The notes beneath the pieces were generated by a model that had not been told where the DNA came from, did not search any database, and saw only the letters and a program-made list of their open reading frames with translations. DNA of 64,000 nucleotides. It comes from Streptomyces sp. NBC_01463 (GTDB lineage Bacteria; Actinomycetota; Actinomycetes; Streptomycetales; Streptomycetaceae). Shown here one piece after another: positions 1 through 64,000 of the stretch (position 1 is its first letter; the number at the start of each line of letters is the position of its first letter). The stretch spans positions 8,618,001-8,682,000 of the forward strand of contig CP109468.1 of assembly GCA_036227345.1 (NCBI GenBank). Reading direction: 5' to 3'. The translations under genes and the position numbers were made by a program.

Positions 1-720
1 CTCATCGGCGGCGAGGCCGAGATCGGGGAGCGGGACCTGCACGTCCTGGAGCGGCTGGTGCGGATCAAGACGACCCAGGACATCCCGGAGAGCCTCCCCG
101 AGTACCGCTGGCTGGCTGTCCCCGGCGCGACGTACGAGGGTCTCTTCGCGGCCATGGGGCTGCACGACAGAAGGCCGTGCACCGTCGCGATGGGCCTGGC
201 CGCGATGGAGAACGACGTTGCCCTCGTGGCGGACTCCGAGGGTGCGGAGCGGGCGGTGTACCGCGTGTTCGTCACCCCGGAACTGGACGGCTGGCGGCTG
301 GTCTACGCCGACACACCGCTGTGGGAGATGCACTGGGACGTCGACGGTCTGCTCGGCAGAATCAGTGCCGCCTGCGGGCAGGCGCAGTTCTTCTTCCAGG
401 ACGACCACAGCGATTCGATGGTCTGGTCCCTCGCCGTCGACGGCGAGGTGCGGCGCAGCTACTGGCGCTACGGGGACCCGGAGTGGCGGGGAGAGCCGCT
501 GGACTGGGAGGAACCTCTCAGCGCGGACCCGGACTTCGACCCCGAAGACGGCCAGGCGGCGAACGCCACCCAGGCATCCAGCGTCGACAGTGCCGCCGGC
601 GAGCTTTCCCTCGACCCGACCGGGGTCGGCGAGCACACTTCCATGAGCGGCCACGGGTGGCTGGCGATCACGGAGGAGGGTGTGGGCCACCAGCCGTTCA
701 CCGGGGCGCTGCGCATCTAG
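1..720 (+). CDS. Hypothetical protein, 5' end outside the window
   Basis: Frame 1 is open from the first base to the TAG at 718-720, so this is the C-terminal 239 residues of a longer protein. A GTG at 58 could be a start, but nothing before it looks like a ribosome site and the open frame continues upstream, so I treat the gene as truncated by the window edge. The visible part is acidic and tryptophan-rich (repeated DW, EW and LDWEE stretches), with no signal peptide or membrane segment. I recognise no family. The end is followed by about 160 bp before the sigma factor gene, so it need not share its transcript. Confidence 0.6.
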   Translation, partial: LIGGEAEIGERDLHVLERLVRIKTTQDIPESLPEYRWLAVPGATYEGLFAAMGLHDRRPCTVAMGLAAMENDVALVADSEGAERAVYRVFVTPELDGWRLVYADTPLWEMHWDVDGLLGRISAACGQAQFFFQDDHSDSMVWSLAVDGEVRRSYWRYGDPEWRGEPLDWEEPLSADPDFDPEDGQAANATQASSVDSAAGELSLDPTGVGEHTSMSGHGWLAITEEGVGHQPFTGALRI

Positions 721-846
721 GACCTCCTCCTCCCTCGGCCGCCTGTTCGGCTGTCACCGGCAGCCCGGTACATTCCGTGTGAAGGAGCATTCCCTCGGGG
801 GGAAGCGACGTATGTATCGGTCCGTCGAAGCGGAGCTGACTCAGTG

Positions 847-875
847 GGAACCTTCGGCCGGTTGCCGGACACGTA
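847..875 (+). promoter_or_regulatory. Candidate ECF-type promoter before the sigma gene
   Basis: GGAACC at 847-852 followed by CGTA at 872-875 resembles the GGAAC/CGT pattern of ECF-dependent promoters, which often drive their own sigma gene. The 19-nt spacing is longer than the usual 15-17, and transcription would begin almost at the start codon. This is a weak inference from motif similarity only. Confidence 0.25.
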
Positions 876-881
876 CAGAGC

Positions 882-1529
882 ATGGAACTGAATGACGCTG
901 GTCCCGCCGTCCCGGTCGGAGGGGTTTCTGACCGAGAGCTCTGGGCGAGGGCCGTCGACGGCGACCGTGAGGCGTTCGGCCGGATATTCGACCGCCACGG
1001 GAAAGCCGTCTACAACCACCTGTTCCGGCGCACGGCCGACTGGGCGGAGGCCGAGGACCTCACATCGACCGTGTTCCTGCATGCCTGGCGTCGGCGGTCG
1101 GAGACGGTGCTGGACCGCGAATCGGCCTTGCCGTGGCTGCTGGGCATCGCCGATCGCCTGCTGTCGAACACCTGGCGGCGGCTGAGACGGGCCGAGGCAC
1201 TCCTGCGCCGGCTCGTCTCGCACGACGAGCCGGTCGGCGACCACGCGGACCGCGTCGCCGGCCGGGTCGACGACGAGCTTCGCATGTCGGAGATCCACCG
1301 GGCGCTGGCTCGGCTGCCGCGCCACGAACGCGAAGTCGTCGAGCTGTGCATGTGGTCGGGCCTGGATCAACAGGCGGCCGCGGCAACGCTGGGGGTGGCG
1401 GTCGGGACCGTGAAGTCCAGACTGCACAGGGCCCGGCGGAGGCTGGGGGCCGACCTCGTCGACAGAGCTGCGGCTCCCGCGTCATTCAGTTCCAGGAATC
1501 CCGTCAACGCGGAAGAGGTCGCACGATGA
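882..1529 (+). CDS. ECF-family RNA polymerase sigma factor
   Basis: A 215-residue sigma-70 family protein of the extracytoplasmic function class. Region 2 lies at about residues 25-90 (RIFDRHGKAVYNHLF, then DWAEAEDLTSTVFLHAWRR, the -10 recognition part). Region 4 lies at about 130-190 (LARLPRHEREVVELCMW, then GVAVGTVKSRLHRARRRL, the helix-turn-helix that reads the -35). The length is typical of the class. The stop overlaps the next start (ATGA at 1526-1529), which implies translational coupling to the membrane-anchored partner at 1526. No zinc-binding anti-sigma factor is visible nearby. The target regulon cannot be read from the sequence. Confidence 0.92.
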   Translation: MELNDAGPAVPVGGVSDRELWARAVDGDREAFGRIFDRHGKAVYNHLFRRTADWAEAEDLTSTVFLHAWRRRSETVLDRESALPWLLGIADRLLSNTWRRLRRAEALLRRLVSHDEPVGDHADRVAGRVDDELRMSEIHRALARLPRHEREVVELCMWSGLDQQAAAATLGVAVGTVKSRLHRARRRLGADLVDRAAAPASFSSRNPVNAEEVAR

Positions 1530-2392
1530 ATCACAATCAGGGCATTCCTGCGGCTCCTTCCGATCGTGATCTGCCGAACCACCGGCGGACCCGAGAGGAG
1601 CTCCTGATGAAGATCGACTCAGAGAACGAACGTGGTTCGGTGCAACGCAGGTGGGGGGTACCGCTCGCCGTCGCCACCGGCGTCGTCGCGATGAGCGTCA
1701 CGGCCGTCACCGTCCTCAGCGGAACGGGGGACGCCACTCCGCATCTCGCCGGTCCCGCCGGGAACCCGACGAGAGCCGCCTCGTCGCCGAGCCCGAAGGC
1801 AGCGCAGACTCGCGAGAGCTCCGCCCCGGACACGTACACCGTCACCAGCGGGAAGACGACCCCGATCGACGCCGGGACCGCCGCCAGGATCCTGGCCTCG
1901 TGCCTGGGCTCTGACGCCTCGCGATTCCACTCGGTGGTCGCGGTCCGCACCCCCGTCGCCACGAAGGACTGGGACGGCGTGGTCGTCGCCGTCGACTCGG
2001 CCGGTCAGTACGTGCAGTGCCAGTCGAAGGGCGACAAGGGCAGCAGCCAGGACCACCCGCCCACGTTCATCAACAACCGCCTGTGGGGCACCGGTCGCAC
2101 GATCGGGTACTTCGACTCCTTCGGCCCGACCCCGGGCCAGAAGCAGGGCCTCGTGCTGGGCGCCGGACACTACACATCCGGCATCGCAAAGATCACCGTC
2201 AGCTACGACGACAACCCCAAGCAGTACCCGGCGGTCATGGCAGGCGGCGCGTTCGTCTACGCGGCGGCCGTCTCCGCCGACCACCCGAAGCCGCATTCCG
2301 CAGGTCCCAACGCCTACGTCCATGCCTACAACGCGTCCGGCAAGGAGATCTACAACCAGAAGACGGACCCGCAGTTCGCCGACCAGCCGTAG
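1526..2392 (+). CDS. Membrane-anchored protein coupled to the sigma factor
   Basis: 288 residues starting at the ATG that overlaps the sigma factor stop. A short basic N-terminal cytoplasmic part contains DRDLP then RRTREELLMKI, a pattern I know from Streptomyces proteins encoded next to ECF sigma genes (CU044_5270-type). One transmembrane helix follows at about residues 50-70 (WGVPLAVATGVVAMSVTAVT), then a Ser/Pro-rich linker and an extracytoplasmic domain of about 190 residues that I do not recognise. By position and topology it may sense an envelope signal and restrain the sigma factor. There is no HxxxCxxC zinc anti-sigma motif, so that role is inference. Confidence 0.75.
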   Translation: MNHNQGIPAAPSDRDLPNHRRTREELLMKIDSENERGSVQRRWGVPLAVATGVVAMSVTAVTVLSGTGDATPHLAGPAGNPTRAASSPSPKAAQTRESSAPDTYTVTSGKTTPIDAGTAARILASCLGSDASRFHSVVAVRTPVATKDWDGVVVAVDSAGQYVQCQSKGDKGSSQDHPPTFINNRLWGTGRTIGYFDSFGPTPGQKQGLVLGAGHYTSGIAKITVSYDDNPKQYPAVMAGGAFVYAAAVSADHPKPHSAGPNAYVHAYNASGKEIYNQKTDPQFADQP

Positions 2393-2409
2393 ACAGGCCC
2401 TCTACGCAC

Positions 2410-2448
2410 CTCGGTGCTGCCCCGGCGATGTGCCGGGGCAGCACCGAG
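2410..2448 (+). terminator. Strong hairpin ending the sigma operon
   Basis: A perfect 17-bp inverted repeat: left arm 2410-2426 (CTCGGTGCTGCCCCGGC), 5-nt loop, right arm 2432-2448. It begins 18 bp after the stop of the membrane-anchored gene. No T-tract follows, which is usual for Streptomyces terminators. Confidence 0.8.
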
Positions 2449-2730
2449 CAGTGCTTCGTCCTCGCGCTGTCCGATGCCCACGTGTTCGAGCAACTCCCGT
2501 AGAGGCACGTCCCTTTCGCTCTCCGGGATCCTTCCTCCACCCCGTACCGCGGTAGCACCTCCACATTGGCTCCCCGGTATGACGCCCCGCGCGCAGCCCT
2601 CCCCGCACGCTCCACCCGTCAGGACGAGCATCGGGAGAGGGCGGACCATGAGGCTACGCAGCGGCACGCGATGGATGCCGGGACCCCGGCCGTACGGCAC
2701 CGCCTTCCGCGCATCGCGGAAGGGACGCCC
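2449..2730. other. Intergenic stretch before the MFS gene
   Basis: About 280 bp with no convincing gene. On the minus strand a short frame reads like real protein (PLRELLEHVGIGQREDEALL at about 2430-2510), but it has no start or ribosome site, lower third-position GC than neighbouring genes, and runs into the terminator arm. It could be a decayed gene end. The stretch must also hold the promoter of the MFS gene, which I cannot place. Confidence 0.35.
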
Positions 2731-4140
2731 GTGACTTCCGCACCGGCTCCCGCGACGGCTCCCTCGATTCCCATCGGCAAGGGCGCTGTCGCGGCCCTCG
2801 GCACGCTGGCGGTCGCCACCGGTGCCCTGGAGTCGGTGGTGACGCCGACGCTTCCGCTTCTGCAGCGCGAGCTCGGCATGAGCCCCGCCGAAGGGGCGTT
2901 GCTCAGCATCGTGCTCCTCATCACCGGCGCGCTCGTCACCCCGATCGCGGGCAAGCTCGGCGACCGCTACGGGGGGAGGCGGGTGCTGATCCGGCTGATG
3001 GCGGTGGTCTCGGCCGGTGGCCTGGTGTCCGCTCTGGCGCCGAACCTGCCGGTGCTGCTGCTCGGCCAGATTCTGCAGGGGGCGATGGTGGGCGCGCTGC
3101 CCCTGTCGTTCATCCTGGTGCGCCGTCACCTCCCCGCGGGGGAGTCGAAGGTGGCGATCGGGACGGTCAGCGGACTGTTCGTCGGAGGCGGGATGGCGGG
3201 AACGCTGTCGGCCGGGCCCGTGGCGGAAGGTCTGTCCCGTCACTGGATGTTCGCCCTGCCGACGTTCGCGGTCATCGGATCCACCGTGCTGGTGAACAGG
3301 CTGATGCCGCACGACCCGCCGGGCCGCTCGGACGACGCCCGTATCGACTGGCCCGGCCTGGCTCTCCTGAGCGGGATGCTGGTCACGCTCATGCTCGTCC
3401 TCGCGAAGGCACCGGACATCGGCTCGCAGCCGCTCGTACTGGGTGCCCTCGTCGTGCTGCTCGTGGCCTTTGTGGCCGGATGGACCGCCGTCGAGCGGCG
3501 TGCGGAATCGCCGATGGTCGATCCGCGCATGCTGGCACGGCCCGCCATGTGGAAGTCGTGTGTGCTGACGTTCATGCTCTGCGTCGGCACCTCGGTGGCG
3601 GTCTACCTCGTTCCGCAACTGTTCGCGGTGTCCGCCGACACGTACGGATTCGGGGCCGGCGCCACCGAGATCGGCTTCTTCCTGCTGCCGGGCGCCGTGG
3701 CCGCGTCACTGGCCGGGCCGATCGGCGGGCTCGGGGCGCGGCGCTTCGGCTCGCGGGCCGTGGTCGTCGCGGGGACGGTCGTCATGGCCTCCGCCCTGGT
3801 GGCCCTGGCGGCCGTCCACACCCAGGTCTGGCACCTCGTCATCGGCAAGGCGCTGATCGCGCTGGCCAACGGCCTGTGCGTGACGGCGATGGTGACCGGC
3901 ACCGCGACATCCGTCGACCGGGGTGACACGGGCATCGCCACCGGACTGGTCCTGGTGACGCGTGTGCTCGGCTACGCCGTGGGTGCGCAGGTCGCAGGTG
4001 CGCTCCTCACGGCAGGCACCCCTTCCGGCTCGGACGTCCCGGCCGAATCGGCTTTCGCCACCGGCTTCGTCATCGCGGGCGCCGTCACCGCGCTGTCCCT
4101 GATCGTCGCCCGCACCATGGACAAAGGAGTCAACGCATGA
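2731..4140 (+). CDS. MFS drug exporter, DHA2-like
   Basis: A 469-residue major facilitator transporter with about 14 hydrophobic segments. It has the loop 2-3 signature GKLGDRYGGRR after TM2 (motif A, GxLaDRxGrkr type) and the acidic LESVVTPTLPLLQREL entry region of the multidrug DHA2 group. I chose GTG 2731 because GGAAGGGA lies 6 nt upstream. An in-frame ATG at 2674 has no ribosome site. The stop overlaps the start of the flavin monooxygenase (ATGA at 4137), so the two are co-translated. Export of a small hydrophobic compound that the next gene can also oxidise is a reasonable inference; the substrate is unknown. Confidence 0.85.
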   Translation: MTSAPAPATAPSIPIGKGAVAALGTLAVATGALESVVTPTLPLLQRELGMSPAEGALLSIVLLITGALVTPIAGKLGDRYGGRRVLIRLMAVVSAGGLVSALAPNLPVLLLGQILQGAMVGALPLSFILVRRHLPAGESKVAIGTVSGLFVGGGMAGTLSAGPVAEGLSRHWMFALPTFAVIGSTVLVNRLMPHDPPGRSDDARIDWPGLALLSGMLVTLMLVLAKAPDIGSQPLVLGALVVLLVAFVAGWTAVERRAESPMVDPRMLARPAMWKSCVLTFMLCVGTSVAVYLVPQLFAVSADTYGFGAGATEIGFFLLPGAVAASLAGPIGGLGARRFGSRAVVVAGTVVMASALVALAAVHTQVWHLVIGKALIALANGLCVTAMVTGTATSVDRGDTGIATGLVLVTRVLGYAVGAQVAGALLTAGTPSGSDVPAESAFATGFVIAGAVTALSLIVARTMDKGVNA

Positions 4141-5357
4141 CCCGCGCCGACCTGTTGAGCAGTGTCCGTCCCGCACGCAAGCGCACGGTGCTGATATCCG
4201 GCGCCGGTATCGCGGGAGCCGCCCTCGCGTTCTGGCTGACCCGCTACGGATACGCGGTGACGGTGGTCGAGAAGGCAGGCACACTTCGGGCCGGTGGTTA
4301 TCCGGTCGACGTGCGCGGCACCGCACTCGGCGTTGTCCGGAGGATGGGCATCCTGCCGCAGCTGCGGGACGCGCACATCGACTCGCGCCGTCTGACCTTC
4401 CTGGACGTCGACGGCAGCGAAGTGGCCTCGCTCAGCCCGCACACCGTCGCCGGCGGTGTCGAGGGACAGGATCTCGAAGTGCGGCGCGGGGATCTGACCG
4501 GTGTCCTCCACGCGGCGGTCCGCGACGACGTGGAGTTCTTGTTCAACGAGTCCGTCGATGCCCTCGACCAGTCCGCCCATGCGGTCGATGTCACCTTCCG
4601 CGGGGGCGGCCGGCGCACCTTCGACATGGTGATCGGTGCGGACGGCCTGCACTCCCGCACACGCGAGCTCCTCTTCGGCCCCGAGGAGCGGTTCCACCGG
4701 TATCTCGGCTACTGCTTCGCCGTGTTCACCATGCGCAACACCCTGGGTCTCTCCCACGAGGTCATGATGTGGAACACCCCGGGCCGGGCCGCGGCCCTCT
4801 ACGCGGTGGAGGACGACGACGTGGTGCACGCCTTCCTGAACTTCGCCCACCCGGGAGCGCCGGGCGGTGCGTTCCGGAGTCCGGAAGTCCAACGGAAGCT
4901 GCTCGTCGAGGCCTTCGCCGGCGCGGGATGGGAGGTTCCGGTCCTGCTGGCCGCCATGCGTGACGCGGATGACGTCTTCTTCGACGCGGCTGTCCAGATC
5001 CGTATGCCCCGCTGGTCGAGCGGCCGGGTCGCGCTGGTGGGCGACGCCGCGTACGCACCGTCGTTCCTCACCGGTCAGGGCACCAGCCTCGCCCTCGTCG
5101 GCGCGTACATGCTCGCCGGTTCCCTGGCCGACCGGGACCATGCCGCGGGCTTCGCCGCCTACGAGTGCCACACCCGTGAGTTCGTGACCATGAACCAGGG
5201 GCTGGTCGGCGAGGGTGACGCCGCCCTCTTCCCCACCACGGCCCCGGCGCTGGAACGGCGTAACGAGCGGCTGCGCAACCTCGGTGCCATGCCCGCGTCG
5301 AAGGGGCGACCCGCTCACTCGGCCCTCACCCTGCCGGAATTCACGCCCATGCCGTGA
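4137..5357 (+). CDS. FAD-dependent aromatic monooxygenase, TetX/PheA type
   Basis: A 406-residue class A flavoprotein hydroxylase. Visible landmarks are the Rossmann GxGxxG (SGAGIAGAALAFWL, residues about 21-34) with the acidic end of the next strand (VTVVEKAG), a YPVDVRG loop, the conserved DG motif (GADGLHSRTREL, about 165-176), and the GD flavin-ribityl motif (GDAAYAPSFLTGQGTSLAL, about 302-320). The family hydroxylates aromatic substrates and includes tetracycline- and rifampicin-inactivating enzymes. Overlap with the MFS exporter suggests a resistance or catabolic pair, but the substrate cannot be deduced. Confidence 0.88.
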   Translation: MTRADLLSSVRPARKRTVLISGAGIAGAALAFWLTRYGYAVTVVEKAGTLRAGGYPVDVRGTALGVVRRMGILPQLRDAHIDSRRLTFLDVDGSEVASLSPHTVAGGVEGQDLEVRRGDLTGVLHAAVRDDVEFLFNESVDALDQSAHAVDVTFRGGGRRTFDMVIGADGLHSRTRELLFGPEERFHRYLGYCFAVFTMRNTLGLSHEVMMWNTPGRAAALYAVEDDDVVHAFLNFAHPGAPGGAFRSPEVQRKLLVEAFAGAGWEVPVLLAAMRDADDVFFDAAVQIRMPRWSSGRVALVGDAAYAPSFLTGQGTSLALVGAYMLAGSLADRDHAAGFAAYECHTREFVTMNQGLVGEGDAALFPTTAPALERRNERLRNLGAMPASKGRPAHSALTLPEFTPMP

Positions 5358-5373
5358 GCCCGTCCGCCCGCGC

Positions 5374-5396
5374 GCGCCGATGAGTTTCCGGCGCGG
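5374..5396 (+). terminator. Possible weak hairpin between monooxygenase and hydrolase
   Basis: CGCGCCG at 5374-5380 and CGGCGCG at 5390-5396 form a 7-bp stem with a 9-nt loop, 16 bp after the monooxygenase stop. It may lower read-through into the hydrolase, but is short enough to be chance in this GC-rich DNA. Confidence 0.35.
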
Positions 5397-5413
5397 GACC
5401 GGTCTGCACACGT

Positions 5414-6283
5414 ATGGAGACTCACACGCTTGAGACAGCCGGCGCGGACCTCGTCTACGACGTTCGCGGGCCGCTGCCGACGACGGACGGGCGCCCGCCG
5501 TTGTTGATGATCGGACAGCCCATGGACGCCGCCGGTTTCGCCGCGCTGGCGGCCCGCTTTCCCGAGCGGACCGTTGCCACCTATGACCCGCGCGGGCTCG
5601 GCCGCAGCACACGCAAGGACGGGCGGGACGACCAGACGCCGCAGATCCAGGCCGACGACGTGCACGCCGTCATCGAGGCGCTCGGTGCCGGACCGGTCGA
5701 CATGTTCGCGAGCAGTGGCGGAGCGGTCACCGCGCTCGCGGTCGTGGCCACGTATCCCGCGGACGTGGCCACGCTGGTCGCGCACGAGCCGCCGCTCATC
5801 ACGCTCACGCTGGACGGCCCCGCTGCGGTACGGGCGCGGGCCGGGGTCCTGGAGGCGTACGAGAAGCGGGGATGGGGGGCCGGGATGGCCGGGTTCGTGG
5901 CCATGACCTCGTGGGAGGGGGAGTTCACCGACGCGTACTTCGCACAGCCGCCGGCCGATCCCGCGGCGTTCGGCATGCCCACGGAGGACGACGGCTCACG
6001 TGACGATCCACTGCTGTCCGATCGGTCGTGGGCGATCAGCAGCTATCGGCCGGATGCCGACGCGATCACCGCCGCGCCGGCCCGCGTGGTGATCGCTGTG
6101 GGTGAGGAGTCCGAGAACGTGCTGACCGGACGTACTTCCGTCGCCACCGCTGAGCTGCTCGGCCGGCGGGTGGCCGTGTTCCCGAGCCACCACGGAGGGT
6201 TCCTCGACGGCGAGTACGGATATCCGGGGAAGCCCGACGAGTTCGCGCATCGACTGCGGGAGGTCCTCGACGGCCGCTCGTAG
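5414..6283 (+). CDS. Alpha/beta-hydrolase
   Basis: 289 residues with the alpha/beta-hydrolase layout: an oxyanion-loop region near PLLMIGQPMDAAGF, the strand/turn YDPRGLGRSTR, and a nucleophile elbow MFASSGGAVTAL (about residues 97-108) where the usual GxSxG is ASSGG. A C-terminal HHGG segment (about 257-260) supplies the probable catalytic His, and TYPADVATLVAHEPP is typical of the family. It lies 57 bp after the monooxygenase on the same strand, so it may belong to the same unit. No strong ribosome site is visible before ATG 5414. The substrate is unknown. Confidence 0.8.
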   Translation: METHTLETAGADLVYDVRGPLPTTDGRPPLLMIGQPMDAAGFAALAARFPERTVATYDPRGLGRSTRKDGRDDQTPQIQADDVHAVIEALGAGPVDMFASSGGAVTALAVVATYPADVATLVAHEPPLITLTLDGPAAVRARAGVLEAYEKRGWGAGMAGFVAMTSWEGEFTDAYFAQPPADPAAFGMPTEDDGSRDDPLLSDRSWAISSYRPDADAITAAPARVVIAVGEESENVLTGRTSVATAELLGRRVAVFPSHHGGFLDGEYGYPGKPDEFAHRLREVLDGRS

Positions 6284-6399
6284 GCCGACGGCTGGGCGGG
6301 GGAGTCCGCACGCCGCCGGCCACGGCCGCCGGGCGCGCCGATCGTTCGCCGGGCAGGGAACGGCAGCCCTTCCCCGGTGACGCGCTCACTCCCTCGTCC

Positions 6400-7029
6400 T
6401 CACCGGTCAGAGACCGCCTGGGGCAGCAGCATGGAACGGGCGTGGGACAGGAATCCGGTCAGGGCCAGTTCGAAGGCCGCGTCGGCGCGTCCCCTGTTCA
6501 TCGCTGCCAGGGCCGCGGCAAGGTGCGGCGTCGCCGACTCCTCGGTCAGCTCCCACATCGTCTCCGGCGCCGCCATGTCCAGAGCCGAGCCCAGCACGAC
6601 GTTCTCCAGGCCGATGATCACCAGCATCACGTCCGGCAGGGGGAAGCCCGCCTCCAGGAGGAGGCAGGCCGCCAGGTCGTACTGCTCGAGGACCCGCGGC
6701 GCTCGCACGGGTGACATGGTGAGCAGGGGGATCGCCTTCGGGTGGGCGGCGAAGGCCGACCGGTAGGAACGGGCCCAGTCCGCCATCCGCCGGTCCCACG
6801 ACAGCGCTCCGGCCGTGAGCGGAGCCGGATCGATCGCGACGGCCACCCGCTCGCGCAGAAGCTCCACGATGCCGTCCCGGCCATCCACATGGTGATACAC
6901 GGACCCCGTCTGGACCCCGAGCCGCTTCGCGATCTTCGGAACGCTGAAATCGCCCTCCGCGTCGACGAGTTCGAGCGCGGTCGTGGTGATCCGCTCCCTG
7001 TCCAGCAGCGGCTTGCTCGGCCGTCCCAT
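6400..7029 (-). CDS. TetR-family transcriptional regulator
   Basis: 209 residues. The N-terminal helix-turn-helix (ITTTALELVDAEGDFSVPK then AKRLGVQTGSVYHHV, residues about 14-50) matches the TetR DNA-binding domain. The rest is helical and fits the TetR_C ligand-binding fold. It is divergent from the permease gene at 7172, and a 21-bp near-perfect palindrome lies between them at 7086-7106. The simplest reading is a repressor of the permease-amidohydrolase pair that responds to the transported compound or its product. Confidence 0.9.
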   Translation of the reverse strand: MGRPSKPLLDRERITTTALELVDAEGDFSVPKIAKRLGVQTGSVYHHVDGRDGIVELLRERVAVAIDPAPLTAGALSWDRRMADWARSYRSAFAAHPKAIPLLTMSPVRAPRVLEQYDLAACLLLEAGFPLPDVMLVIIGLENVVLGSALDMAAPETMWELTEESATPHLAAALAAMNRGRADAAFELALTGFLSHARSMLLPQAVSDR

Positions 7030-7085
7030 CGCGCTCTCCCGAATCCCAGGTCTTCCCGTATGCCCGGAGGAAGGCTACATTGCCG

Positions 7086-7106
7086 AAACCGAAAGCCTTT
7101 AGGTTT
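7086..7106. promoter_or_regulatory. Candidate TetR operator
   Basis: AAACCGAAAG-C-CTTTAGGTTT is a 21-bp palindrome with a single mismatched pair. It sits in the divergent region 57 bp from the TetR start and 66 bp from the permease start, the normal position for an operator controlling both. Binding is inferred from symmetry and context. Confidence 0.6.
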
Positions 7107-7171
7107 GCTTCCGGCCCCCGAGGTCCTGCCTCCGGGATCCCGTTCCCCGCCGCCAGAAGGGCTCCTTCCGC

Positions 7172-8671
7172 ATGCCCGCAACCCCAGCGCAGACCCAGCT
7201 GCCCACCGGCCCCGGCCCGGTCGCCGGTCCCACCTTGCGCGCCGGGACGCTCGGTACCGCCGACATCGCCTTCTTCGTCGTCTCCGCCGCCGCCCCGCTC
7301 ACCGTCATGGCAGGCGTCGCCCCGTTCGCCATCGCGCTGGGCGGCATCGGCGCGCCGGTCGGCTATCTGGTCGCGGGGCTGACGCTCGCCGTCTTCGCCG
7401 TCGGCTTCACCACCATGAGCCGCCACGTACGCAGCGCCGGCGCCTTCTACGCCTTCATCACCCGCGGCCTCGGCCGCTCGGTGGGCATAGGCGCCGCCCT
7501 GCTGGCCATGGTCGGCTACAACGGAATGGAGATCGGCGTCTACGGGCTGCTCGGGACGGCCACGCAGGACACCCTCCGTGCGCTGTTCGGGATCGACATC
7601 CCGTGGCTTCCGGTGTCCCTGGCCGGGCTCGTGCTCATCTGGTACGGCGGCTTCCGGTCCATCGACTTCGGGGCGAAGCTCCTCGGGGTCCTGCTCTGCG
7701 CCGAGACCGGCATTCTCGTCCTGCTCGCGGGCGGGGTGCTGCTCGAAGGAGGCGCGCAGGGCCTGTCCGCGGCATCCTTCGCACCGGGCAACGTGTTCGT
7801 TCCCGGCACCGCCGCGGTGCTCGCCTTCGCGTTCGCCGCGTTCACCGGATTCGAGTCGACCGTCATCTACCGCCGCGAGGCCCGCGATCCCGGGCGCACC
7901 GTACGCCGGGCGACGTACATCGCGGTCGCCTTCCTCGGACTGTTCTACGCGTTCACCGTCTGGATCGTGATCCAGGCCTTCGGTGACGCCGGAGTCGTGG
8001 CCGCGGCGGGGAGCGACCCGGCCGGGCTCTTCTTCTCCGCCATCACCACCTTCGTCGGCGGCTGGGCGGCCGACCTGATGCACATCCTCATCGTGACCAG
8101 CGTCCTCGCCTCGCTCCTCGCCTTCCACAACGCGATCAACCGCTACGGGCTCGCACTCGCGGAGGAAGGCGTCGTGCCGCAGGTCTTCGGACGCGTCCAC
8201 GCCCGGCACGGATCGCCGTACGCCGCAGGCATCGCGCAGACCGTGCTCGGCGCGGTCGTCGTGCTCGCCTTCTGGGCCGCGGGCGCCGACCCGTACGCCC
8301 AGCTGCTGCTGTGGGTGAACACCCCCGGGATGGTCGGCCTCATGGTGCTCCAGCTCCTCGCCGCGATCGCCGTACCGTTCTACTTCCGCCGCATCACCCA
8401 CCAGGAGGGTGTGCTGCGCACGGTCGTCGCCCCCGTGGTGGCGTCCGTCCTCCTGGGCGTGGCGATCGTGCTCGTCTGCACCCACCTCGACCTGTTCACC
8501 GGCGCGTCCTCGCTGGTCAACAGCGTCCTGGTGTCCGTCGCGCCCGCCGTCTTCGTCCTCGGCCTGGCGCTCGCGTGGCGACTGCGGCGCAGCAAGCCCG
8601 ACGTCTTCGAGGACTTCGCGGCGGAGCCGGCCGCTACCGAAGCCGGCCACACCGGGCCCGTTGCGGCCTGA
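7172..8671 (+). CDS. APC-superfamily amino acid or amine permease
   Basis: A 499-residue integral membrane protein with about 12-14 hydrophobic helices. The N-terminal unwound-helix region (AAAPLTVMAGVAPFAIALGG, about 49-68) and the FAAFTGFESTVIYRREARDP signature (helix 6 to loop) are characteristic of amino acid-polyamine-organocation permeases. AGAAGGG lies about 9 nt before the start. The amidohydrolase gene follows after 54 bp, so the pair probably imports and then cleaves a nitrogenous compound. The divergent TetR gene is the likely regulator. The substrate is not determinable here. Confidence 0.87.
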   Translation: MPATPAQTQLPTGPGPVAGPTLRAGTLGTADIAFFVVSAAAPLTVMAGVAPFAIALGGIGAPVGYLVAGLTLAVFAVGFTTMSRHVRSAGAFYAFITRGLGRSVGIGAALLAMVGYNGMEIGVYGLLGTATQDTLRALFGIDIPWLPVSLAGLVLIWYGGFRSIDFGAKLLGVLLCAETGILVLLAGGVLLEGGAQGLSAASFAPGNVFVPGTAAVLAFAFAAFTGFESTVIYRREARDPGRTVRRATYIAVAFLGLFYAFTVWIVIQAFGDAGVVAAAGSDPAGLFFSAITTFVGGWAADLMHILIVTSVLASLLAFHNAINRYGLALAEEGVVPQVFGRVHARHGSPYAAGIAQTVLGAVVVLAFWAAGADPYAQLLLWVNTPGMVGLMVLQLLAAIAVPFYFRRITHQEGVLRTVVAPVVASVLLGVAIVLVCTHLDLFTGASSLVNSVLVSVAPAVFVLGLALAWRLRRSKPDVFEDFAAEPAATEAGHTGPVAA

Positions 8672-8725
8672 CTCGCCACCTCCCCTTCCCGCGTCCCGGA
8701 CGCACCCCGAACGGAGTTCACCCCC

Positions 8726-10306
8726 ATGCCCGCAGCCGACCTTCTCCTCACCGGCGCCCATGTCCGCACCCTCGATCCCGCCCTGCCGGAGGCGGCGGCC
8801 GTGGCCGTCCGGGACGGACTGATCGCGGCCGTCGGCGGCACCGAGGACATCGTCCGCGAATGGAGCGGACCAGGTACGGAGCGCATCGACCTCACCGGAG
8901 CCACGCTCGTGCCCGGCCTGGTCGACGCGCACAGCCACCCCGTGTGGGGACTCGAGATGGCGACCGGCACCGACCTGTCGGGTGTGAGGACACTCGAAGA
9001 ACTCCGGAAAGCCCTGCGCGATGCCCCACGGACCGACGGCTGGGTCATCGCCTGGGGGCTCGACCACAACGTGTTCGGAGGCCGCCGGATCGACCGCGAC
9101 CTGGTCGAGGACGAACTCGGCGGCGCGCCCGCGTTCATCCGCTTCTACGACGGACACTCCGCTCTGGCGAGCGCGGCCGCCCTGGGCGCGGCGGGGATCA
9201 CCGGGCCGCGCTCCTTCGACCAGCGCGCCGAGATCGTCTGCGACGCGGACGGCCGTCCCACCGGTCACCTGATCGAGCACGCCGCGATGGACCTGATGCT
9301 CGCCGCCGTCCCCCGCCCTTCCTTCGGCGAGCGCCGCACCGGGCTGCTCGCGCTGCTGTCGCAGATGGCGGCCACCGGACTGACCGGCGCACACGTCATG
9401 GACATGGGGCACGGCGACGTGCCCGAGCTGCTCGCGTCGGTGGAGGACGAGGCGGTCCTGCCGCTGCGGCTGCGTCTCGCGCCCTGGTGCATGCCCGGTA
9501 CGGGCAAGGACGGTCTGGACGAACTGATCGCCCTCCAGCGGGAGGCCGGGCGGCACTGGCGGGTCGGCGGGGTCAAGTTCTTCATGGACGGCACCGTGGA
9601 GGGCGGCACCGCCTGGCTGGAGCACGCCGACTGCCACGGGCAGGGCACGGACGCCTTCTGGCCCGATCCCCGCGCGTACTCCGACGCCGTGCGGTACCTG
9701 CACGCGGCCGGTGTCGGAACCGCCACCCACGCCATCGGTGACGCGGCCGTCCGGCATGTCCTGGACACCGTCGAGTCCCTCGGCGCGGGCGGCGCGGGCA
9801 GGCACCGGATCGAACACATCGAGACGGTGCCCGACGACACGATCCCCCGGTTCGCGGCGCTCGGCGTCGCCGCCTCCATGCAGCCGCCCCACACCGCCTA
9901 CACCCGGGGCGATCACGCGGACGAGTGGTCCAGGCGTCTCGGCTCCGACCGGGCGTCCCGTGCGTGGCGCATCCGCGACCTGCGGGACGCCGGCGCGGTG
10001 CTCGCCCTGGGTTCGGACTGGCCGATCGCGCACTACGACGTCCGCCGGGTCCTGTCCATGGCGCAGGCCCCGCAGGGTGCCGCGGGCTCCCGGCGGGGGC
10101 TCACCGGCCTGATGGCCCTGGAAGGCTGCACCTCACACGCGGCGCTCGCCGCCGGGGAGGAGGGCGGGCGTATCGCCCCGGGGCTGAGGGCGGACCTCAC
10201 GGCCTTCGGCGTGGACCCGGTCACCGCGACCGCGGACGAGATCGCCGAGGCGCCGGTCCGCCTCACGACTGTCGGTGGGCATGTCACCCATCGCGGCGGC
10301 TGCTGA
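8726..10306 (+). CDS. Amidohydrolase family protein, YtcJ-like
   Basis: 526 residues of the metal-dependent amidohydrolase-3 type. It shows VDAHSHPVWGLE (the HxH metal ligands after the first barrel strand, about residues 68-79), GGVKFFMDGTVEGGTAWLEH (about 281-300, with the barrel lysine), ATHAIGDAAV and RHRIEHIETV (later histidines), and LALGSDWPIAHYD near the end, whose Asp normally activates water. Length and motif order fit YtcJ/amidohydrolase-3. There is no signal peptide, so it is cytoplasmic. It probably hydrolyses the amide-containing substrate brought in by the upstream permease. Confidence 0.87.
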   Translation: MPAADLLLTGAHVRTLDPALPEAAAVAVRDGLIAAVGGTEDIVREWSGPGTERIDLTGATLVPGLVDAHSHPVWGLEMATGTDLSGVRTLEELRKALRDAPRTDGWVIAWGLDHNVFGGRRIDRDLVEDELGGAPAFIRFYDGHSALASAAALGAAGITGPRSFDQRAEIVCDADGRPTGHLIEHAAMDLMLAAVPRPSFGERRTGLLALLSQMAATGLTGAHVMDMGHGDVPELLASVEDEAVLPLRLRLAPWCMPGTGKDGLDELIALQREAGRHWRVGGVKFFMDGTVEGGTAWLEHADCHGQGTDAFWPDPRAYSDAVRYLHAAGVGTATHAIGDAAVRHVLDTVESLGAGGAGRHRIEHIETVPDDTIPRFAALGVAASMQPPHTAYTRGDHADEWSRRLGSDRASRAWRIRDLRDAGAVLALGSDWPIAHYDVRRVLSMAQAPQGAAGSRRGLTGLMALEGCTSHAALAAGEEGGRIAPGLRADLTAFGVDPVTATADEIAEAPVRLTTVGGHVTHRGGC

Positions 10307-10336
10307 GCACATCGGCCGGGTCACCGGGTGATGTGC
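10307..10336. terminator. Possible weak terminator between converging genes
   Basis: GCACATC at 10307-10313 and GATGTGC at 10330-10336 can pair across a 16-nt loop, between the amidohydrolase stop and the convergent gene ending at 10360. The stem is only 7 bp, so confidence is low. Confidence 0.3.
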
Positions 10337-10359
10337 CGCCTCGCGAGGGGTCGTGTCCG

Positions 10360-10677
10360 TCAGGTGCCTTCCGCCAGTTCTCCGCGGGCCTGTCCGTCGG
10401 TGGTGTCGTCCCTCGTCCCGGGCGGGACGAGGGACCGCCGCCCCAGCAGGCGCAGGGCGAGCAGTCCTCCGATGCCGGGAAGGAAGGCGCACCCCTTGGC
10501 TCCCGGCGGAGTGGGGGCAGGAGCGAGGAAGACGGTGACGATGACGGTGAGGTAGGCCGTGCCGTGGAGCAGGCCGCCGAGCGACGTGATCATTCCGGTG
10601 TGCACGGTGAACAGGTTGAGCAGCAGGAGCGCGAGGGACGAGGCTTCGACCGCGGCCGCGAAACGCAGAGTGCGCAT
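10360..10677 (-). CDS. Small DUF3817-like membrane protein
   Basis: 105 residues from the ATG at 10677, which lies 5 bp after the stop of the preceding minus-strand gene. It has three hydrophobic segments (residues about 6-25, 30-55, 65-80). The pattern EASSLALLLLNLF then GGLLHGTAYLTVI resembles DUF3817 integral membrane proteins, whose role is unknown. It is in an operon with the DUF2269-like gene and divergent from a PadR regulator, so the pair is probably switched by PadR. Confidence 0.65.
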   Translation of the reverse strand: MRTLRFAAAVEASSLALLLLNLFTVHTGMITSLGGLLHGTAYLTVIVTVFLAPAPTPPGAKGCAFLPGIGGLLALRLLGRRSLVPPGTRDDTTDGQARGELAEGT

Positions 10678-10682
10678 ACCGG

Positions 10683-11147
10683 TCAGGCTCCCGTCGTGGA
10701 GCCGGGGCGAACGATCATCAGCACGACGACGGCGGCCCACAGCAGGTTGAACATTCCCGTGGTCATGGAGAGGCGCGCCGCCGCCGGGCGCAGCTCCGGT
10801 GCGGCCTCCGCGGGTTGACCGAGCAGCCGGGCCTGTCCGGGCAGGACCACCGTGATCAGCAGTGCCCCGGCGGCAGCCGTGAGCGCGATCGAGGTCAGGA
10901 GCCAGGCGTCGGCCAGGACGCCCATCCGGGCCCCGGTGGCGACGCCCAGGACCGGGACGGCGATGCCGACGACCGCGTACCCGCGGCAGAGCCTGTGCAG
11001 GAACGCGGCTGTCCCGCCGTCGGACTCCCGCGCGTCACCGCCTGCCGACTGCCTTGCGTAGCGCGGGAACATCGAGGCTGCGACGGTGATCGGTCCGATC
11101 GTCAGGATCGCGGCCAGCACATGCAGCGAGAGCAGCACCTTGGTCAC
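10683..11147 (-). CDS. DUF2269-like integral membrane protein
   Basis: 154 residues from GTG 11147, chosen because GAAGGGA lies 5-6 nt upstream; longer in-frame starts would run over the operator-like repeats. Four hydrophobic helices are visible (VLLSLHVLAAILTIGPITVA, then segments near residues 60, 90 and 135). The first helix with its H and GP resembles DUF2269 membrane proteins. It is first in a two-gene minus-strand operon and divergent from padR. Its function is unknown. Confidence 0.7.
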   Translation of the reverse strand: MTKVLLSLHVLAAILTIGPITVAASMFPRYARQSAGGDARESDGGTAAFLHRLCRGYAVVGIAVPVLGVATGARMGVLADAWLLTSIALTAAAGALLITVVLPGQARLLGQPAEAAPELRPAAARLSMTTGMFNLLWAAVVVLMIVRPGSTTGA

Positions 11148-11171
11148 AAGGGTCCCTTCATGGATTTGCTG

Positions 11172-11190
11172 CCAATGGATTGGCTTCCAA
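11172..11190. promoter_or_regulatory. Candidate PadR operator, overlapping inverted repeats
   Basis: Two overlapping symmetric elements sit between the divergent genes: CCAATGGATTGG (11172-11183, perfect) and TTGGCTTCCAA (11180-11190, perfect around a 3-nt centre). PadR proteins bind short dyads near their own and target promoters. This location, 25 bp before the membrane-gene start and 47 bp before padR, is right for that. Binding is inferred. Confidence 0.5.
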
Positions 11191-11236
11191 CCTATAAGTA
11201 GCACGCCGTGACGCCGTTTAGGTAGGCTGCCTGACT

Positions 11237-11578
11237 ATGAAGACGGATGCGGTACGCGGCCACCTGGACGGACTGCTGCTGTCCGTACTGGAATCGGGCC
11301 CCCTGCACGGCTACGCGATCATCGCCGCGGTCCAGGAGCGCAGCGGCGGTGTGCTGGAGCTGCGCAAGGGCACGATCTACCCCACCCTCAACCGGCTTGA
11401 GCGGATCGGGCTGCTGAGCAGTGTCTGGGAGTCGGTGGGTGAACGCCGCCGGCGCTGCTACCGGCTCACCGACGCCGGACGGCGCAGCCTGGCGACCGAA
11501 CGGACCCTGTGGCGGGAGTTCACCGCGGCGATCGGCTCGGTCCTGGAACCCGCCCCCGCCCCCGGACACGCCACGTGA
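11237..11578 (+). CDS. PadR-family transcriptional regulator
   Basis: 113 residues. The winged helix-turn-helix reads LLLSVLESGPLHGYAIIAAV then GTIYPTLNRLERIGLLSS and RRRCYRLTDAGRRSL, the diagnostic order of PadR proteins (GYxI..., GTIYPxLxRLE, YxLTxxGxxxL). It is a subfamily-2 sized protein with a short dimerisation tail. The stop overlaps the GTG of the next gene (GTGA at 11575-11578), a pairing often seen in which the second gene encodes a membrane protein. The divergent membrane genes and the inverted repeats at 11172-11190 are its likely targets. Confidence 0.92.
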   Translation: MKTDAVRGHLDGLLLSVLESGPLHGYAIIAAVQERSGGVLELRKGTIYPTLNRLERIGLLSSVWESVGERRRRCYRLTDAGRRSLATERTLWREFTAAIGSVLEPAPAPGHAT

Positions 11579-12255
11579 AGGCGTCGGAGCCTCCGGCCGG
11601 CGACCCCGTCGAGACCCACCTCGCGGACCTGGCGGCGAGACTGCACGGCCCGGCCCGGCTCAAGGCCCGGATGGTGGACGAGCTGCGCGAAGGCCTCCTG
11701 GATGCCGCGCGGGAACTGTCGCCCGATGCCGAACCCGGCCGGGAGGCGGCACGCCGGGCGATCCGCGAGTTCGGCACCGTGGCCGAACTGGCCCCCAGCT
11801 TCCAGTACGAACTGACCGTCACTCAGGCCCGTCACACCGCACGTACCGTCATGCTGATCGTCCCGTGCCTGCTGGTGTGCTGGTCCCTGGTCGAGCTCTC
11901 CACCCGCGTGGAGGGTCACGGACTGCCCGGCTCGCTCCAGGTGGCCGTCGCGCATCTCGGCGGCCTCTCGGCCCTCACCGCACTGCCCGCGGCCGTGTTC
12001 CTCTCCGCCACTGGCTCGCTGGGCCGCCGGCTGCGCCTCCCGCAACGACTGCCTCTCGTGGTCGCCTGGTCGGGAACCGCCGCGGCGGTCGCCCTCGGAC
12101 TGAGCGCCCTGACGCTCGTCGCAGCCGCCGTGATCGCCGGTGACTGGCCCCTGACCGCGGCCGCCTGTCTGATCGTCATCGCCCTCCACGCGCGTGTCGC
12201 CACGTCCGCACGCGTGTGCCGCCGGTGCGCGCGCCTGCCTGTCACCGCCCCCTGA
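11575..12255 (+). CDS. Membrane protein with permease-prefix/DUF1700-type N-terminus
   Basis: 226 residues from the GTG overlapping the PadR stop. The first 80 residues form a soluble helical part (ETHLADLAARLHGPARLKAR, then LREGLLDAARELSPDAEPGR and REFGTVAELAPSFQYEL) of the kind found at the start of PadR-linked permeases. Four transmembrane helices follow (about residues 83-103, 120-142, 155-185 and 188-205). It ends in a basic, Cys-containing tail. Its role is unknown; genetic coupling suggests it is part of the response governed by PadR. Confidence 0.75.
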   Translation: MKASEPPAGDPVETHLADLAARLHGPARLKARMVDELREGLLDAARELSPDAEPGREAARRAIREFGTVAELAPSFQYELTVTQARHTARTVMLIVPCLLVCWSLVELSTRVEGHGLPGSLQVAVAHLGGLSALTALPAAVFLSATGSLGRRLRLPQRLPLVVAWSGTAAAVALGLSALTLVAAAVIAGDWPLTAAACLIVIALHARVATSARVCRRCARLPVTAP

Positions 12256-12269
12256 CGAGCGGACCGGGC

Positions 12270-12300
12270 GGGCCGGAGCGCGGTTCCCGGAATCCGGCCC
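12270..12300 (+). terminator. Possible weak terminator after the PadR operon
   Basis: GGGCCGG at 12270-12276 and CCGGCCC at 12294-12300 form a 7-bp stem with a 17-nt loop, 15 bp after the stop. The position is suitable but the stem is short. Confidence 0.3.
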
Positions 12301-12393
12301 GAGCCGCCGTACATGCATGGCGATTATCAGGCAACACGAAGGACAACTCGTCGACGTCACCGGCTGGTCGACGACACCGAACCAGGAGGCACC

Positions 12394-12591
12394 ATGCCGC
12401 TCACGTTCCGCAAGAGCTTCAGGATCCTTCCGGGTGTGACCCTCAACATCAACCGCAAGTCGTGGTCGATCACGACAGGTGGCAAGCACGGTCCACGACG
12501 GACCCGGAGCAGCACCGGCCGGCGCACGACGTCGATGAATCTGCCGGGCCCCTTCGGCTGGCGCCGCACCACCCGTGCAAGCCGTCACTGA
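12394..12591 (+). CDS. Small DUF4236 protein
   Basis: 65 residues starting at ATG 12394, with a perfect AGGAGG at 12384-12389. The sequence FRKSFRILPGVTLNINRKSW followed by SITTGG matches the short DUF4236 domain (xFRKSxxIxPGVRLNxSKxGxSxSxG). The basic, Ser/Thr-rich tail is normal for stand-alone members. The function of the family is unknown. The gene is alone between the PadR operon and the secreted propeller gene. Confidence 0.75.
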   Translation: MPLTFRKSFRILPGVTLNINRKSWSITTGGKHGPRRTRSSTGRRTTSMNLPGPFGWRRTTRASRH

Positions 12592-12818
12592 GCGGAGCGG
12601 GCGTGCGCAGGCCGGCGGCACCACCCCGGTCCCGGTCGAGTCGGCCGGACCCCCGGGTGCCGCGCCGGCATGACGCACGCCCCGCCCCCGCGGGTCGGTA
12701 TGCCGGATCGCCCTGGGCCGCGCCCCGCACCTCTGAGTCCGAACGCATGTGAACGTTCTGTGGGGGTAATGGGCCGTTGTCATCCGAACCGGGTGGCAAC
12801 TGACCAGGGGGTACCTCG

Positions 12819-14075
12819 TTGAATGCAACAACGCGCCGTTTGCGTACGAGACTTGGCGTGATGACTCTCGCCGCCGTCACACTGCTCACCTTCACGGGTT
12901 CTCCACGGGCGGCGTCGGCCCCGGTGCCGGGCAGGACCGCCACCACGGCCGAGCTGACGGATGCGACGCTCGGCTACCGCGCGAACGGCCGGGCCGACGG
13001 CCTTGTCGCGGGAGCCACAGCGGCCCCTCCGTACACCAAGCTGTGGTCACGGGACTTCGGGACCGTCGTCTCCGCGCCCGTCGCCGTTGGCGACAAGGTG
13101 TACGCGGTCGTCAACGCCGACGACGGCACCGAGGGCGGCCCGCGCATGATGCTCGTCGGAGTCGACGCCGCCACCGGCAAGGACCTGTGGCCCGCCGTCT
13201 CACTGGAACAGAACGAGCCCCAGGCGGGGGTGGCGTACGGGGGAGGTCTGCTGTACACGCAGACGTCCCGCGGCACGATCGCCGCGTGGGACCCGGCCAC
13301 CGGGAAGCCGAAGTGGTCGGTGACCATCGGCTCGGCGTCCATGCAGTACCCGCCCGTCTGGTACGACGGACTGCTCTACCTCCAGGACGGCCGCGGCACG
13401 GCCCTGGCGCTCCGCGCCGACACCGGAGCCCAGGCGTGGACGGCGACCCTTTCGGAGTGGTCCTGGGCCCCGACCGTGGTCGACGCCTCCGGGGTCTGGA
13501 TCGGGTTCGACAGCATCGCGTGGCACCACCTCGACCTCAAGACCGGTGCTGAGCTGCACCGCTTCCACGTGCCGGACGTCTGGGGCGCGTACGGCAACCC
13601 GGTCGTTCTGGGCGCCGGTGCGGCATGGGTGCGCAGCAATGACAGTGACGACCAGACGGTCACCGCCTACGACGAGAAGACCGGCGCCGAAGTGCGGAAG
13701 CTGCCCGCGGACGCGACTCCCGTCTTCGGCCCGGGCCGCGTGTACACCGCGCATCTGGGCAAGGTCAGTGCGCGCAGCACCACTACGTACAAGGCCGCCT
13801 GGACCTATACGAGTTCGGTGGCAGCGGCCACGGTGCGCCTCGTGGCCAACGGATACGTGTACGTGGACGACGCCGACGGCCGCCTCGTCGTGCTCGACCA
13901 GAAGACCGGCAAGGTCGCGTGGTCGTACCGGCGCTACCCCGCGCCCGCGCCCACGTCCAACATCATCGCCGAGGACGACGGGCGCGGCTTCGTCGTTCCC
14001 GGCATCTCCACGGCCAAGGGCCGGCTCTTCGTACCCGGAGCCGATGGCACGCTGATCGCGTTCCGCAAGAAGTAG
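12819..14075 (+). CDS. Secreted PQQ-like beta-propeller repeat protein
   Basis: 418 residues. The N-terminus RRLRTRLGVMTLAAVTLLTF ending in PRAASA is a Sec-type signal peptide (cleavage about residue 31). Repeats of about 40-50 residues carry the propeller signature, for example VGVDAATGKDLWPAVSL, AAWDPATGKPKWSVTI, ALRADTGAQAWTATL, TAYDEKTGAEVRKL and VVLDQKTGKVAWSYRR. That is the A-x-D-x-x-T-G-x-x-x-W pattern of PQQ-like/BamB-type blades. No catalytic PQQ-dehydrogenase residues are visible, so it is probably a binding or scaffold protein outside the membrane. The TTG start at 12819 is the only one that keeps the whole basic n-region. Confidence 0.8.
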   Translation: MNATTRRLRTRLGVMTLAAVTLLTFTGSPRAASAPVPGRTATTAELTDATLGYRANGRADGLVAGATAAPPYTKLWSRDFGTVVSAPVAVGDKVYAVVNADDGTEGGPRMMLVGVDAATGKDLWPAVSLEQNEPQAGVAYGGGLLYTQTSRGTIAAWDPATGKPKWSVTIGSASMQYPPVWYDGLLYLQDGRGTALALRADTGAQAWTATLSEWSWAPTVVDASGVWIGFDSIAWHHLDLKTGAELHRFHVPDVWGAYGNPVVLGAGAAWVRSNDSDDQTVTAYDEKTGAEVRKLPADATPVFGPGRVYTAHLGKVSARSTTTYKAAWTYTSSVAAATVRLVANGYVYVDDADGRLVVLDQKTGKVAWSYRRYPAPAPTSNIIAEDDGRGFVVPGISTAKGRLFVPGADGTLIAFRKK

Positions 14076-14088
14076 GGCGTCGCGCACC

Positions 14089-14129
14089 ACATCGAGGCGG
14101 GGTGCCGACCGGCGCCCCGCCTCCGATGT
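14089..14129. terminator. Long hairpin after the propeller gene
   Basis: ACATCGAGGCGGGGTGCC at 14089-14106 pairs with the segment 14111-14129 across a 4-nt GACC loop, with one bulge. It is 14 bp after the stop and also lies downstream of the convergent arsR-type gene, so it can serve both. Confidence 0.7.
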
Positions 14130-14209
14130 GCGAGTGCCTGCCGTGGCGGGAACCCGATGAACGCGCCAACCCGATGGATCCGGATTCGGCCGCTCGGCGG
14201 CGGACCCGC

Positions 14210-14590
14210 TCACGCCCCGGGTGTCCAGGCGGCCACCAGGTCGAGGAGGCCGGGGAAGCGGGCGTTGAGATCGTCGACGCGTACGTGGCTGCGGCGCTCG
14301 AGTCCGTACTGGCGCTGGCGTGTGACCCCCGCTTCCCGCAGTGCCTTGAAGTGGTGCGTGAGTGAGGACTTGGGCCGGTCCAGCCCGAACCAGCCGCAGG
14401 AATGGTCGAACTGCTCCGACTCCAGGAGGAGTTTGCGCACGATCGTCAGTCTCAACGGCTCGCTGAGCGCGCCCAGGACCGTCTCCAGCCGCAACTCCTC
14501 GATCGCCGGCTCGGGCAGGGGTCCGGGCAGACCGGGTGGCTCGGGGAACGCCTGATGAGTCACGGGCGAGGTGCTCGCTTTCGGAGGCAT
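14210..14590 (-). CDS. ArsR-family helix-turn-helix regulator
   Basis: 126 residues from ATG 14590, preceded by GGAG. The winged helix reads LGALSEPLRLTIVRKLLLES then CGWFGLDRPKSSLTHHFKAL and REAGVTRQRQYGLERRSHVR, the ArsR layout (SEPxRLxIl..., SxxSxHLxxLxxAGlv). CG in helix alpha-3 hints at a metal site, but the usual CxCxxC is absent, so it may sense something else. It is divergent from the MFS gene at 14689 and has two operator-like dyads in between. It is probably the repressor of that exporter and of itself. Confidence 0.88.
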   Translation of the reverse strand: MPPKASTSPVTHQAFPEPPGLPGPLPEPAIEELRLETVLGALSEPLRLTIVRKLLLESEQFDHSCGWFGLDRPKSSLTHHFKALREAGVTRQRQYGLERRSHVRVDDLNARFPGLLDLVAAWTPGA

Positions 14591-14617
14591 GGCCAACTCC
14601 CGATGGATCGATTCCTT

Positions 14618-14637
14618 AGTACGACTCCAATCGTACT
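14618..14637. promoter_or_regulatory. Candidate ArsR operator 1
   Basis: AGTACGA-CTCCAA-TCGTACT is a perfect 7-bp dyad with a 6-nt centre. It is closely related to the second dyad at 14643-14668; the two centres are 28 bp apart. It lies 28 bp from the ArsR-type start, where binding would block its own transcription. Confidence 0.6.
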
Positions 14638-14642
14638 GCATG

Positions 14643-14668
14643 CTAAGTTCGACTCAACTCGTACTTAG
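14643..14668. promoter_or_regulatory. Candidate ArsR operator 2
   Basis: CTAAGTTCGA (14643-14652) and TCGTACTTAG (14659-14668) form a 10-bp dyad with one mismatch around a 6-nt centre. It shares TCGA/TCGTACT elements and the CTCAA-type centre with operator 1. It ends 20 bp before the MFS start, in promoter territory. Confidence 0.6.
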
Positions 14669-14688
14669 GTGACTCGGGAGGAACAGTC

Positions 14689-15948
14689 ATGTCCAGATCT
14701 CCAGCCACACCTGTCCACACTCTCGGGGGCAGGGCCGGGGGCGGCTCCGGGGCCCGGGCCGACCGGGGTGCTGCTCCGACGTGGTGGGTGTGGCTGGCCG
14801 CATGGCCGGTGACGGCGGTCTTCGTCCTCTCGAATGCCGCGACACCGCTGTACGTGCTGTGGCAGCACGACATCGGCTTCTCCAAGGGGACCCTCACCGT
14901 CGTTTTCGCGTGCTACATCGTCGGCCTCATCGGCTCGCTCCTCGTCTGCGGTGTGGTCTCCGACCGGGTCGGGCGCAAGCCCGTTCTGCTGCCGGCGCTG
15001 GCGCTCGCTCTCGTCGCCTGCCTGCTCTTCGCGACCGCCGGAAGTGTGACCGCCCTGATCGCGGCCCGGCTGTTCACGGGCATGGCCGTAGGGGCGACCG
15101 TCTCGGCGGGAATGGCCGCGGTGACCGACGTGGCCGGTCCTGCACGCGCGCGGACCGCTGCTCTCATCGCCTCCTGCGCGATGGTCATCGGTGCCGGTCT
15201 CGGCCCGTTCCTGGCCGGTGTCCTGTCCGAGACGCTGCCCGCGCCGACCGTCACCGTGTTCGTCGTCGAGTGCGTGCTGCTCCTCACCGCCGTGCTGACC
15301 GTGCTGCGCATGCCGCTCAGTCGCCATGTGTCGCCCCCGAGGGGCGCCTGGGTGCGCATACCCGGTGTGCCGCGCGGTAGCGGCCGCCAACTCCTCATGG
15401 GAATTGCCGTGTTCGCGCCCGGCATCACCGCCACCTCCTTCGTTCTCTCGCTCGGCCCCTCGCTCCTGTCGGGCCTGCTGGGCACCACCAGCCGGATCGT
15501 CGCCGGTGCCATGGCGTTCGCCATGTTCCTCACGGCCGCCGGTGTGCAGTTCGCCGTTCAGCACCTGAGCCGGCGTCTCATCCTGGCCATGGGGGCGATC
15601 AGCACTGCGGCCGGCATGGCGATGCTGATCGTCGCCGTGCACACCTCGTCGGCACCGGTCCTCGTCACCTCGGCGCTGCTCGCCGGCGCAGGCCAGGGGC
15701 TGGGTCAGCTCGGCGGGCTGTCGCTGCTCAACTCCGCGGTCCCCTCCCGGCGTCTGGCGGAGGCCAACGCCGCTTTCAACGTGGGTGGTTATCTGCCGGC
15801 CGGCGTCCTTCCCGTGTCCGTCGGCTATCTCAGCGACGCGGTGGGCCTGACCGCCGGTGCCACGGTGTTCGGCGTGGTCCTCATGGGCCTCGCGGTCGTC
15901 GGAGGGCTGACCCTCGTCGGCCGGCGCCAGGCCGACGAGCCGTCCTGA
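14689..15948 (+). CDS. MFS transporter, multidrug-type
   Basis: 419 residues, 12 predicted helices after a 30-residue Gly/Ala-rich cytoplasmic start. Motif A follows TM2 (GVVSDRVGRKPVL, about residues 88-100), and TM4-TM5 read AARLFTGMAVGATVSAGMAA and ASCAMVIGAGLGPFLAG (motif C-like GxxxGPxxG, typical of drug/H+ antiporters). GGGAGGA lies 8 nt before ATG 14689. It is divergent from an ArsR-type regulator with paired operators, so efflux is probably induced by the substrate. The substrate is unknown. Confidence 0.85.
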   Translation: MSRSPATPVHTLGGRAGGGSGARADRGAAPTWWVWLAAWPVTAVFVLSNAATPLYVLWQHDIGFSKGTLTVVFACYIVGLIGSLLVCGVVSDRVGRKPVLLPALALALVACLLFATAGSVTALIAARLFTGMAVGATVSAGMAAVTDVAGPARARTAALIASCAMVIGAGLGPFLAGVLSETLPAPTVTVFVVECVLLLTAVLTVLRMPLSRHVSPPRGAWVRIPGVPRGSGRQLLMGIAVFAPGITATSFVLSLGPSLLSGLLGTTSRIVAGAMAFAMFLTAAGVQFAVQHLSRRLILAMGAISTAAGMAMLIVAVHTSSAPVLVTSALLAGAGQGLGQLGGLSLLNSAVPSRRLAEANAAFNVGGYLPAGVLPVSVGYLSDAVGLTAGATVFGVVLMGLAVVGGLTLVGRRQADEPS

Positions 15949-15994
15949 CGACAGGTGCGTACGGTGCTCCCGCGGTGAGCGGCGGGCCCGGCGC

Positions 15995-16027
15995 CCGCCC
16001 CGGCCGACCTCTCGTCGGCCGGGGCGG
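15995..16027. terminator. Bidirectional terminator between converging genes
   Basis: Perfect 14-bp stem: CCGCCCCGGCCGAC (15995-16008), CTCTC loop, GTCGGCCGGGGCGG (16014-16027). It sits between the ends of the MFS gene and of the endoglucanase gene and can stop transcription in both directions. Confidence 0.8.
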
Positions 16028-16045
16028 AAGCGGCACTCTGCCGCG

Positions 16046-18247
<2,202 letters not shown>

Positions 18248-18365
18248 TCATTGTCACTGGCGGCGCCTAGAGTCTTTTTCACTCGTCACGGTGCGTTGCC
18301 GCCGGCGGGTCTCATCAGCGTGCCGCCGGTTCGACGGCCGCTCGGATCAATGGGGAGAACAGCGC

Positions 18366-19226
18366 ATGGGGTGGGTTCCGGCGGGCGACTACGAAGTCGC
18401 TCTGGAAGCGGGCAAGGTGGTCTGCCGCAACGGGAAGGGACGGCGGCTGAAGTCGGTTCCGGCCAAACTGAAGGAGGACCCGGCGGTCGTCGGGCTCCGG
18501 CAGTTGACCGAGTGGCTGGAGCGGCACGAGCACCAGTGCCTGACCGACGTCGAGCAGTGGATGGTGCGTTCGCTGCCCGTCCCCACGGCGGTGCTCGCCC
18601 GCGTCTGGCCCGATCCGGCGTGGCAGGCGGCTCTGCGGGACGTGGTCGTCACGGGTGCGGACGGCGGGGTCGCCGGGTTCCTGCGCGATGTCGACCCGGA
18701 CCGCGGTCTCGGGCTCGTCGACCTGGACGGCGACACGGTCCGCATCACCCCGGACGTCGTCAGCGTGCCTCACCCGGTCCTCCTCGACGACCTCGACGAA
18801 CTGCGGGAGTTCGCGGTCGAACTGGGAGTCAGCCAGAACGTGGAGCAGTTGTTCCGCGAGGTGTGGCGCCGCCCGCCGGGCCTCGCCCCCGACACCACAT
18901 CCGTGGACACGTATGCCGGCGGCGTGTTCAAGGAACTGCGCTTCCTGCACGGCCGCGTCACCCAACTCGGATACCGGTCGCGCGGCGGATACGCGGTCTG
19001 CCCGGTCGTCGAGGACGGCGCCACCACCGAGGCACGTATCTGGATCGGTGAGCACGACGGGTACGACGCGTACGACACCGAGACGGGCCCCCTGGGCTGG
19101 ACCGACCCCTCGGGGCGCGCGCTGACGGTCGCCGAGGTCGGCCCCGTCACGTGGTCCGAGGGCATGCGCATGGCGGCGGCGCTCTACGCCGGCCGCGACG
19201 TGGAGAACGAGGAGCGGGCGGCATGA
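18366..19226 (+). CDS. DUF4132 protein (MolR/YehI C-terminal type)
   Basis: 286 residues from ATG 18366, with GGGGAG upstream. It contains a DUF4132-like stretch: PDPAWQAALRDVVV, GLGLVDLDGDTVRITP, VSVPHPVLLDDLDEL, then SQNVEQLFREVWR and the C-terminal SRGGYAVCPV/ARIWIGEH strands. In E. coli YehI (MolR) this domain is C-terminal to a much larger protein; here it stands nearly alone. It is the first gene of an operon of five, and its stop overlaps the next start (ATGA at 19223). A TAGAGT at about 18269 could be the operon's -10, but I see no matching -35. The molecular function of DUF4132 is not known to me. Confidence 0.75.
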   Translation: MGWVPAGDYEVALEAGKVVCRNGKGRRLKSVPAKLKEDPAVVGLRQLTEWLERHEHQCLTDVEQWMVRSLPVPTAVLARVWPDPAWQAALRDVVVTGADGGVAGFLRDVDPDRGLGLVDLDGDTVRITPDVVSVPHPVLLDDLDELREFAVELGVSQNVEQLFREVWRRPPGLAPDTTSVDTYAGGVFKELRFLHGRVTQLGYRSRGGYAVCPVVEDGATTEARIWIGEHDGYDAYDTETGPLGWTDPSGRALTVAEVGPVTWSEGMRMAAALYAGRDVENEERAA

Positions 19227-22200
19227 GCATCACGACGACGAACACCAACACGGACCCGACGGCCGCCGACGCGACGCCCCTTCCCGCCCAGGCCCGGGGA
19301 AGGATCACCTCCGCCCACGCCGACGAGGCCCGTGCGGCGGCCCTGCTCGACGCGGGCACGATCCTCCCGGCCGGCACCACCGACCGGGACGACGCCGACG
19401 CGCTGACCGCCCGCACCTACACGCACACCGCCCTCGGCGACCGCCCCGTGGTCCGGCTCGTGCCCGGCACCCTCGGTGAAGCGGAGGACCTGGCCCTGGA
19501 GTTCCTCGGGCTGGCCCGGACCGCCGAGGCCCCCGTCGTCGGCCAGGTGCGCCGCGAGACACTGGGCTTCCCGGCCTGGGCGCTGGTCAACGACCCGGCC
19601 AACGGGCACCACGCCCTCGCCCTGGTCAAGGACATCGAGCGGCTGGGCCGGCAGGCCAAGACCCGCGCCGGAGCGGCCAAGGAGGGCTTCGACGCGCTCG
19701 GCGTCCGCCTCGGCCGTGCCGTGCCCCACTTCCTCCCCACCTACTACGAGCAGGTGGCGCGCCTCTTCCTCCAGGCTGAGAACACCACCTACGCCGCGTC
19801 CTTCTTCGGCAAGGCCCGCGAGGCCGAGCGGGTGCACGGGCTGGTCGTGGACGAGGACCGGCAGCGGGCCGTCTTCCTGGAGTTCGCCTTCGCCGGCGCA
19901 CTGACCGTCAAGGCACTGCGCCAGTACGTACGGGACCTGGTGGCCCGGCTCGCCCCGGCCGACGCCTGGGCGCAGTTCCGCCGTCTGCTCGTCGAGCGCT
20001 GCGCGGCCGGCATGCCGCCGTACGCGGCGCTGCCGCAGGACGTGCGCGCGCTGGTCAAGGCCGCCGGACTGGACCGCGAGGCCGCCGAACGCGATCTGGT
20101 GGCCGATCTGATCGGCTCCCCGGGAGTCGTCCGCGCCCCCGCCTCGTTCTGGACGGCCTACCGTTCCGCGCTCATCGCCCTGGCCCGACGGGACGTGGCC
20201 GTGCGGGCCCGGCTCCTCGGCTTCTTCCCGGAGACCTTCAGCGAGGGCCACGGGGAGAAGGCCGGTGAATCCGACTGGCTGGCGTTGCTGGCCGAGTCCG
20301 GCGCCGAGGACCTGCTGACAGCTCTCCCGGACAACACCCCTTCGGACTCCGCCCCCGCCGACCCGACCGTCTCCCCGGCGGACTGGCTCGCCCGCTGGGA
20401 GGCACACCGCCGGCGCAACCGGGTCACCTCGGGCCGCAGCCGGCAGACCCTCGACCTGGTGGCCCGGATGGCGGACCGGCTGCGCGCCGACGGACGCCCC
20501 GTCGAGCTGTTCCAGGGCCGCTGGCAGCGCAATGCCGACCTGGACCTTCTCGACCTCTGCCTGGCCTCCGGTGTCCCCGTCGCCGAGCCGGACGACCAGG
20601 ACGCGGGCAATGCGCGGTCCAACGGCTTCTCGTTGGGCCCATGGCTCACCGACACCGTGCCCGGAGCGCGGGACCTCACCGCCGTCGCCGGCCGGCCGGT
20701 CTTCCGCGCCCTTCTCCTCGGCAACGTCGGCGGCCTCGGCGACGGGCACGGCCAGCGCCTGAGCGACGCCGGCATGGCGAAGCTTGCGGCACATCCGGTG
20801 CTCTCCGGAATCCTGCGGGAGTGGCTGACCACCTGCGCCGAGGAGTACACGGCCGCACGAGGACTCCCCGGGCTGCGCACCGCCCTCCACAGGCTCTCGG
20901 CGTTCCGCGGTGTGATCGCGGACGTCGCCCCGGAAGCCGTGCGGCTCCTCAAGGCCCACGACGTCGTGCCGCTGCTCGCCTCCACCCTGCGCACCGGCGT
21001 CCTCGACGAACTGGGCTGGCCCGCGCTCGACGAGGCCTACGCCGAACTGGCCGCCGAGGCCGCCGCCTCCACACGTCAGCGGCACCACCGGTCGGAGAGC
21101 GTCGGCGTCACCGGCGCCTGGCCCGCACTGATCCTGAACACGCCCGAACGGGCCGTCGTCGTCGGCCCGGAAGGTGTGCTGCTGCGGCACACCCTGCGGC
21201 TGCCCGCCAGCTCCGACCAATGGCGGACTCCCGCCTTCCGTTACGTCGACGGCGAGTTGCTGGTCATCTGGTGGGAGGACGGCAAGCAGTCCGGCTACTG
21301 GTCGCACCGCCCGGCCGACGTGTTCACCGTCGGCGGTGACCAGATCCCGCGCTGGGGCGGCTCCGGCCCCTCGGACGAGGTCTGCCTGCCGCTGCCCGGT
21401 GGCGGCCGCGCGACCGGCGGCAAGGCGCTCCACGCGGGCGACACCTCCCTCCCGGCCCAGCGCGCCGTCATCTCCGACGGCACCGGTCACTGGCGGGAGG
21501 GCCACCAGGGCACCCAGCAGGTATGGCTGGAGTACGACCCGGTCAGCGGCACGCACGGCCGCTCCTCCCTGCCCGGCTTCCTCCGCTCCGGGGTGCGGGA
21601 CGGCACCCGGCTGCTCACCGACCGCTGTCAGGTGCTGCCGCTCCAGCCCGGTCTGGAGACCACCCCGTTCGGCACGGACGGCACGGTCCTCGGCCGCTGG
21701 GTCCGCCGTACGGTCACCGAGCCCGGCACCGCCGACCCCGCCGACGGCCACCGGATCGTCGCCGGCACCCCCGACGGCCACACGGTCACCCTGCCGTACC
21801 CGTTGCCCGGCGGCGGCTCCCCGGTGCCGCTCGGCGGCCTCACGCTCCCCGGCGGGTCACGGCCGGTCATGGCCCTGAACCACCGCTCCGTCGAAGCGCA
21901 CCCGTCGGACGCGGACGGCACCGGTGGCCGCCTGTGGTCCGTCTCCCTCGACTCCTCCGGTGGCAACGACGCTGCGGGCACGCCCTACGTGCCTCCCATG
22001 GCCTACTGGCACGCCCTGCGCCCGAGGGACGAGAGGGGCTCCCGCGCCCTGCGGGACCTGACGGACTCCCGGGCGGGGGAGCTGTTCAAGCAGGTCGCCG
22101 CCGAGGTCGCCCGGCACTGGGAGGCCTACCGGGCTGTCGAGGAGTACACCGGGCCCTCGGCACAGGAACTGAGTCAGGTGGCGGTCGCCCGGGTGCTGCC

Positions 22201-24409
22201 CGAGGTGACCGACGCCCAACTCCTCGCAGGCGTCACCGCGCTCGTCCGGAGCGCGGTGGACCGGGCTGTCTCGGCCGCCCAGTACCTGGAGCCGCCCAAG
22301 CCCGTGGAGCCGGCCACGCCCCGGAACACCGCGCGCACCAAGGGCATGTTCTTCGAGCACGAACCCGAGCACGCCGACGACACGACCCTGCAGACCGCCT
22401 CCGCGTGGAACTCCGAGCGGATGCACGGCGGCTGGTGGGGTGCCGGGAGACGATGGACCGCGATCCGGCAGATCCTCGCCGTCAACCATGTCCTCGCCGG
22501 CGAGCCGGCGTTCGGCCCGCCCATCCCGTCCAAGGTTCCGTTCACCCCGGTGGACGGCTGGCAGCGGGACGAGTACACCGTGCCCGGTGACTTCGTGAGC
22601 TGGCCCTCCCTCCTCGACTGCCTGCCCGAACTGGCCTACCGCGCAGCCTCCCCGACCACTTCCCCCGAGCACCGCGAGGGCCTCCTCGTGCTGCTGGAGA
22701 CCCTCGCCGCGGGGCCGCTGGCCGACCCGGCGGGCACGGTCCGGCAGGTGGAACTCATCGAACCGTTCCCCGCAGGGAACGCGGCGACGGGACGCCAGGA
22801 CGCCGTGCACCGCCTCGGCCAGGTGCTGCGCAAGGGCACCCGCACTGTCGTCGTCATCGCCAGCCGTGGCCGGAACTACTACTACGGCGACGCGGCTCGC
22901 TGGCTCGCCCTGGACCACGACCCGACCGGCGCCTTCGGTCCCGTCCCCGGCTTCACCCTGGACCACGAACACGTGCACCGGCAGGGCATCGCCCGCGACC
23001 GGCTCACCCGGATCGTCGCCCTGGTAAGGGAGCAGGGTCCGGCACCTTGGCGTCCGGAGGCCGCCGAAGCGTTCGACTCCGCCACCGGAATCGGATCCCT
23101 CCAGTCCGCCGCCCTGCTGTCGGCAGCCGTCGAGGAGCCAGGCGCCGAGGCGCTCGCACTGCTGGGGACGAAGACACGTGCCTTCGAGGCGACCCTGGCC
23201 AGGCTCAACTCCCTGCCCCGCGACGACCGGCACGCCCTGATCCGGGCACTGCTGCCGGCAGATCCAGCCGAGCTGTGGTCCACGGGCCCCGATGTCCGGG
23301 CCGCCGCCGAGGTCTGGCAGGAGCGCCTGGCCTCCCTCGTCCGCGTCCCCGAGGAAATGGACCTGGACCTGTCGGGCACCGGCTCCGGCGCCGTCGACCT
23401 GATCCTCAACACGGGTTCCCGGACCTGGCTCGCCCACGGCACCGCCGTCCAGGACGGCACCGGCCGCCCGGGCCTGCTCCAAGTGAGCGCACGTGGTGCG
23501 GTCTTCTCGGCCCTGACCGCGCTGAACACCCTCGCCTACACGCTGCCGTACGGACACCCCCTGCGGGCACACCTGCCCGTCGGACTCGCGGCCCTGCGCA
23601 GCCGCCTCGCCGACCCGGACCTGGTGCTGGACCTCGGTCTGGAGTGGACCGAATCGGGGAGCTCGATCGGCCTCGCGGTCCGCGCCGCCCACGGGCTGCC
23701 CGAATCCGGCGGCGCCGACGCCGACGGCCTGGTCCGGGCCGGTACGGCGCTGCTCCTCGCCCCCGGCCACGGCGACAACGAGAAACTGCTGATCCGTCCG
23801 GCCGGCCTGACCGGGCCCGAAGACCCGGCGTTCGGCCTGGTCGAGGGCACCGTCGGTGGTCACGGCAGCGGCGATCTGCTCGCGCTGCGCACCCTGCTGG
23901 GCGAGGGGACCGAGGCGTTGGCCGCGGCGGGCACCCCGGACGGCTCCCCGCACTATCCGGCCCAGGACCCGACGCGCGCGGTGCCGGACCTGGTGACCGA
24001 GGCCGCCGACACCCTCGGCCTGAGCGCGGACGCCGCCGCTCTCTACCTGATGCTGCTCACTCTGCCCGACCCGACGGACCGCAACTGCGTCCGCTGGACC
24101 GAGTGGAAGCCGGCCCGGGTCAAGAAGGCCCGGGCGGAACTCGTCGCCACCGACCTCGTCGTGGAGGCGAAGCGCTCCCGCGCCGGCCGCACCCTGTTCC
24201 TCCCCTGCGGCTGGCTCGAACGCGGCGCCCCCGGACTGCCGCTGGAGACCTGGAAGGAAGGCCTGTACCCCGTGGCCGGATCCACCCGGACCATGCCACC
24301 CCTCCCCGTGCCCGCACTGTTCGCAGCGGCCTGGGGACGGGTCCGCGGCGGCGACGCCCCCGCCTTCGAGGAACTGGAAACCCGCGCCACCCGGAAGGGC
24401 CGCCGATGA
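19223..24409 (+). CDS. Giant protein of unknown function in the MoxR-VWA operon
   Basis: 1,728 residues from the ATG overlapping the DUF4132 stop. There is no signal peptide or membrane helix; it is a soluble, mostly helical protein rich in Ala, Leu and Arg. I recognise no enzyme domain. Two features stand out. A central region (about 620-930) is beta-rich, with many Trp and Gly (GELLVIWWEDGKQSGYWSHR, WREGHQGTQQVWLEYDP). Near the C-terminus (about 1,600-1,690), LGLSADAAALYLMLLTLPDP, then WKPARVKKARAELVATDLVV and AGRTLFLPCGW, looks like a winged-helix domain. The stop overlaps the MoxR ATPase start (ATGA at 24406). Its size and central place suggest it is the scaffold or client-recognition part; that is inference. 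Confidence 0.75.
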   Translation: MSITTTNTNTDPTAADATPLPAQARGRITSAHADEARAAALLDAGTILPAGTTDRDDADALTARTYTHTALGDRPVVRLVPGTLGEAEDLALEFLGLARTAEAPVVGQVRRETLGFPAWALVNDPANGHHALALVKDIERLGRQAKTRAGAAKEGFDALGVRLGRAVPHFLPTYYEQVARLFLQAENTTYAASFFGKAREAERVHGLVVDEDRQRAVFLEFAFAGALTVKALRQYVRDLVARLAPADAWAQFRRLLVERCAAGMPPYAALPQDVRALVKAAGLDREAAERDLVADLIGSPGVVRAPASFWTAYRSALIALARRDVAVRARLLGFFPETFSEGHGEKAGESDWLALLAESGAEDLLTALPDNTPSDSAPADPTVSPADWLARWEAHRRRNRVTSGRSRQTLDLVARMADRLRADGRPVELFQGRWQRNADLDLLDLCLASGVPVAEPDDQDAGNARSNGFSLGPWLTDTVPGARDLTAVAGRPVFRALLLGNVGGLGDGHGQRLSDAGMAKLAAHPVLSGILREWLTTCAEEYTAARGLPGLRTALHRLSAFRGVIADVAPEAVRLLKAHDVVPLLASTLRTGVLDELGWPALDEAYAELAAEAAASTRQRHHRSESVGVTGAWPALILNTPERAVVVGPEGVLLRHTLRLPASSDQWRTPAFRYVDGELLVIWWEDGKQSGYWSHRPADVFTVGGDQIPRWGGSGPSDEVCLPLPGGGRATGGKALHAGDTSLPAQRAVISDGTGHWREGHQGTQQVWLEYDPVSGTHGRSSLPGFLRSGVRDGTRLLTDRCQVLPLQPGLETTPFGTDGTVLGRWVRRTVTEPGTADPADGHRIVAGTPDGHTVTLPYPLPGGGSPVPLGGLTLPGGSRPVMALNHRSVEAHPSDADGTGGRLWSVSLDSSGGNDAAGTPYVPPMAYWHALRPRDERGSRALRDLTDSRAGELFKQVAAEVARHWEAYRAVEEYTGPSAQELSQVAVARVLPEVTDAQLLAGVTALVRSAVDRAVSAAQYLEPPKPVEPATPRNTARTKGMFFEHEPEHADDTTLQTASAWNSERMHGGWWGAGRRWTAIRQILAVNHVLAGEPAFGPPIPSKVPFTPVDGWQRDEYTVPGDFVSWPSLLDCLPELAYRAASPTTSPEHREGLLVLLETLAAGPLADPAGTVRQVELIEPFPAGNAATGRQDAVHRLGQVLRKGTRTVVVIASRGRNYYYGDAARWLALDHDPTGAFGPVPGFTLDHEHVHRQGIARDRLTRIVALVREQGPAPWRPEAAEAFDSATGIGSLQSAALLSAAVEEPGAEALALLGTKTRAFEATLARLNSLPRDDRHALIRALLPADPAELWSTGPDVRAAAEVWQERLASLVRVPEEMDLDLSGTGSGAVDLILNTGSRTWLAHGTAVQDGTGRPGLLQVSARGAVFSALTALNTLAYTLPYGHPLRAHLPVGLAALRSRLADPDLVLDLGLEWTESGSSIGLAVRAAHGLPESGGADADGLVRAGTALLLAPGHGDNEKLLIRPAGLTGPEDPAFGLVEGTVGGHGSGDLLALRTLLGEGTEALAAAGTPDGSPHYPAQDPTRAVPDLVTEAADTLGLSADAAALYLMLLTLPDPTDRNCVRWTEWKPARVKKARAELVATDLVVEAKRSRAGRTLFLPCGWLERGAPGLPLETWKEGLYPVAGSTRTMPPLPVPALFAAAWGRVRGGDAPAFEELETRATRKGRR

Positions 24410-25629
24410 CGAACGACATCACGACCACCTTGGACAGCACCGCCGCGGTCGGCGACCCGGACCGGGCCGCGGCGCCCGGCCGCGCGCCCCGCCAGGTCAC
24501 ACCGCCCGAGGACCGGTACGCCACCGAGCTTGCCTTCCTCGCCGCCCACGACTCCGGGCCCCGCCCACCCGGCTGGCTGCTCACCCCGCGTGCCGTCGTC
24601 ACCTTCGTGATGGGCAGCGCGGGCGAGGCACTGAGCCTGCCGAAGGACGCCCGGCCCGGATCCGGGGTGCCGCCCCGCCTGGTGATCGAGCAGAAGTTCG
24701 TCGGCGAACGCGCCCTGGTCGAACGGTGCGTGGTCACCCTTGCCGGAGAGCGCGGACTCCTCCTCGTGGGCGAACCGGGCACCGCCAAGTCCATGCTCTC
24801 CGAGTTGCTGTCGGCGGCCGTCTGCGGAACCAGCGCGCTCACCGTGCAGGGCACCGCCGGAACCACCGAGGACCAGCTCAAGTACGGCTGGAACTACGCA
24901 TTGCTGCTCGCCCAGGGGCCCACCGAACAGGCCCTGGTGCCCTCCCCGGTTCTCACGGCCATGACCCGGGGCGCCGTCGCCCGAGTCGAAGAGGTCACCC
25001 GCTGCCTGCCGGAGGTCCAGGACGCTCTGGTGTCACTGCTCTCCGAGCGGCGGATCGCGGTCCCCGAACTCGCGGGCAGCGAGGGCGCCCAAGTGCACGC
25101 GGCCCCCGGGTTCACCCTCATCGCCACCGCCAACCTGCGGGACAAAGGCGTCTCGGAGATGTCCGCCGCCCTCAAGCGGCGCTTCAACTTCGAGACGGTC
25201 GGCCCCATCGGGGACGTGGACGCCGAGACCGCCCTCGTCCGAAGCCAGTCGCAGGCAGCCGTCGAACGCGTGGGTGCCGCCTACCAGGTGGACGACGCGG
25301 TCCTCGAAGCCCTCGTCACCGCCTTCCGGGACCTGCGCGAGGGCCGCTCCGTGGAGGGCTGGGAGGTCGAACGCCCCTCCACGGTGATGAGCACGGCGGA
25401 GGCCGTCTCCGTCGCGGGCTCCCTGGGCCTGGCCGCCGCCTACTTCCCGGGCGACCGTGACGTGCTCTCCCTCCTGCCGGGCCACCTGCTCGGTGTCGTC
25501 CGCAAGGACGACCCCGCCGACGCGGCACGGCTGCTGGGGTACTGGGACGGTCCGGTGCGCAGGCGCGCGGAGCAGGGCTCGGCCACGTGGCGCGCCCTGT
25601 GGGATCTGCGCGCGGTGCTGGAGAGCTGA
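24406..25629 (+). CDS. MoxR-family AAA+ ATPase, YehL-like
   Basis: 407 residues. Walker A is GEPGTAKS (122-129). The Walker B region reads VARVEEVTRCLPEVQDALVS (about 192-211), which matches the MoxR hhhDExx...QxALL pattern except that the usual Asp is Glu. Sensor 1 is LIATANLRD (Asn243), and the arginine finger region is ALKRRFNFE (Arg258/259). A lid domain follows to about residue 400. MoxR ATPases act as chaperones or remodelling motors and work with VWA proteins, here the next gene, 3 bp downstream. The subfamily that pairs with DUF5682, VWA and SWIM genes is that of E. coli YehL. Confidence 0.9.
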   Translation: MTNDITTTLDSTAAVGDPDRAAAPGRAPRQVTPPEDRYATELAFLAAHDSGPRPPGWLLTPRAVVTFVMGSAGEALSLPKDARPGSGVPPRLVIEQKFVGERALVERCVVTLAGERGLLLVGEPGTAKSMLSELLSAAVCGTSALTVQGTAGTTEDQLKYGWNYALLLAQGPTEQALVPSPVLTAMTRGAVARVEEVTRCLPEVQDALVSLLSERRIAVPELAGSEGAQVHAAPGFTLIATANLRDKGVSEMSAALKRRFNFETVGPIGDVDAETALVRSQSQAAVERVGAAYQVDDAVLEALVTAFRDLREGRSVEGWEVERPSTVMSTAEAVSVAGSLGLAAAYFPGDRDVLSLLPGHLLGVVRKDDPADAARLLGYWDGPVRRRAEQGSATWRALWDLRAVLES

Positions 25630-25632
25630 CGG

Positions 25633-28600
25633 ATGATCGAGTCGACCACTCCCGAGACGCGGCCCACAGCCGAGCCACGGTCCACCGGCGAGTCACGGTC
25701 CGCTGCCGAGACGCGGCCCACAGCCGAGCCACGGTCCACCGGCGAGTCACGGTCCGCTGCCGAGACGCGGCCCCCCGCCGATCGGCCGTCCGCTGCCGAG
25801 TCGCGATCCGCTGCCCAGGAGCCGCCTGCCGCTGGGGTGTTGCCCACCGCCGGTGCGTCGGCGGTGTCCTCGGCACGGGGACCGGCGGCCGGGTCCGCCA
25901 CTGCGGAGGACGCGGTGGCGGACCTGGCGGCGACCGGCCCCGGGCTGCCGTTCCTGATCGGGGTGCGCCACCACGCACCCTCATTGGCGGCCGCCCTCCC
26001 GGCGCTGCTGGACGCGGCGGCCCCCGACGTCCTCCTCATCGAACTGCCCGCCGAGTTCCAGCCCTGGCTGGGCTGGCTCGCCCACGAGGAGACCGAGGCC
26101 CCGGTGGCGCTGGCCGCCGTGCCCGCCGACGGCCCGGGGCCGGGCACGGGAGGCGAACGGGGACCGGCCTTCTACCCGTTCGCGGACTTCTCGCCGGAGC
26201 TGGTCGCTCTGCGCTGGGCGGCAAGAAACGGTGTGCCGGCCGTGGCCATCGACCTGCCGCTGGCCGACCGGGCGTGGGCGGAGGGCGGTCCGGACACCTC
26301 CGCCCCCGCCCCCGCGCCTGTCCCTGGCGCAGACTCCGCTCCCGTGCCGGGGGAGGGGCGCGGACTGTCCGCCGCGCTCCGGTCCCGGCTCACCGGCCGG
26401 GACGGCGACGACCTGTGGGACCGGCTGGTGGAGGCCCTCGCACCCGGTTCGACACCCGAGGCGCTCCGCCGTGCCGCCCTGCTGACCGGCTGGGCACTGC
26501 GGTACGAGGCCGAGGCGCTGGGCGGAGTGCAGGGCACGGACCTGGTGCGCGAGGCATGCATGCGCGGACACGTCGCCGAGGCCCTGGCGAACGGGCAGCG
26601 GCCCGCCGTGGTGGTGGGCGCCTTCCACACCCCGGCGCTCCTGCCGGCCGTCGCCGAGGCCACCCGGGGTTCGGGCCCGGTCGCGCGGGACGAGTCCGCC
26701 GCGGCGCCCGAGCCGGGCGCGGACGGTCACGTAAACAGGGCTGCGGGGGCGGGGGAGTGCACGGTCTCCCTGGTCCCGTACACGTACCCGTTGCTCGACT
26801 CACGGTCCGGCTACCCGGCCGGGATCCGGGACCCGGAGTGGCAGCACACCGTCCTGGGCGCCGCCGGGGACCCGGCGGCGCTGCACGAAGCACTGATCCG
26901 TACCGCGGTCCGCGTCTGTGCCGCGCTGCGCGAACAGGGTCACCCCTACGGCCCGGCGGAGGGCCGGGAAGTCGTCCGGGTGGCCGGTGACCTGGCACGG
27001 CTGCGCGGCCTGCCCGCCCCCGGACGCGGTGAGTTCCTGGAAGCCGTGCAGACGGTGCTGGGGCGTGGCGAGACCTACGGCACGGGCCGCGCCGTCGCCA
27101 AGGCCCTCGAACGCGTACTCGTCGGAGTCCGCACCGGACGGCCCACGCCCGCCGCTCCGCGCAGCGGACTGGGACCCGCCGTCGAGGCCGAGACCGATGC
27201 GCTCTCCCTCCCCGGCCCCGGGGACGCGCACGAGAAGGCACCGCGCGACCTCAGGCTCGACCCGGCCCGCTCCACCCTGGACCGGCGGCGCGAACTGCTG
27301 CTGCGCAGACTGACGGTGTGCGGCATCCCGTACGCGCAGGAGCAGGGGGTGACCGGCGCGGCGGGCACGGAAGGACTCACGACGCGCTGGCAGGTGCGGT
27401 GGACCCCGGCGACGGCCGCGATGCTCACCGCGGCCGGGGCCCGCGGCGTCACCCCGGCCCAGGCGGCAGCAGGACTGCTGCGACAACGGCACGCGGCCGA
27501 GCGCGCGGAGGGCGGCCCGACGGCCGCCCAGGTCGTTCGAGGCCTCACGCAGGCCGCCGAATGCGGGCTCCCCGCGCTGGCCGACGAACGGCTGGCCGAA
27601 CTGGCGGCCGTACTGCCCGCGAGCGGCACCCTTCCCGAACTTCTCACCGGGCTGGACCTGCTGGACCGCATCCAGGCCGGCCATCTGCCGGGCCTGACCG
27701 AGCCAGACGGCCCCTCGGCCCCCGACGCCACGGTCTCCGATCCCGACACCACCGCCTCAGGTCTCGACGCCACGGCCTCCGGCCGCGCCGAGCGCACCGT
27801 GCACGCGGCCGAACTCCTGACCTCGGCCGCGGTCCGTCAGGTCGACGGCCTGACCGGATCCGAGGAGCCCGAGGACGCTCGCGCGCTGCTCGAACTGGCC
27901 CAGCGGGCCGACCGGTTGGGCGGCATCCGGCTCACCGCGGCCCTCGCCCGGCTGGCCGCCGACGGCACCCCGTTGATCGCCGCGGCCGCCGGGGCGGTCA
28001 GGGTGCTCACGGGTCACGACGAGGCCGAGGCCTTCGGGGGGCGAGTCGGCTCCTGGGTGGACGGAGCCGTGGACAGCGCCTCCCGGGCCGCGCTCGCCGC
28101 CCGCCTCACCGGAGTCCTGACGGTGGCGGGCCCACTCCTGACCGTCGGCGTAGCAGCCCTTGACCCGTTGCTGCACCGGGTCGTCGAGCTGGACGACAGC
28201 GGGTTCCTGGCCCGCCTGCCGGCCCTGCGCGGTGGCTTCGACACCCTGAGCCCGGCGGCCCGGGACCGGCTGCTGGACACCGTCGAGGAGCGGCTGGGCG
28301 AACGGGTGGGCACCCTGGACGCGGACGATCCGGCCGAGCTGGCCCGCCGAACGACCGCCGACCTCGCCGCCCGCGAGCTCCTGGCCGGCCTGGGTCTGCC
28401 CGTCCCGGTACCTGCACACGAGGGCCCGGCACCTGCACAGGAGGGCCCGGCTCCCGCTCTTGAAGGGCTGGTACCTGCGCATGAGGAGCCGGCACCTGCG
28501 CACGAGGGCCCGGCTCCCGCTCACGAAGACCGGTTCCGACCGCCGCCCGGCAATCCCGCCACCGCGCGCCCCATGGTCACCCCCGCCAACGCGCCATCTG

Positions 28601-29793
28601 CCGCAGCCACCCCCGCGCGCGCCCTCGCTCCCGCTCCCGGTATCGCACCCTCCACCCCGGCCACCCCCGCGCGGACGCTCGGCCCCGCCGACCGGTGGCG
28701 GCTCGTGCTCGGCCGACGGCCCGACCAACTGCCGTCCGGCGCCGCCCGTCTGGCGACCGCTCTGGATGAGCTCTACGGCACGGGACACGGCGAAGGGTCG
28801 CGCAGCGGTCTGCCCGGACCGGGGCACGGTTCCGGACCGCGCGGCGGCCGGGAACCGTCGTTCCCCGGCGTCCGCGAGTGGTCCGAGGAACTGGCCGCAC
28901 TGTTCGGCCCCGGCATCCGCGAGGAAGTCCTCGCCGCCGCGGCCGCGACAGGCCGGCAGGACGTCCTCGCCGAACTCGACCCGGCGGCCGCCACTCCCTC
29001 CGTGGAACTGCTCCGGACGATCCTGCGGTACGCGGGCGGCCTCCCCGAAGCCCGCCTCGCGGCGCTCCGCCCCCTGGTCCGCCGCCTCGTCGACGAACTG
29101 ACCCGGCAACTCGCCACCCGGCTGCGGCCCGCCCTCACCGGCACGATGTCGGCACGGCCCACCCGCCGCCCCGGCGGCCGGCTGGACCTGCCGCGCACGC
29201 TGCGCGCCAACCTGGCCACCGCCCGGCGGGCGGCGGACGGCACGGTCCAGGTGATCCCGGAGAGGCCGGTGTTCCGCAGCCGTGCCCGGCGGTCGGCCGA
29301 CTGGCGTCTGATCCTGGTCACCGACGTCTCCGGATCCATGGAGGCATCCACGATCTGGTCCGCGCTGACCGCCTCCGTGCTCGCCGGGGTGCCGACCCTG
29401 AGCACCCATTTCCTGACCTTCTCCACGGAGGTCGTCGACCTCACCGGCCATGTGCACGATCCCCTCTCCCTCCTGCTGGAGGTGAGCGTGGGCGGAGGTA
29501 CGCACATCGCCGCCGGGCTGCGGCATGCCCGCAGCCTGATAACGGTGCCCGCCCGCACCCTCGTCGTCGTCATCAGCGACTTCGAGGAGGGCGCACCGCT
29601 CGGCGGACTGCTGGCCGAGGTGCGGGCCCTGGTGACCACCGGCTGCCACGTCCTCGGGTGCGCGAGTCTCGACGACGCGGGCCGTCCCCGCTACTCGACG
29701 GGCGTCGCCGGACAACTCGTGGCCGCCGGCATGCCCGTGGCAGCCCTCAGCCCACTCGAACTGGCACGTTGGATAGGGGAGAAGACCGCATGA
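25633..29793 (+). CDS. DUF5682-VWA fusion protein (YehM + YehP like)
   Basis: 1,386 residues. Residues 1-100 are a Thr/Glu/Arg/Ser/Pro-rich disordered tail built on tandem repeats. DUF5682 spans about 105-930: LIGVRHHAPSLAAALPALL (His113/114), VLLIELPAEF (Glu137) and VVVGAFHTPAL (His332) are its key strands. A Pro/Ala repeat linker (about 927-968) follows, then a helical part and a C-terminal VWA domain (about 1,220-1,386) with an intact MIDAS, DVSGSM at 1,231-1,236, GGGTHIAAG, and SDFEEG. VWA domains bind partners through a metal and are the usual co-factor of MoxR ATPases. In E. coli these are two separate proteins, YehM and YehP. The stop overlaps the SWIM gene (ATGA at 29790). Confidence 0.88.
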   Translation: MIESTTPETRPTAEPRSTGESRSAAETRPTAEPRSTGESRSAAETRPPADRPSAAESRSAAQEPPAAGVLPTAGASAVSSARGPAAGSATAEDAVADLAATGPGLPFLIGVRHHAPSLAAALPALLDAAAPDVLLIELPAEFQPWLGWLAHEETEAPVALAAVPADGPGPGTGGERGPAFYPFADFSPELVALRWAARNGVPAVAIDLPLADRAWAEGGPDTSAPAPAPVPGADSAPVPGEGRGLSAALRSRLTGRDGDDLWDRLVEALAPGSTPEALRRAALLTGWALRYEAEALGGVQGTDLVREACMRGHVAEALANGQRPAVVVGAFHTPALLPAVAEATRGSGPVARDESAAAPEPGADGHVNRAAGAGECTVSLVPYTYPLLDSRSGYPAGIRDPEWQHTVLGAAGDPAALHEALIRTAVRVCAALREQGHPYGPAEGREVVRVAGDLARLRGLPAPGRGEFLEAVQTVLGRGETYGTGRAVAKALERVLVGVRTGRPTPAAPRSGLGPAVEAETDALSLPGPGDAHEKAPRDLRLDPARSTLDRRRELLLRRLTVCGIPYAQEQGVTGAAGTEGLTTRWQVRWTPATAAMLTAAGARGVTPAQAAAGLLRQRHAAERAEGGPTAAQVVRGLTQAAECGLPALADERLAELAAVLPASGTLPELLTGLDLLDRIQAGHLPGLTEPDGPSAPDATVSDPDTTASGLDATASGRAERTVHAAELLTSAAVRQVDGLTGSEEPEDARALLELAQRADRLGGIRLTAALARLAADGTPLIAAAAGAVRVLTGHDEAEAFGGRVGSWVDGAVDSASRAALAARLTGVLTVAGPLLTVGVAALDPLLHRVVELDDSGFLARLPALRGGFDTLSPAARDRLLDTVEERLGERVGTLDADDPAELARRTTADLAARELLAGLGLPVPVPAHEGPAPAQEGPAPALEGLVPAHEEPAPAHEGPAPAHEDRFRPPPGNPATARPMVTPANAPSAAATPARALAPAPGIAPSTPATPARTLGPADRWRLVLGRRPDQLPSGAARLATALDELYGTGHGEGSRSGLPGPGHGSGPRGGREPSFPGVREWSEELAALFGPGIREEVLAAAAATGRQDVLAELDPAAATPSVELLRTILRYAGGLPEARLAALRPLVRRLVDELTRQLATRLRPALTGTMSARPTRRPGGRLDLPRTLRANLATARRAADGTVQVIPERPVFRSRARRSADWRLILVTDVSGSMEASTIWSALTASVLAGVPTLSTHFLTFSTEVVDLTGHVHDPLSLLLEVSVGGGTHIAAGLRHARSLITVPARTLVVVISDFEEGAPLGGLLAEVRALVTTGCHVLGCASLDDAGRPRYSTGVAGQLVAAGMPVAALSPLELARWIGEKTA
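25654..25761 (+). repeat. Two perfect 54-bp tandem repeats in coding DNA
   Basis: Unit 1 at 25654-25707 and unit 2 at 25708-25761 are identical, and a diverged partial third copy follows from 25762. Each unit is itself made of three related 18-bp blocks beginning GAGACG, GAGCCA and GAGTCA. The repeats encode ETRPTAEPRSTGESRSAA twice, in frame, so copy-number changes would alter only the length of the disordered N-terminal tail. Confidence 0.95.
28411..28536 (+). repeat. Six 21-bp repeats encoding a Pro/Ala/Glu linker
   Basis: Six degenerate 21-bp units encode PAHEGPA, PAQEGPA, PALEGLV, PAHEEPA, PAHEGPA and PAHEDRF in succession. They form the linker between the DUF5682 part and the C-terminal half of the fusion. 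Period and frame are kept, consistent with slippage-driven expansion of a flexible spacer. Confidence 0.9.
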
Positions 29794-31673
29794 CCGCAGA
29801 CCGGCTGCCACCCGTCGCGCCGGAGGTCACGGCAACGCTGGTGGAGGAACTCTCGCCCCGGCTGCGCAAACGCCTGGACGCGATGGTCACCAAGCTCGCC
29901 GCACGCCCCACGCACCGCGACGGGGACACGGTGACGATCGCGGTCGACGACGACACCGAGTTGCGCCTGCACGCCCCGGGCGGTGTGGTGGCGACGGCGG
30001 ACGGCATCGTCTGCGGTTGCCTCCTCGCCCCGGCCTGCGCCCACCGCGCGGCCGCCGCCTGCGCCGCCCCGACGGCGGACCCGGCACCGGAACACGCCGA
30101 TCAGTCCACCCCGCCGACCTACGAACCAGACTCCGCAACGGCCACCGCCCCTGGCCCCACCCCCGACACAGCCTCCCCGCCCGATGTGGCGCTCCCGGTA
30201 CAGCGCGCCGCGGCCGACGCCCTGTGGGCGGCGGGCGCCGCCGTGCTGGAGGCCGGCGTGGACGGGGCCGGCGCGGTCACCCAGTCGGCGCTCCTCCGCG
30301 CCGCGCACACCGCCCGGCTCCAGCAACTGCCCCGTGCCGCGGGCGCCGCGCTGTCCGTGGTGACCCTGCTGCGCGCGGCCCGCGCAGGGGACCCGTCCTA
30401 CCGCACCGCCGACCTCGTCACGGCCCTGGCCGAACTCCTGGGCACCGCACATCGAGTGGGAACGGCGTCCGGCGCGGAGCTGGCCGCTGTCCGGGGCCGC
30501 GCGCGCCGCCCGTACAGCGCCGACGGCTCGCTGCGCCTGTACGGCCTGTTCACCGAACCCGTGGTCACCGACTCGGGGCACGGCGGCGTCCGTACCTGGG
30601 TCGCGGGTTCCGACGGCCGCCTCTTCACAGTCGGCGATGTGGCACCCGGCGGCGTCGGACGCGCCCTGGGCGTGGCCGACCGGGCCGTGCGGCTGGGGGA
30701 CAGCGCGCTCACCCACCGGGAGCTGGGCCGGGCCGGCCTGGCGGTCTCGGGGGCGACGGTCTCGCCGGACGGCAGACTGGGCGCCGGGAAGGGCGTCAAA
30801 GCCGTGACCGCGCGGGGTGCGGCGTGGACGGAGCCGCCGCTCGCCGCCCTGTGGGACACGCCGCCGTCCGAACAGGCCGCCCGCGCCCTGCGGTCCACCT
30901 CCCGCTACGGGGACCAGGACGGCGGTGGCAGTGACTTGCTCTTCCTGGACGTCGAACTCCTCGGGGCGGTGCGGGAGTCGGGTGGCACCTGCCTGCTCGC
31001 GCGGTGCGAGGGAGGCGTTCCTGTCGCCGGTGCGCCCGCCGAGGCGTGGGTACGTCTCACCGTCGCCGACGACGATCCCGCGCTGGCCCACCGCGACAAC
31101 CTGATGCTGCTGGCCACGGCACCGGGGACACGGCTGAGGATCATCGGACGGCTGGTGCCCGCTCTCCACCCCCGGCTCACCCTCCTCGCCTGCTCGCACC
31201 CCACCGGCGCGGGCACGATCGACTTCGGCCTCGACCGCCTGCGCCGCGCCGACCTCCCGGACCCGACTGCCCCCGCGCACCTCGCCCCGCCACAGCCCGG
31301 AGAGAGCGGCGCGCAGTCGCCGCTGTACCTCCTGGAGCGCCGGGTGGAACAGACGGTCCCGGCGGGCCGCGCCGCCCTCGGCATGCTCGGCGACGTCACC
31401 GCCGAGGCCCGCCGCATCCGCCGTGCGGGCCTCCCCACGGCCGCCGGACTCCTCACCGCCCTGTGCGCCTCGGCGGCCCAACGCGATCGCGACCTCTTCG
31501 GCCGCCTCCTCCCTGCCGACACCGACGGGTTCGCCACCTACTGGCTCGCGTCCGCCCGCTACACGGCCGCAGTGGCCGAGTCGCTGTGCGCGGCAGCCTG
31601 GGGCCCGGCACAGGAGGTTCCGTCCGCGGCGCCGTCCGACCTGGAACAGGAGCCACGACCAACGTACCGATGA
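29790..31673 (+). CDS. SWIM zinc-finger protein, YehQ-like
   Basis: 627 residues, last gene of the operon. A SWIM motif CxCx(n)CxH is present near the N-terminus: Cys75, Cys77, Cys83 and His85 in GIVCGCLLAPACAHR. SWIM fingers bind DNA or protein. A Pro/Thr-rich linker (about 95-130) leads to a long Ala/Leu/Arg-rich region with beta segments (RPYSADGSLRLYGLF, WVRLTVADDDP, RLRIIGRLVPAL) that I cannot assign. E. coli YehQ is the SWIM protein of the homologous locus. No terminator is obvious in the 173 bp after the stop, only a short CTGAGCC repeat at about 31694-31710. Confidence 0.85.
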   Translation: MTADRLPPVAPEVTATLVEELSPRLRKRLDAMVTKLAARPTHRDGDTVTIAVDDDTELRLHAPGGVVATADGIVCGCLLAPACAHRAAAACAAPTADPAPEHADQSTPPTYEPDSATATAPGPTPDTASPPDVALPVQRAAADALWAAGAAVLEAGVDGAGAVTQSALLRAAHTARLQQLPRAAGAALSVVTLLRAARAGDPSYRTADLVTALAELLGTAHRVGTASGAELAAVRGRARRPYSADGSLRLYGLFTEPVVTDSGHGGVRTWVAGSDGRLFTVGDVAPGGVGRALGVADRAVRLGDSALTHRELGRAGLAVSGATVSPDGRLGAGKGVKAVTARGAAWTEPPLAALWDTPPSEQAARALRSTSRYGDQDGGGSDLLFLDVELLGAVRESGGTCLLARCEGGVPVAGAPAEAWVRLTVADDDPALAHRDNLMLLATAPGTRLRIIGRLVPALHPRLTLLACSHPTGAGTIDFGLDRLRRADLPDPTAPAHLAPPQPGESGAQSPLYLLERRVEQTVPAGRAALGMLGDVTAEARRIRRAGLPTAAGLLTALCASAAQRDRDLFGRLLPADTDGFATYWLASARYTAAVAESLCAAAWGPAQEVPSAAPSDLEQEPRPTYR

Positions 31674-31846
31674 CGTAGTACGTCCAGACACGCTGAGCCC
31701 TGAGCCCTGAGCCCCTGTGCTCCGCGGGCTTGACGCGCTGCAGTGGACCAAGCATTCACGGTGGCATGATGATCTACCGCGTGGAGTGTCGATGCGCCTG
31801 GCCGGCCTGTATGAGGGCTCCCCGGCGGCGAGCGAATGAGGCTGCA

Positions 31847-32227
31847 ATGAGTGACCTGACGAAGCCGGAGATCGTCGTTCCGGAGGGTGACGCTCCGACC
31901 GAGCTGACCATCCGTGACCTCGTCGTCGGGGACGGCCTTGAGGCGAAGCCGGGCAGGGTCGTCCACGTCCACTACGTCGGCGCCACCTTCGAGTCCGGGA
32001 AGGAGTTCGACGCCTCCTGGGACCGGGGCCGGCCGTTCAAGTTCGCCGTGGGCGGGGGCAGGGTCATCAAGGGCTGGGACCGCGGGGTCAGAGGGATGAA
32101 GGTCGGCGGCCGGCGCGAGATCATCGTTCCCCCGCGCCTCGGCTACGGCAACCAGTCGCCCTCGGTGTCGATCCCGGCGGGCTCGACGCTCGTCTTCGTG
32201 GTGGACCTGCTCTCCGTCGCAGTCTGA
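31847..32227 (+). CDS. FKBP-type peptidyl-prolyl cis-trans isomerase
   Basis: 126 residues from ATG 31847, with GAGG 6 nt upstream. The FKBP core is complete: VHVHYVGATFESGKEFDASW, the FKFAVGGGRVIKGWDRGVRG strand and active-site loop (Val-Ile-Lys-Gly-Trp), GGRREIIVPPRLGYGNQ and STLVFVVDLLSV. It is a single-domain cytoplasmic form with no signal peptide. It catalyses prolyl isomerisation in protein folding and would bind FK506/rapamycin-type macrolides. It lies between the MoxR-VWA operon and the caspase pair on the same strand, but is separated by 173 and 171 bp and has its own hairpin, so it is probably an independent housekeeping gene. Confidence 0.93.
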   Translation: MSDLTKPEIVVPEGDAPTELTIRDLVVGDGLEAKPGRVVHVHYVGATFESGKEFDASWDRGRPFKFAVGGGRVIKGWDRGVRGMKVGGRREIIVPPRLGYGNQSPSVSIPAGSTLVFVVDLLSVAV

Positions 32228-32256
32228 GGCCTTCCGCCACCAGGCCTCCCCGCGAG

Positions 32257-32274
32257 CCCGCCATGATCGGCGGG
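32257..32274 (+). terminator. Hairpin after the FKBP gene
   Basis: CCCGCC at 32257-32262 and GGCGGG at 32269-32274 form a 6-bp GC stem with an ATGATC loop, 30 bp after the stop. It is short but well placed. Confidence 0.5.
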
Positions 32275-32398
32275 GCGGCCCCAATGCGTCACAACTGCAG
32301 CTCATGAGCGTCGGGTTGGGCCGATCTGCTTGCCCGGCCGCATCGCAGCCGTTCATCATCTACGAGCAGGAGTACGGCGCGAGCAACGGGGTGAGTGG

Positions 32399-33424
32399 AT
32401 GGACAGTGATCGTCGCGCTCTTCTGGTGGGGGTGCCGCAGCAGACCGAGCACGCCTTTCCACTGCGGTCCATCGGCGATCCCGTCCGCGAGGACCTGCGC
32501 AGGATGCGCGAAGCCCTTGAGGCCTGCGAGTACCGGTGCACGGTGCTCGGCCCGGGAGGTCCCGACGAGAGCAGGCGGGACGCCATCCAGGACGCTGTCC
32601 GGGACGCGCTGCGCTCGGTCCCGGCCGGCGGTGTGCTGTTCGTCTACTTCTCCGGCCACGGACTGCACCTCGGAGGAAAGGACCACCTGGTCCCCTCCAA
32701 CGCCAAGGCGCTGGCCGACGGCAGCCCGGACACGGACTCGCTGATCGACCTGGACCGGGACTTCTTCGGCATGCTGGGGCCGACCGCCTGCCCCGCGGCC
32801 TTGGTCATCGCCTGCTTCGACGCCTGCCGTGACGGATCGGGTACGAGCGGCATCCGCCCGTACCACTACCGGGCGCCGCACCCCACACAACTGGTCGTCG
32901 GCAACAGCTGCGCACCGGGGGAGACCAGCGGATACGACGCCGACGGCAGCCATTTCACCAAGGCCCTGGCATACGCGCTGCACCCCGATTCGCCCCACCG
33001 CACGCTCCGGCAGGTCAGCGCCTCGGTCACGGCGGAGCTCAGGGACCACGAGCAGCATCCCCAGTGGTCGCCCGCCGGCGACCTCCCCGACGTCGTGGTC
33101 GCCGATACCGGCGGCGTGCCGGAGTGGGTGCAGGCGGTGTCCACCGCACACCTGTGGAGCCTGCCGTGCAGTGATCCTCCGGAGGTGCAGGAGGTGCTCC
33201 GCGAGCGCGTGGAAGCGGCCGTGCGGAGCCTGTCCGGAAAGTACCGCCGGGCGAGCGAACAGATGCCGCACCCTTGGCGGGACGACGACTATCCGATGCG
33301 CGTGCTGGACAGCGTCGCCGGGCTCCCCACCGGCACGCGCCCGCTCAGGGTCAACCACTCCGGACGCCCCGACGTGGAGAGGCAGCTCGGCTGCGGTGCC
33401 CACTGGCAGGCCGGCCGCCCGTGA
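32399..33424 (+). CDS. Caspase-like protease (peptidase C14 family)
   Basis: 341 residues from ATG 32399. The N-terminal p20-like domain has RALLVGVPQ at the start (strand 1) and the catalytic dyad in its usual contexts: His87 in LFVYFSGHGLH and Cys143 in VIACFDACRDGSG. The acidic pocket expected of Arg/Lys-specific bacterial caspases and metacaspases cannot be judged by eye. After about residue 230 comes a helical C-terminal part of about 110 residues of unknown type. It has no signal peptide, so it is cytosolic. The stop overlaps the GTG of a three-helix membrane protein (GTGA at 33421), which makes that protein its probable partner or substrate. Bacterial caspases often act in regulated cell death or conflict systems. 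Confidence 0.88.
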   Translation: MDSDRRALLVGVPQQTEHAFPLRSIGDPVREDLRRMREALEACEYRCTVLGPGGPDESRRDAIQDAVRDALRSVPAGGVLFVYFSGHGLHLGGKDHLVPSNAKALADGSPDTDSLIDLDRDFFGMLGPTACPAALVIACFDACRDGSGTSGIRPYHYRAPHPTQLVVGNSCAPGETSGYDADGSHFTKALAYALHPDSPHRTLRQVSASVTAELRDHEQHPQWSPAGDLPDVVVADTGGVPEWVQAVSTAHLWSLPCSDPPEVQEVLRERVEAAVRSLSGKYRRASEQMPHPWRDDDYPMRVLDSVAGLPTGTRPLRVNHSGRPDVERQLGCGAHWQAGRP

Positions 33425-34032
33425 CCCAGCGTCCGGAGAGCAGATGGCAGGACCTCGCCGATGAACTCCCCTTCCAGCAGCTGGACATCGTACGCAGACA
33501 GGCGGAGGGATGGCGCAACGGCCTCACCGGGCTGACCGGCCTCCTCACGGCCGTACTCGTCCTCAAGGGGCGCGAGACGTTCACCGACCTGCCCGGCTGG
33601 GCGGTGGTCCTGGCGAGCGGCCTCATCGCAGGCGGGTTCCTGTTGCTGCTGGCGGGGACTCTGCTGGCGGTACGAGCCAGCCATGGGCGCCGGACCAAGG
33701 ACATCGTGACCAATGGCGCGGATCTGGAGGAGTGGACGGAGCAGGAGACGCAGGACTGCCGGCGGGCCCTGTCCCGGGCCATCGGCTGTTTCGTCGCCGG
33801 GGTGATGCTCGTCGCGTCATCCGTGGGGGTGGCCTGGACGACGTACGCGAGCCCGGGCCCGAGTCCCGGCATGAGTGTTCAGGTGACCACGACCGGCGGC
33901 GTCCTGTGCGGGCGGCTTGCCGCATCCGACGGGAAGACGCTGCGACTGACCACGGGCACCGCGCCGGAGCAGCGCGTGCGGTCCGTGCCCATGGCCACCG
34001 CACTCGCCGTGGTCGCGGTGCCTGCCTGCTGA
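33421..34032 (+). CDS. Three-helix membrane protein coupled to the caspase gene
   Basis: 203 residues from the GTG overlapping the caspase stop. A 30-residue cytoplasmic start rich in Gln, Asp and Arg is followed by TM1 (about 33-50), TM2 (about 58-82, WAVVLASGLIAGGFLLLL), a charged loop of about 35 residues (RTKDIVTNGADLEEWTEQET) and TM3 (about 119-140). A small C-terminal domain on the opposite side has beta strands and two cysteines (GGVLCGRL and VPAC). No family recognised. The Arg/Lys sites in the cytoplasmic loop (SHGRRTKD) would suit a caspase-like protease; that it is cleaved is only a hypothesis. Confidence 0.75.
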   Translation: MTQRPESRWQDLADELPFQQLDIVRRQAEGWRNGLTGLTGLLTAVLVLKGRETFTDLPGWAVVLASGLIAGGFLLLLAGTLLAVRASHGRRTKDIVTNGADLEEWTEQETQDCRRALSRAIGCFVAGVMLVASSVGVAWTTYASPGPSPGMSVQVTTTGGVLCGRLAASDGKTLRLTTGTAPEQRVRSVPMATALAVVAVPAC

Positions 34033-34091
34033 GTGAGGCCGGTTGGGGGAGGGGCGCGCCTTCCACGGTCTCCGGCGTGGCAGCCCGTCGT

Positions 34092-34865
34092 TCAACGCTC
34101 CGGAGCTGCCTCGCTCAGTTCGGGTTCCAGACCCTCGGCCATCTGGCTGCGGCGACGGCCCGAATCGGCTCGCCAGGCTTCGAACGCCCAGGCGGTCGAG
34201 GCCACCACGGCGAGACCGAGGAGCCAGCCGCCCACCACATCGCTGAACCAGTGGACGCCGAGCGCGACCCGGGTGAAGCCCACGCCCACCACCGACACCA
34301 CCGAGACGCTCCAGAAGAGGGTGCGCAGCCGGCCACGAGGCACCAGCGGCAGCAGGGCCAGCAGCAGGATGGCGAACGAGGTGGTGGCCGTCATGGCATG
34401 ACCCGAGGGGAAGGAGAAGCCCGGCGCCTGGGCCACCGGGTCCGACAGGGAGGGCCTGGCCCGCTCGACCACGACCTTGACCAGCAGCCCGATCAGGGCG
34501 CTCGCCACCGCCGTCACGCCGGACCAGGCGGCCAGCCGCCAGGCGCGGCGCCAGAGCAGCCACACCGTCAGCAGCGCGACCACACAACGCAGCGTCGCCG
34601 GATCCCAGACCCAGTCGGACAGGAAGCGGAGGGTGCTTGTCCACCCGGGGTGTGCGCGCGCGGTCTCGTGCAGCCGCCGCGCCGCACCCGCGTCCATGAC
34701 GCGCAGCGGGCGCCACCGGCCCTCGACGAGGACGAGAAGAAGGCCGAAGGGCACCGCGGAGAGCGCGGCGACGGCAGCGGCACCGATGAGCCGTGCGCCG
34801 AATCTGCGGTCGGCCGCCCGTGCGCGGCGCTCACGAAGCAGCCGGCCGGTCGCTCGTACAACCAT
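34092..34865 (-). CDS. PAP2-family phosphatase
   Basis: 257 residues, six hydrophobic helices, with all three PAP2 motifs: KVVVERARP (KxxxxxxRP), FSFPSGHAMT (PSGH) and RVALGVHWFSDVVGG (SRxxxxxHxxxD type, with F-T-R before it). The family removes phosphate from lipid phosphates such as phosphatidate or undecaprenyl pyrophosphate at the membrane. It is the last gene of a minus-strand operon; its start codon directly abuts the stop of the YihY gene, with no gap. Confidence 0.9.
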   Translation of the reverse strand: MVVRATGRLLRERRARAADRRFGARLIGAAAVAALSAVPFGLLLVLVEGRWRPLRVMDAGAARRLHETARAHPGWTSTLRFLSDWVWDPATLRCVVALLTVWLLWRRAWRLAAWSGVTAVASALIGLLVKVVVERARPSLSDPVAQAPGFSFPSGHAMTATTSFAILLLALLPLVPRGRLRTLFWSVSVVSVVGVGFTRVALGVHWFSDVVGGWLLGLAVVASTAWAFEAWRADSGRRRSQMAEGLEPELSEAAPER

Positions 34866-35819
34866 TCAGGCTCCTGGATCGGGATGGATGGGGCCGGGGC
34901 GCTTGGCCCGCGCGGCCTCCAGCTGTGCGGCGAAGGACAGGCCGAGAAAGAGGGCGATGGAGGTCAGATAGGCCCAGAGGAGCAGTGACATGAACGCACT
35001 CAACGGGCCGTAGACGGTGTCGAAGGACCCGCTGACCGAGAGGTAGAGGCTGAGCAGCCAGGTCAGCAGGGTCCACAGCACCAGATAGACGGCCGCCCCG
35101 AACGCCAGCCAGGTGTAGCCGGGCTGCTTCCGGCGGGGCGAGCGGCGGAAGATCGCGCTCGCGGAGATGAGCGCGAGCAACAGCCCGCACGGCCAGCGCA
35201 GCAGGTCCCAGGCGTGCCCGGCGCCCTCGCCGAGCCCGTAGACCGACACAGCGGCCGCGGCCAGGTCACCGCCCACCACCATCAGGATGAACCCGATTCC
35301 CAGGGGTATCCCGGCAGCCAGCGCCATCACCAGGCCGCGGAAGTACTTCTGGTGGAAGGGGCGGTCGCGTTCGACCCCGTAGATCCGGTTGGCGCCGCGT
35401 TCGATCTGGCACATCGCCGTGGTGACGTTGACCAGCGAGAAGGCCAGGCCGAACCAGAGCGTGAGCTGGGTCCCGTCGCCGGCGCGCTGCCGGCTGCGGT
35501 CGAGCGCGTCGTCCACGACCTCGGCGCTCGGCCCCGCGGCGATGCGGTGGATGGTCAGTTCCGTCAGTCTCCCTATGTTCTCCGTGTGCAGGGTGGCGGA
35601 GAGGCCGACGAAGGCGATGACCAGCGGTATGACGGCGAGAACCGTCTGAAGGGCGAGCGCGCGGGAGTGGCTGAAGCCGTCCGCGTAACGGAAGCGGACG
35701 AAGGAGTCGCGTACCAGCGCCCAGCGGCCGTAGCGGCGCAGCGAGGCCAGCGCCTCGTCGGCGGAGAGTTCGTCACCTGCCATGTCGCGGGTCTGCGGGA
35801 CCCGGGTCGCGGTGCCCAT
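34866..35819 (-). CDS. YihY/BrkB-family membrane protein
   Basis: 317 residues with six hydrophobic helices. The N-terminal FRYADGFSHSRALALQTVLA and PLVIAFVGL, the mid-region NRIYGVERDRPFHQKYFRGL, and the C-terminal PGYTWLAFGAAVYLVLWTLL and SFDTVYGPLSAFMSLLLWAY are the conserved landmarks of the YihY/BrkB (UPF0761) family. It was once called ribonuclease BN; no enzymatic residue is known. Its stop and start abut its two operon neighbours exactly, so all three are one translational unit. A role in lipid or envelope transport is possible from the neighbours. Confidence 0.9.
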   Translation of the reverse strand: MGTATRVPQTRDMAGDELSADEALASLRRYGRWALVRDSFVRFRYADGFSHSRALALQTVLAVIPLVIAFVGLSATLHTENIGRLTELTIHRIAAGPSAEVVDDALDRSRQRAGDGTQLTLWFGLAFSLVNVTTAMCQIERGANRIYGVERDRPFHQKYFRGLVMALAAGIPLGIGFILMVVGGDLAAAAVSVYGLGEGAGHAWDLLRWPCGLLLALISASAIFRRSPRRKQPGYTWLAFGAAVYLVLWTLLTWLLSLYLSVSGSFDTVYGPLSAFMSLLLWAYLTSIALFLGLSFAAQLEAARAKRPGPIHPDPGA

Positions 35820-37574
35820 TCACTCGCTCCCTGACGGCAGGAGCACGGTCAGTGCCCCGGGTTCGACCTCGGCGACGAGCCACCGGCCCGGCCCCACCGG
35901 GTCTCCGTCGATCTCGCGCGGCTGCTGCGGAGCGAAGCGGAGTTCGGCGCGGCGGAAGGTGAAGTACTCCACCGCGGTGCCGGTGCCTTCGCCGTCGGCG
36001 GGCGGGAAACTGCTCTGCGCGGCGGGGCGGGGCGGTTTCGAGCGGCCGCGCAGCAGTATGCCGACGGCACGCAGCCAGCCGGTGGGCCCGTGCGGGTCGA
36101 AGACGGCCAGATCGAGGAGCCCGTCGTCGGGTTCGGCGGCCGGGACGAGGGCGGCGCCGCCCTGCACCCTGCCTATGTTGGCGAGGAGCACCATACGGGC
36201 GGTGCGGTGCAGAACGGGCCCGCGGTCCAGCCGGATCGACAGGGACATCCGGGGCGCTCGCAGGCTGCTGACACCGGCCACCACGTAGGCGGGCCAGCCG
36301 ATGACGGACTTCGCGCGGTCTCCGGTGTGCTCCAGCATCGCGGCGTCCAGTCCGGCGCCGGCCATGGCGGTGAAGCGCGTCGGGGGGAGGCCGTCGCCCT
36401 CGATCCGGCCGAGGTCGATCCGGCGGGGGCTGCCCGACAGCGCGGCGGCCAGGGCGTCCGCGGGTTTGAGCGGCAGCCCCAGGTTCCGGGCGAGCAGATT
36501 GCCGGTGCCGCAGGGCACCACGGCCAGACCGACTCCGGTACCGGCCAGTGCGTCCGCCACGGTCCGCACCGTTCCGTCGCCGCCGCAGACCACGACCAGC
36601 GCTGCTCCGTCGCGGACCGCGGCGGCCGCCTGGCCGCCGCCCGGGTCGTCGGCGGTGGTGGAGACGAACTCCACGGAGTGACGCCCGTGTTCCTCCAGGA
36701 CCAGCCGCAGCGTGTCGCGTTCCGCGTCGTCGGTCACGGTCGGGTTGACGATGACGACGGTGTGGCCCGGCACGTGTTCCGAGCGTTCCTCCGCGGCCTC
36801 CAGCGCGATCTCCATGGCGTTCGACGGAGCGGGGGCCGGGCTGCTGCCGTCGGTCATCATGGCGCGGCCGACGATCAGGAGCGACAGGCTGCCGTTCAGC
36901 AGGCCGCCGAGGACATCGGTGGGGTGGTGCATCCCCCGGTAGAGGCGTGCCACCGCCACGAGCAGCGGTACGAGAAGCAGCAGGAAGCCGGCCACCTTCC
37001 GCCAGGGGCCCCGGATCCGGGTGAGCACCAGAACGGCGAGACCCGCGTAGAGAGCCGTCGCGGCCCCGGTGTGGCCGGAGGTGTAGCTGGCGGTCGGCGG
37101 CGAGGCGTCGAGGCGGTCCACATCGGGTCGTTCCCGGTCCACGGACACGGTGATGACCAGGAACACCAGCGCCTGGAGCGAGACGGAGACGGCGAGGAAC
37201 ACCGCCTCCCGCCACTTCGGCAGCCTGGGTATGAGGATCAGGCCCACACAGACCAGGGCGGTGATGATGATCACCGTGGCGGTGTTGCCGGCCTCCGACG
37301 CCATGAACGAGGCGTCGTTGAGGCCCGCGTTGCGCAGGTTCTCGAAGCCCTCGTTGACGCGGTCCTCGCTGGTCAGGGGCCAGATGCCGGCTGCGGGTCC
37401 GGTGATCAGGAGGCCGAGGCCCACCATCAGTGCGGCCTGGCAGACGGTCAGTGCGCCGATCCGGACGGCGGCCCCGCCGCTGCCACTGGTCAGGGCGGGA
37501 GACCGCCCCGGCCGGGAGACGGCCCGGGGTTCCGTGGACCTGTGGACCGGTCTCTCCGGCAGGGCGGTGGGCAT
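35820..37574 (-). CDS. Bifunctional PAP2 phosphatase / diacylglycerol kinase-like protein
   Basis: 584 residues from ATG 37574 (GGGGAG upstream). The N-terminal half (about 40-270) is an integral PAP2 domain with VSVDRERPDVDRL, SYTSGHTGAATAL and LYRGMHHPTDVLGG. The C-terminal half (about 290-584) is a soluble diacylglycerol/sphingosine kinase-like domain with the nucleotide loop VVVCGGDGTVRTVADAL and VVPCGTGNLLARNLG. Such fusions couple dephosphorylation and phosphorylation of membrane lipids. It is the first gene of the minus-strand operon with YihY and a second PAP2 protein. Longer in-frame starts exist upstream but lack a ribosome site. Confidence 0.9.
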   Translation of the reverse strand: MPTALPERPVHRSTEPRAVSRPGRSPALTSGSGGAAVRIGALTVCQAALMVGLGLLITGPAAGIWPLTSEDRVNEGFENLRNAGLNDASFMASEAGNTATVIIITALVCVGLILIPRLPKWREAVFLAVSVSLQALVFLVITVSVDRERPDVDRLDASPPTASYTSGHTGAATALYAGLAVLVLTRIRGPWRKVAGFLLLLVPLLVAVARLYRGMHHPTDVLGGLLNGSLSLLIVGRAMMTDGSSPAPAPSNAMEIALEAAEERSEHVPGHTVVIVNPTVTDDAERDTLRLVLEEHGRHSVEFVSTTADDPGGGQAAAAVRDGAALVVVCGGDGTVRTVADALAGTGVGLAVVPCGTGNLLARNLGLPLKPADALAAALSGSPRRIDLGRIEGDGLPPTRFTAMAGAGLDAAMLEHTGDRAKSVIGWPAYVVAGVSSLRAPRMSLSIRLDRGPVLHRTARMVLLANIGRVQGGAALVPAAEPDDGLLDLAVFDPHGPTGWLRAVGILLRGRSKPPRPAAQSSFPPADGEGTGTAVEYFTFRRAELRFAPQQPREIDGDPVGPGRWLVAEVEPGALTVLLPSGSE

Positions 37575-37746
37575 GGCGCTCCCCGTGTTCGGCAGTGCGA
37601 CGACAGTGGTGGCCGGGCGCGTGTTCGGCCCGTCCGGTGTTCCGCCGTCTGCCCCGAAATCCGCCCGGCAGGCATGCACCCGTCCGCCATGTGATCCCTC
37701 GCGCCACGTGAGCCCCTGTGCCCCGTGTGTGCCCCGGCCCGGGCGA

Positions 37747-37785
37747 CGCTCATCAGCCCCGCGTCCCGGACGGGGCTGATGAGCG
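37747..37785 (-). terminator. Strong terminator of the leftward mannoside operon
   Basis: Perfect 15-bp stem: CGCTCATCAGCCCCG (37747-37761), a 9-nt loop, CGGGGCTGATGAGCG (37771-37785). It starts 19 bp past the alpha-mannosidase stop and separates that operon from the lipid operon transcribed in the same direction. Confidence 0.85.
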
Positions 37786-37803
37786 CGTCATGGCCGCCGC
37801 CGT

Positions 37804-40800
37804 TCAGCCCACGTCGACAGCCGAGGCCGCGTGGCCGGCAGGCACCAGGCGAAGGGTCAGAATCTGGAACGGGCGCAGGGACAGCGTCACGTCGGATCCC
37901 TCCAGGACCGGAGCGGGCTCACTCTCCAGCTCCCGTTCCAGCAGATCCGTGACCCGTGCGGAGGCGACGGCGAAACCGGCTCGGAGGGTGGTCCGCACCC
38001 GGCCGCCGCCGGACTCGTAGAGCCGGACGATCACGTCGCCCGAGCGGTCGTCCGCGAGCTTGATCGCCTCGATGACGACGCCGACGTCATCGACCCGCAC
38101 CAGCGGCTCGACGGTCGCGCCGCCGGGGACCGCACGCTCGGGCAGGTTGAAGTGATAGCCCTCGCGGATCGCGTCGTGGATGTCCGCGCCGAGGACCAGC
38201 GCGTACCGCAGCCGGTGTTCACCTCGGTCGCAGTCGGGATCGGGGAAGAGCGGGGCGCGCAGGAGCGAGATCCGCGCCGTCGTGGTGGTTCCGCCGTCGG
38301 GGCGGACGTCCCGCGTCACGTCGTGGCCGTAGCTGGAGTCGTTGACCAGGGCCGCGCCCCAGCCCGGCTCCGCGAGGTGCAGGTAGCGGTGGGCACAGAT
38401 CTCGAACCGGGCGCTGTCCCATGAGGTGTTGCTGTGCGTGGGGCGCCGGACATGGCCGAAGGGGATCTCGGCGCTGGACTCCGCCGCCCGTACGTCGAGC
38501 GGGAAGGCGGCCTTGAGTATCTTCTCGGACTCCTGCCAGTCGACGTCCGTCTCGACGTCGAGACGGCGGCTGCCCTCGTCGAGACGCAGCACCTGAGTGA
38601 TGCGGGAGGCGTTGAAGCTGCGTACCACCCTCACCCCGCCGGGGACCGCGGCGACCTCGTCCGCCCCGGTCAGGTCGCGCACGGTGTTGCGGTAGAACGC
38701 GTCGACGTCCCAGGCATCCCACTGGTTCGGGAAGTCCTGGTGCAGCTGGAGGAGGTTGCCGACCGCACCGGGCGCGAGCGCCTCGCGGCCGGCCGTCAGG
38801 TCCAGGGCGGAGGTGACCAGGCCCCGGGCGTCCACCGTGAAGCGCACGAGGCCGTTGTCCAGGACGAACCCGCCGTCCTCGACGGGCCGGGCGGCGACCT
38901 GGCGGGCAGTCCGCCCACGCGGTGAGGCGCCGAGCGCGGGAACGCCGTCGCGTGCGTGCGGGGCCGCGTTGAACACGGTCTCGCCGTCGGCCCCGCTTCC
39001 GTCGGCCGGCCCGGTCCCGCTCGCCGCGAGATCGCGCTGGGCGCCGTCGATGACCTCGCCGAGCTCCCGGGCCACCTCCGCGTACGTTTCCTCGGCCTCC
39101 CGGTGCACCCACGCGATCGACGTGCCGGGCAGGATGTCGTGGAACTGGTGGAGCAGCACGGACTTCCACACCCGGTCGAGCAGTTCGTACGGGTACGGGC
39201 GGCCGCCGCGCACGGCCGCCGTCGCGGCCCACAGCTCGGCCTCCCGGAGCAGGTGCTCGCTGCGGCGGTTGCCCTGCTTGGTGGCGAGCTGACTGGTGAG
39301 CGTGCCGCGGTGCAGCTCCAGGTAGAGTTCGCCGACCCAGACGGGCGCGTCTTGGTACTCCGCCCGCGCCTTGGTGAAGAACTCCTCGGGGCCCTCCATC
39401 TCCAGCCGCGCCGAACCTTCGAGGTTCTCCAGCCTCCGTGCGCGTGCCAGCATCTCGCGGGTGGGACCGCCGCCGCCGTCCCCGTAGCCGAACGGGACGA
39501 GTGAACGGTTCGCCGCGCCCTTGTCCCGGAAGTTGCGCTCGGTGTGCGCGATGTCGGCGCCGGAAAGATCGCCGTTGTAGGAGTCGACGGGAGGGAAGTG
39601 GCTGAAGATGCGGGTCCCGTCGATGCCCTCCCACCAGAAGGTGTGGTGAGGGAATGCGTTGGTGGTGTTCCAGGAGATCTTCTGGGTGAGGAACCACTCG
39701 ATGCCGGCCAGCTTCATGAGCTGCGGCAGTGCCGCGTTGTAACCGAAGGTGTCGGGCAGCCACATGTCCTTCGTCTCGACCCCGAACTCCTCCAGGTAGA
39801 AGCGCTTGCCGTGCACGAACTGACGGACCAGCGACTCCCCTCCGGAGAGATTGGTGTCCGGTTCGACCCACAGACTGCCGGTGGGCAGGAACTGCCCGGT
39901 GCGCACCTTCTCGACCACGCGGGCGAACACCTCGGGCCGCTGCTCCTTGAGCCAGGCGAGCTGCTGCGCCTGGGACATGACGAAGCGGAACTCGGGGTGG
40001 TCGTCCATCAGGGCGGTGACGTTCGAGACGGTCCGGGCCGCCTTGCGCACGGTCTCGCGTACGGGCCAGAGCCAGGCGGTGTCGATGTGCGCGTGGCCGA
40101 CGGCGGAGACGCGGTGGGCGCTCGCGTGCGCGGGGGAGGCCAGCGCCGGGGCGAGGATCTCGCGTGCGTGCGCGGCGCTCTCGCCGATCTCCTGGAGGTC
40201 GATGACGTCCAGGCCGCGGTTCACGGCGTGCTCCAGCTGCCGGCGCCGGGTGGAGTCCTCGGGCAGCTGGTGCATCAGGCCGCCGAGGACGTCCAGATCC
40301 TGTACGAGCTCCCAGACGGCGGAATCGAAGAGGGCGAAGTCCATCCGGTTCAGCCGGTAGAGCGGCTCGCCCGGTGCCCCGTCGCCGTGCAGCCAGGGGG
40401 CGACACCGCCGGACCGGGTCGGGACGAAGGGGTCGCCCCCGGCACCCGAGTCGAAGATCACCGGGTTGGCGGACGCCTCGACGTAGTAGACGAACGACTC
40501 GCCACCGGCGGCACGTTCGGCGACCGGCAGCCAGGTGTTGCGGGGATTGAGCGCCTTGACCGGTGTTCCGTCGGCGCGGTGGACGAGGCCCTCGGCGGAG
40601 AAGCCCGGCTGCGTGCTGCCGAAGCCCAGGTCCAGAACCGCCTCGACGCGCTGTCCGGCCCAGGCGGCGGGCACGGTGCCGCTGATCCGGAACCAGCTGG
40701 TGGACCAGGCAGGTCCCCACATCGCACCGGTGCGGACCGGCTCGTACGGGGCTGCGATTCCTTCGGCCACGGGCACGGGCTCACCCGTGACGTTCCATGT

Positions 40801-40902
40801 CGCGACGTCCAGGGGCAGGCTCTCGCGGTACACCGCGGGCCGCAGGCGCTGGTCGAGCACGCGGGCGAGACGGCGTTCGGTGACCGTTCGGTCGTGGTGC
40901 AT
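37804..40902 (-). CDS. GH38 alpha-mannosidase, cytoplasmic
   Basis: 1,032 residues, no signal peptide, GGAG 6 nt before ATG 40902. The N-terminal beta domain (1-250) is followed by the GH38 catalytic barrel: zinc ligands in VGHAHIDTAWLWP (His272, Asp274), catalytic nucleophile Asp384 in DMWLPDTFGYNAALPQL, and a further zinc His probably near LHQFHDILPG. The middle and C-terminal beta-sandwich domains complete the usual 1,000-residue length. It cleaves alpha-mannosides inside the cell, suiting import of short manno-oligosaccharides by the ABC transporter across the divide. It is last in the leftward operon, 73 bp after the LacI gene. Confidence 0.93.
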   Translation of the reverse strand: MHHDRTVTERRLARVLDQRLRPAVYRESLPLDVATWNVTGEPVPVAEGIAAPYEPVRTGAMWGPAWSTSWFRISGTVPAAWAGQRVEAVLDLGFGSTQPGFSAEGLVHRADGTPVKALNPRNTWLPVAERAAGGESFVYYVEASANPVIFDSGAGGDPFVPTRSGGVAPWLHGDGAPGEPLYRLNRMDFALFDSAVWELVQDLDVLGGLMHQLPEDSTRRRQLEHAVNRGLDVIDLQEIGESAAHAREILAPALASPAHASAHRVSAVGHAHIDTAWLWPVRETVRKAARTVSNVTALMDDHPEFRFVMSQAQQLAWLKEQRPEVFARVVEKVRTGQFLPTGSLWVEPDTNLSGGESLVRQFVHGKRFYLEEFGVETKDMWLPDTFGYNAALPQLMKLAGIEWFLTQKISWNTTNAFPHHTFWWEGIDGTRIFSHFPPVDSYNGDLSGADIAHTERNFRDKGAANRSLVPFGYGDGGGGPTREMLARARRLENLEGSARLEMEGPEEFFTKARAEYQDAPVWVGELYLELHRGTLTSQLATKQGNRRSEHLLREAELWAATAAVRGGRPYPYELLDRVWKSVLLHQFHDILPGTSIAWVHREAEETYAEVARELGEVIDGAQRDLAASGTGPADGSGADGETVFNAAPHARDGVPALGASPRGRTARQVAARPVEDGGFVLDNGLVRFTVDARGLVTSALDLTAGREALAPGAVGNLLQLHQDFPNQWDAWDVDAFYRNTVRDLTGADEVAAVPGGVRVVRSFNASRITQVLRLDEGSRRLDVETDVDWQESEKILKAAFPLDVRAAESSAEIPFGHVRRPTHSNTSWDSARFEICAHRYLHLAEPGWGAALVNDSSYGHDVTRDVRPDGGTTTTARISLLRAPLFPDPDCDRGEHRLRYALVLGADIHDAIREGYHFNLPERAVPGGATVEPLVRVDDVGVVIEAIKLADDRSGDVIVRLYESGGGRVRTTLRAGFAVASARVTDLLERELESEPAPVLEGSDVTLSLRPFQILTLRLVPAGHAASAVDVG

Positions 40903-40975
40903 GGGGGACTCCGTGAGGGAGGACGGGGAGGCGAAAGGGCAAGCCGGTGCCGTGGCAGCGGCGGCAGGGAACGGG

Positions 40976-41992
40976 TCAGCGCGTCCCGTAGCGGATGACG
41001 TGGGTGGGTACGACGGTCCGGCGGGCCGGGATCGGCTCGGCGGACGAACCGTTGATCCGGTCGATGAGCATCTGGCCCGCCCGCCGGCCGATCTCGTCGG
41101 CGTCGTAGGAGACGATGGTCAGCGGCAGACCGAGGACGTCCGCGAGGTCGAAGTCGTCGAATCCGGCCAGCGCGACCGGTCTGCCGAGCGCCCGCACGGC
41201 GCGGATGGCGCCCTGCGTCAGGCGGTTGTTGGTGCAGAAGAGGGCTGTCGGCGCGTCGGGTGCGTCGAGCAGCGCCCGTGCGGCGGCCTCCGCGGTGGGC
41301 ACATCGGTGAGGCCGCGCCGCACCTGGCTCTCGTCGGGTTCGAGCCCGGCCGCCTCATGGGCGGCCCAGTATCCGCGGAACCGTTCGGCGCCGGTGTACA
41401 GGGCGGGCGGGTTGCCCAGGAAACCGATGCGGCGGTGGCCGTCCGCGATGAGCTGTCCGGTGGCCTGCTCGGCGCCGCCGAAGTCGTCGACGAGGACGCA
41501 GTCGGCGTCCATCCCGGCGGGCGGCCGGGACGCCAGGACGATCGGCATGCCGCGCAGCGCCGCGGGCGCGAGATGACGGTGGCTGCTGCCCGCCGGCACG
41601 ACGATCATGCCGTCGACCTGACGGGACGCCAGGTCCTCGACGAGCCCGCGTTCCCTGTCGACCTGCTCCGCGGTGTTGCTGAGCAGCACCCGCAGGCCGT
41701 GCTCGGACGCCACCTCCTGCACACCGAGCGCCAGACGCGAGTAGAAGGGGTTGGCGAGGTTGGTGACGACCAGTCCGATCATCCCGCTGCCGCCCAGCCG
41801 CAGACTGCGCGCCGTCTCGTTGCGCCGGTAGCCGAGTGCCTCGACGGCGGCGAGCACGCGCTCCCGGGCGGCCTCGCTGACCCGGGTGTCGTTCTTCAGC
41901 ACCCGGGAGACCGTCATGGCACTGACGCCGGCGCTCGCGGCCACGTCGCGCATCGTCGGGGCTCCGCCCTCACCCGATCGCTGCTGTGCCAT
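40976..41992 (-). CDS. LacI-family repressor of the mannoside locus
   Basis: 338 residues from ATG 41992 (GGAGAA upstream). The helix-turn-helix is TMRDVAASAGVSAMTVSRVL (about 13-32), then the hinge helix (RRNETARSLRLGGSGMIGLV), then a periplasmic-binding-protein-like sensor domain ending VVPTHVIRYGTR. It is encoded inside the leftward operon and so probably represses itself. Its likely operators are the related sequences at 44719-44740 and 44834-44850, over the two divergent promoters. The effector is probably a mannoside or mannose derivative, inferred from the gene set. Confidence 0.92.
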   Translation of the reverse strand: MAQQRSGEGGAPTMRDVAASAGVSAMTVSRVLKNDTRVSEAARERVLAAVEALGYRRNETARSLRLGGSGMIGLVVTNLANPFYSRLALGVQEVASEHGLRVLLSNTAEQVDRERGLVEDLASRQVDGMIVVPAGSSHRHLAPAALRGMPIVLASRPPAGMDADCVLVDDFGGAEQATGQLIADGHRRIGFLGNPPALYTGAERFRGYWAAHEAAGLEPDESQVRRGLTDVPTAEAAARALLDAPDAPTALFCTNNRLTQGAIRAVRALGRPVALAGFDDFDLADVLGLPLTIVSYDADEIGRRAGQMLIDRINGSSAEPIPARRTVVPTHVIRYGTR

Positions 41993-42047
41993 GGGCGGTT
42001 CTCCTGCGGGGTCGTCGGGTGGCCGGTGGTTGGCGAACGCCGTCATT

Positions 42048-42974
42048 CTAGGTCCGTACGGGGGGAGTGCCGGCGGACCTGTGCAACGCCCAGTGGGCCG
42101 CGCCGATGAGCGGTGCGTCGGCGGGGCGTCCGGCCGTGACGGTCGGGGGCGCGGTCCCGGGTGCCCATGAGTCGAACCCCTCCCGGACGGCCGGCCCCAC
42201 CAGGTCCCAGGAGCGGGCCATCGACCCTCCCACGACCATCAGTTCCGGGCGGAACCGCTCGCACCAGGGTGCGAGCGCGCGCCCGAGTGCCCCGAAGCAG
42301 TGCCGGACGGTACGCAGGGCGTGTGTGTCACCGGCCCGGGCCGAACCGGCGATGTCGTGCACGTCCGGGAGGCCGTCGGCATCGGGCACCCCGGCGGTGC
42401 GGGCGTAGAACCTGCGGATGGCCCGCCGCGACACGACCTCCTCCAGCGGGAGCCCGTCGACGGTCATCCGGTGCGCCCTGCCGTCGGGCGGCACGTCGGG
42501 GCCCTCCACGACCGGGTGCCCGCCCGCCAGGAAGGAGGAGCCGACACCCGTCCCGAGCGTGATGCACAGGGCCCGGCTCCGGCCGGCGGCCGCGCCCGCC
42601 CGGTACTCGCCCAGGGCGAACGCGTCGGCGTCGTTGACGAAACTGATGCCGCTCGGGGCTCCCGGCAGCCGGCCGAGCAGTTCCGCGCCGACGTCCACAC
42701 CGTGCAGCGCCTCGAACTTGCCGATGCCCCGGAACCGCCCGACACCGGCGGCGTAGTCGAAGGGACCCGGTATCGCCACGCCCCAGTGCGCGGCCACCGG
42801 GACGTCAACGCGGTCGGCGACGGCGGCGATCGCGTCGAGGAGCTCACGGGCCGGCGCGCCGGCGGGGACCGGCTGCCGTACGACCGAGAAGGGGACGGGC
42901 CGTCCGGCCGCGGTGTTGATGACCGCGGCCGTCACATGGGTGCCGCCGATCTCCAGTACGGGAACGCGGTTCAT
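42048..42974 (-). CDS. ROK-family sugar kinase
   Basis: 308 residues. Phosphate-1 loop LEIGGTHVTAAVI (7-19), the FVNDADAFALGEYRAGAA segment with the catalytic Asp of the ROK fold, and the nucleotide loop CITLGTGVGSSFLAGGHP. The zinc-binding CxCGxxGCxE motif of many ROK kinases is absent; the corresponding region reads AHRMTVDGLPLEEVVS. It probably phosphorylates mannose released by the mannosidases at position 6, feeding the isomerase whose stop overlaps this start (TGA/ATG at 42971-42974). Sugar specificity is inferred from context. Confidence 0.85.
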   Translation of the reverse strand: MNRVPVLEIGGTHVTAAVINTAAGRPVPFSVVRQPVPAGAPARELLDAIAAVADRVDVPVAAHWGVAIPGPFDYAAGVGRFRGIGKFEALHGVDVGAELLGRLPGAPSGISFVNDADAFALGEYRAGAAAGRSRALCITLGTGVGSSFLAGGHPVVEGPDVPPDGRAHRMTVDGLPLEEVVSRRAIRRFYARTAGVPDADGLPDVHDIAGSARAGDTHALRTVRHCFGALGRALAPWCERFRPELMVVGGSMARSWDLVGPAVREGFDSWAPGTAPPTVTAGRPADAPLIGAAHWALHRSAGTPPVRT

Positions 42975-44683
42975 ACCTGCGTCACCAGGGACTTCACCAC
43001 GTGCACCGGACGACTGCCGACGGGGTGCAGCCGGTAGGGGCCGACGGACGCGGGCACGGTGAGGGTCTCGGCGAACGCGAGCTCGTGACGGAGACCGCCG
43101 GCGGTCTCCACGACGACGCCGTCACCGGCCGAGACGTTGAGGATGTGGAAGCGGTCCGCGGTGTCGTCATCGGCGGCCTCCGGCCCCTCGATCACGAAGC
43201 GGTGCACGGCGTAGAACATGTCGGGCAGCGCGCCGACGACCTCCTCGCGCCAGCCCCGGCCCTCGCGCAGGGTCCGCGGCTGCTGGACGAGGTCCTTCAG
43301 CACGTCGTCGCCGCGCCGCGAGCTGTCGAGGTTGGCGAACCCGTGCGCGTACGAGAGCGGCCGCGGCGCACCCGAGGTGCCCTTGCGCAGCCAGTCGTAG
43401 AAGCGCAGGGAGTAGAGGTAGGGCGTGGCGCTGATCTCCAGGACCAGGTTGCCCTCGCCGGACGCGTGCGGGGTGCCGGCCGGGATCATGAAGAGCTGCC
43501 CGGCGTCGGCCGGGTGCGTCATGACGTGGTCCTCGACGCGCAGCGGGAGCCCGTCCGCCGCGGCCGCCTCGACCTCCTTGCGCATGACGTCCACGTCAGC
43601 ACTCTCCCGCAGGCCGAGGTAGACCTGCGCACCGGGTTCGCTCGCGGTCACGTAGTACGTCTCGTGCTGGGTGTACGGCCAGCCGAACGTGTCCCGCATG
43701 TACTGCTCCCGCGGGTGCAGGTGCAGGGACAGATTGCCGCCGCCGACCGTGTCGAGGTAGTCGAAGCGGATGGGGAACGACGTGCCGTAGCGACGGTGGA
43801 CGTCAGGGCCGAGGAACTCCTCGGGGTGCAGCTCGCAGAGCAGCTGGAAGGGGAGCTCCACCTGGGCCGCCTCGTCCTGGCCGACCAGGATTCCGGCTTC
43901 GGGTGCGATGAGTTCGTAGCCGAGGGCCGTGTTGCCGCCCCGGGGCTCGAAGCCCAGCTCCCGCGCGCCCCACTGGCCGCCCCACGGCGTGGAGTTGAAG
44001 AAGGGGCGGGTACGGACGGGGCCGCTAGCCAGCACGGCGAGGGTGGCCCGCACGGCGGCGCCGTCCAGAGAGGCGGGGCCCCGCGCGCCCTGCAGGTCGA
44101 CCCATCGGTCGACCCGGCGGGCGACGGCGTCGCGGTGGCGGTCGCCGACGGGCCAGTCGGTGTAGAAGAGGCTGCGCAGTTCGCCGGGGGTCCGGGGGCG
44201 GCCCAGGTTGGCACCGAGCGGCAGCTCTCCCCGCGTGACGGCCTCCTCGGCGTACCGCTTGGGAAGGTCGGCCCACCACAACAGGTCGGGTTCGGTGAGC
44301 GCGGCTCCCGGACCGAAGACGAGCCTGACGCCGGCGCGCGGACGCGGCTGGACGGGGGGCGTCACGAAGAGGTCGCCCATGGAGAACTCGGCCAGGGGCA
44401 GGAAGAACGGGTCCGCGTCCGCGTGCGGGACACAGAGCCGTTCGACGGCGTCCGCGGACCAGAGATCCCGGACGTCGCACAGGGTGACCTCGGTGCCCCG
44501 GGCGCGCAGAGCGGCGGCGAGGGAGGCGGCGGCCTCCTCCCAGTCCAGTGCGGCGGGCCCGTCGAGGGCGAGAACGGTGGAGGTCGTCGGCACGTCGGCG
44601 ACGGCGGCCGCCCAGCCGGTGACGACGGTGCCGCCGGTGGCGGCGTACCGCGGGTTGCGTTCGTAGGGACGGGGCTGGTGCAC
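42971..44683 (-). CDS. Class I mannose-6-phosphate isomerase with N-terminal kinase-like domain
   Basis: 570 residues from GTG 44683 (AGGAG 7 nt upstream). The C-terminal two thirds (about 210-570) is a cupin-type isomerase with the metal site in NLSLHLHPREQYM, the HETYYVT strand, and IPAGTPHASGEGNLVLEIS. It converts mannose 6-phosphate to fructose 6-phosphate. The first 200 residues (TTSTVLALDGPAALDWEEAA, LRARGTEVTLCDVRDLW, LLWWADLPKRYAEEAV) resemble a nucleoside/phosphoribulokinase-like fold, but the P-loop GxxxxGKS is missing, so it is probably not a kinase. It is the first gene of the leftward operon. Confidence 0.85.
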   Translation of the reverse strand: MHQPRPYERNPRYAATGGTVVTGWAAAVADVPTTSTVLALDGPAALDWEEAAASLAAALRARGTEVTLCDVRDLWSADAVERLCVPHADADPFFLPLAEFSMGDLFVTPPVQPRPRAGVRLVFGPGAALTEPDLLWWADLPKRYAEEAVTRGELPLGANLGRPRTPGELRSLFYTDWPVGDRHRDAVARRVDRWVDLQGARGPASLDGAAVRATLAVLASGPVRTRPFFNSTPWGGQWGARELGFEPRGGNTALGYELIAPEAGILVGQDEAAQVELPFQLLCELHPEEFLGPDVHRRYGTSFPIRFDYLDTVGGGNLSLHLHPREQYMRDTFGWPYTQHETYYVTASEPGAQVYLGLRESADVDVMRKEVEAAAADGLPLRVEDHVMTHPADAGQLFMIPAGTPHASGEGNLVLEISATPYLYSLRFYDWLRKGTSGAPRPLSYAHGFANLDSSRRGDDVLKDLVQQPRTLREGRGWREEVVGALPDMFYAVHRFVIEGPEAADDDTADRFHILNVSAGDGVVVETAGGLRHELAFAETLTVPASVGPYRLHPVGSRPVHVVKSLVTQV

Positions 44684-44718
44684 AGATGCTCCTGATGAGG
44701 ACGGGACCGGCAAGCGTG

Positions 44719-44750
44719 TGAATGGTATCGATAACATTCAACACGAACAA
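44719..44750 (-). promoter_or_regulatory. Leftward promoter with LacI-type operator
   Basis: On the minus strand TTGTTC (44750-44745), 17 nt, then TACCAT (44727-44722) form a promoter for the isomerase operon. A 22-bp palindrome at 44719-44740, with core ATGGTATCGATAACAT and one mismatched pair, covers the spacer and the -10. It is the best LacI-family operator in the window. Confidence 0.75.
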
Positions 44751-44819
44751 GACGCACGAGGAAATGACCCCCGATTCACCCGGCTGAAGTGCGGATCTGT
44801 CAAAGTCCAGGAGAAAGCC

Positions 44820-44850
44820 TTGTCTCGATCTCGTGGTGTCGTTAACATCC
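44820..44850 (+). promoter_or_regulatory. Rightward promoter with matching operator sequence
   Basis: TTGTCT (44820-44825), 17 nt, TAACAT (44843-44848) make a promoter for the ABC transporter operon. The segment 44834-44850, read on the minus strand as GGATGTTAACGACACCA, matches the other operator's GAATGTTATCGATACCA at 14 of 17 positions. It likewise overlaps the -10. The transcript leader before ATG 44956 would be about 100 nt. Confidence 0.7.
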
Positions 44851-44955
44851 TGGCAACCCGGAGCGCGCAGACGAACGCCAGACGCGCTTCCGGTGGATCT
44901 CCACACCGCACCCCAGAGCCACGGATCCCGCCGGGATCCAGAGGGAAGTGAACCC

Positions 44956-46272
44956 ATGAGATCAACCGGCGAGACGACAGAGCAGTCGTCTCCCCCGCTC
45001 CGCCGCCGCACCCTGCTGGCGGGCCTCGGGGCCGGCGCGGCGGCCGCGCTGACCGGCGGATGCGCGCGGGGCGACAGCACGGCCTCGATACCGGGCACGA
45101 CGTCACTGGCCAACGACAACGCGACCTGGGACGCGGGATACGTGTCGGCCGGGCGCGAGCTCAAGAAGCTCACCGGGTACGCGCTGCGCCCGCTGTCGAA
45201 CCCGAACCCCACCGCCTACACCCAGGTCACGCAGATCTCGCTGCAGACCACGAAGGCGACGGACCTGATCAAGTGGCAGTCGGGCTACAACCTCAAACAG
45301 CTCGCCCGCACCGGCAGCCTCAGTGACCTGACGCAGATGTGGGACGCCTACGAGCGCGAGGGCTGGGTGACCCGGACCCTCCGCGACGCGATGTCCTACC
45401 GGGGCGCCGTGTACGGGGTGCCCCTCTACCAGTCGTACTACGTGCTGTTCTACAACACGCAGGTGTTCGACCGGCACGGGCTGCGGGCGCCGGAGACGTG
45501 GGAGGAACTGCTCCACACCGCCGAGGTGCTCAAGAAGGCCGGCATCACACCCTTCGTCGCCACGCAGAGCGGCAACTGGCCCGCGTACGAATGGTTCGAG
45601 GAGCTCATCAGCAAGGTCGACCCGGTCTTCTACGCCGATCTGATCGCGGGCCGCGCGAAGTACACCGATCCGCAGGCGCACAAGGCCATGCAGATCTGGC
45701 AGGACTTCATGAAGAAGGGCTGGACGACTCCGGCCGACTTCGACCAGAACAACGGCCCGGCCGCGCTGAAGACCGGCAAGGTCGGCATGTTCCTGCACGG
45801 CTCCTGGCAGTCGCAGGGTCTCGCCGCGGCGGGGATGAAGCCGGGCGAGGACTTCGACGCCTTCGTCCTGCCCCCGGTCGACGCCTCCACCAAGCGGTCC
45901 GTGATCACCGAGGCGGGCGTGCTGGCCGTTCCGGAGAAGGCGGTGTCGCACGACGCCGCCATGGCCAACGCGGCCCACTGGCTGCACCCCTCGGTCCAGC
46001 GGGTGTGGACGGACTTCCTCCAGGACGGCTCGGCCAACCCGAAGGCGGTCACCGCCAATCCGGTGCTCGCCCGCATCAGGAAGCAGGCCCTGCGCGAGCA
46101 CTGGACCGAGCTCCCCCGGTACGGACAGTCCGGGCCTCCCAACCTCATCCAGGGGAACACCGACGACCTGGGAGCCTTCATGACGCAGGCCATGTCACCC
46201 GAGGCGACGCTGCGCAGCATGGCGAGCCGGGCCTCCAAGGAGTGGGCCGCCTGGAACAAGGACGAATCATGA
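44956..46272 (+). CDS. ABC sugar transporter lipoprotein, extracellular solute-binding
   Basis: 438 residues from ATG 44956 (GAGGGAAG upstream). The N-terminus has three arginines (Arg16-18) before LLAGLGAGAAAALTGGC, a Tat-like signal with a lipobox ending at Cys36. The rest fits family 1 solute-binding proteins: LFYNTQVFDRHGLRAPETWE, FMKKGWTTPADFDQNN, GKVGMFLHGSWQSQGLAAAG. It should capture manno-oligosaccharides at the outer membrane face. Its stop overlaps the first permease (ATGA at 46269). Confidence 0.92.
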   Translation: MRSTGETTEQSSPPLRRRTLLAGLGAGAAAALTGGCARGDSTASIPGTTSLANDNATWDAGYVSAGRELKKLTGYALRPLSNPNPTAYTQVTQISLQTTKATDLIKWQSGYNLKQLARTGSLSDLTQMWDAYEREGWVTRTLRDAMSYRGAVYGVPLYQSYYVLFYNTQVFDRHGLRAPETWEELLHTAEVLKKAGITPFVATQSGNWPAYEWFEELISKVDPVFYADLIAGRAKYTDPQAHKAMQIWQDFMKKGWTTPADFDQNNGPAALKTGKVGMFLHGSWQSQGLAAAGMKPGEDFDAFVLPPVDASTKRSVITEAGVLAVPEKAVSHDAAMANAAHWLHPSVQRVWTDFLQDGSANPKAVTANPVLARIRKQALREHWTELPRYGQSGPPNLIQGNTDDLGAFMTQAMSPEATLRSMASRASKEWAAWNKDES

Positions 46273-47210
46273 CATCGGCTCTCGACAGGCGCCCCACGAC
46301 GGCCGCCGCACCCGTGCCACCGCCCGCACCCCCGGTCCGCAGGCCTCCGCGCAGGACGAAGGACAGGCTGGCCGGAGCCGGATTCCTGGCACCCGCCGTC
46401 CTGCTCGTCGCGGCCCTGCTCCTCACCCCGTTCGCGGTGACGCTGTACCGCGGCTTCTTCAGCGACGGCCGGGTCTCCTCCTTCACCTGGTTCACCAACT
46501 ACGGCCTCTTCCTCAGCGATCCGGTTCTCGCGAAGTCCATAGAGAACACGCTCATGTGGGTGGTCGGCACGGTCGCCCTGCCGCTGGTCCTGGGCCTGGG
46601 CATCGCGGTCATGACCAACCAGTCCGGCTGGTCCCGGGTGGCGCGCCTGCTCGTGGTCCTGCCTTACGCGATCTCCGGCTCCGCCGTGGCCGTCGTGTGG
46701 AACTTCATCCTCACGACGGACGGCGCGGCGAACCAGGCACTCCAGGCGCTCGGTCTCGGCTCCTTCGCCCAGGGCTGGCTGCTCGAATGGCCGGGCAACA
46801 CCCTGGTCATGATCGTCGCCAACACCTGGCAGTCCACCGGTGTGGCGGTGATCCTCTTCCTGGTCGGTCTCCAGACCATCCCCCCGGAGACCCTGGAGGC
46901 GGCGTCGCTCGACGGAGCCGACGGCCTGCGGAAGTTCTGGTACGTCGTCATGCCCCAGCTGCGGACCGTCTCCGTGATCGTCGTCGGCAGCAGCCTGGTC
47001 AACGGACTGAAGTCGTTCGACCTGATCTGGGTGCTGACCCAGGGCGGCCCCGGCCGCAACTCCGAGACGCTCGCGGTCTCGATGTACCAGGAGACGTTCC
47101 TCGCGCTGCGCCCCGGCGCCGGCGCGGCGGTCGCCGTCGTCCTCACCGTCATCGTGCTGCTGGCCTCCTGGCTGTACCTGCGGCGCCAGCTCACCCCGAA
47201 AGGCGCATGA
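46269..47210 (+). CDS. ABC sugar permease, MalF-like
   Basis: 313 residues with a Pro/Arg-rich cytoplasmic start (1-35) and six transmembrane helices. The cytoplasmic EAA loop reads PPETLEAASLDGADGLRKFW (about residues 205-224), the contact point for the ATPase. TQGGPGRNSETLAVSMYQET is typical of MalF/UgpA permeases. Start and stop both overlap neighbours by 4 bp. It forms the channel with the next gene. No ATPase gene is present in the locus. Confidence 0.92.
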   Translation: MTSALDRRPTTAAAPVPPPAPPVRRPPRRTKDRLAGAGFLAPAVLLVAALLLTPFAVTLYRGFFSDGRVSSFTWFTNYGLFLSDPVLAKSIENTLMWVVGTVALPLVLGLGIAVMTNQSGWSRVARLLVVLPYAISGSAVAVVWNFILTTDGAANQALQALGLGSFAQGWLLEWPGNTLVMIVANTWQSTGVAVILFLVGLQTIPPETLEAASLDGADGLRKFWYVVMPQLRTVSVIVVGSSLVNGLKSFDLIWVLTQGGPGRNSETLAVSMYQETFLALRPGAGAAVAVVLTVIVLLASWLYLRRQLTPKGA

Positions 47211-48043
47211 GCATGTCCATCCGCCGCATTTCCGCCGGCACCGCCGTCCGCAACACGGTCCTGGTGCTCGTCTCCCTCCTCTGGGCCGTGCCGACCTGGC
47301 TGCTGGTGGTCAACGCACTGGTGCCGGCCGCCGAGTACGGCGGCAGCCCGCACTGGCTGCCGCACGGGGGCTTCGGTCTGTTCGACAACATGTCCCAGGC
47401 GTGGACCCGCGCCAGGCTGGGCCCCGCGATGGGCAACAGCCTGCTGTACGCGGTGACCAGCTCGGCCGCGGCCATCGTGGTCGCCACGACCGCGGCGTTC
47501 GCCACCGTGATCATGCCGGTGAAGCGCAAGACCCTGTGGTTCTGGCTGATCTACTCGGGCACGCTGCTGCCCCTCCAGGTCTTCCTGCGTCCGCTGTTCC
47601 TCGCGTACGCGAGCACCGGCCTCTACGACGCGCAGATCGGTCTGTTCCTGGTCTACGTCGCGGTCGCGATCCCGTTCGCGTACTTCATCATGCGCAACTT
47701 CGCCCAGACGCTGCCCGGTGAGGTGATCGAGGCGGCGCGGCTGGACGGCGCGTCCTGGTGGCGGGTGTTCTGGCAGATCCATGTCCCGCTGTCGAAGTCG
47801 GCGATGGTCGCCGCGTTCGTCTTCCAGTTCGTCGCCGTCTGGAACGACCTGCTCTTCGGCATCACCCTGTCCACCAGCCGCAACATCCGTCCGGTGATGG
47901 CCGCGCTCGCCGAACTCCAGGGCAACTACTCCAACGTCGGACCCCCGGTCGTCCTGGGCGGAGCCCTGCTCGTGTCGCTGCCGACCGTCGTCCTCTTCTT
48001 CTCCGCGCAGCGCTTCTTCGTCAGCAGTCTCAAGCTCGGCTGA
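47207..48043 (+). CDS. ABC sugar permease, MalG-like
   Basis: 278 residues, six transmembrane helices, EAA loop LPGEVIEAARLDGASWWRVF (about 168-187) and the C-terminal SSLKLG common in MalG/UgpE-type proteins. It starts inside the previous gene (ATGA at 47207). With the lipoprotein and the first permease it makes a CUT1 carbohydrate importer. A shared ATPase such as MsiK, which serves many Streptomyces sugar transporters, would have to drive it. Confidence 0.92.
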   Translation: MSMSIRRISAGTAVRNTVLVLVSLLWAVPTWLLVVNALVPAAEYGGSPHWLPHGGFGLFDNMSQAWTRARLGPAMGNSLLYAVTSSAAAIVVATTAAFATVIMPVKRKTLWFWLIYSGTLLPLQVFLRPLFLAYASTGLYDAQIGLFLVYVAVAIPFAYFIMRNFAQTLPGEVIEAARLDGASWWRVFWQIHVPLSKSAMVAAFVFQFVAVWNDLLFGITLSTSRNIRPVMAALAELQGNYSNVGPPVVLGGALLVSLPTVVLFFSAQRFFVSSLKLG

Positions 48044-48108
48044 CCTCCGAGGCAGTACGCACCAGTCCCCGCACCGACGCCCCGAGCCGACCCCCGAAAG
48101 GCACCCCG

Positions 48109-49281
48109 GTGAAGATCCCCGCCCGCACCGCCCTCGCGCTGGCCGCCGCCCCCCTGCTGTGCGCCGCGCTGTGCCCCACGCCCGCCGCCGCGCAGCCGGC
48201 GGCTGATCCGTGGAAGGACCGCGCGGTCCACACGTACGACGCACTCCAGAAGCACCTGTACCAAGGGGCCGACAACCACGGCCTCTACCAGGAGAAGACC
48301 CCGCGCCAGAGCGCCGACAACGCCCACTCCTACCTCTGGCCGATGCGTGAGGCGGCGGCCGCGACGGTCGATATGGCCGCCCTTCCCGGCGCGGGCGACA
48401 CCTACGGGGCGGACGCGGCCGAGCGTTTCGCGACCCTGGAGCTCTACTTCGAGCCCCGCGACGGCCGGCCCGGTTACGACTCGTACCTCCCGGCACCGCT
48501 CGGCCAGGGCGGCGACGTCTTCTACGACGACAACTCCGTGGTGGGCCTGTCCCTGCTGGACCAGTACCGATCCACCGGCGACACCACCTACCTCCACCGC
48601 GCGGAACTGACCTTCGACATCGTCAGCCGCGGCTGGGACGACGACCCGGCCAAGGAATGCCCCGGCGGGATGGACTGGGTCGACTCCCCGGCCAACACCA
48701 TGCGTGCCGCCAACGTGACGGGGCTCGCCGCGGAACTCGCCGCCCGGCTCAGCCAGGAGACCCACCGGAGCCGCTACCTGACGAGCGCCCGGACGTGGTA
48801 CGAGTGGAACTGGTCCTGCCTGCGCGAGTCACCGGGGCTCTACCGCAACAGCCGCGGTGACGACGGCACGGTCGACCCCACGCTGTGGACGTACAACTCC
48901 GGCGCCATGATCGGCGCCGCGACGACGCTCTACCGGGTGACCGGGGACCGTTCGTACCTCAAGCGCGCCGTGCAGGACGCGGACGGCTCGCTCGCGTACT
49001 GGAAGCAGGGCGAGCGCCTGCACGACCAGCCGGCGATCTTCAACGCGATCTACTTCGACAACCTCCGGATCCTGGCCGGGGCGCACGGGGACGAGGCCTA
49101 CCGGCAGGTGGAGAAGACCTACGCGGAGCGCACCTGGAAGGAGAACCGGGACCCGTCGAACGGACTCTTCCGCTTCCAGCCCTCCGGCGGCGGCGACTAC
49201 GACCCGTCGGCCCCCGCCGAAACCCTCGAACAGTCCGCGATGGTGCAGATCTTCGCAGGCCTCGCCACCGACGGCTCCTGA
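48109..49281 (+). CDS. Secreted GH76 alpha-1,6-mannanase-like enzyme
   Basis: 390 residues from GTG 48109 (GAAAGG upstream). A Sec signal peptide (KIPARTALALAAAPLLCAAL, cleavage about residue 28-32) precedes an (alpha/alpha)6-barrel. The adjacent aspartates of the GH76 active site are in GGDVFYDDNSVVGL (Asp140-Asp141). Other family landmarks are SYLWPMREAAAATV, WTYNSGAMIGAATTLYRVTG and IYFDNLRIL. GH76 enzymes cut alpha-1,6-mannan backbones such as yeast cell-wall mannan. In this locus it would release the oligosaccharides imported by the ABC system. Confidence 0.88.
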   Translation: MKIPARTALALAAAPLLCAALCPTPAAAQPAADPWKDRAVHTYDALQKHLYQGADNHGLYQEKTPRQSADNAHSYLWPMREAAAATVDMAALPGAGDTYGADAAERFATLELYFEPRDGRPGYDSYLPAPLGQGGDVFYDDNSVVGLSLLDQYRSTGDTTYLHRAELTFDIVSRGWDDDPAKECPGGMDWVDSPANTMRAANVTGLAAELAARLSQETHRSRYLTSARTWYEWNWSCLRESPGLYRNSRGDDGTVDPTLWTYNSGAMIGAATTLYRVTGDRSYLKRAVQDADGSLAYWKQGERLHDQPAIFNAIYFDNLRILAGAHGDEAYRQVEKTYAERTWKENRDPSNGLFRFQPSGGGDYDPSAPAETLEQSAMVQIFAGLATDGS

Positions 49282-49354
49282 CTGCCGGCTTCACCGGCAC
49301 CCCCTCCCGAACGCACCGAACCGGCACACCACGCCAGAGCGGAGAACCCTCTCC

Positions 49355-52300
49355 ATGCCCCGCCCCGACCTGTCCCGCGCCTCCTGGTGGGACTCCGACA
49401 TCGCCCGCGACATCCTGCGCGACCGTGGCGTGAGCGCCGCCGGCGTACTCGGCGGACACGCCGTCCGGCTCTCCTGCGAACCTCTGCTGCGCCATGACGG
49501 CGACGGCGGACTTCTGCAGTCCGTACGGATACGGGCCGGCCGGCCCGTGACACTGGCCCACGTCACCACCCTGTCCGGCACCGCCGTGCGCAGCGAGGTG
49601 ATACCCGGTCCGCAGGACAGCGCCCGGCTGCTGGTCCCCGAGGTGGACTCGCCCCTGCCGGTCCTGGTGGAACTGCCCGAGCTGGCGCCGGGCGAGAGCA
49701 TCGAGGTGCTGCTGACCCCGCAGCGGCACTGGACGCTGCACCTGGTGCAGCACGCCCATCTCGACATCGGCTACACGGACCCGCAGGGGACCGTGCTCGC
49801 CGAGGGCCGCAAGTACCTCGACTCACTGCTCGAACTGTGCCGCGCGACGGACGACCGGCCCGACGCCTCGATGTTCCGCTGGGCGGTCGAGGGGTTCTTC
49901 AGCTTCGAGAACTGGTCGGCGAACCGTCCGCCGGAGCAGGTCGCCCGGTTCCTGGAGCGGGTACGGGAGGGCCGCATCGAGCTGACCGCGATGCCGTTCA
50001 ACCTGCACACGGAGACGTGCTCCACCGACGAACTCCACGAACTGCTGCGCCCTGTGCGGGAACTGCGCGAACAGCACGGGATCGACATCACCACGGCCAT
50101 GCAGACGGACGTCCCGGGACAGGTCGTCGGGCTGCCCGACGTACTCGCCGACAGCGGCATCCGCTATCTCTCGGTGGCCCACAACTGGGCCGGGCGGGCG
50201 GTGCCGCACCACACCGGCGGCGGGGCGCTGCCCCGGCTGTTCAGGTGGCAGGCGCCGAGCGGCCGCAGCGTGCTGGTGTGGCGTACCGACACCCCGCACG
50301 GGCTGGCGTACATGGAAGGCTCGATCCTGGGGTTCGACGAGTCCTTCGACCGGGTGGACGACCTGCTGCCCCACTACCTGACCGCGCTGGCCACCCACCA
50401 GTACCCGCACGAGGGGCGCGGCATCCCCGGGTTCCCGGTCCTGGACGAGGAGTTCAAGGGCGACCCGTACCCCTGGGACATCCTGCACCTGCGGGTGCTC
50501 GGAAAGTTCGCGGACAACGGCCCGCCGCGCCGGGTCATCGCGGACACCGTGAACCGGTGGAACGAGGAATGGGCCTTCCCCGTCCTGCGCACCTCGCGCA
50601 ACGAGGACTTCTTCGCCGATGCGGAAGCCCGCCTCGGCGACCGGCTGGAGACCTTCGAGGGCGACTGGAGCGACTGGTGGGTGGACGGCGTCGGCGCAGG
50701 TGCCGTCCCGCTCGCGGCCACCCGTGACGGCCAGGCGGCGCTGGCCGACGCCCAGACGGTCGCCGGGCACGCGGAGATCCTGGGCGCGGCCGCCGCCGGA
50801 ATCACCGCGTCGGCTCCCGAGGTCTACCGGGCCGCCTCGCTGTTCAACGAGCACACCTGGGGCGGTGGTGACCCCTGGACGCACGGCGATCACGGTCACG
50901 CGTCCGGCGAACGGCAGTGGCACTGGAAGTACGCGCAGGCGCTGCGTGCCCACGACGACGCGAAGACGCTCCTCGACGGCGCCGGCGCGGCGCTCGGTGA
51001 GCGTCTCTCACCGCGCTCGGGCACCCTCGCCGGCTACTACGTCACCAACACGTGCAGCTGGCGGCGCTCGGAGACGGTCCGGCTGTTCCTCCCCGAGAGC
51101 ACGGTCCCGCTGGAGGACTCCGTCCTGCTCCTCGACGCCCGCGACGGCTCGCCGCTAGAGCACACCGAGGAGGCCCAGACCAACGAGCTGCACCGGGCCG
51201 CCGGCCGTTTCCTGCTGTTCAGGCTGGCGGACGTGCCCGCCCACGGGGCGGTCCGCGTGGACGTCGTCGAGGGGAAGGGGACCACGCCGGCCGTTGCGAC
51301 CCACGCCGCACAGCCCACGGTGCTGGAGAACGAGTTCCTGCGGGTGAGTGTCGATCTGCGCGCGGCGTGGATCAGCTCCGTCACCGACAAACGGACCGGC
51401 AGGGAGCTGGTCCGGCAGGACGCGACGCTCGGCCTCAACGGTTACGTGTACGACGAGTACGCCACCGCCGGCGGCTTCAACCACCAGTCCAGCAAGACCA
51501 CGGCCAACGAGTCGATGCACCTCCTCGCCTCCCGGGCGGCGGCCCCGCCGGCCGCGCTCGTGGACCGCTTCGCCGACGCCACCGGCGAGACGCTGATCTA
51601 CGAATGCGCGCCGGCCGGCGCCGACCTGCTGCGGGTGCGCGTCCACCTTCCGCACGGGCAGGCCCGCATCGATCTGGAGAACCGGATCGTGAAGCGGTCG
51701 ACACTGACCAAGGAGAGCGCGTTCTTCGCGTTCCCCTTCGCCATGCCCCAGCCGGTCGTCCGCATGGAGGCCACCGGCGGCATGACAGGCACGGGGCTGC
51801 CGACGGTGCCGGGATCGGCGCAGCACATGCGGGCCGTGCGGCGCTGGGTGAGCTTCGAGGACGAGACCGTGGTCGCCGCCGTGGCCACCCAGGACGCCCC
51901 GCTGGTACAGGTGGGCGGGATCGCGATTCCGTACGCGCCCTATCCGCAGTCCCTGGCCCAGGACGAGCCGGGCACCCTCTTCTCCTGGGTGCACAACAAC
52001 ATCTGGGACACCAACTTCCCCTCCGAGCAGGCCTTCGACCACGTGTTCCGCTACAGCGTGGCCGTGGGGCACGCCCCGCACACCACGGGGCCCGAACTCG
52101 GCATGCGCACGGCCGCCGCGGGCAGCCGCCCGCTGCTGGCGGTCCGCGCGCTGGGCGAGGACCGCGAGGAGCCGGACGGCTCCTACGAACTGCTGACGGT
52201 CGGCGATCCACGCGTGCGCGTCGTGGGACTGACCGTCCCCGCCCCCGGACAGGTGCTGGTCAGGCTCCAGTCCTACGCCCAGGAGCCGGTCGCCTGCCGG

Positions 52301-52444
52301 ATCACCCCCGGCTTCCGCGTCGCGGAGACCTCGGCGGCCGACTACCTCGGCGCAGCCGGTGAGCGCCTGGAGCCCGATGCCGGGGGCGCGACGACCGTCG
52401 ACGTGCCGACCCTGGGCACGCGGGCGGTGCTGCTGCGCCTCTGA
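49355..52444 (+). CDS. GH38 alpha-mannosidase, second copy
   Basis: 1,029 residues, no signal peptide, GGAGA before ATG 49355. Zinc ligands lie in LVQHAHLDIGYTD (His135, Asp137), and the catalytic nucleophile is probably Asp252 in TAMQTDVPGQVVGLPDVLA. The fold continues with EWAFPVLRTSRNEDFFAD and the C-terminal beta domains (VLENEFLRVSVDLRAAWISS onwards). It has clearly diverged from the copy at 37804: the nucleophile sits in MQTDVPG rather than WLPDTFG, so the linkage preference probably differs. It is last in the rightward operon, 73 bp after the GH76 gene. Confidence 0.9.
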   Translation: MPRPDLSRASWWDSDIARDILRDRGVSAAGVLGGHAVRLSCEPLLRHDGDGGLLQSVRIRAGRPVTLAHVTTLSGTAVRSEVIPGPQDSARLLVPEVDSPLPVLVELPELAPGESIEVLLTPQRHWTLHLVQHAHLDIGYTDPQGTVLAEGRKYLDSLLELCRATDDRPDASMFRWAVEGFFSFENWSANRPPEQVARFLERVREGRIELTAMPFNLHTETCSTDELHELLRPVRELREQHGIDITTAMQTDVPGQVVGLPDVLADSGIRYLSVAHNWAGRAVPHHTGGGALPRLFRWQAPSGRSVLVWRTDTPHGLAYMEGSILGFDESFDRVDDLLPHYLTALATHQYPHEGRGIPGFPVLDEEFKGDPYPWDILHLRVLGKFADNGPPRRVIADTVNRWNEEWAFPVLRTSRNEDFFADAEARLGDRLETFEGDWSDWWVDGVGAGAVPLAATRDGQAALADAQTVAGHAEILGAAAAGITASAPEVYRAASLFNEHTWGGGDPWTHGDHGHASGERQWHWKYAQALRAHDDAKTLLDGAGAALGERLSPRSGTLAGYYVTNTCSWRRSETVRLFLPESTVPLEDSVLLLDARDGSPLEHTEEAQTNELHRAAGRFLLFRLADVPAHGAVRVDVVEGKGTTPAVATHAAQPTVLENEFLRVSVDLRAAWISSVTDKRTGRELVRQDATLGLNGYVYDEYATAGGFNHQSSKTTANESMHLLASRAAAPPAALVDRFADATGETLIYECAPAGADLLRVRVHLPHGQARIDLENRIVKRSTLTKESAFFAFPFAMPQPVVRMEATGGMTGTGLPTVPGSAQHMRAVRRWVSFEDETVVAAVATQDAPLVQVGGIAIPYAPYPQSLAQDEPGTLFSWVHNNIWDTNFPSEQAFDHVFRYSVAVGHAPHTTGPELGMRTAAAGSRPLLAVRALGEDREEPDGSYELLTVGDPRVRVVGLTVPAPGQVLVRLQSYAQEPVACRITPGFRVAETSAADYLGAAGERLEPDAGGATTVDVPTLGTRAVLLRL

Positions 52445-52448
52445 CCCT

Positions 52449-52463
52449 TCGCCGGTCCGGCGA
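52449..52463 (+). terminator. Short hairpin after the rightward mannoside operon
   Basis: TCGCCGG-T-CCGGCGA is a perfect 7-bp inverted repeat 5 bp after the stop. The 1-nt centre means the loop would consume some stem pairs, so it is a modest terminator. Confidence 0.4.
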
Positions 52464-53128
52464 GAACGGCGGGCTGCGAGATCGATGTGACCTGACCGAT
52501 GTCCGGGTGGGCCGCCTGCGGACCGGTGCACGGATGTCCACCGGCGAATCCCGTGCCGGCCACCTCGACTCAGTGCCCGAGGCTGATTACCTCATGATCG
52601 AGCACGCAGAAATCTATGGCGGCGATGATAGACATTGGCTGTCGGCGTCGTTATGGTTTCTCTCGTAGTTCAGAAAGGCAGCAGGGCCAGGCAGCGATGA
52701 ACTGCCCGGCATCAGCACGTGCCGCACAGGCGGCTGCAGTTCGCAGGACGGTTCGGTGGCGGAGTTCCGGAGCCAGGGTTGTTGCAGGACGGCGACGGGG
52801 CTGGCGACCGGACCGGGTGGCCCGCAGTGATCAGGGGCGGCCCTGCAGCAGTGCCCGTGAGTGCGTGCGCAGGCTGCGGACGTGTGCACCGGGAGGTTCG
52901 TCAGCCGGTGCAAGTCATCGATCCAGAGGGAAGAACGGAGGAGGCGGGCGCCATCAGGATCGCCCGGGCGGAATGACTGGGCCCGGGTACCGCAGGACAT
53001 CGATAGTGAGGTGGTCTCCGGTCAAGCAACCGCGATCCCCGTACCCCCGGCACGATCACGTCGGGACATGCGGAAACAGAAGGCCGGCACAGCATTAGAA
53101 GGCCGGCAGATGGTGTAGCAGTTCCTTC
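52464..53128. other. 665-bp region without a convincing gene
   Basis: Several frames are open, but none has a ribosome site, family resemblance or Streptomyces-like codon usage. A relatively AT-rich patch lies at about 52570-52680. A 12-bp direct repeat AGAAGGCCGGCA occurs at 53078-53089 and 53097-53108. The promoter and leader of the MerR-like gene must lie at its right end. It could hold a small RNA or the remains of a lost gene; I cannot show either. Confidence 0.4.
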
Positions 53129-53160
53129 GGGGCCCTGGTGCCGTACGGCACCAGGGCCCC
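53129..53160. repeat. 32-bp perfect palindrome before the MerR-like gene
   Basis: GGGGCCCTGGTGCCGT followed by its exact reverse complement, with no unpaired centre. It ends 26 bp before the start codon, immediately upstream of the GAGAGG ribosome site. It may be a leader hairpin that limits expression, a terminator for an upstream transcript, or an operator. Confidence 0.8.
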
Positions 53161-53186
53161 TCCACGCGTTCCACAGAGAGGTGCAA

Positions 53187-53522
53187 ATGACAGCAGATGA
53201 CTCGTTCGGCCGTCTCGATGACGACGACTACCCCGCCTACACCATGGGCCGGGCCGCTGAAATGCTCGGCACCACACAGGGCTTCCTCCGCGCCATCGGC
53301 GAAGCCCGCCTGATCACCCCGCTCCGCTCCGCGGGCGGCCATCGCCGCTACTCCCGCTACCAACTGCGTATCGCCGCGCGCGCCCGGGAACTCGTCGACC
53401 AGGGCACACCCATCGAGGCTGCCTGTCGCATCGTCATCCTCGAGGACCAGTTGGAAGAGGCCCAGCGCATCAACGCCGAGTACCGGGCGGGTGTCAGGCC
53501 GCCCGGCACGGCACACGCCTGA
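53187..53522 (+). CDS. MerR-like helix-turn-helix protein
   Basis: 111 residues from ATG 53187 (AGAGAGG upstream). The winged helix-turn-helix is YTMGRAAEMLGTTQGFLRAI then LITPLRSAGGHRRYSRYQLR, the standard MerR DNA-binding pattern, but only a short coiled-coil tail (ARELVDQGTPIEAACRIVI, LEEAQRINAEYR) follows. There is no effector domain and no cysteine cluster. It therefore resembles the small developmental or stress MerR-like proteins of Streptomyces rather than metal sensors. It is converging on the SpoIIE phosphatase gene, with a shared terminator between. Confidence 0.88.
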   Translation: MTADDSFGRLDDDDYPAYTMGRAAEMLGTTQGFLRAIGEARLITPLRSAGGHRRYSRYQLRIAARARELVDQGTPIEAACRIVILEDQLEEAQRINAEYRAGVRPPGTAHA

Positions 53523-53621
53523 CCGACGCCTGGCCGGCGCGCCGGCACAGCGCGCCGCTCGCGTTTCCCGGCCGCGGAGAGGCACGTCGACGGCCCGGCC
53601 GGCTGACGCGGGCGCGAGGCA

Positions 53622-53649
53622 AGGGCTCCGGCGCGGTCGCCGGAGCCCT
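53622..53649. terminator. Bidirectional terminator between MerR-like and SpoIIE genes
   Basis: Perfect 12-bp stem AGGGCTCCGGCG (53622-53633), CGGT loop, CGCCGGAGCCCT (53638-53649). It lies between two converging genes and can act on both. Confidence 0.85.
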
Positions 53650-53709
53650 CGACCGGTCAGGAGCCGCTCTCGGCTCCTGCTGCCGGTGGCAGACGGACGC
53701 GAACCGCCG

Positions 53710-55020
53710 TCAGGCGCTGTCGTCGACAGGGGGCTTCTGGACCCATGCGGAGGCGATCTCGTCCGCGGCGACGGCCGGGGGCAGACCCGTCAGCGCCTTC
53801 AGCTCGGCCGGCGGGTAGGGAGTCGGACCGTGCCACTCCAGGAGCATGACGGTGGCGTCGTCGTTGAGACGGCCGTGGTGGTAGTCCAAGTGGTGCCCGA
53901 TCAGCCGCCGTAGGGTCTCCGGGACCGGAAGGCCGTCGGAGTGGTGGCGGATGAGGAAGTCGGTCAGGCCGTCAAGGCCGAACTCCTGCCCCTCCTCGTT
54001 GCGTGCTTCGGTGATGCCGTCGGTGTAGAAGAGCAGACGGTCCCCGGGTTCGAGCCGGTCACGGCGCAGGGCACCGCGCACTCCGAGTCCGGTTCCCAGC
54101 GGCGGGGCGGGCGGGCAGGACAGATGCACGACGGTGCGGTTGCCGCGGATGATCACCGGAGGATGATGACCGTAGTTCGTCCAGGTCAGTACACCCGTAT
54201 CGAGGTGAAGGTCGGCCATGATGCTCGTGGCGTAGCGGCTGCCTGCGAATTGCTCGGTCAGTGCCGCACCGACTCCTTCTGCCGTCTGCGAGAGGTCGGC
54301 ACCCTGGCAACGGTGCACGCGGGCAGCGGCCAGCGCAAGATTGGCCGTCAGCCCGGCAGCAGTGTCATGGCCCATGGCGTCGAAGACGGAAAGATGAATG
54401 GTCTCCCCTGCCAGGGCGTAGTCGAAGGCATCTCCACTGACTTGGTAAGCCGGTTCCATGACCGCACTGACCAAGAGCCGATCGGTCGCGAAAGTCCGCG
54501 GCGGCATCAGCCGCCACTCCATCTCGGCGGCCACTTTCATTTTCCGGCGGCGTACCAGCCTGGAGTACGAGTCGCTTGTTCCGCTTTTGCTCGCCAGAAG
54601 GAGGGCGACAAGGCCGGCGAGCCTGTGCAGGTCGTCGTCCGCTGCGATCCGTGCCCCCGGCTTGCCGACGCGGAGCACCCCCAGACGCTCGGTACCGTCC
54701 AGCAAGGGGACCCACCACTGCCCCGTCGTGGAAGCCGAGGCCGGCGTGATTCTTCCCAGCTGGAAGGCCCGCCCGGCCACGGTTCCTTCAACGGCCAGGT
54801 CAGTCGGCACGTCAATCCCGTCGGGGCCGGTGTCGACGTTGCCGGCGAGCAGGTACAGCCGCTCCTGACGAAGGTCAGCCAGATAGATGAACACGTGCGG
54901 CCAGCCCGCCCGGCCCGCATGTGACGCGACCGTGCCGGGCAACTGCTCCAGGGTCATCAGATGACTCGCAGCGATCAGCTCGCCCAGGACTCGGGCGCGT
55001 GCCACTTCCGTGCCGCTCAT
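53710..55020 (-). CDS. SpoIIE-type PP2C serine phosphatase with GAF-like sensor
   Basis: 436 residues from ATG 55020, with AAGGAAGG 8 nt upstream; GTG 55029 directly follows that site and is unlikely. Residues about 1-150 look like a GAF sensor domain (AGWPHVFIYLADLRQERLYL, VEGTVAGRAFQLGRI). Residues about 170-400 are a PP2C/RsbU-SpoIIE phosphatase with metal aspartates in YQVSGDAFDYAL and SVFDAMGHDTAAG, and GDRLLFYTDGITEARN and DDATVMLLEW near the end. There is no histidine kinase or anti-sigma domain. It probably dephosphorylates an anti-sigma-antagonist elsewhere in the genome. Confidence 0.92.
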   Translation of the reverse strand: MSGTEVARARVLGELIAASHLMTLEQLPGTVASHAGRAGWPHVFIYLADLRQERLYLLAGNVDTGPDGIDVPTDLAVEGTVAGRAFQLGRITPASASTTGQWWVPLLDGTERLGVLRVGKPGARIAADDDLHRLAGLVALLLASKSGTSDSYSRLVRRRKMKVAAEMEWRLMPPRTFATDRLLVSAVMEPAYQVSGDAFDYALAGETIHLSVFDAMGHDTAAGLTANLALAAARVHRCQGADLSQTAEGVGAALTEQFAGSRYATSIMADLHLDTGVLTWTNYGHHPPVIIRGNRTVVHLSCPPAPPLGTGLGVRGALRRDRLEPGDRLLFYTDGITEARNEEGQEFGLDGLTDFLIRHHSDGLPVPETLRRLIGHHLDYHHGRLNDDATVMLLEWHGPTPYPPAELKALTGLPPAVAADEIASAWVQKPPVDDSA

Positions 55021-55239
55021 CAACGACACCTTCCTTAAGGCCCGGAGAAATGCGTCACGACAGACAATAGCCGGGGACCGGACCCTCGACTGATAAGCAG
55101 ATACGGATTCGAGCGCATGGAGTGGGCTGCGGGCACGTTCGGGAATTCATGTCCGGCACACCATGCCGCCCAATGATTTCCACGTGATGGACTACTCCTG
55201 GGCAAGGCTTTCTCGGACTCTTCCGACGCTCGGGAGATA

Positions 55240-55257
55240 TTCTCCGTGCCCGGAGAA
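55240..55257 (-). terminator. Hairpin downstream of the MpaB-like gene
   Basis: TTCTCCG-TGCC-CGGAGAA is a perfect 7-bp stem with a 4-nt loop, 53 bp past the MpaB-like stop. Its right half, CCCGGAGAAA, recurs at 55041-55050 near the SpoIIE start, so a regulatory role for the element is also possible. Confidence 0.5.
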
Positions 55258-55309
55258 ACAGGAAGCCGATCGTTTTCGGCGCCGTGCCCCGCCGCGCGGG
55301 ATTGAGTGA

Positions 55310-56182
55310 TCATCCGGGTGGGCGGGGCGGGGTCATGGCCCAGCGAATCGCTGCGGTCAGCGCTTGCCCCGTCGGCGTCACGCAGGCCTCGGCCATGCCG
55401 GGCAGCCGGGGCAGCGACAGCGATGTCCGGGCCCACCGGGGGAGGGCAGCGACGGAGTTCGCGGCGAGGACGGCATAGGGTGCGCGGGCGGCCCAGGGCA
55501 GCGGCGGGTGCAGCAGGATGAAGCGTGCTGCCTGGCGTGCTTCCTCCGTCGGGCGCAGCTCACCCCGGTACGCCCCGAGGCGGGCAGCGAGTTCCCTGCG
55601 ATCGCGTGGAGGGTCGGTGACGCCGAGTGCTTCCGCCACGCGCGCCGTGTCGGCGATGTAGCCGTCGCACCCGGCCGCGTCGAGCGGTTCGAGGCCGTAT
55701 CGCTGGTGGGCGAACAGGAAGCTTTCGACCTCGGCCACATGCACCCAGCCGAGAAGGTGGGGATCAGCGGCGTGGTAGGACTCTCCGCGCGACGTCGTTC
55801 CGCGCACCCGGCCGTGTACGGCACGGACGTGGTCGACGGCCTGCTGTGCGTCGTCCGCTGTTCCGTACGTGGTGACGGCGAGGAAGGTACTGGTGCGCTG
55901 GAGCCGGCCCCAGGGGTCACCGCGGTAGCCGGAGTGAGCCTCCACGGCAGCCATGGCCAGCGGGTGCAAGGACTGGAGCAGCAACGCCCGCAGCCCACCG
56001 ATGAACATGGACGCGTCGCCATGGACGGTGCGAATGGGCCGGTCGGGAGCGAACCAGCGCGAGCCGGGCTCTCCGTGGATACGGGCTCGGTTCCTCGGTC
56101 CTGCGGGACCGGCGACCTGGGCGAAGATCGCGTTGCCCAGCCGCTCCCGCAGGCCGGCTGCGGCACGCGTGAACGAGTCCAT
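55310..56182 (-). CDS. Oxygenase MpaB-family / DUF2236 protein
   Basis: 290 residues. The conserved core is GDASMFIGGLRALLLQSLHP, then AMAAVEAHSGYRGDPWGRLQ and RTSTFLAVTTYGTADDA, with HAADPHLLGWVHVAEVESFL further on. This is the family of the fungal mycophenolate enzyme MpaB and the rubber oxygenase Lcp, many of which bind haem through a conserved His. There is no signal peptide here. The substrate is unknown. It is a single gene with its own hairpin, and no ribosome site stands out before ATG 56182. Confidence 0.88.
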   Translation of the reverse strand: MDSFTRAAAGLRERLGNAIFAQVAGPAGPRNRARIHGEPGSRWFAPDRPIRTVHGDASMFIGGLRALLLQSLHPLAMAAVEAHSGYRGDPWGRLQRTSTFLAVTTYGTADDAQQAVDHVRAVHGRVRGTTSRGESYHAADPHLLGWVHVAEVESFLFAHQRYGLEPLDAAGCDGYIADTARVAEALGVTDPPRDRRELAARLGAYRGELRPTEEARQAARFILLHPPLPWAARAPYAVLAANSVAALPRWARTSLSLPRLPGMAEACVTPTGQALTAAIRWAMTPPRPPG

Positions 56183-56423
56183 GAAGCCAGTATGCGCGCT
56201 CGGGGGCGCTCCGGGCCGGAGCCCCGGTCGTCGCCGTTCGTGCTCCGGAAGGCGCCGACAGGAGGTCCGGCGTGCCCGGCGTGCCTAGGGGGCCGGGGGC
56301 AGCACCCTTCGGATACTCCTCGACGCGTCGCTTCATTCGGCGCGGACCGGGTGTGCGGACCTCGGGTACGGGTAATCGGAACATCGTCCGGTTCCCGGAC
56401 ACTGTGAAAACAGGAGGATGGCC

Positions 56424-56804
56424 ATGGCGGTACCGAAGACGAGCGTGCTGGTGCTGGACTGCGCGGAGCCCAGGGAACTGGCTGACTTCTACGCCATGTT
56501 GCTCAATGCCGAAGTCCACGTCAGCAGCGAGCCGGACCTCATTGAGGTCGTGGGCCACTCCGGGGTGCATCTCGCGATCCGCAGGGATCACGGTTACGCG
56601 CCCCCGAGTTGGCCGCGCCCCGATGATTCCCAACAGGCTCACCTGCGCATACTGGTGGCACGTGAGGACATCGACGAGGCGGAGCGTGAGGCGGTCGGTC
56701 TCGGCGCACGCCCGGTGGACACGAAGAACAACGGGGGCGTTCACGACACGCGCCTCTACTCCGATCCTGCCGGGCACACGTTCACACTGGCCACCCCTGC
56801 CTGA
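56424..56804 (+). CDS. VOC (glyoxalase/bleomycin-resistance fold) protein
   Basis: 126 residues. AGGAGG at 56411-56416 lies 7 nt before ATG 56424 but only 1 nt before the in-frame ATG 56418, so the second is the better start. Two beta-alpha-beta-beta-beta modules are visible: VLVLDCAEPRELADFYAMLL...EVHVSSEPDLIEVV and LRILVAREDIDEAEREAVGL...RLYSDPAGHTFTLA. The terminal SDPAGHTF matches the usual xDPxGxxF element. Likely metal ligands are few, so it may be a binding protein rather than a lyase. The substrate is unknown. Confidence 0.85.
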   Translation: MAVPKTSVLVLDCAEPRELADFYAMLLNAEVHVSSEPDLIEVVGHSGVHLAIRRDHGYAPPSWPRPDDSQQAHLRILVAREDIDEAEREAVGLGARPVDTKNNGGVHDTRLYSDPAGHTFTLATPA

Positions 56805-56998
56805 GACGCCGGCCAGAACCGGTCTCCCCCTGCGTGCGGGACAGCCCTCAGGAGGAGACATCGGGCCGTTCGGGACCGTGGGCACCGCGTACTGCATGAC
56901 GAGGAACCGAAAGGCCCCTGCCGCGTAGACGGCCACGCCGGATCGCCGGATCCGTGCCGGCGTCCCCGGCGGCAGCCGGGCCACGAGCGCGAGGCCGG

Positions 56999-57238
56999 TT
57001 AGCGGGCTCCTCCTGTGCTCGGCGCGGTTGCCGTCTCGCGGGCACTCGTCCGAAGGAGCGCGTCGGCCGCGTTCAGGGCCTGTTTCACATCGGTGACGCC
57101 AGTCATGACGCACAGTGTGTACGCCGTGTCCTCGCGTCGCCGGACGGTGCCCGGCGTGGAGTGCCGCTCGTCCTCGATCACCGCGTCGGCGTAGCGGGAC
57201 AACGTGGCACGCATGTCGCCGGGCGTGGGATGCAGCAA
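56999..57238 (-). CDS. Small DUF5133 protein
   Basis: 79 residues from TTG 57238, which lies 8 nt after AGGAGG; TTG 57244 would be too close. The motif RRREDTAYTLCVMTGVTDV followed by ALNAADALL is the core of DUF5133, a small helical family common in Streptomyces and often linked to stress or regulatory gene sets. No function is known. Convergent with the VOC gene. Confidence 0.75.
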   Translation of the reverse strand: MLHPTPGDMRATLSRYADAVIEDERHSTPGTVRRREDTAYTLCVMTGVTDVKQALNAADALLRTSARETATAPSTGGAR

Positions 57239-57394
57239 GGCCAACTCCTCCTGGTACGGATTCGGGTCCTTCCGGCCGACAGGGGCGGCACGGGTATTGC
57301 CCGGGTCGAAGCCCGGCTGTCCCGCTTCAGCGGGATCGCGGTAGGCGAGCGCCCTGGCCGTACGGACGGGGCCCTGTCGTACGCATGCCGCCCG

Positions 57395-57655
57395 TCACCC
57401 GGTCGACTCGTCCGGGGTGGGGTGCTCCGGGTGGACACCGGCGTTGCGCGCTGCGTTGCGGCCCGCTCCGGCCTCATCGGGGTCGGGGCCCTCGGGCTCC
57501 GACTCGCCCTCCAGGTGTTCGGAACCCGGCGGGAGAACCACGTCCAGGGCGTCCTCGCCTTCCTGGACCTGCTGGTCGGGTACATCGGCGGGTATCGGCG
57601 GGGGACTGGCCTTCGCCCCGGTGTAGGCGGTGCCCTCAGGCCTGCGGTCGGTCAT
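57395..57655 (-). CDS. Small acidic hypothetical protein
   Basis: 86 residues from ATG 57655, with AGGAG 7-8 nt upstream. It is very acidic and Pro/Glu-rich (KASPPPIPADVPDQQVQEGE, then HLEGESEPEGPDPDEAGAGR), without predicted membrane segments or signal; probably disordered. The opening TDRRPEGTAYTGA is of a type seen in short Streptomyces proteins. Function unknown. The good ribosome site supports a real gene. Confidence 0.6.
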   Translation of the reverse strand: MTDRRPEGTAYTGAKASPPPIPADVPDQQVQEGEDALDVVLPPGSEHLEGESEPEGPDPDEAGAGRNAARNAGVHPEHPTPDESTG

Positions 57656-58102
57656 CTCACTGCTCCTGTCGACGCGCGTCCGCCCCCGGTACGGGGCGGC
57701 TGGTGCTCCGGCTCGCTTACCCGCTGGTCCCGAGACGACGCATGGATGCCGAGTGCGCTGTCCGGGCAGGGGAGCGAGCCGCAAGACACTCTCCATTCCA
57801 TGGGGTCCCCACGTGTCGCGCATCCGCTGGCACTGTTCCTGCGGCGGTATCGCCCGCGTGTCCCCGGGTTTCGGCCCCGAGGTTGCCCGGCCCGCCATTT
57901 CAGGGATGGACGGCTCCGTCCACGTGCCGAACTTCCTGCTTGTCCCGGCGGAGGCTCCCGCCCGGGGATCAGGGCCGGCTCCTGGCGGACAACGCCGAGC
58001 CGTGAGTCACCCGTGCCGCTCGGGCTCCATGAGCGCTTCAGGACCCTCCGGGGCCGGGGCCGGTCCTGATCCCTATCGGATGAAACGACTCCGGATACCC
58101 GT
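57656..58102. other. 447-bp region before the channel gene
   Basis: No supported gene. A minus-strand frame continues upstream of the small acidic gene, but has no start with a ribosome site and unusual composition. The two flanking genes are divergent, so promoters for both must lie here. I see no clear motif. Confidence 0.4.
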
Positions 58103-60139
58103 GTGGCGGACCAGATGATTCCGCACGCTGCTCCTGTGTACAGGATGATCAAGGATCAGGGCCGGCGCCGGAGCGTGGCCGGCGCCCGTGTGGGAAAGCA
58201 GAGACAGCCGCGGAGCGCACCGGCCCGAGTGACGCGCCCGGCGCGGGCGACACCGCCACGGGCTCCGCTGTACGAACGCGCCCGCTACTGGTTCGACAAC
58301 ACGCTGGCGCGGGGCGTGACCGTTCTCATCGGATGGCTTGCCGTCGCGTGCCTGTCCGTCGTGATCCCGGCGAGCGCACTGCTGGTGTGGACGGACGACC
58401 GGGCCCCGGACACGACATGGGCGAAGACGGCCGCGGTGTGGCAGAGCGTCGGGCAGACCCTCAGGCTGGGAGGAGAGGTCGGCTCACCGCTGCGCGTGAT
58501 CCTGTCGGTCCTGCTGGCGCTGATGGCACTGTTCTACGTCTCCACCATCGTCGGCCTCGTCACCACGGCGATCACCGAGGAACTCATCGCCCTGCGGCGT
58601 GGCCACTCCACGGTGCTGGAGAGCGGTCACACCGTCGTGCTCGGCTGGTCGGACCAGATCTTCACCGTGGTGGCCGAACTCGTCGCAGCCGACGCCAACC
58701 AGCGCCGGGGCGCCATCGCGGTACTGGCCGACCGGGACGTGACCGAGATGGAGGAGGAACTGCGCAGCGAGGTGGGGAGCACCGGCCGGACGAGGATCGT
58801 GTGCCGAAACGGACGCCCCACCGATCCGGCCGCGCTCGCCCGAGTCAGCCCGGCCACGGCGGACGTCGTCCTGGTCCTGCCCCGTGACCACCCGGACGAG
58901 GACGCGGAGGTCGTCAAGAACCTGCTGGCCCTGCGGACCGCGGTCGACGACGACAGCCGGGTGCGGACCGTGGCGGTGGTGCGGGACACGCGCTACCGTC
59001 TCGCCGCCGAACTGGCGGCAGGCCGGGACGCGGTCGTGCTCGAGATCGACGACGTCACCGCCCGGCTCGTGGCCCAGTGCGCCAGACAGCCCGGGCTGTC
59101 GCTCGTCTACCAGGAATTACTCGACTTCGCCGGCGACGAGTTCTACGTCGTCGGCGCACCGGACCTGACGGGCCGGGCCTTCGCCGAGGTACTGAGAGCC
59201 TGCCCCACGTCCAGCGTGGTCGGGGTCGTACGCCCGGACGGCGCCCTCCGCCTGAACCCGCCGCCCACCTCGGTCCTGGGACCGGGCGACCGGCTTGTCG
59301 TGATCGCCCAGGACGACGACACCACGGTCACCACCGACGAACCCGCCGCGTTCGACGAACCGGTGATGGTGAGCAGGGCGCCGGCGGCGGCGCGCCCCGA
59401 ACGCATCCTCCTCCTGGGATGGAACGGCCGCGCACCACACATCCTCCGTCACCTCTCCCACCACGTCGCGCCCGGCTCCGCCCTCCACGTCGTGGCCCAC
59501 GGCGACGAGAGCCTGGCAGCAGAGGTGCGCGACGCCGCCGCGCAAAGCCGCCCCGCGCTGACCGTCACCTTCGGTCCGGGCGATCCGACCCTGCCGGGGA
59601 CGGTGAACGACCTGGACCTCTCCGAGCACGACGGCGTCATCGTCCTCGGCCCCGACCACGGTCCCGGTCACGACTCACCGGACGACCGGACGCTGGTCAC
59701 GCTGCTGCTCCTGCGCGACCGCGAGCGCACGTCGGGGATCCCGGTCCGGGTCGTCACCGAGATGACCGACGACCGCAACAGAGCCCTCGCCCCCGCCGGC
59801 GTCGGCGCCGACTTCATCGTGAGCGGGAAACTGGTCGGCCTTCTGATGGCCCAGATCTCCCAGAACTGGCATCTCGCAGGCCTGTTCGCGGAACTGCTGG
59901 CGCCGCAGGGCAACGCGATCCACCTCAAGCCGGCCGGTGACTACGTCCGGGCCGGACGGCGGGCATCCTTCGCCACGGTCGTCGAAGCCGCCTCGCGCCG
60001 AGGGGAATGCGCTCTCGGATACCGCAGCCGCGGTCTCGCCCAGGTCGGCGCCGACCACGGAGTGCGGATCAACCCCGCCAAGGCAGAGGTCCGGCACTGG
60101 AGCGCGGACGACGAGGTGATCGTGATGGCCGGGCACTGA
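58103..60139 (+). CDS. CASTOR/POLLUX-like ion channel with RCK/TrkA-N domains
   Basis: Up to 678 residues. A basic N-terminal tail (1-70) is followed by two hydrophobic segments (about 73-95 and 128-152; RVILSVLLALMALFYVSTIV) that flank a pore-like stretch. Two NAD-binding-type RCK domains follow: HTVVLGWSDQIFTVVAELVA (about 174-193) and RILLLGWNGRAPHILRHLSH (about 435-454). The GWS/GWN in place of GxGxxG is typical of the CASTOR/POLLUX family. It is likely a ligand-gated cation channel. The start is uncertain: GTG 58103, ATG 58115 and ATG 58145 all lack a good ribosome site. Confidence 0.82.
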   Translation: MADQMIPHAAPVYRMIKDQGRRRSVAGARVGKQRQPRSAPARVTRPARATPPRAPLYERARYWFDNTLARGVTVLIGWLAVACLSVVIPASALLVWTDDRAPDTTWAKTAAVWQSVGQTLRLGGEVGSPLRVILSVLLALMALFYVSTIVGLVTTAITEELIALRRGHSTVLESGHTVVLGWSDQIFTVVAELVAADANQRRGAIAVLADRDVTEMEEELRSEVGSTGRTRIVCRNGRPTDPAALARVSPATADVVLVLPRDHPDEDAEVVKNLLALRTAVDDDSRVRTVAVVRDTRYRLAAELAAGRDAVVLEIDDVTARLVAQCARQPGLSLVYQELLDFAGDEFYVVGAPDLTGRAFAEVLRACPTSSVVGVVRPDGALRLNPPPTSVLGPGDRLVVIAQDDDTTVTTDEPAAFDEPVMVSRAPAAARPERILLLGWNGRAPHILRHLSHHVAPGSALHVVAHGDESLAAEVRDAAAQSRPALTVTFGPGDPTLPGTVNDLDLSEHDGVIVLGPDHGPGHDSPDDRTLVTLLLLRDRERTSGIPVRVVTEMTDDRNRALAPAGVGADFIVSGKLVGLLMAQISQNWHLAGLFAELLAPQGNAIHLKPAGDYVRAGRRASFATVVEAASRRGECALGYRSRGLAQVGADHGVRINPAKAEVRHWSADDEVIVMAGH

Positions 60140-60197
60140 TTCGGTTCGGAGGCTGCGCGGCGGGTACGCGCCGTGAATCCCACGAAAGGACCGCACG

Positions 60198-61511
60198 GTG
60201 TCAGCACAGCGGAAGAACATCTTCGTACTGGGCCTCGACGAGGCGAATCTGCCGACCCTGGAAGCCGTCCCGGAAGCCGATACCTACCAATTCCATCCCC
60301 TGTTGAGCATCGGCGAGTTGCAGGAGGGGGAGGTGTCCGTGGCCGATCTCATGAGTCGCGCCCGGGAGATCCTCGACGCGCACGACGGCAGTATCGACGC
60401 GATTGTCGGCTACTGGGATTTCCCTGTGAGCACGCTGGTGCCGATGCTCGGCAGAGAGTACGGCACGCGCAGCACGAGCCTCGAGTCGGTCGTCAAGTGT
60501 GAGCACAAGTACTGGAGTCGGCTGGAACAGCAGAAGGTGATCGACGAGTACCCGAACTTCGGACGGGTGGATCTGCACAGCGCGGATCCTCAGCCGCCCG
60601 ATGGGGTGAGTTTTCCCATGTGGCTCAAGCCTGCTCTCGCCTATTCGTCGGAACTGGCATACGGGGTCTCCGACATGGCGGAATTCCGCACCGCCGTGGA
60701 CAAGATACGGGACGGAATCGGGCGGGTGGGCAGGCCGTTCAATTCGGTACTCGAACTCCTCGAACTTCCGCCGGAGATGGCGGGGGTGGGAGCCGAGGTC
60801 TGTCTGGCCGAGGAAGCGATGACCGGCATCCAGGTGGCCGTCGAGGGCTTCGCGTACGACGGGGAGGTCACCGTCTACGGAGTACTGGACTCGATCAACT
60901 ACCCCGGTTCCCCATGCTTCCTGCGTCACCAGTACCCGAGCGCTCTCCCGCCCTCGGTGATCCAGAAGCTGCACGACGTGAGCGAGCGGGTCATCCGGCA
61001 GATAGGCATGGACTCGGCCACGTTCAGCATCGAGTACTTCTACGACCCGAAGACCGGTGACATCTCCCTGCTGGAGATCAACCCCCGGCACTCCCAGTCG
61101 CACGCGGAGCTGTTCGACTACGTCGACGGCGCCCCCAACCACCACCGGATGATCAGCCTCGCGCTCGGACGCGACCCCACGTCGCCGAGCGGGCAGGGCC
61201 CGTACCGCGTGGCCGCCAAGTGGTACTACCGGTGGTTCGGCGAAGGAACGGTGCACCAGGTGCCCAAACGCGAGGAGCTCGGAGCCATCGAACGAGCGAT
61301 ACCCGGGGTACGCATCGATGTCGTGCCCGCGGAAGGGCAGAAGCTCTCGTCGGTGTCCCAGCAGGACAGCTACAGCTACGAGATCGCCCACATCTTCACC
61401 GGCGCCGAAGACGAGGAGGGCATGCGGCGCAAGTTCGACCAGTGCATCGCGGCTCTGGGCCTCACCTTCGACGACACCGCTCCGGGCGGCCGCGACCCGA
61501 GCACCGTGTGA
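60198..61511 (+). CDS. ATP-grasp family ligase
   Basis: 437 residues from GTG 60198 (AAAGGA upstream). The ATP-grasp core spans about 95-350: MWLKPALAYSSELAYGVSD (lysine binding ATP), LAEEAMTGIQVAVEGFAYDG (the hinge and second strand) and DISLLEINPRHSQSHAEL (the metal-binding Glu and Asn). The N-terminal domain (IFVLGLDEANLPTLEAVPEA) is the pre-ATP-grasp fold. Such stand-alone enzymes join a carboxylate to an amine, often two amino acids. Its stop overlaps the possible start of the next gene, a dipeptidyl-peptidase-like hydrolase, suggesting related substrates. Confidence 0.88.
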   Translation: MSAQRKNIFVLGLDEANLPTLEAVPEADTYQFHPLLSIGELQEGEVSVADLMSRAREILDAHDGSIDAIVGYWDFPVSTLVPMLGREYGTRSTSLESVVKCEHKYWSRLEQQKVIDEYPNFGRVDLHSADPQPPDGVSFPMWLKPALAYSSELAYGVSDMAEFRTAVDKIRDGIGRVGRPFNSVLELLELPPEMAGVGAEVCLAEEAMTGIQVAVEGFAYDGEVTVYGVLDSINYPGSPCFLRHQYPSALPPSVIQKLHDVSERVIRQIGMDSATFSIEYFYDPKTGDISLLEINPRHSQSHAELFDYVDGAPNHHRMISLALGRDPTSPSGQGPYRVAAKWYYRWFGEGTVHQVPKREELGAIERAIPGVRIDVVPAEGQKLSSVSQQDSYSYEIAHIFTGAEDEEGMRRKFDQCIAALGLTFDDTAPGGRDPSTV

Positions 61512-61546
61512 ACACGCCCCGGACCAGGAAGGAGCACACCATCGGA

Positions 61547-63595
61547 ATGCGACACGTCGACCGACTTCCGCACGCGGTCAAGCAGGAGGACCACGTCACC
61601 ATCACGATGTCGGACGGGATCCGGCTCTCGGCGAGGATCTGGCGCCCCATCACCTCCGACGAAGAGCCGGTCCCGGCGATCCTGGAAGCCATCCCGTACC
61701 GGAAGAACGACCTGACCTCCACCCGCGACGCGATCCATCACCCCTACATCGCCGGGCACGGCTACGCCTGCGTACGCGTCGACCTGCGGGGCACGGGCGA
61801 GTCGGAGGGCGTCCTGCTGGACGAATACCTGGAACGAGAACAGTGCGACGCGGAAGAAGTGCTCGCCTGGCTCGCCGAGCAGCCCTGGTGCGACGGGACG
61901 ACGGGAATGATGGGCATCTCCTGGGGCGCGTTCGCCGCACTTCAGGTCGCCGCCCGGCGGCCACCGAGTCTGGCCGCCATCGTCGTCGCGTCCTTCACCG
62001 ACGACAGGTACGCAGACGACATGCACTACGTCGGCGGTGCCATGCTGTCCGACAATCTGGCCGAGGCGGGGACCATGTTCGCCTACGCCACCTGCCCTCC
62101 CGATCCGGCCGTGGTCGGCGAACGCTGGCGGGACATGTGGCGGGAACGGCTGGACTCCGCGAGCCCGTGGGTCCTCGAGTGGCTTCGCCACCAGCACCGG
62201 GACGACTACTGGCGCCATGCGTCGCTCAGTGAGGACTACCGGGCCCTGGGCTGCCCCGTACTCGCCTCCAGCGGCTGGGCGGACGGGTACTCCAACGCGG
62301 TCACCCGGCTGCTGAGCCAAGTCGATGTGCCGCGCAAGGGGCTGATCGGCCCCTGGTCGCACACGCTGCCGCACCTCGGTGAACCCGGACCGGCCATCGG
62401 ATATCTCCAGGAGGTGGTCCGATGGTGGGACCACTGGCTGAAGGGGGCCGACAACGGCGCCATGGACGGGCCCATGATCCGCGCCTGGATGCAGGAGAGC
62501 GTGCCTCCCTCCACGTCCTACGAGGAACGCCCGGGCCGCTGGGTGGGGGAGCCTGGCTGGCCCTCTCCCCATGTCCAGGAGGTGGTGTGCCCCCTGCGGG
62601 ACCACGTGATCGTGAACGACGACGGCAAGCCCGCCCCATCGGGGGAGGCCGAACCGGCGGAACGTGTCCACACGGTTCAGTCACCCCTCTCGGTCGGGCA
62701 GTTCGCCGGGAAGTGGGCCTCGTACAACGCCCCACCGGACCTCCCGTACGACCAGCGCGAGGAGGACGGCGGTTCGCTCGTCTTCGAGACGCAGCCGCTC
62801 ACGGAACGCGTGGAGATCCTCGGCGCTCCCGCGGTGGAGCTCCTGGTGTCCTCGTCCCGGGAATCGGCGCAGGTCGCCGTCCGGCTGTCCGACGTGGCGG
62901 CCGACGGCCGGGCGACCAGGGTCACCTACGGCGTGCTCAACCTCGCGCACCGGGCAGGTGACGGTGGTCCCGAACCACTGGAGCCGGGCAGGAAGTACCG
63001 CGTCCGCATTCCCCTCAACGGAGTCGCGCAGGCCTTTCCGGCCGGCCATCGCATCCGGCTCTCGCTCTCCACCTCGTACTGGCCGTTGGTCTGGCCGGCA
63101 CCCGCACCCGCCCTGCTGAGCATTCACGAGAGCGGCAGTTCCCTCACCCTGCCGGTCCGGCCGACGGACACCCCGGAGACCTTGCCCTCCGCACCCTTCG
63201 GCGAGCCCGAGGGATGCGCACCACCGGACGTGACCCGGCTGACCGAGCCGGAACAGGCATGGACCGTGTCGAGGAATCTGGTCAACTACCATTCCTCGCT
63301 CGACATCGTCAAGGACCGAGGACTCCAGCGGTTCGAGGAGAACGGGATCGAGGTCGGGCTGCGGGCCTGCGAGAAGTACACCTCCGTCGCGGACGACTTC
63401 GGATCGGTGACCGGCGAGTCGGCCTGGACCCTGCGGTTCGGGCGCCCCGGATGGGACGTCCGGGTGGAGACCCGAACCGTCCTGACGTCGGACGAGGAGG
63501 AGTTCCACGTCGACGCCACGCTGGACGGCTACGAAGACGGCCGCAGGGTCTTCTCCCGTACCTGGAACGAGAGCGTTCCGAGGGTGAACGTCTGA
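61547..63595 (+). CDS. CocE/NonD-family hydrolase (X-Pro dipeptidyl-peptidase type)
   Basis: 682 residues from ATG 61547. GTG 61508 overlaps the ATP-grasp stop and would add 13 residues, but the ribosome site AGGAAGGAG lies between them, at about 61527-61535. The alpha/beta-hydrolase part (1-330) has RVDLRGTGESEG, the nucleophile elbow MMGISWGAFAALQ (Ser in GxSxG), the Asp in SGWADGYSN and the His in GPWSHTLPH. A C-terminal jelly roll (about 370-560) is that of CocE and X-Pro peptidases, followed by an extra 110-residue beta domain. No signal peptide. The family cleaves esters or amides, including X-Pro dipeptides. Confidence 0.87.
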   Translation: MRHVDRLPHAVKQEDHVTITMSDGIRLSARIWRPITSDEEPVPAILEAIPYRKNDLTSTRDAIHHPYIAGHGYACVRVDLRGTGESEGVLLDEYLEREQCDAEEVLAWLAEQPWCDGTTGMMGISWGAFAALQVAARRPPSLAAIVVASFTDDRYADDMHYVGGAMLSDNLAEAGTMFAYATCPPDPAVVGERWRDMWRERLDSASPWVLEWLRHQHRDDYWRHASLSEDYRALGCPVLASSGWADGYSNAVTRLLSQVDVPRKGLIGPWSHTLPHLGEPGPAIGYLQEVVRWWDHWLKGADNGAMDGPMIRAWMQESVPPSTSYEERPGRWVGEPGWPSPHVQEVVCPLRDHVIVNDDGKPAPSGEAEPAERVHTVQSPLSVGQFAGKWASYNAPPDLPYDQREEDGGSLVFETQPLTERVEILGAPAVELLVSSSRESAQVAVRLSDVAADGRATRVTYGVLNLAHRAGDGGPEPLEPGRKYRVRIPLNGVAQAFPAGHRIRLSLSTSYWPLVWPAPAPALLSIHESGSSLTLPVRPTDTPETLPSAPFGEPEGCAPPDVTRLTEPEQAWTVSRNLVNYHSSLDIVKDRGLQRFEENGIEVGLRACEKYTSVADDFGSVTGESAWTLRFGRPGWDVRVETRTVLTSDEEEFHVDATLDGYEDGRRVFSRTWNESVPRVNV

Positions 63596-63670
63596 GCCGC
63601 GACAGCGGCACCTGAGGGAGATCTGCCGAGCGTCACTCCGATCACGGGGAGCCGCTCGCCGCTTCGCCGG

Positions 63671-63703
63671 GGCTCCCGGGAGAAGAGGGCCCTCCCGGGA
63701 GCC
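63671..63703 (+). terminator. Strong hairpin after the CocE-type gene
   Basis: Perfect 12-bp stem: GGCTCCCGGGAG (63671-63682), a 9-nt loop, CTCCCGGGAGCC (63692-63703). It is 76 bp after the stop and separates the gene from the following oxidoreductase. Confidence 0.75.
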
Positions 63704-63804
63704 GGATTCTCGCGGAGCCGCCCCCCTCCCAGGGTTGTGGGCCATGTGGGCACTGCTGCCGGGCGGAGGGTTTCGCTTGTCGTGATGGCGGCTAGGCGCC
63801 CCGT

Positions 63805-64000
63805 ATGGTGCGAATCGGGTACACAATGATGACCGAGCAGGCCGGTCCACGTGAGCTGGTGTCCCACGTGGTGGGGGCGGAGCGGGCAGGTTTCGACTTC
63901 TCTGTCATCTCTGACCACTCGTTTCCCTGGCTGGAATCACAGGGGCACGCGCCGTATGCGTGGAGCGTCCTGGGGGCGGCCGCGCAGGCCACTTCCCGGA
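63805..64000 (+). CDS. F420-dependent LLM-class oxidoreductase, 3' end outside the window
   Basis: The frame from ATG 63805 stays open to the window end (65 residues). It begins MVRIGYTMMTEQAGPRELV, then AERAGFDFSVISDHSFPW, SQGHAPYAWSVLGAAAQATS. This is the start of a luciferase-like monooxygenase of the F420-dependent group: the first barrel strand, SDHxxPW, and FxWSVxGAxxQAT are diagnostic. The cofactor assignment rests on that resemblance. No ribosome site is striking. It follows a strong terminator, so it is a separate transcription unit. Confidence 0.82.
   Translation, partial: MVRIGYTMMTEQAGPRELVSHVVGAERAGFDFSVISDHSFPWLESQGHAPYAWSVLGAAAQATSR

Follow-up and report, generated by a model that had tools for sequence, protein, structure and literature searches.

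The window, a stretch of 64,000 nucleotides from Streptomyces sp. NBC_01463, contains five same-strand genes, here called g1 to g5 (Table 1). All five open reading frames lie where the initial annotation had placed them, at 18366-31673 on the + strand, and their junctions, read directly from the sequence, consist of three ATGA overlaps and one 3-bp gap. This tight coupling had been taken to imply a fixed stoichiometry, which is not supported; the gene overlap instead suggests coupled translation.

Table 1 Features of the five-gene operon, with positions in the window
Feature	Position	Strand	Basis
g1, DUF4132 protein, 286 aa	18366..19226	+	Pfam PF13569, E 2.3e-28
g2, scaffold protein, 1,728 aa	19223..24409	+	without a Pfam family
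Predicted beta-propeller domain, g2 residues ~582-946	20966..22060	+	moderate confidence
Strongly conserved C-terminal segment, g2 residues ~1589-1728	23987..24406	+	conservation
g3, YehL-type MoxR AAA+ ATPase, 407 aa	24406..25629	+	AAA_5, E 8.6e-38
g4, DUF5682-VWA fusion, 1,386 aa	25633..29793	+	PF18934, E 9.4e-203; PF05762, E 1.6e-65
Predicted Tiki/TraB-superfamily (hydrolase-like) domain, g4 residues ~100-345	25930..26667	+	motifs, hhalign
CoxE-type VWA domain with MIDAS (DVSGS), g4 residues 1160-1381	29110..29775	+	Pfam
g5, SWIM-motif protein in YehQ position, 627 aa	29790..31673	+	motif only
SWIM zinc-finger motif CGCLLAPACAH, g5 residues 75-85	30012..30044	+	CxCx5CxH pattern

The five-gene module is real, and its pattern is more than chance. 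The full set of five, with its order unchanged, occurs in 53 of the 55 relative loci that were long enough to judge, out of 76. Among 61 relatives, g1, g2, and g5 are found together in 22 genomes (as a fragment only for g5 in G028), and none of the 61 has matches to g1 and g5 without g2. In addition, g1 is present in all 96 g2 loci first examined, and the locus L095 harbors g1-g2 without g3-g5. In relatives showing both the operon and matches to the flanking DNA of the window, the listed flanking matches lie elsewhere than the operon (e.g., G005, G019, and G029), and no empty site was found among them. The downstream FKBP and caspase genes were rejected as members of the system, as neither gene is found there in any of the 50 loci that extend over 2.5 kb beyond g5 (77 were examined, 27 of them without room or without the g5 end). 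The sole FKBP match, in L043, is located upstream of the operon; in the window, the caspase gene lies 0.7 kb downstream of it.

The initial annotation had likened the operon to the E. coli yehI-yehL-yehM-yehP-yehQ locus. This homology holds for MoxR, DUF5682, VWA, and DUF4132, and for SWIM by motif only. In BLASTP searches against E. coli K-12, g3 is 45.7% identical to YehL (5e-97). The Pfam profile backs the DUF5682 assignment of g4, which also has a VWA_CoxE domain; the DUF5682 part matches YehM (27%, 1e-12) and the VWA part YehP (36%, 2.5e-37), and by these comparisons g4 is YehM and YehP joined in one chain. The DUF4132 assignment of g1 is likewise backed by its Pfam profile. Its BLASTP match to YehI has an E value of 0.035, and hhalign aligned residues 9-267 with the C-terminal part of the YehI family at 87% probability, the part of E. 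coli YehI to which g1 corresponds on this alignment. As for g5, it has no Pfam match at E <= 1, a BLASTP E value of 8.9 against YehQ, and a non-significant hhalign probability of 5.3% against the YehQ family. Profile support for SWIM, whose lack had been named beforehand as a possible refutation, is therefore absent, and the call rests on the motif, of which the CxCx5CxH pattern is kept in all 58 complete g5 relatives longer than 500 aa.

The ATPase motifs of g3 and the MIDAS of g4 are intact as judged from conserved residues. The P-loop of g3 reads GEPGTAKS, and the Walker A, ATAN, and L[KR]RRF patterns are found in 90/90 complete relatives of the window's class (class III, see below). DxSGS is present in 63/63 relatives of g4. 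The g4 chain ends just past the VWA domain with LELARWIGEKTA, and a terminal LELARW[IV]GEK is found in 55 of these 63 relatives. The fusion leaves the C-terminus of the VWA domain free.

Searches with g2 in Pfam, PADLOC, and NCBIfam gave no family above cut-off, nor did a profile scan of ten of its near or distant relatives; an eleventh candidate, L112, was rejected as an unrelated RelA/SpoT protein. Parts of g2 and g4 used as alignments had no match among PDB sequences at E <= 10. With hhalign, the g2 profile resembled neither YehI nor DUF5691. The yardstick alignment for the latter, also used in the TraB comparison below, included a Fusobacterium 637-aa protein that Pfam does not assign to DUF5691. 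This gene had been counted as part of an E. coli-like set, and with no YehI profile match it has no detectable E. coli equivalent. We predict with moderate confidence that g2 carries a beta-propeller, and its C-terminal segment looks winged-helix-like by eye. Some g2 relatives in plasmid records are labeled "DNA-binding protein", and distant relatives stand alone, without operon partners.

Co-conservation outside close relatives was confirmed, as MoxR, DUF5682, and SWIM occur together in five phyla (Pseudomonadota, Deinococcota, Bacteroidota, Fusobacteriota, and Actinomycetota), the non-actinobacterial ones having been sampled through plasmid records (10 of 40) and E. coli. VWA is found in four of the five and is unannotated in the single Bacteroidota record examined. 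Judged by their domains, these loci form a modular family in which MoxR, DUF5682, and VWA are accompanied by SWIM in most cases and by a large subunit that varies by class: a YehI-type DUF4132 protein, DUF5691, an unnamed 637-aa protein in Fusobacterium, or, here, DUF4132 and g2. Three DUF5682 loci, each of a different class, are present in the window's Streptomyces genome.

The operon shares with class I, the E. coli type, a DUF4132 domain, a YehL-type MoxR, DUF5682, a CoxE-type VWA, and a SWIM protein in one run. However, DUF5682 and VWA are separate proteins in E. coli and fused in the window, the E. coli DUF4132 forms the end of the 1,210-aa YehI, g2 is absent there, and YehQ has two SWIM-type motifs. 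Class I membership is not claimed because a full-length YehI-like protein is missing, g1 covering the C-terminal part only and g2 being unlike YehI. In the MoxR tree, class III groups with class I and L141 (96/95), and the window's class is by this placement a sister clade, not the E. coli type. At least four architectures exist in actinobacteria, so the window does not hold "the" actinobacterial counterpart. The locus closest to E. coli, L142, is found in another Streptomyces (MoxR 64% identical to YehL), and since this truer copy exists, the window operon is better seen as a sister variant. A direct counterpart of yehI was rejected as worded, given L142 and the lack of YehI/DUF5691 similarity in g2. 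Class A (SWIM-DUF5691-MoxR-DUF5682-VWA) shares MoxR, DUF5682, VWA, and the SWIM protein with the operon, but DUF5691 replaces DUF4132 and g2, the VWA is separate, and it falls outside the MoxR clade of classes I and III. One class A locus, L005, is in the window's own genome (SWIM E 2.7e-6, DUF5691 2.8e-178), and others occur in other phyla; DUF5691 was not found in 3/8 actinobacterial class A loci, nor in Fusobacterium.

The description of the operon as an undescribed system does not stand either, as its families are already named in Pfam and yehLMPQ is near-core in E. coli (kept in 5,162/5,426 genomes). Snider and Houry reportedly divided MoxR proteins into subfamilies, YehL being one of them, and we know of no function for the E. 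coli yeh locus. The literature matches listed include no paper on the YehL protein (where it occurs, it is apparently the name of an author), and DUF5682, DUF4132, and YehQ are absent among them, which is no claim that print is empty.

Members of the Tiki superfamily are defined by the ordered motifs H, E, RxxxM, and GxxH. The N-terminus of DUF5682 carries an H-E-RExxM-GxxH signature, sharing with TraB/GumN, EreA, and ChaN the order H...E...R[END]xx[MW]...GxxH; unlike them, DUF5682 runs on into a helical solenoid in the structural model and, here, into a VWA domain. The candidate residues in g4 are H113, H114, E137, R306, E307, M310, G329, and H332, all invariant in 26/26 aligned DUF5682 proteins with the exception of H114 (25/26), and they look like an active site. 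The final motif pair was found in 9/10 TraB sequences. Profile comparisons were mixed, and not all favor the link. With hhalign, DUF5682 matched the TraB/GumN profile better than nine other profiles, at a sub-threshold probability of 36.8% (P 3.6e-4). The match to ChaN was weak (E 0.11, in 1/10 pieces), and P values were 0.024-0.026 for the EreA profile and 0.35 for a TraB profile built from two sequences. As TraB and EreA, a known pair, reached a P of only 0.1 in the same test, such shallow profiles are blunt. In hmmsearch, 19 EreA proteins ranked as a group above 305 unrelated ones (Mann-Whitney p ~1e-8, but the 19 are mutually related); of the 272 rows, the two TraB sequences took places 100 and 173. 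The DUF5682 model has a pLDDT of 67, and structure searches with it gave solenoids only. The Tiki link of DUF5682 is a prediction.

On balance, we lean slightly toward the view that the operon encodes a five-subunit ATP-driven machine for protein remodeling and probably protein processing, and that it is a class of its own within the YehL-type MoxR-VWA family. A hydrolase-like subunit with exchangeable adaptors in a MoxR-VWA remodeling machine is our best reading. The g2 scaffold, the SWIM zinc finger, and the DUF4132 protein would select a target, possibly on nucleic acid, and hand it to the VWA of g4 through the MIDAS metal site, as the NorQD case suggests. Docking of the VWA in the MoxR ring through a pore-inserted finger and the C-terminus, with twisting or pulling driven by ATP hydrolysis, is described for NorQD (PMC9976466, PMC13036017). 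By analogy, the VWA of g4 would dock in a MoxR hexamer through such a finger together with its free C-terminus, and the linker and the target might be twisted or pulled as ATP is hydrolyzed. The N-terminal Tiki/TraB-like domain, in cis to the VWA, may then cut or otherwise hydrolyze the remodeled target, if its motif set is a guide. MoxR, DUF5682, VWA, and usually SWIM would form a constant engine, with the large adaptor swapped between classes; as this adaptor differs, each class probably serves another target. That MoxR drives a Tiki/TraB-superfamily enzyme tied to the VWA, which giant adaptors aim at different targets, we propose only tentatively, with doubt outweighing confidence. If so, it would to our knowledge be without precedent among MoxR-VWA machines in having a cutting enzyme built in.

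A chaperone for cofactor insertion or enzyme activation, similar to NorQD, CbbQO, CoxDE, or RavA-ViaA, would open a single client enzyme to admit a metal or free it from an inhibitor, with DUF5682 as a non-catalytic client-binding part. The VWA of g4 belongs to the CoxE family, and NorQD, CbbQO, and RavA-ViaA serve dedicated client enzymes (PMC9976466 and PMC13036017). NorQ-NorD, CbbQ-CbbO, and RavA-ViaA also combine a MoxR ring with a partner that has a C-terminal VWA (PMC9976466). However, each of them consists of two proteins and serves a known client enzyme, whereas no client enzyme gene was found in the conserved block, the flanks having been compared through the window's own neighbors. 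SWIM, DUF4132, and the 1,700-aa adaptor are foreign to those pairs, and the DUF5682 N-domain has invariant residues that look like an active site. Taken as a whole, a chaperone of this kind seems unlikely. It is far less probable still that interaction is confined to MoxR and the VWA protein, with the remaining co-transcribed genes as passengers. L095 and the stand-alone g2 relatives are what such loose neighbors would look like, but the constant order in 53/55 loci, while the window's flanking genes vary, and the joint recurrence of four of the five families in other phyla argue for a unit.

The operon could also be an anti-invader conflict system. In that case, either the DUF5682-VWA protein or g2 would act as effector, killing or containing an infected cell, with a threshold set by the ATPase. 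MoxR-vWA ternary conflict systems, some with a beta-propeller, were described by Kaur et al. 2020 (PMC7159879). In that work, the GXXXTAKS P-loop is frequent in the beta-propeller and FtsH systems, the VWA protein carries its propeller on the C-terminal side of the VWA, and a third protein has TPR and propeller regions; the text there has no occurrence of SWIM, YehL, TraB, TIKI, or DUF4132. The operon presents the same combination of parts, namely a MoxR whose P-loop fits this variant, a VWA protein, and a large further protein with a predicted propeller. Its patchy distribution among relatives (22/61) and its plasmid copies, in Streptomyces for class III and in Sinorhizobium, A. vitis, and Iodobacter for class I, point in the same direction, as do the restriction-modification genes adjoining the Iodobacter locus, the methylase- or nuclease-like ORFs seen by eye ahead of the Fusobacterium locus, and the nearby caspase gene. 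Nevertheless, the operon lacks two features that define the beta-propeller ternary system. The propeller is predicted in g2 and does not follow the VWA of g4, which ends at residue 1381 of 1386, and the score of g3 against the bpMoxR profile (22.4 bits) is below the cut-off of 27. The conflict role hinted at in the initial annotation found no direct support; in PADLOC-DB 2.0.0, the single match was between g3 and a model for a type II restriction enzyme (E 0.013). Furthermore, the caspase pair is kept in 0/50 loci, a YehL-type MoxR at E <= 1e-20 occurs in only one phage record, and the near-core status of yehLMPQ is unlike a typical patchy defense locus. A defense role is possible but weakly supported, and we regard it as improbable.

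Should DUF5682 prove to be a Tiki-type hydrolase, MoxR-VWA machines would power an enzyme and not act as chaperones alone. Residues H113, E137, R306, E307, and H332 of g4 and their YehM equivalents offer specific positions, testable in E. coli K-12. More broadly, the near-core E. coli yeh locus appears as one class of a modular family found in five phyla, to which the Streptomyces class brings a 1,700-aa family, that of g2, for which Pfam has no model.

The operon is a newly seen variant of a family that was itself already known. The initial annotation was correct in what it observed, as the sequence bears out all five ORFs, their common strand and order, and their junctions (three ATGA overlaps, one 3-bp gap); its interpretation as a candidate undescribed system was right only in part, the operon being a variant of that known family. 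Pfam profiles supported most of the domains it had named, namely DUF4132 in g1 (E 2.3e-28), AAA_5 in the MoxR ATPase g3 (E 8.6e-38), and both DUF5682 (E 9.4e-203) and VWA_CoxE (E 1.6e-65) in g4, and did not support SWIM in g5, which had no Pfam match at E ≤ 1. The SWIM motif CxCx5CxH is nevertheless present in g5 as CGCLLAPACAH and is kept in 58/58 complete relatives longer than 500 aa. The 1,728-aa g2 protein matched no Pfam family above cut-off, and PADLOC and NCBIfam searches returned nothing noteworthy beyond the Pfam assignments.

A search of genome contigs with g2 yielded 76 loci, taken from the best 80 of 175 matching stretches, in Streptomyces plus one [Kitasatospora] papulosa and one Actinacidiphila. 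All five genes were judged where at least 7.5 kb followed g2 and at least 1 kb preceded it (55 of the 76 loci, 21 being too short), and were present in 53 of these 55. One exception has a weak g4 (L062); the other, from S. phaeofaciens (L095), carries g1 and g2 without g3-g5, though about 10 kb of the locus continues. g1 was found in 96/96 loci first examined. By automatically chosen start codons, the 4-bp overlap is kept in 84/102 g1/g2, 61/93 g2/g3, and 57/64 g4/g5 pairs, and the 3-bp g3/g4 gap in 26/82 pairs, with a 31-bp overlap instead in 27 others. Among 61 relative genomes, g2 matched in 29 and g1 and g5 in 23 each, all three together in 22 (in G028 with g5 as a fragment only); the g2 match was distant, standalone, or spurious in six, and the g5 match weak in G054. 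No caspase or FKBP gene lies 3′ of the operon in the 50 loci whose sequence runs on for more than 2.5 kb, and, among the matches listed, the window's flanking DNA lies elsewhere in relatives. Because the five genes are conserved together and these neighbors and flanks are not kept with them, the conserved unit is g1-g5. The caspase gene and its partner look like a separate caspase/membrane-protein conflict pair. The window lies at 8.62-8.68 Mb of a 9.07-Mb genome, which its closest relatives place in Streptomyces. Separately, four distant relatives of g2, some 1,555-2,010 aa long (L103, L104, L105, and L106), had no MoxR or VWA BLAST match within the surrounding 20 kb.

Features in the window and at compared loci (positions in the window unless a locus or contig is named)
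Feature	Position	Strand	Remark
FKBP-type prolyl isomerase	31847-32227	+	between operon and caspase gene; absent there in 50 relatives with room
Caspase (Peptidase_C14) with iHD-CE segment, and 203-aa protein with hydrophobic segments	32399-34032	+	4-bp overlap
637-aa protein, Fusobacterium plasmid	L152 8062-9975	+	in DUF5691 position; no Pfam family above cut-off; further adaptor swap
yehH, E. coli K-12	L001 7411-10270		adjoins yehI; annotated pseudogene; pieces YehI-like by eye
g1 and g2 fragments, relative genome G023	G023:C1:265450-266214		short fragments only; operon copy probably decayed

The window's own genome holds three DUF5682 loci: the operon, of the five-gene type (class III); L005, with SWIM, DUF5691, MoxR, DUF5682, and VWA (class A); and L006 (class C), where a VWA and a MoxR accompany a divergent DUF5682-like protein and no SWIM was seen. 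The L006 protein scored 94.9 bits in the genome search versus no hmmscan match, and keeps the Tiki-type motifs. In the phylum, DUF5682 occurs in 10/149 genomes. Eight of 12 neighborhoods read were class A (SWIM in 8/8, DUF5691 seen in 5/8); the others were L143 (class C), L144 (class III), L141 (DUF4132-MoxR-DUF5682-VWA without a SWIM match), and L142, from a genome of the window's genus, with a full E. coli-like yehI-L-M-P-Q set (class I) whose MoxR is 64% identical to YehL. YehL-type MoxR also occurred at E ≤ 1e-20 in 40 plasmid records. The ten classified comprised one class III (Streptomyces NBC_00984), three class I (Sinorhizobium, A. vitis, and Iodobacter), four class A with DUF5691 (Deinococcus, Rhizobium, Methylosinus, and Hymenobacter, the last two without an annotated VWA), one class C (S. 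cadmiisoli), and a Fusobacterium locus with a SWIM motif, a 637-aa protein other than DUF5691, MoxR, DUF5682, and VWA. The proposed co-occurrence beyond close relatives was supported for MoxR and DUF5682, found together in Actinomycetota and on plasmids of other phyla; the large subunit differs by class. In a 33-row MoxR tree, with RavA as a very long-branched outgroup, class I, L141, and class III are united (support 96/95), class III alone has 100/100, and class C is adjacent (88/78); DUF4132 thus tracks the I + III clade, as far as sampled. At individual loci, type I restriction-modification genes are annotated alongside the Iodobacter locus, and methylase- and nuclease-like ORFs were noted by eye upstream of the Fusobacterium one. 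A 14-kb fecal record titled 'Bacteriophage sp.' (MT835988.1), which may not be a phage, encodes a YehL-type MoxR with 41% identity.

It is unlikely that the operon is a defense system. Its parts list resembles that of the MoxR-vWA ternary conflict systems and its g3 P-loop matches their GXXXTAKS variant, as described by Kaur et al. 2020 (PMC7159879), and both the plasmid copies and the restriction-modification neighbors at some loci would fit such a role. However, the operon lacks two defining features of those systems, a propeller C-terminal to the VWA and a bpMoxR profile score above cut-off, PADLOC gave almost no match, and yehLMPQ is covered at ≥80% in 5,162/5,426 E. coli genomes.

Two testable predictions come from the operon: a propeller scaffold (g2) and a Tiki-like enzyme (DUF5682). 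In an alignment of 26 DUF5682 proteins from all classes (four class III rows of the 30 collected were left out for balance), invariant residues include H113, E137, R306, E307, M310, G329, and H332 (g4 numbering). Read in order, these residues give H - E - R[DE]xxM - GxxH, the motif series of Tiki-superfamily proteins (TraB, EreA, and ChaN). The first motif is found in loosened form in 30/30 collected proteins and in strict form in 26/30, and the last part of the Tiki order in 9/10 TraB proteins (YbaP RNLAWRDKLRAMPPGRYVVAVGALH versus g4 REACMRGHVAEALANGQRPAVVVGAFH). Profile-profile comparison of the N-terminus gave TraB at P 3.6e-4 (36.8%), EreA at 0.024, and eight other families at 0.46-0.91; with the untrimmed alignment, the values were 1.3e-3 (18.2%), 0.026, and 0.10-0.72. 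ChaN was matched by one of ten N-terminal pieces, far under cut-off (E 0.11), at the matching end of its profile. A TraB profile built from two sequences did not match the DUF5682 N-terminus, YbaP ranked only 100th by hmmsearch, and a structure search with an AF2 model (pLDDT 67) retrieved only the downstream helical solenoid. On balance, we favor a putative Tiki-superfamily domain.

The simplest model, whose every step past domain assignment we infer, is probably that the MoxR ring would act on a target held by the VWA, with the hydrolase-like domain beside it in the same chain as the VWA, and g2, g1, and the SWIM protein forming the target-selecting part. In NorQD, as described in two studies (PMC9976466, PMC13036017), a VWA finger inserts into the MoxR pore, and the C-terminus of the domain binds the post-sensor-1 loop. 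In the mechanism put forward there, the MIDAS would bind the target and the NorD linker would be twisted as ATP is turned over. In the operon and its relatives, the MoxR motifs are intact in 90/90 proteins, the g4 MIDAS (DxSGS) is intact in 63/63, and the g4 C-terminal tail LELARW[IV]GEK is kept in 55/63; the side on which DUF5682 is fused leaves this tail free.
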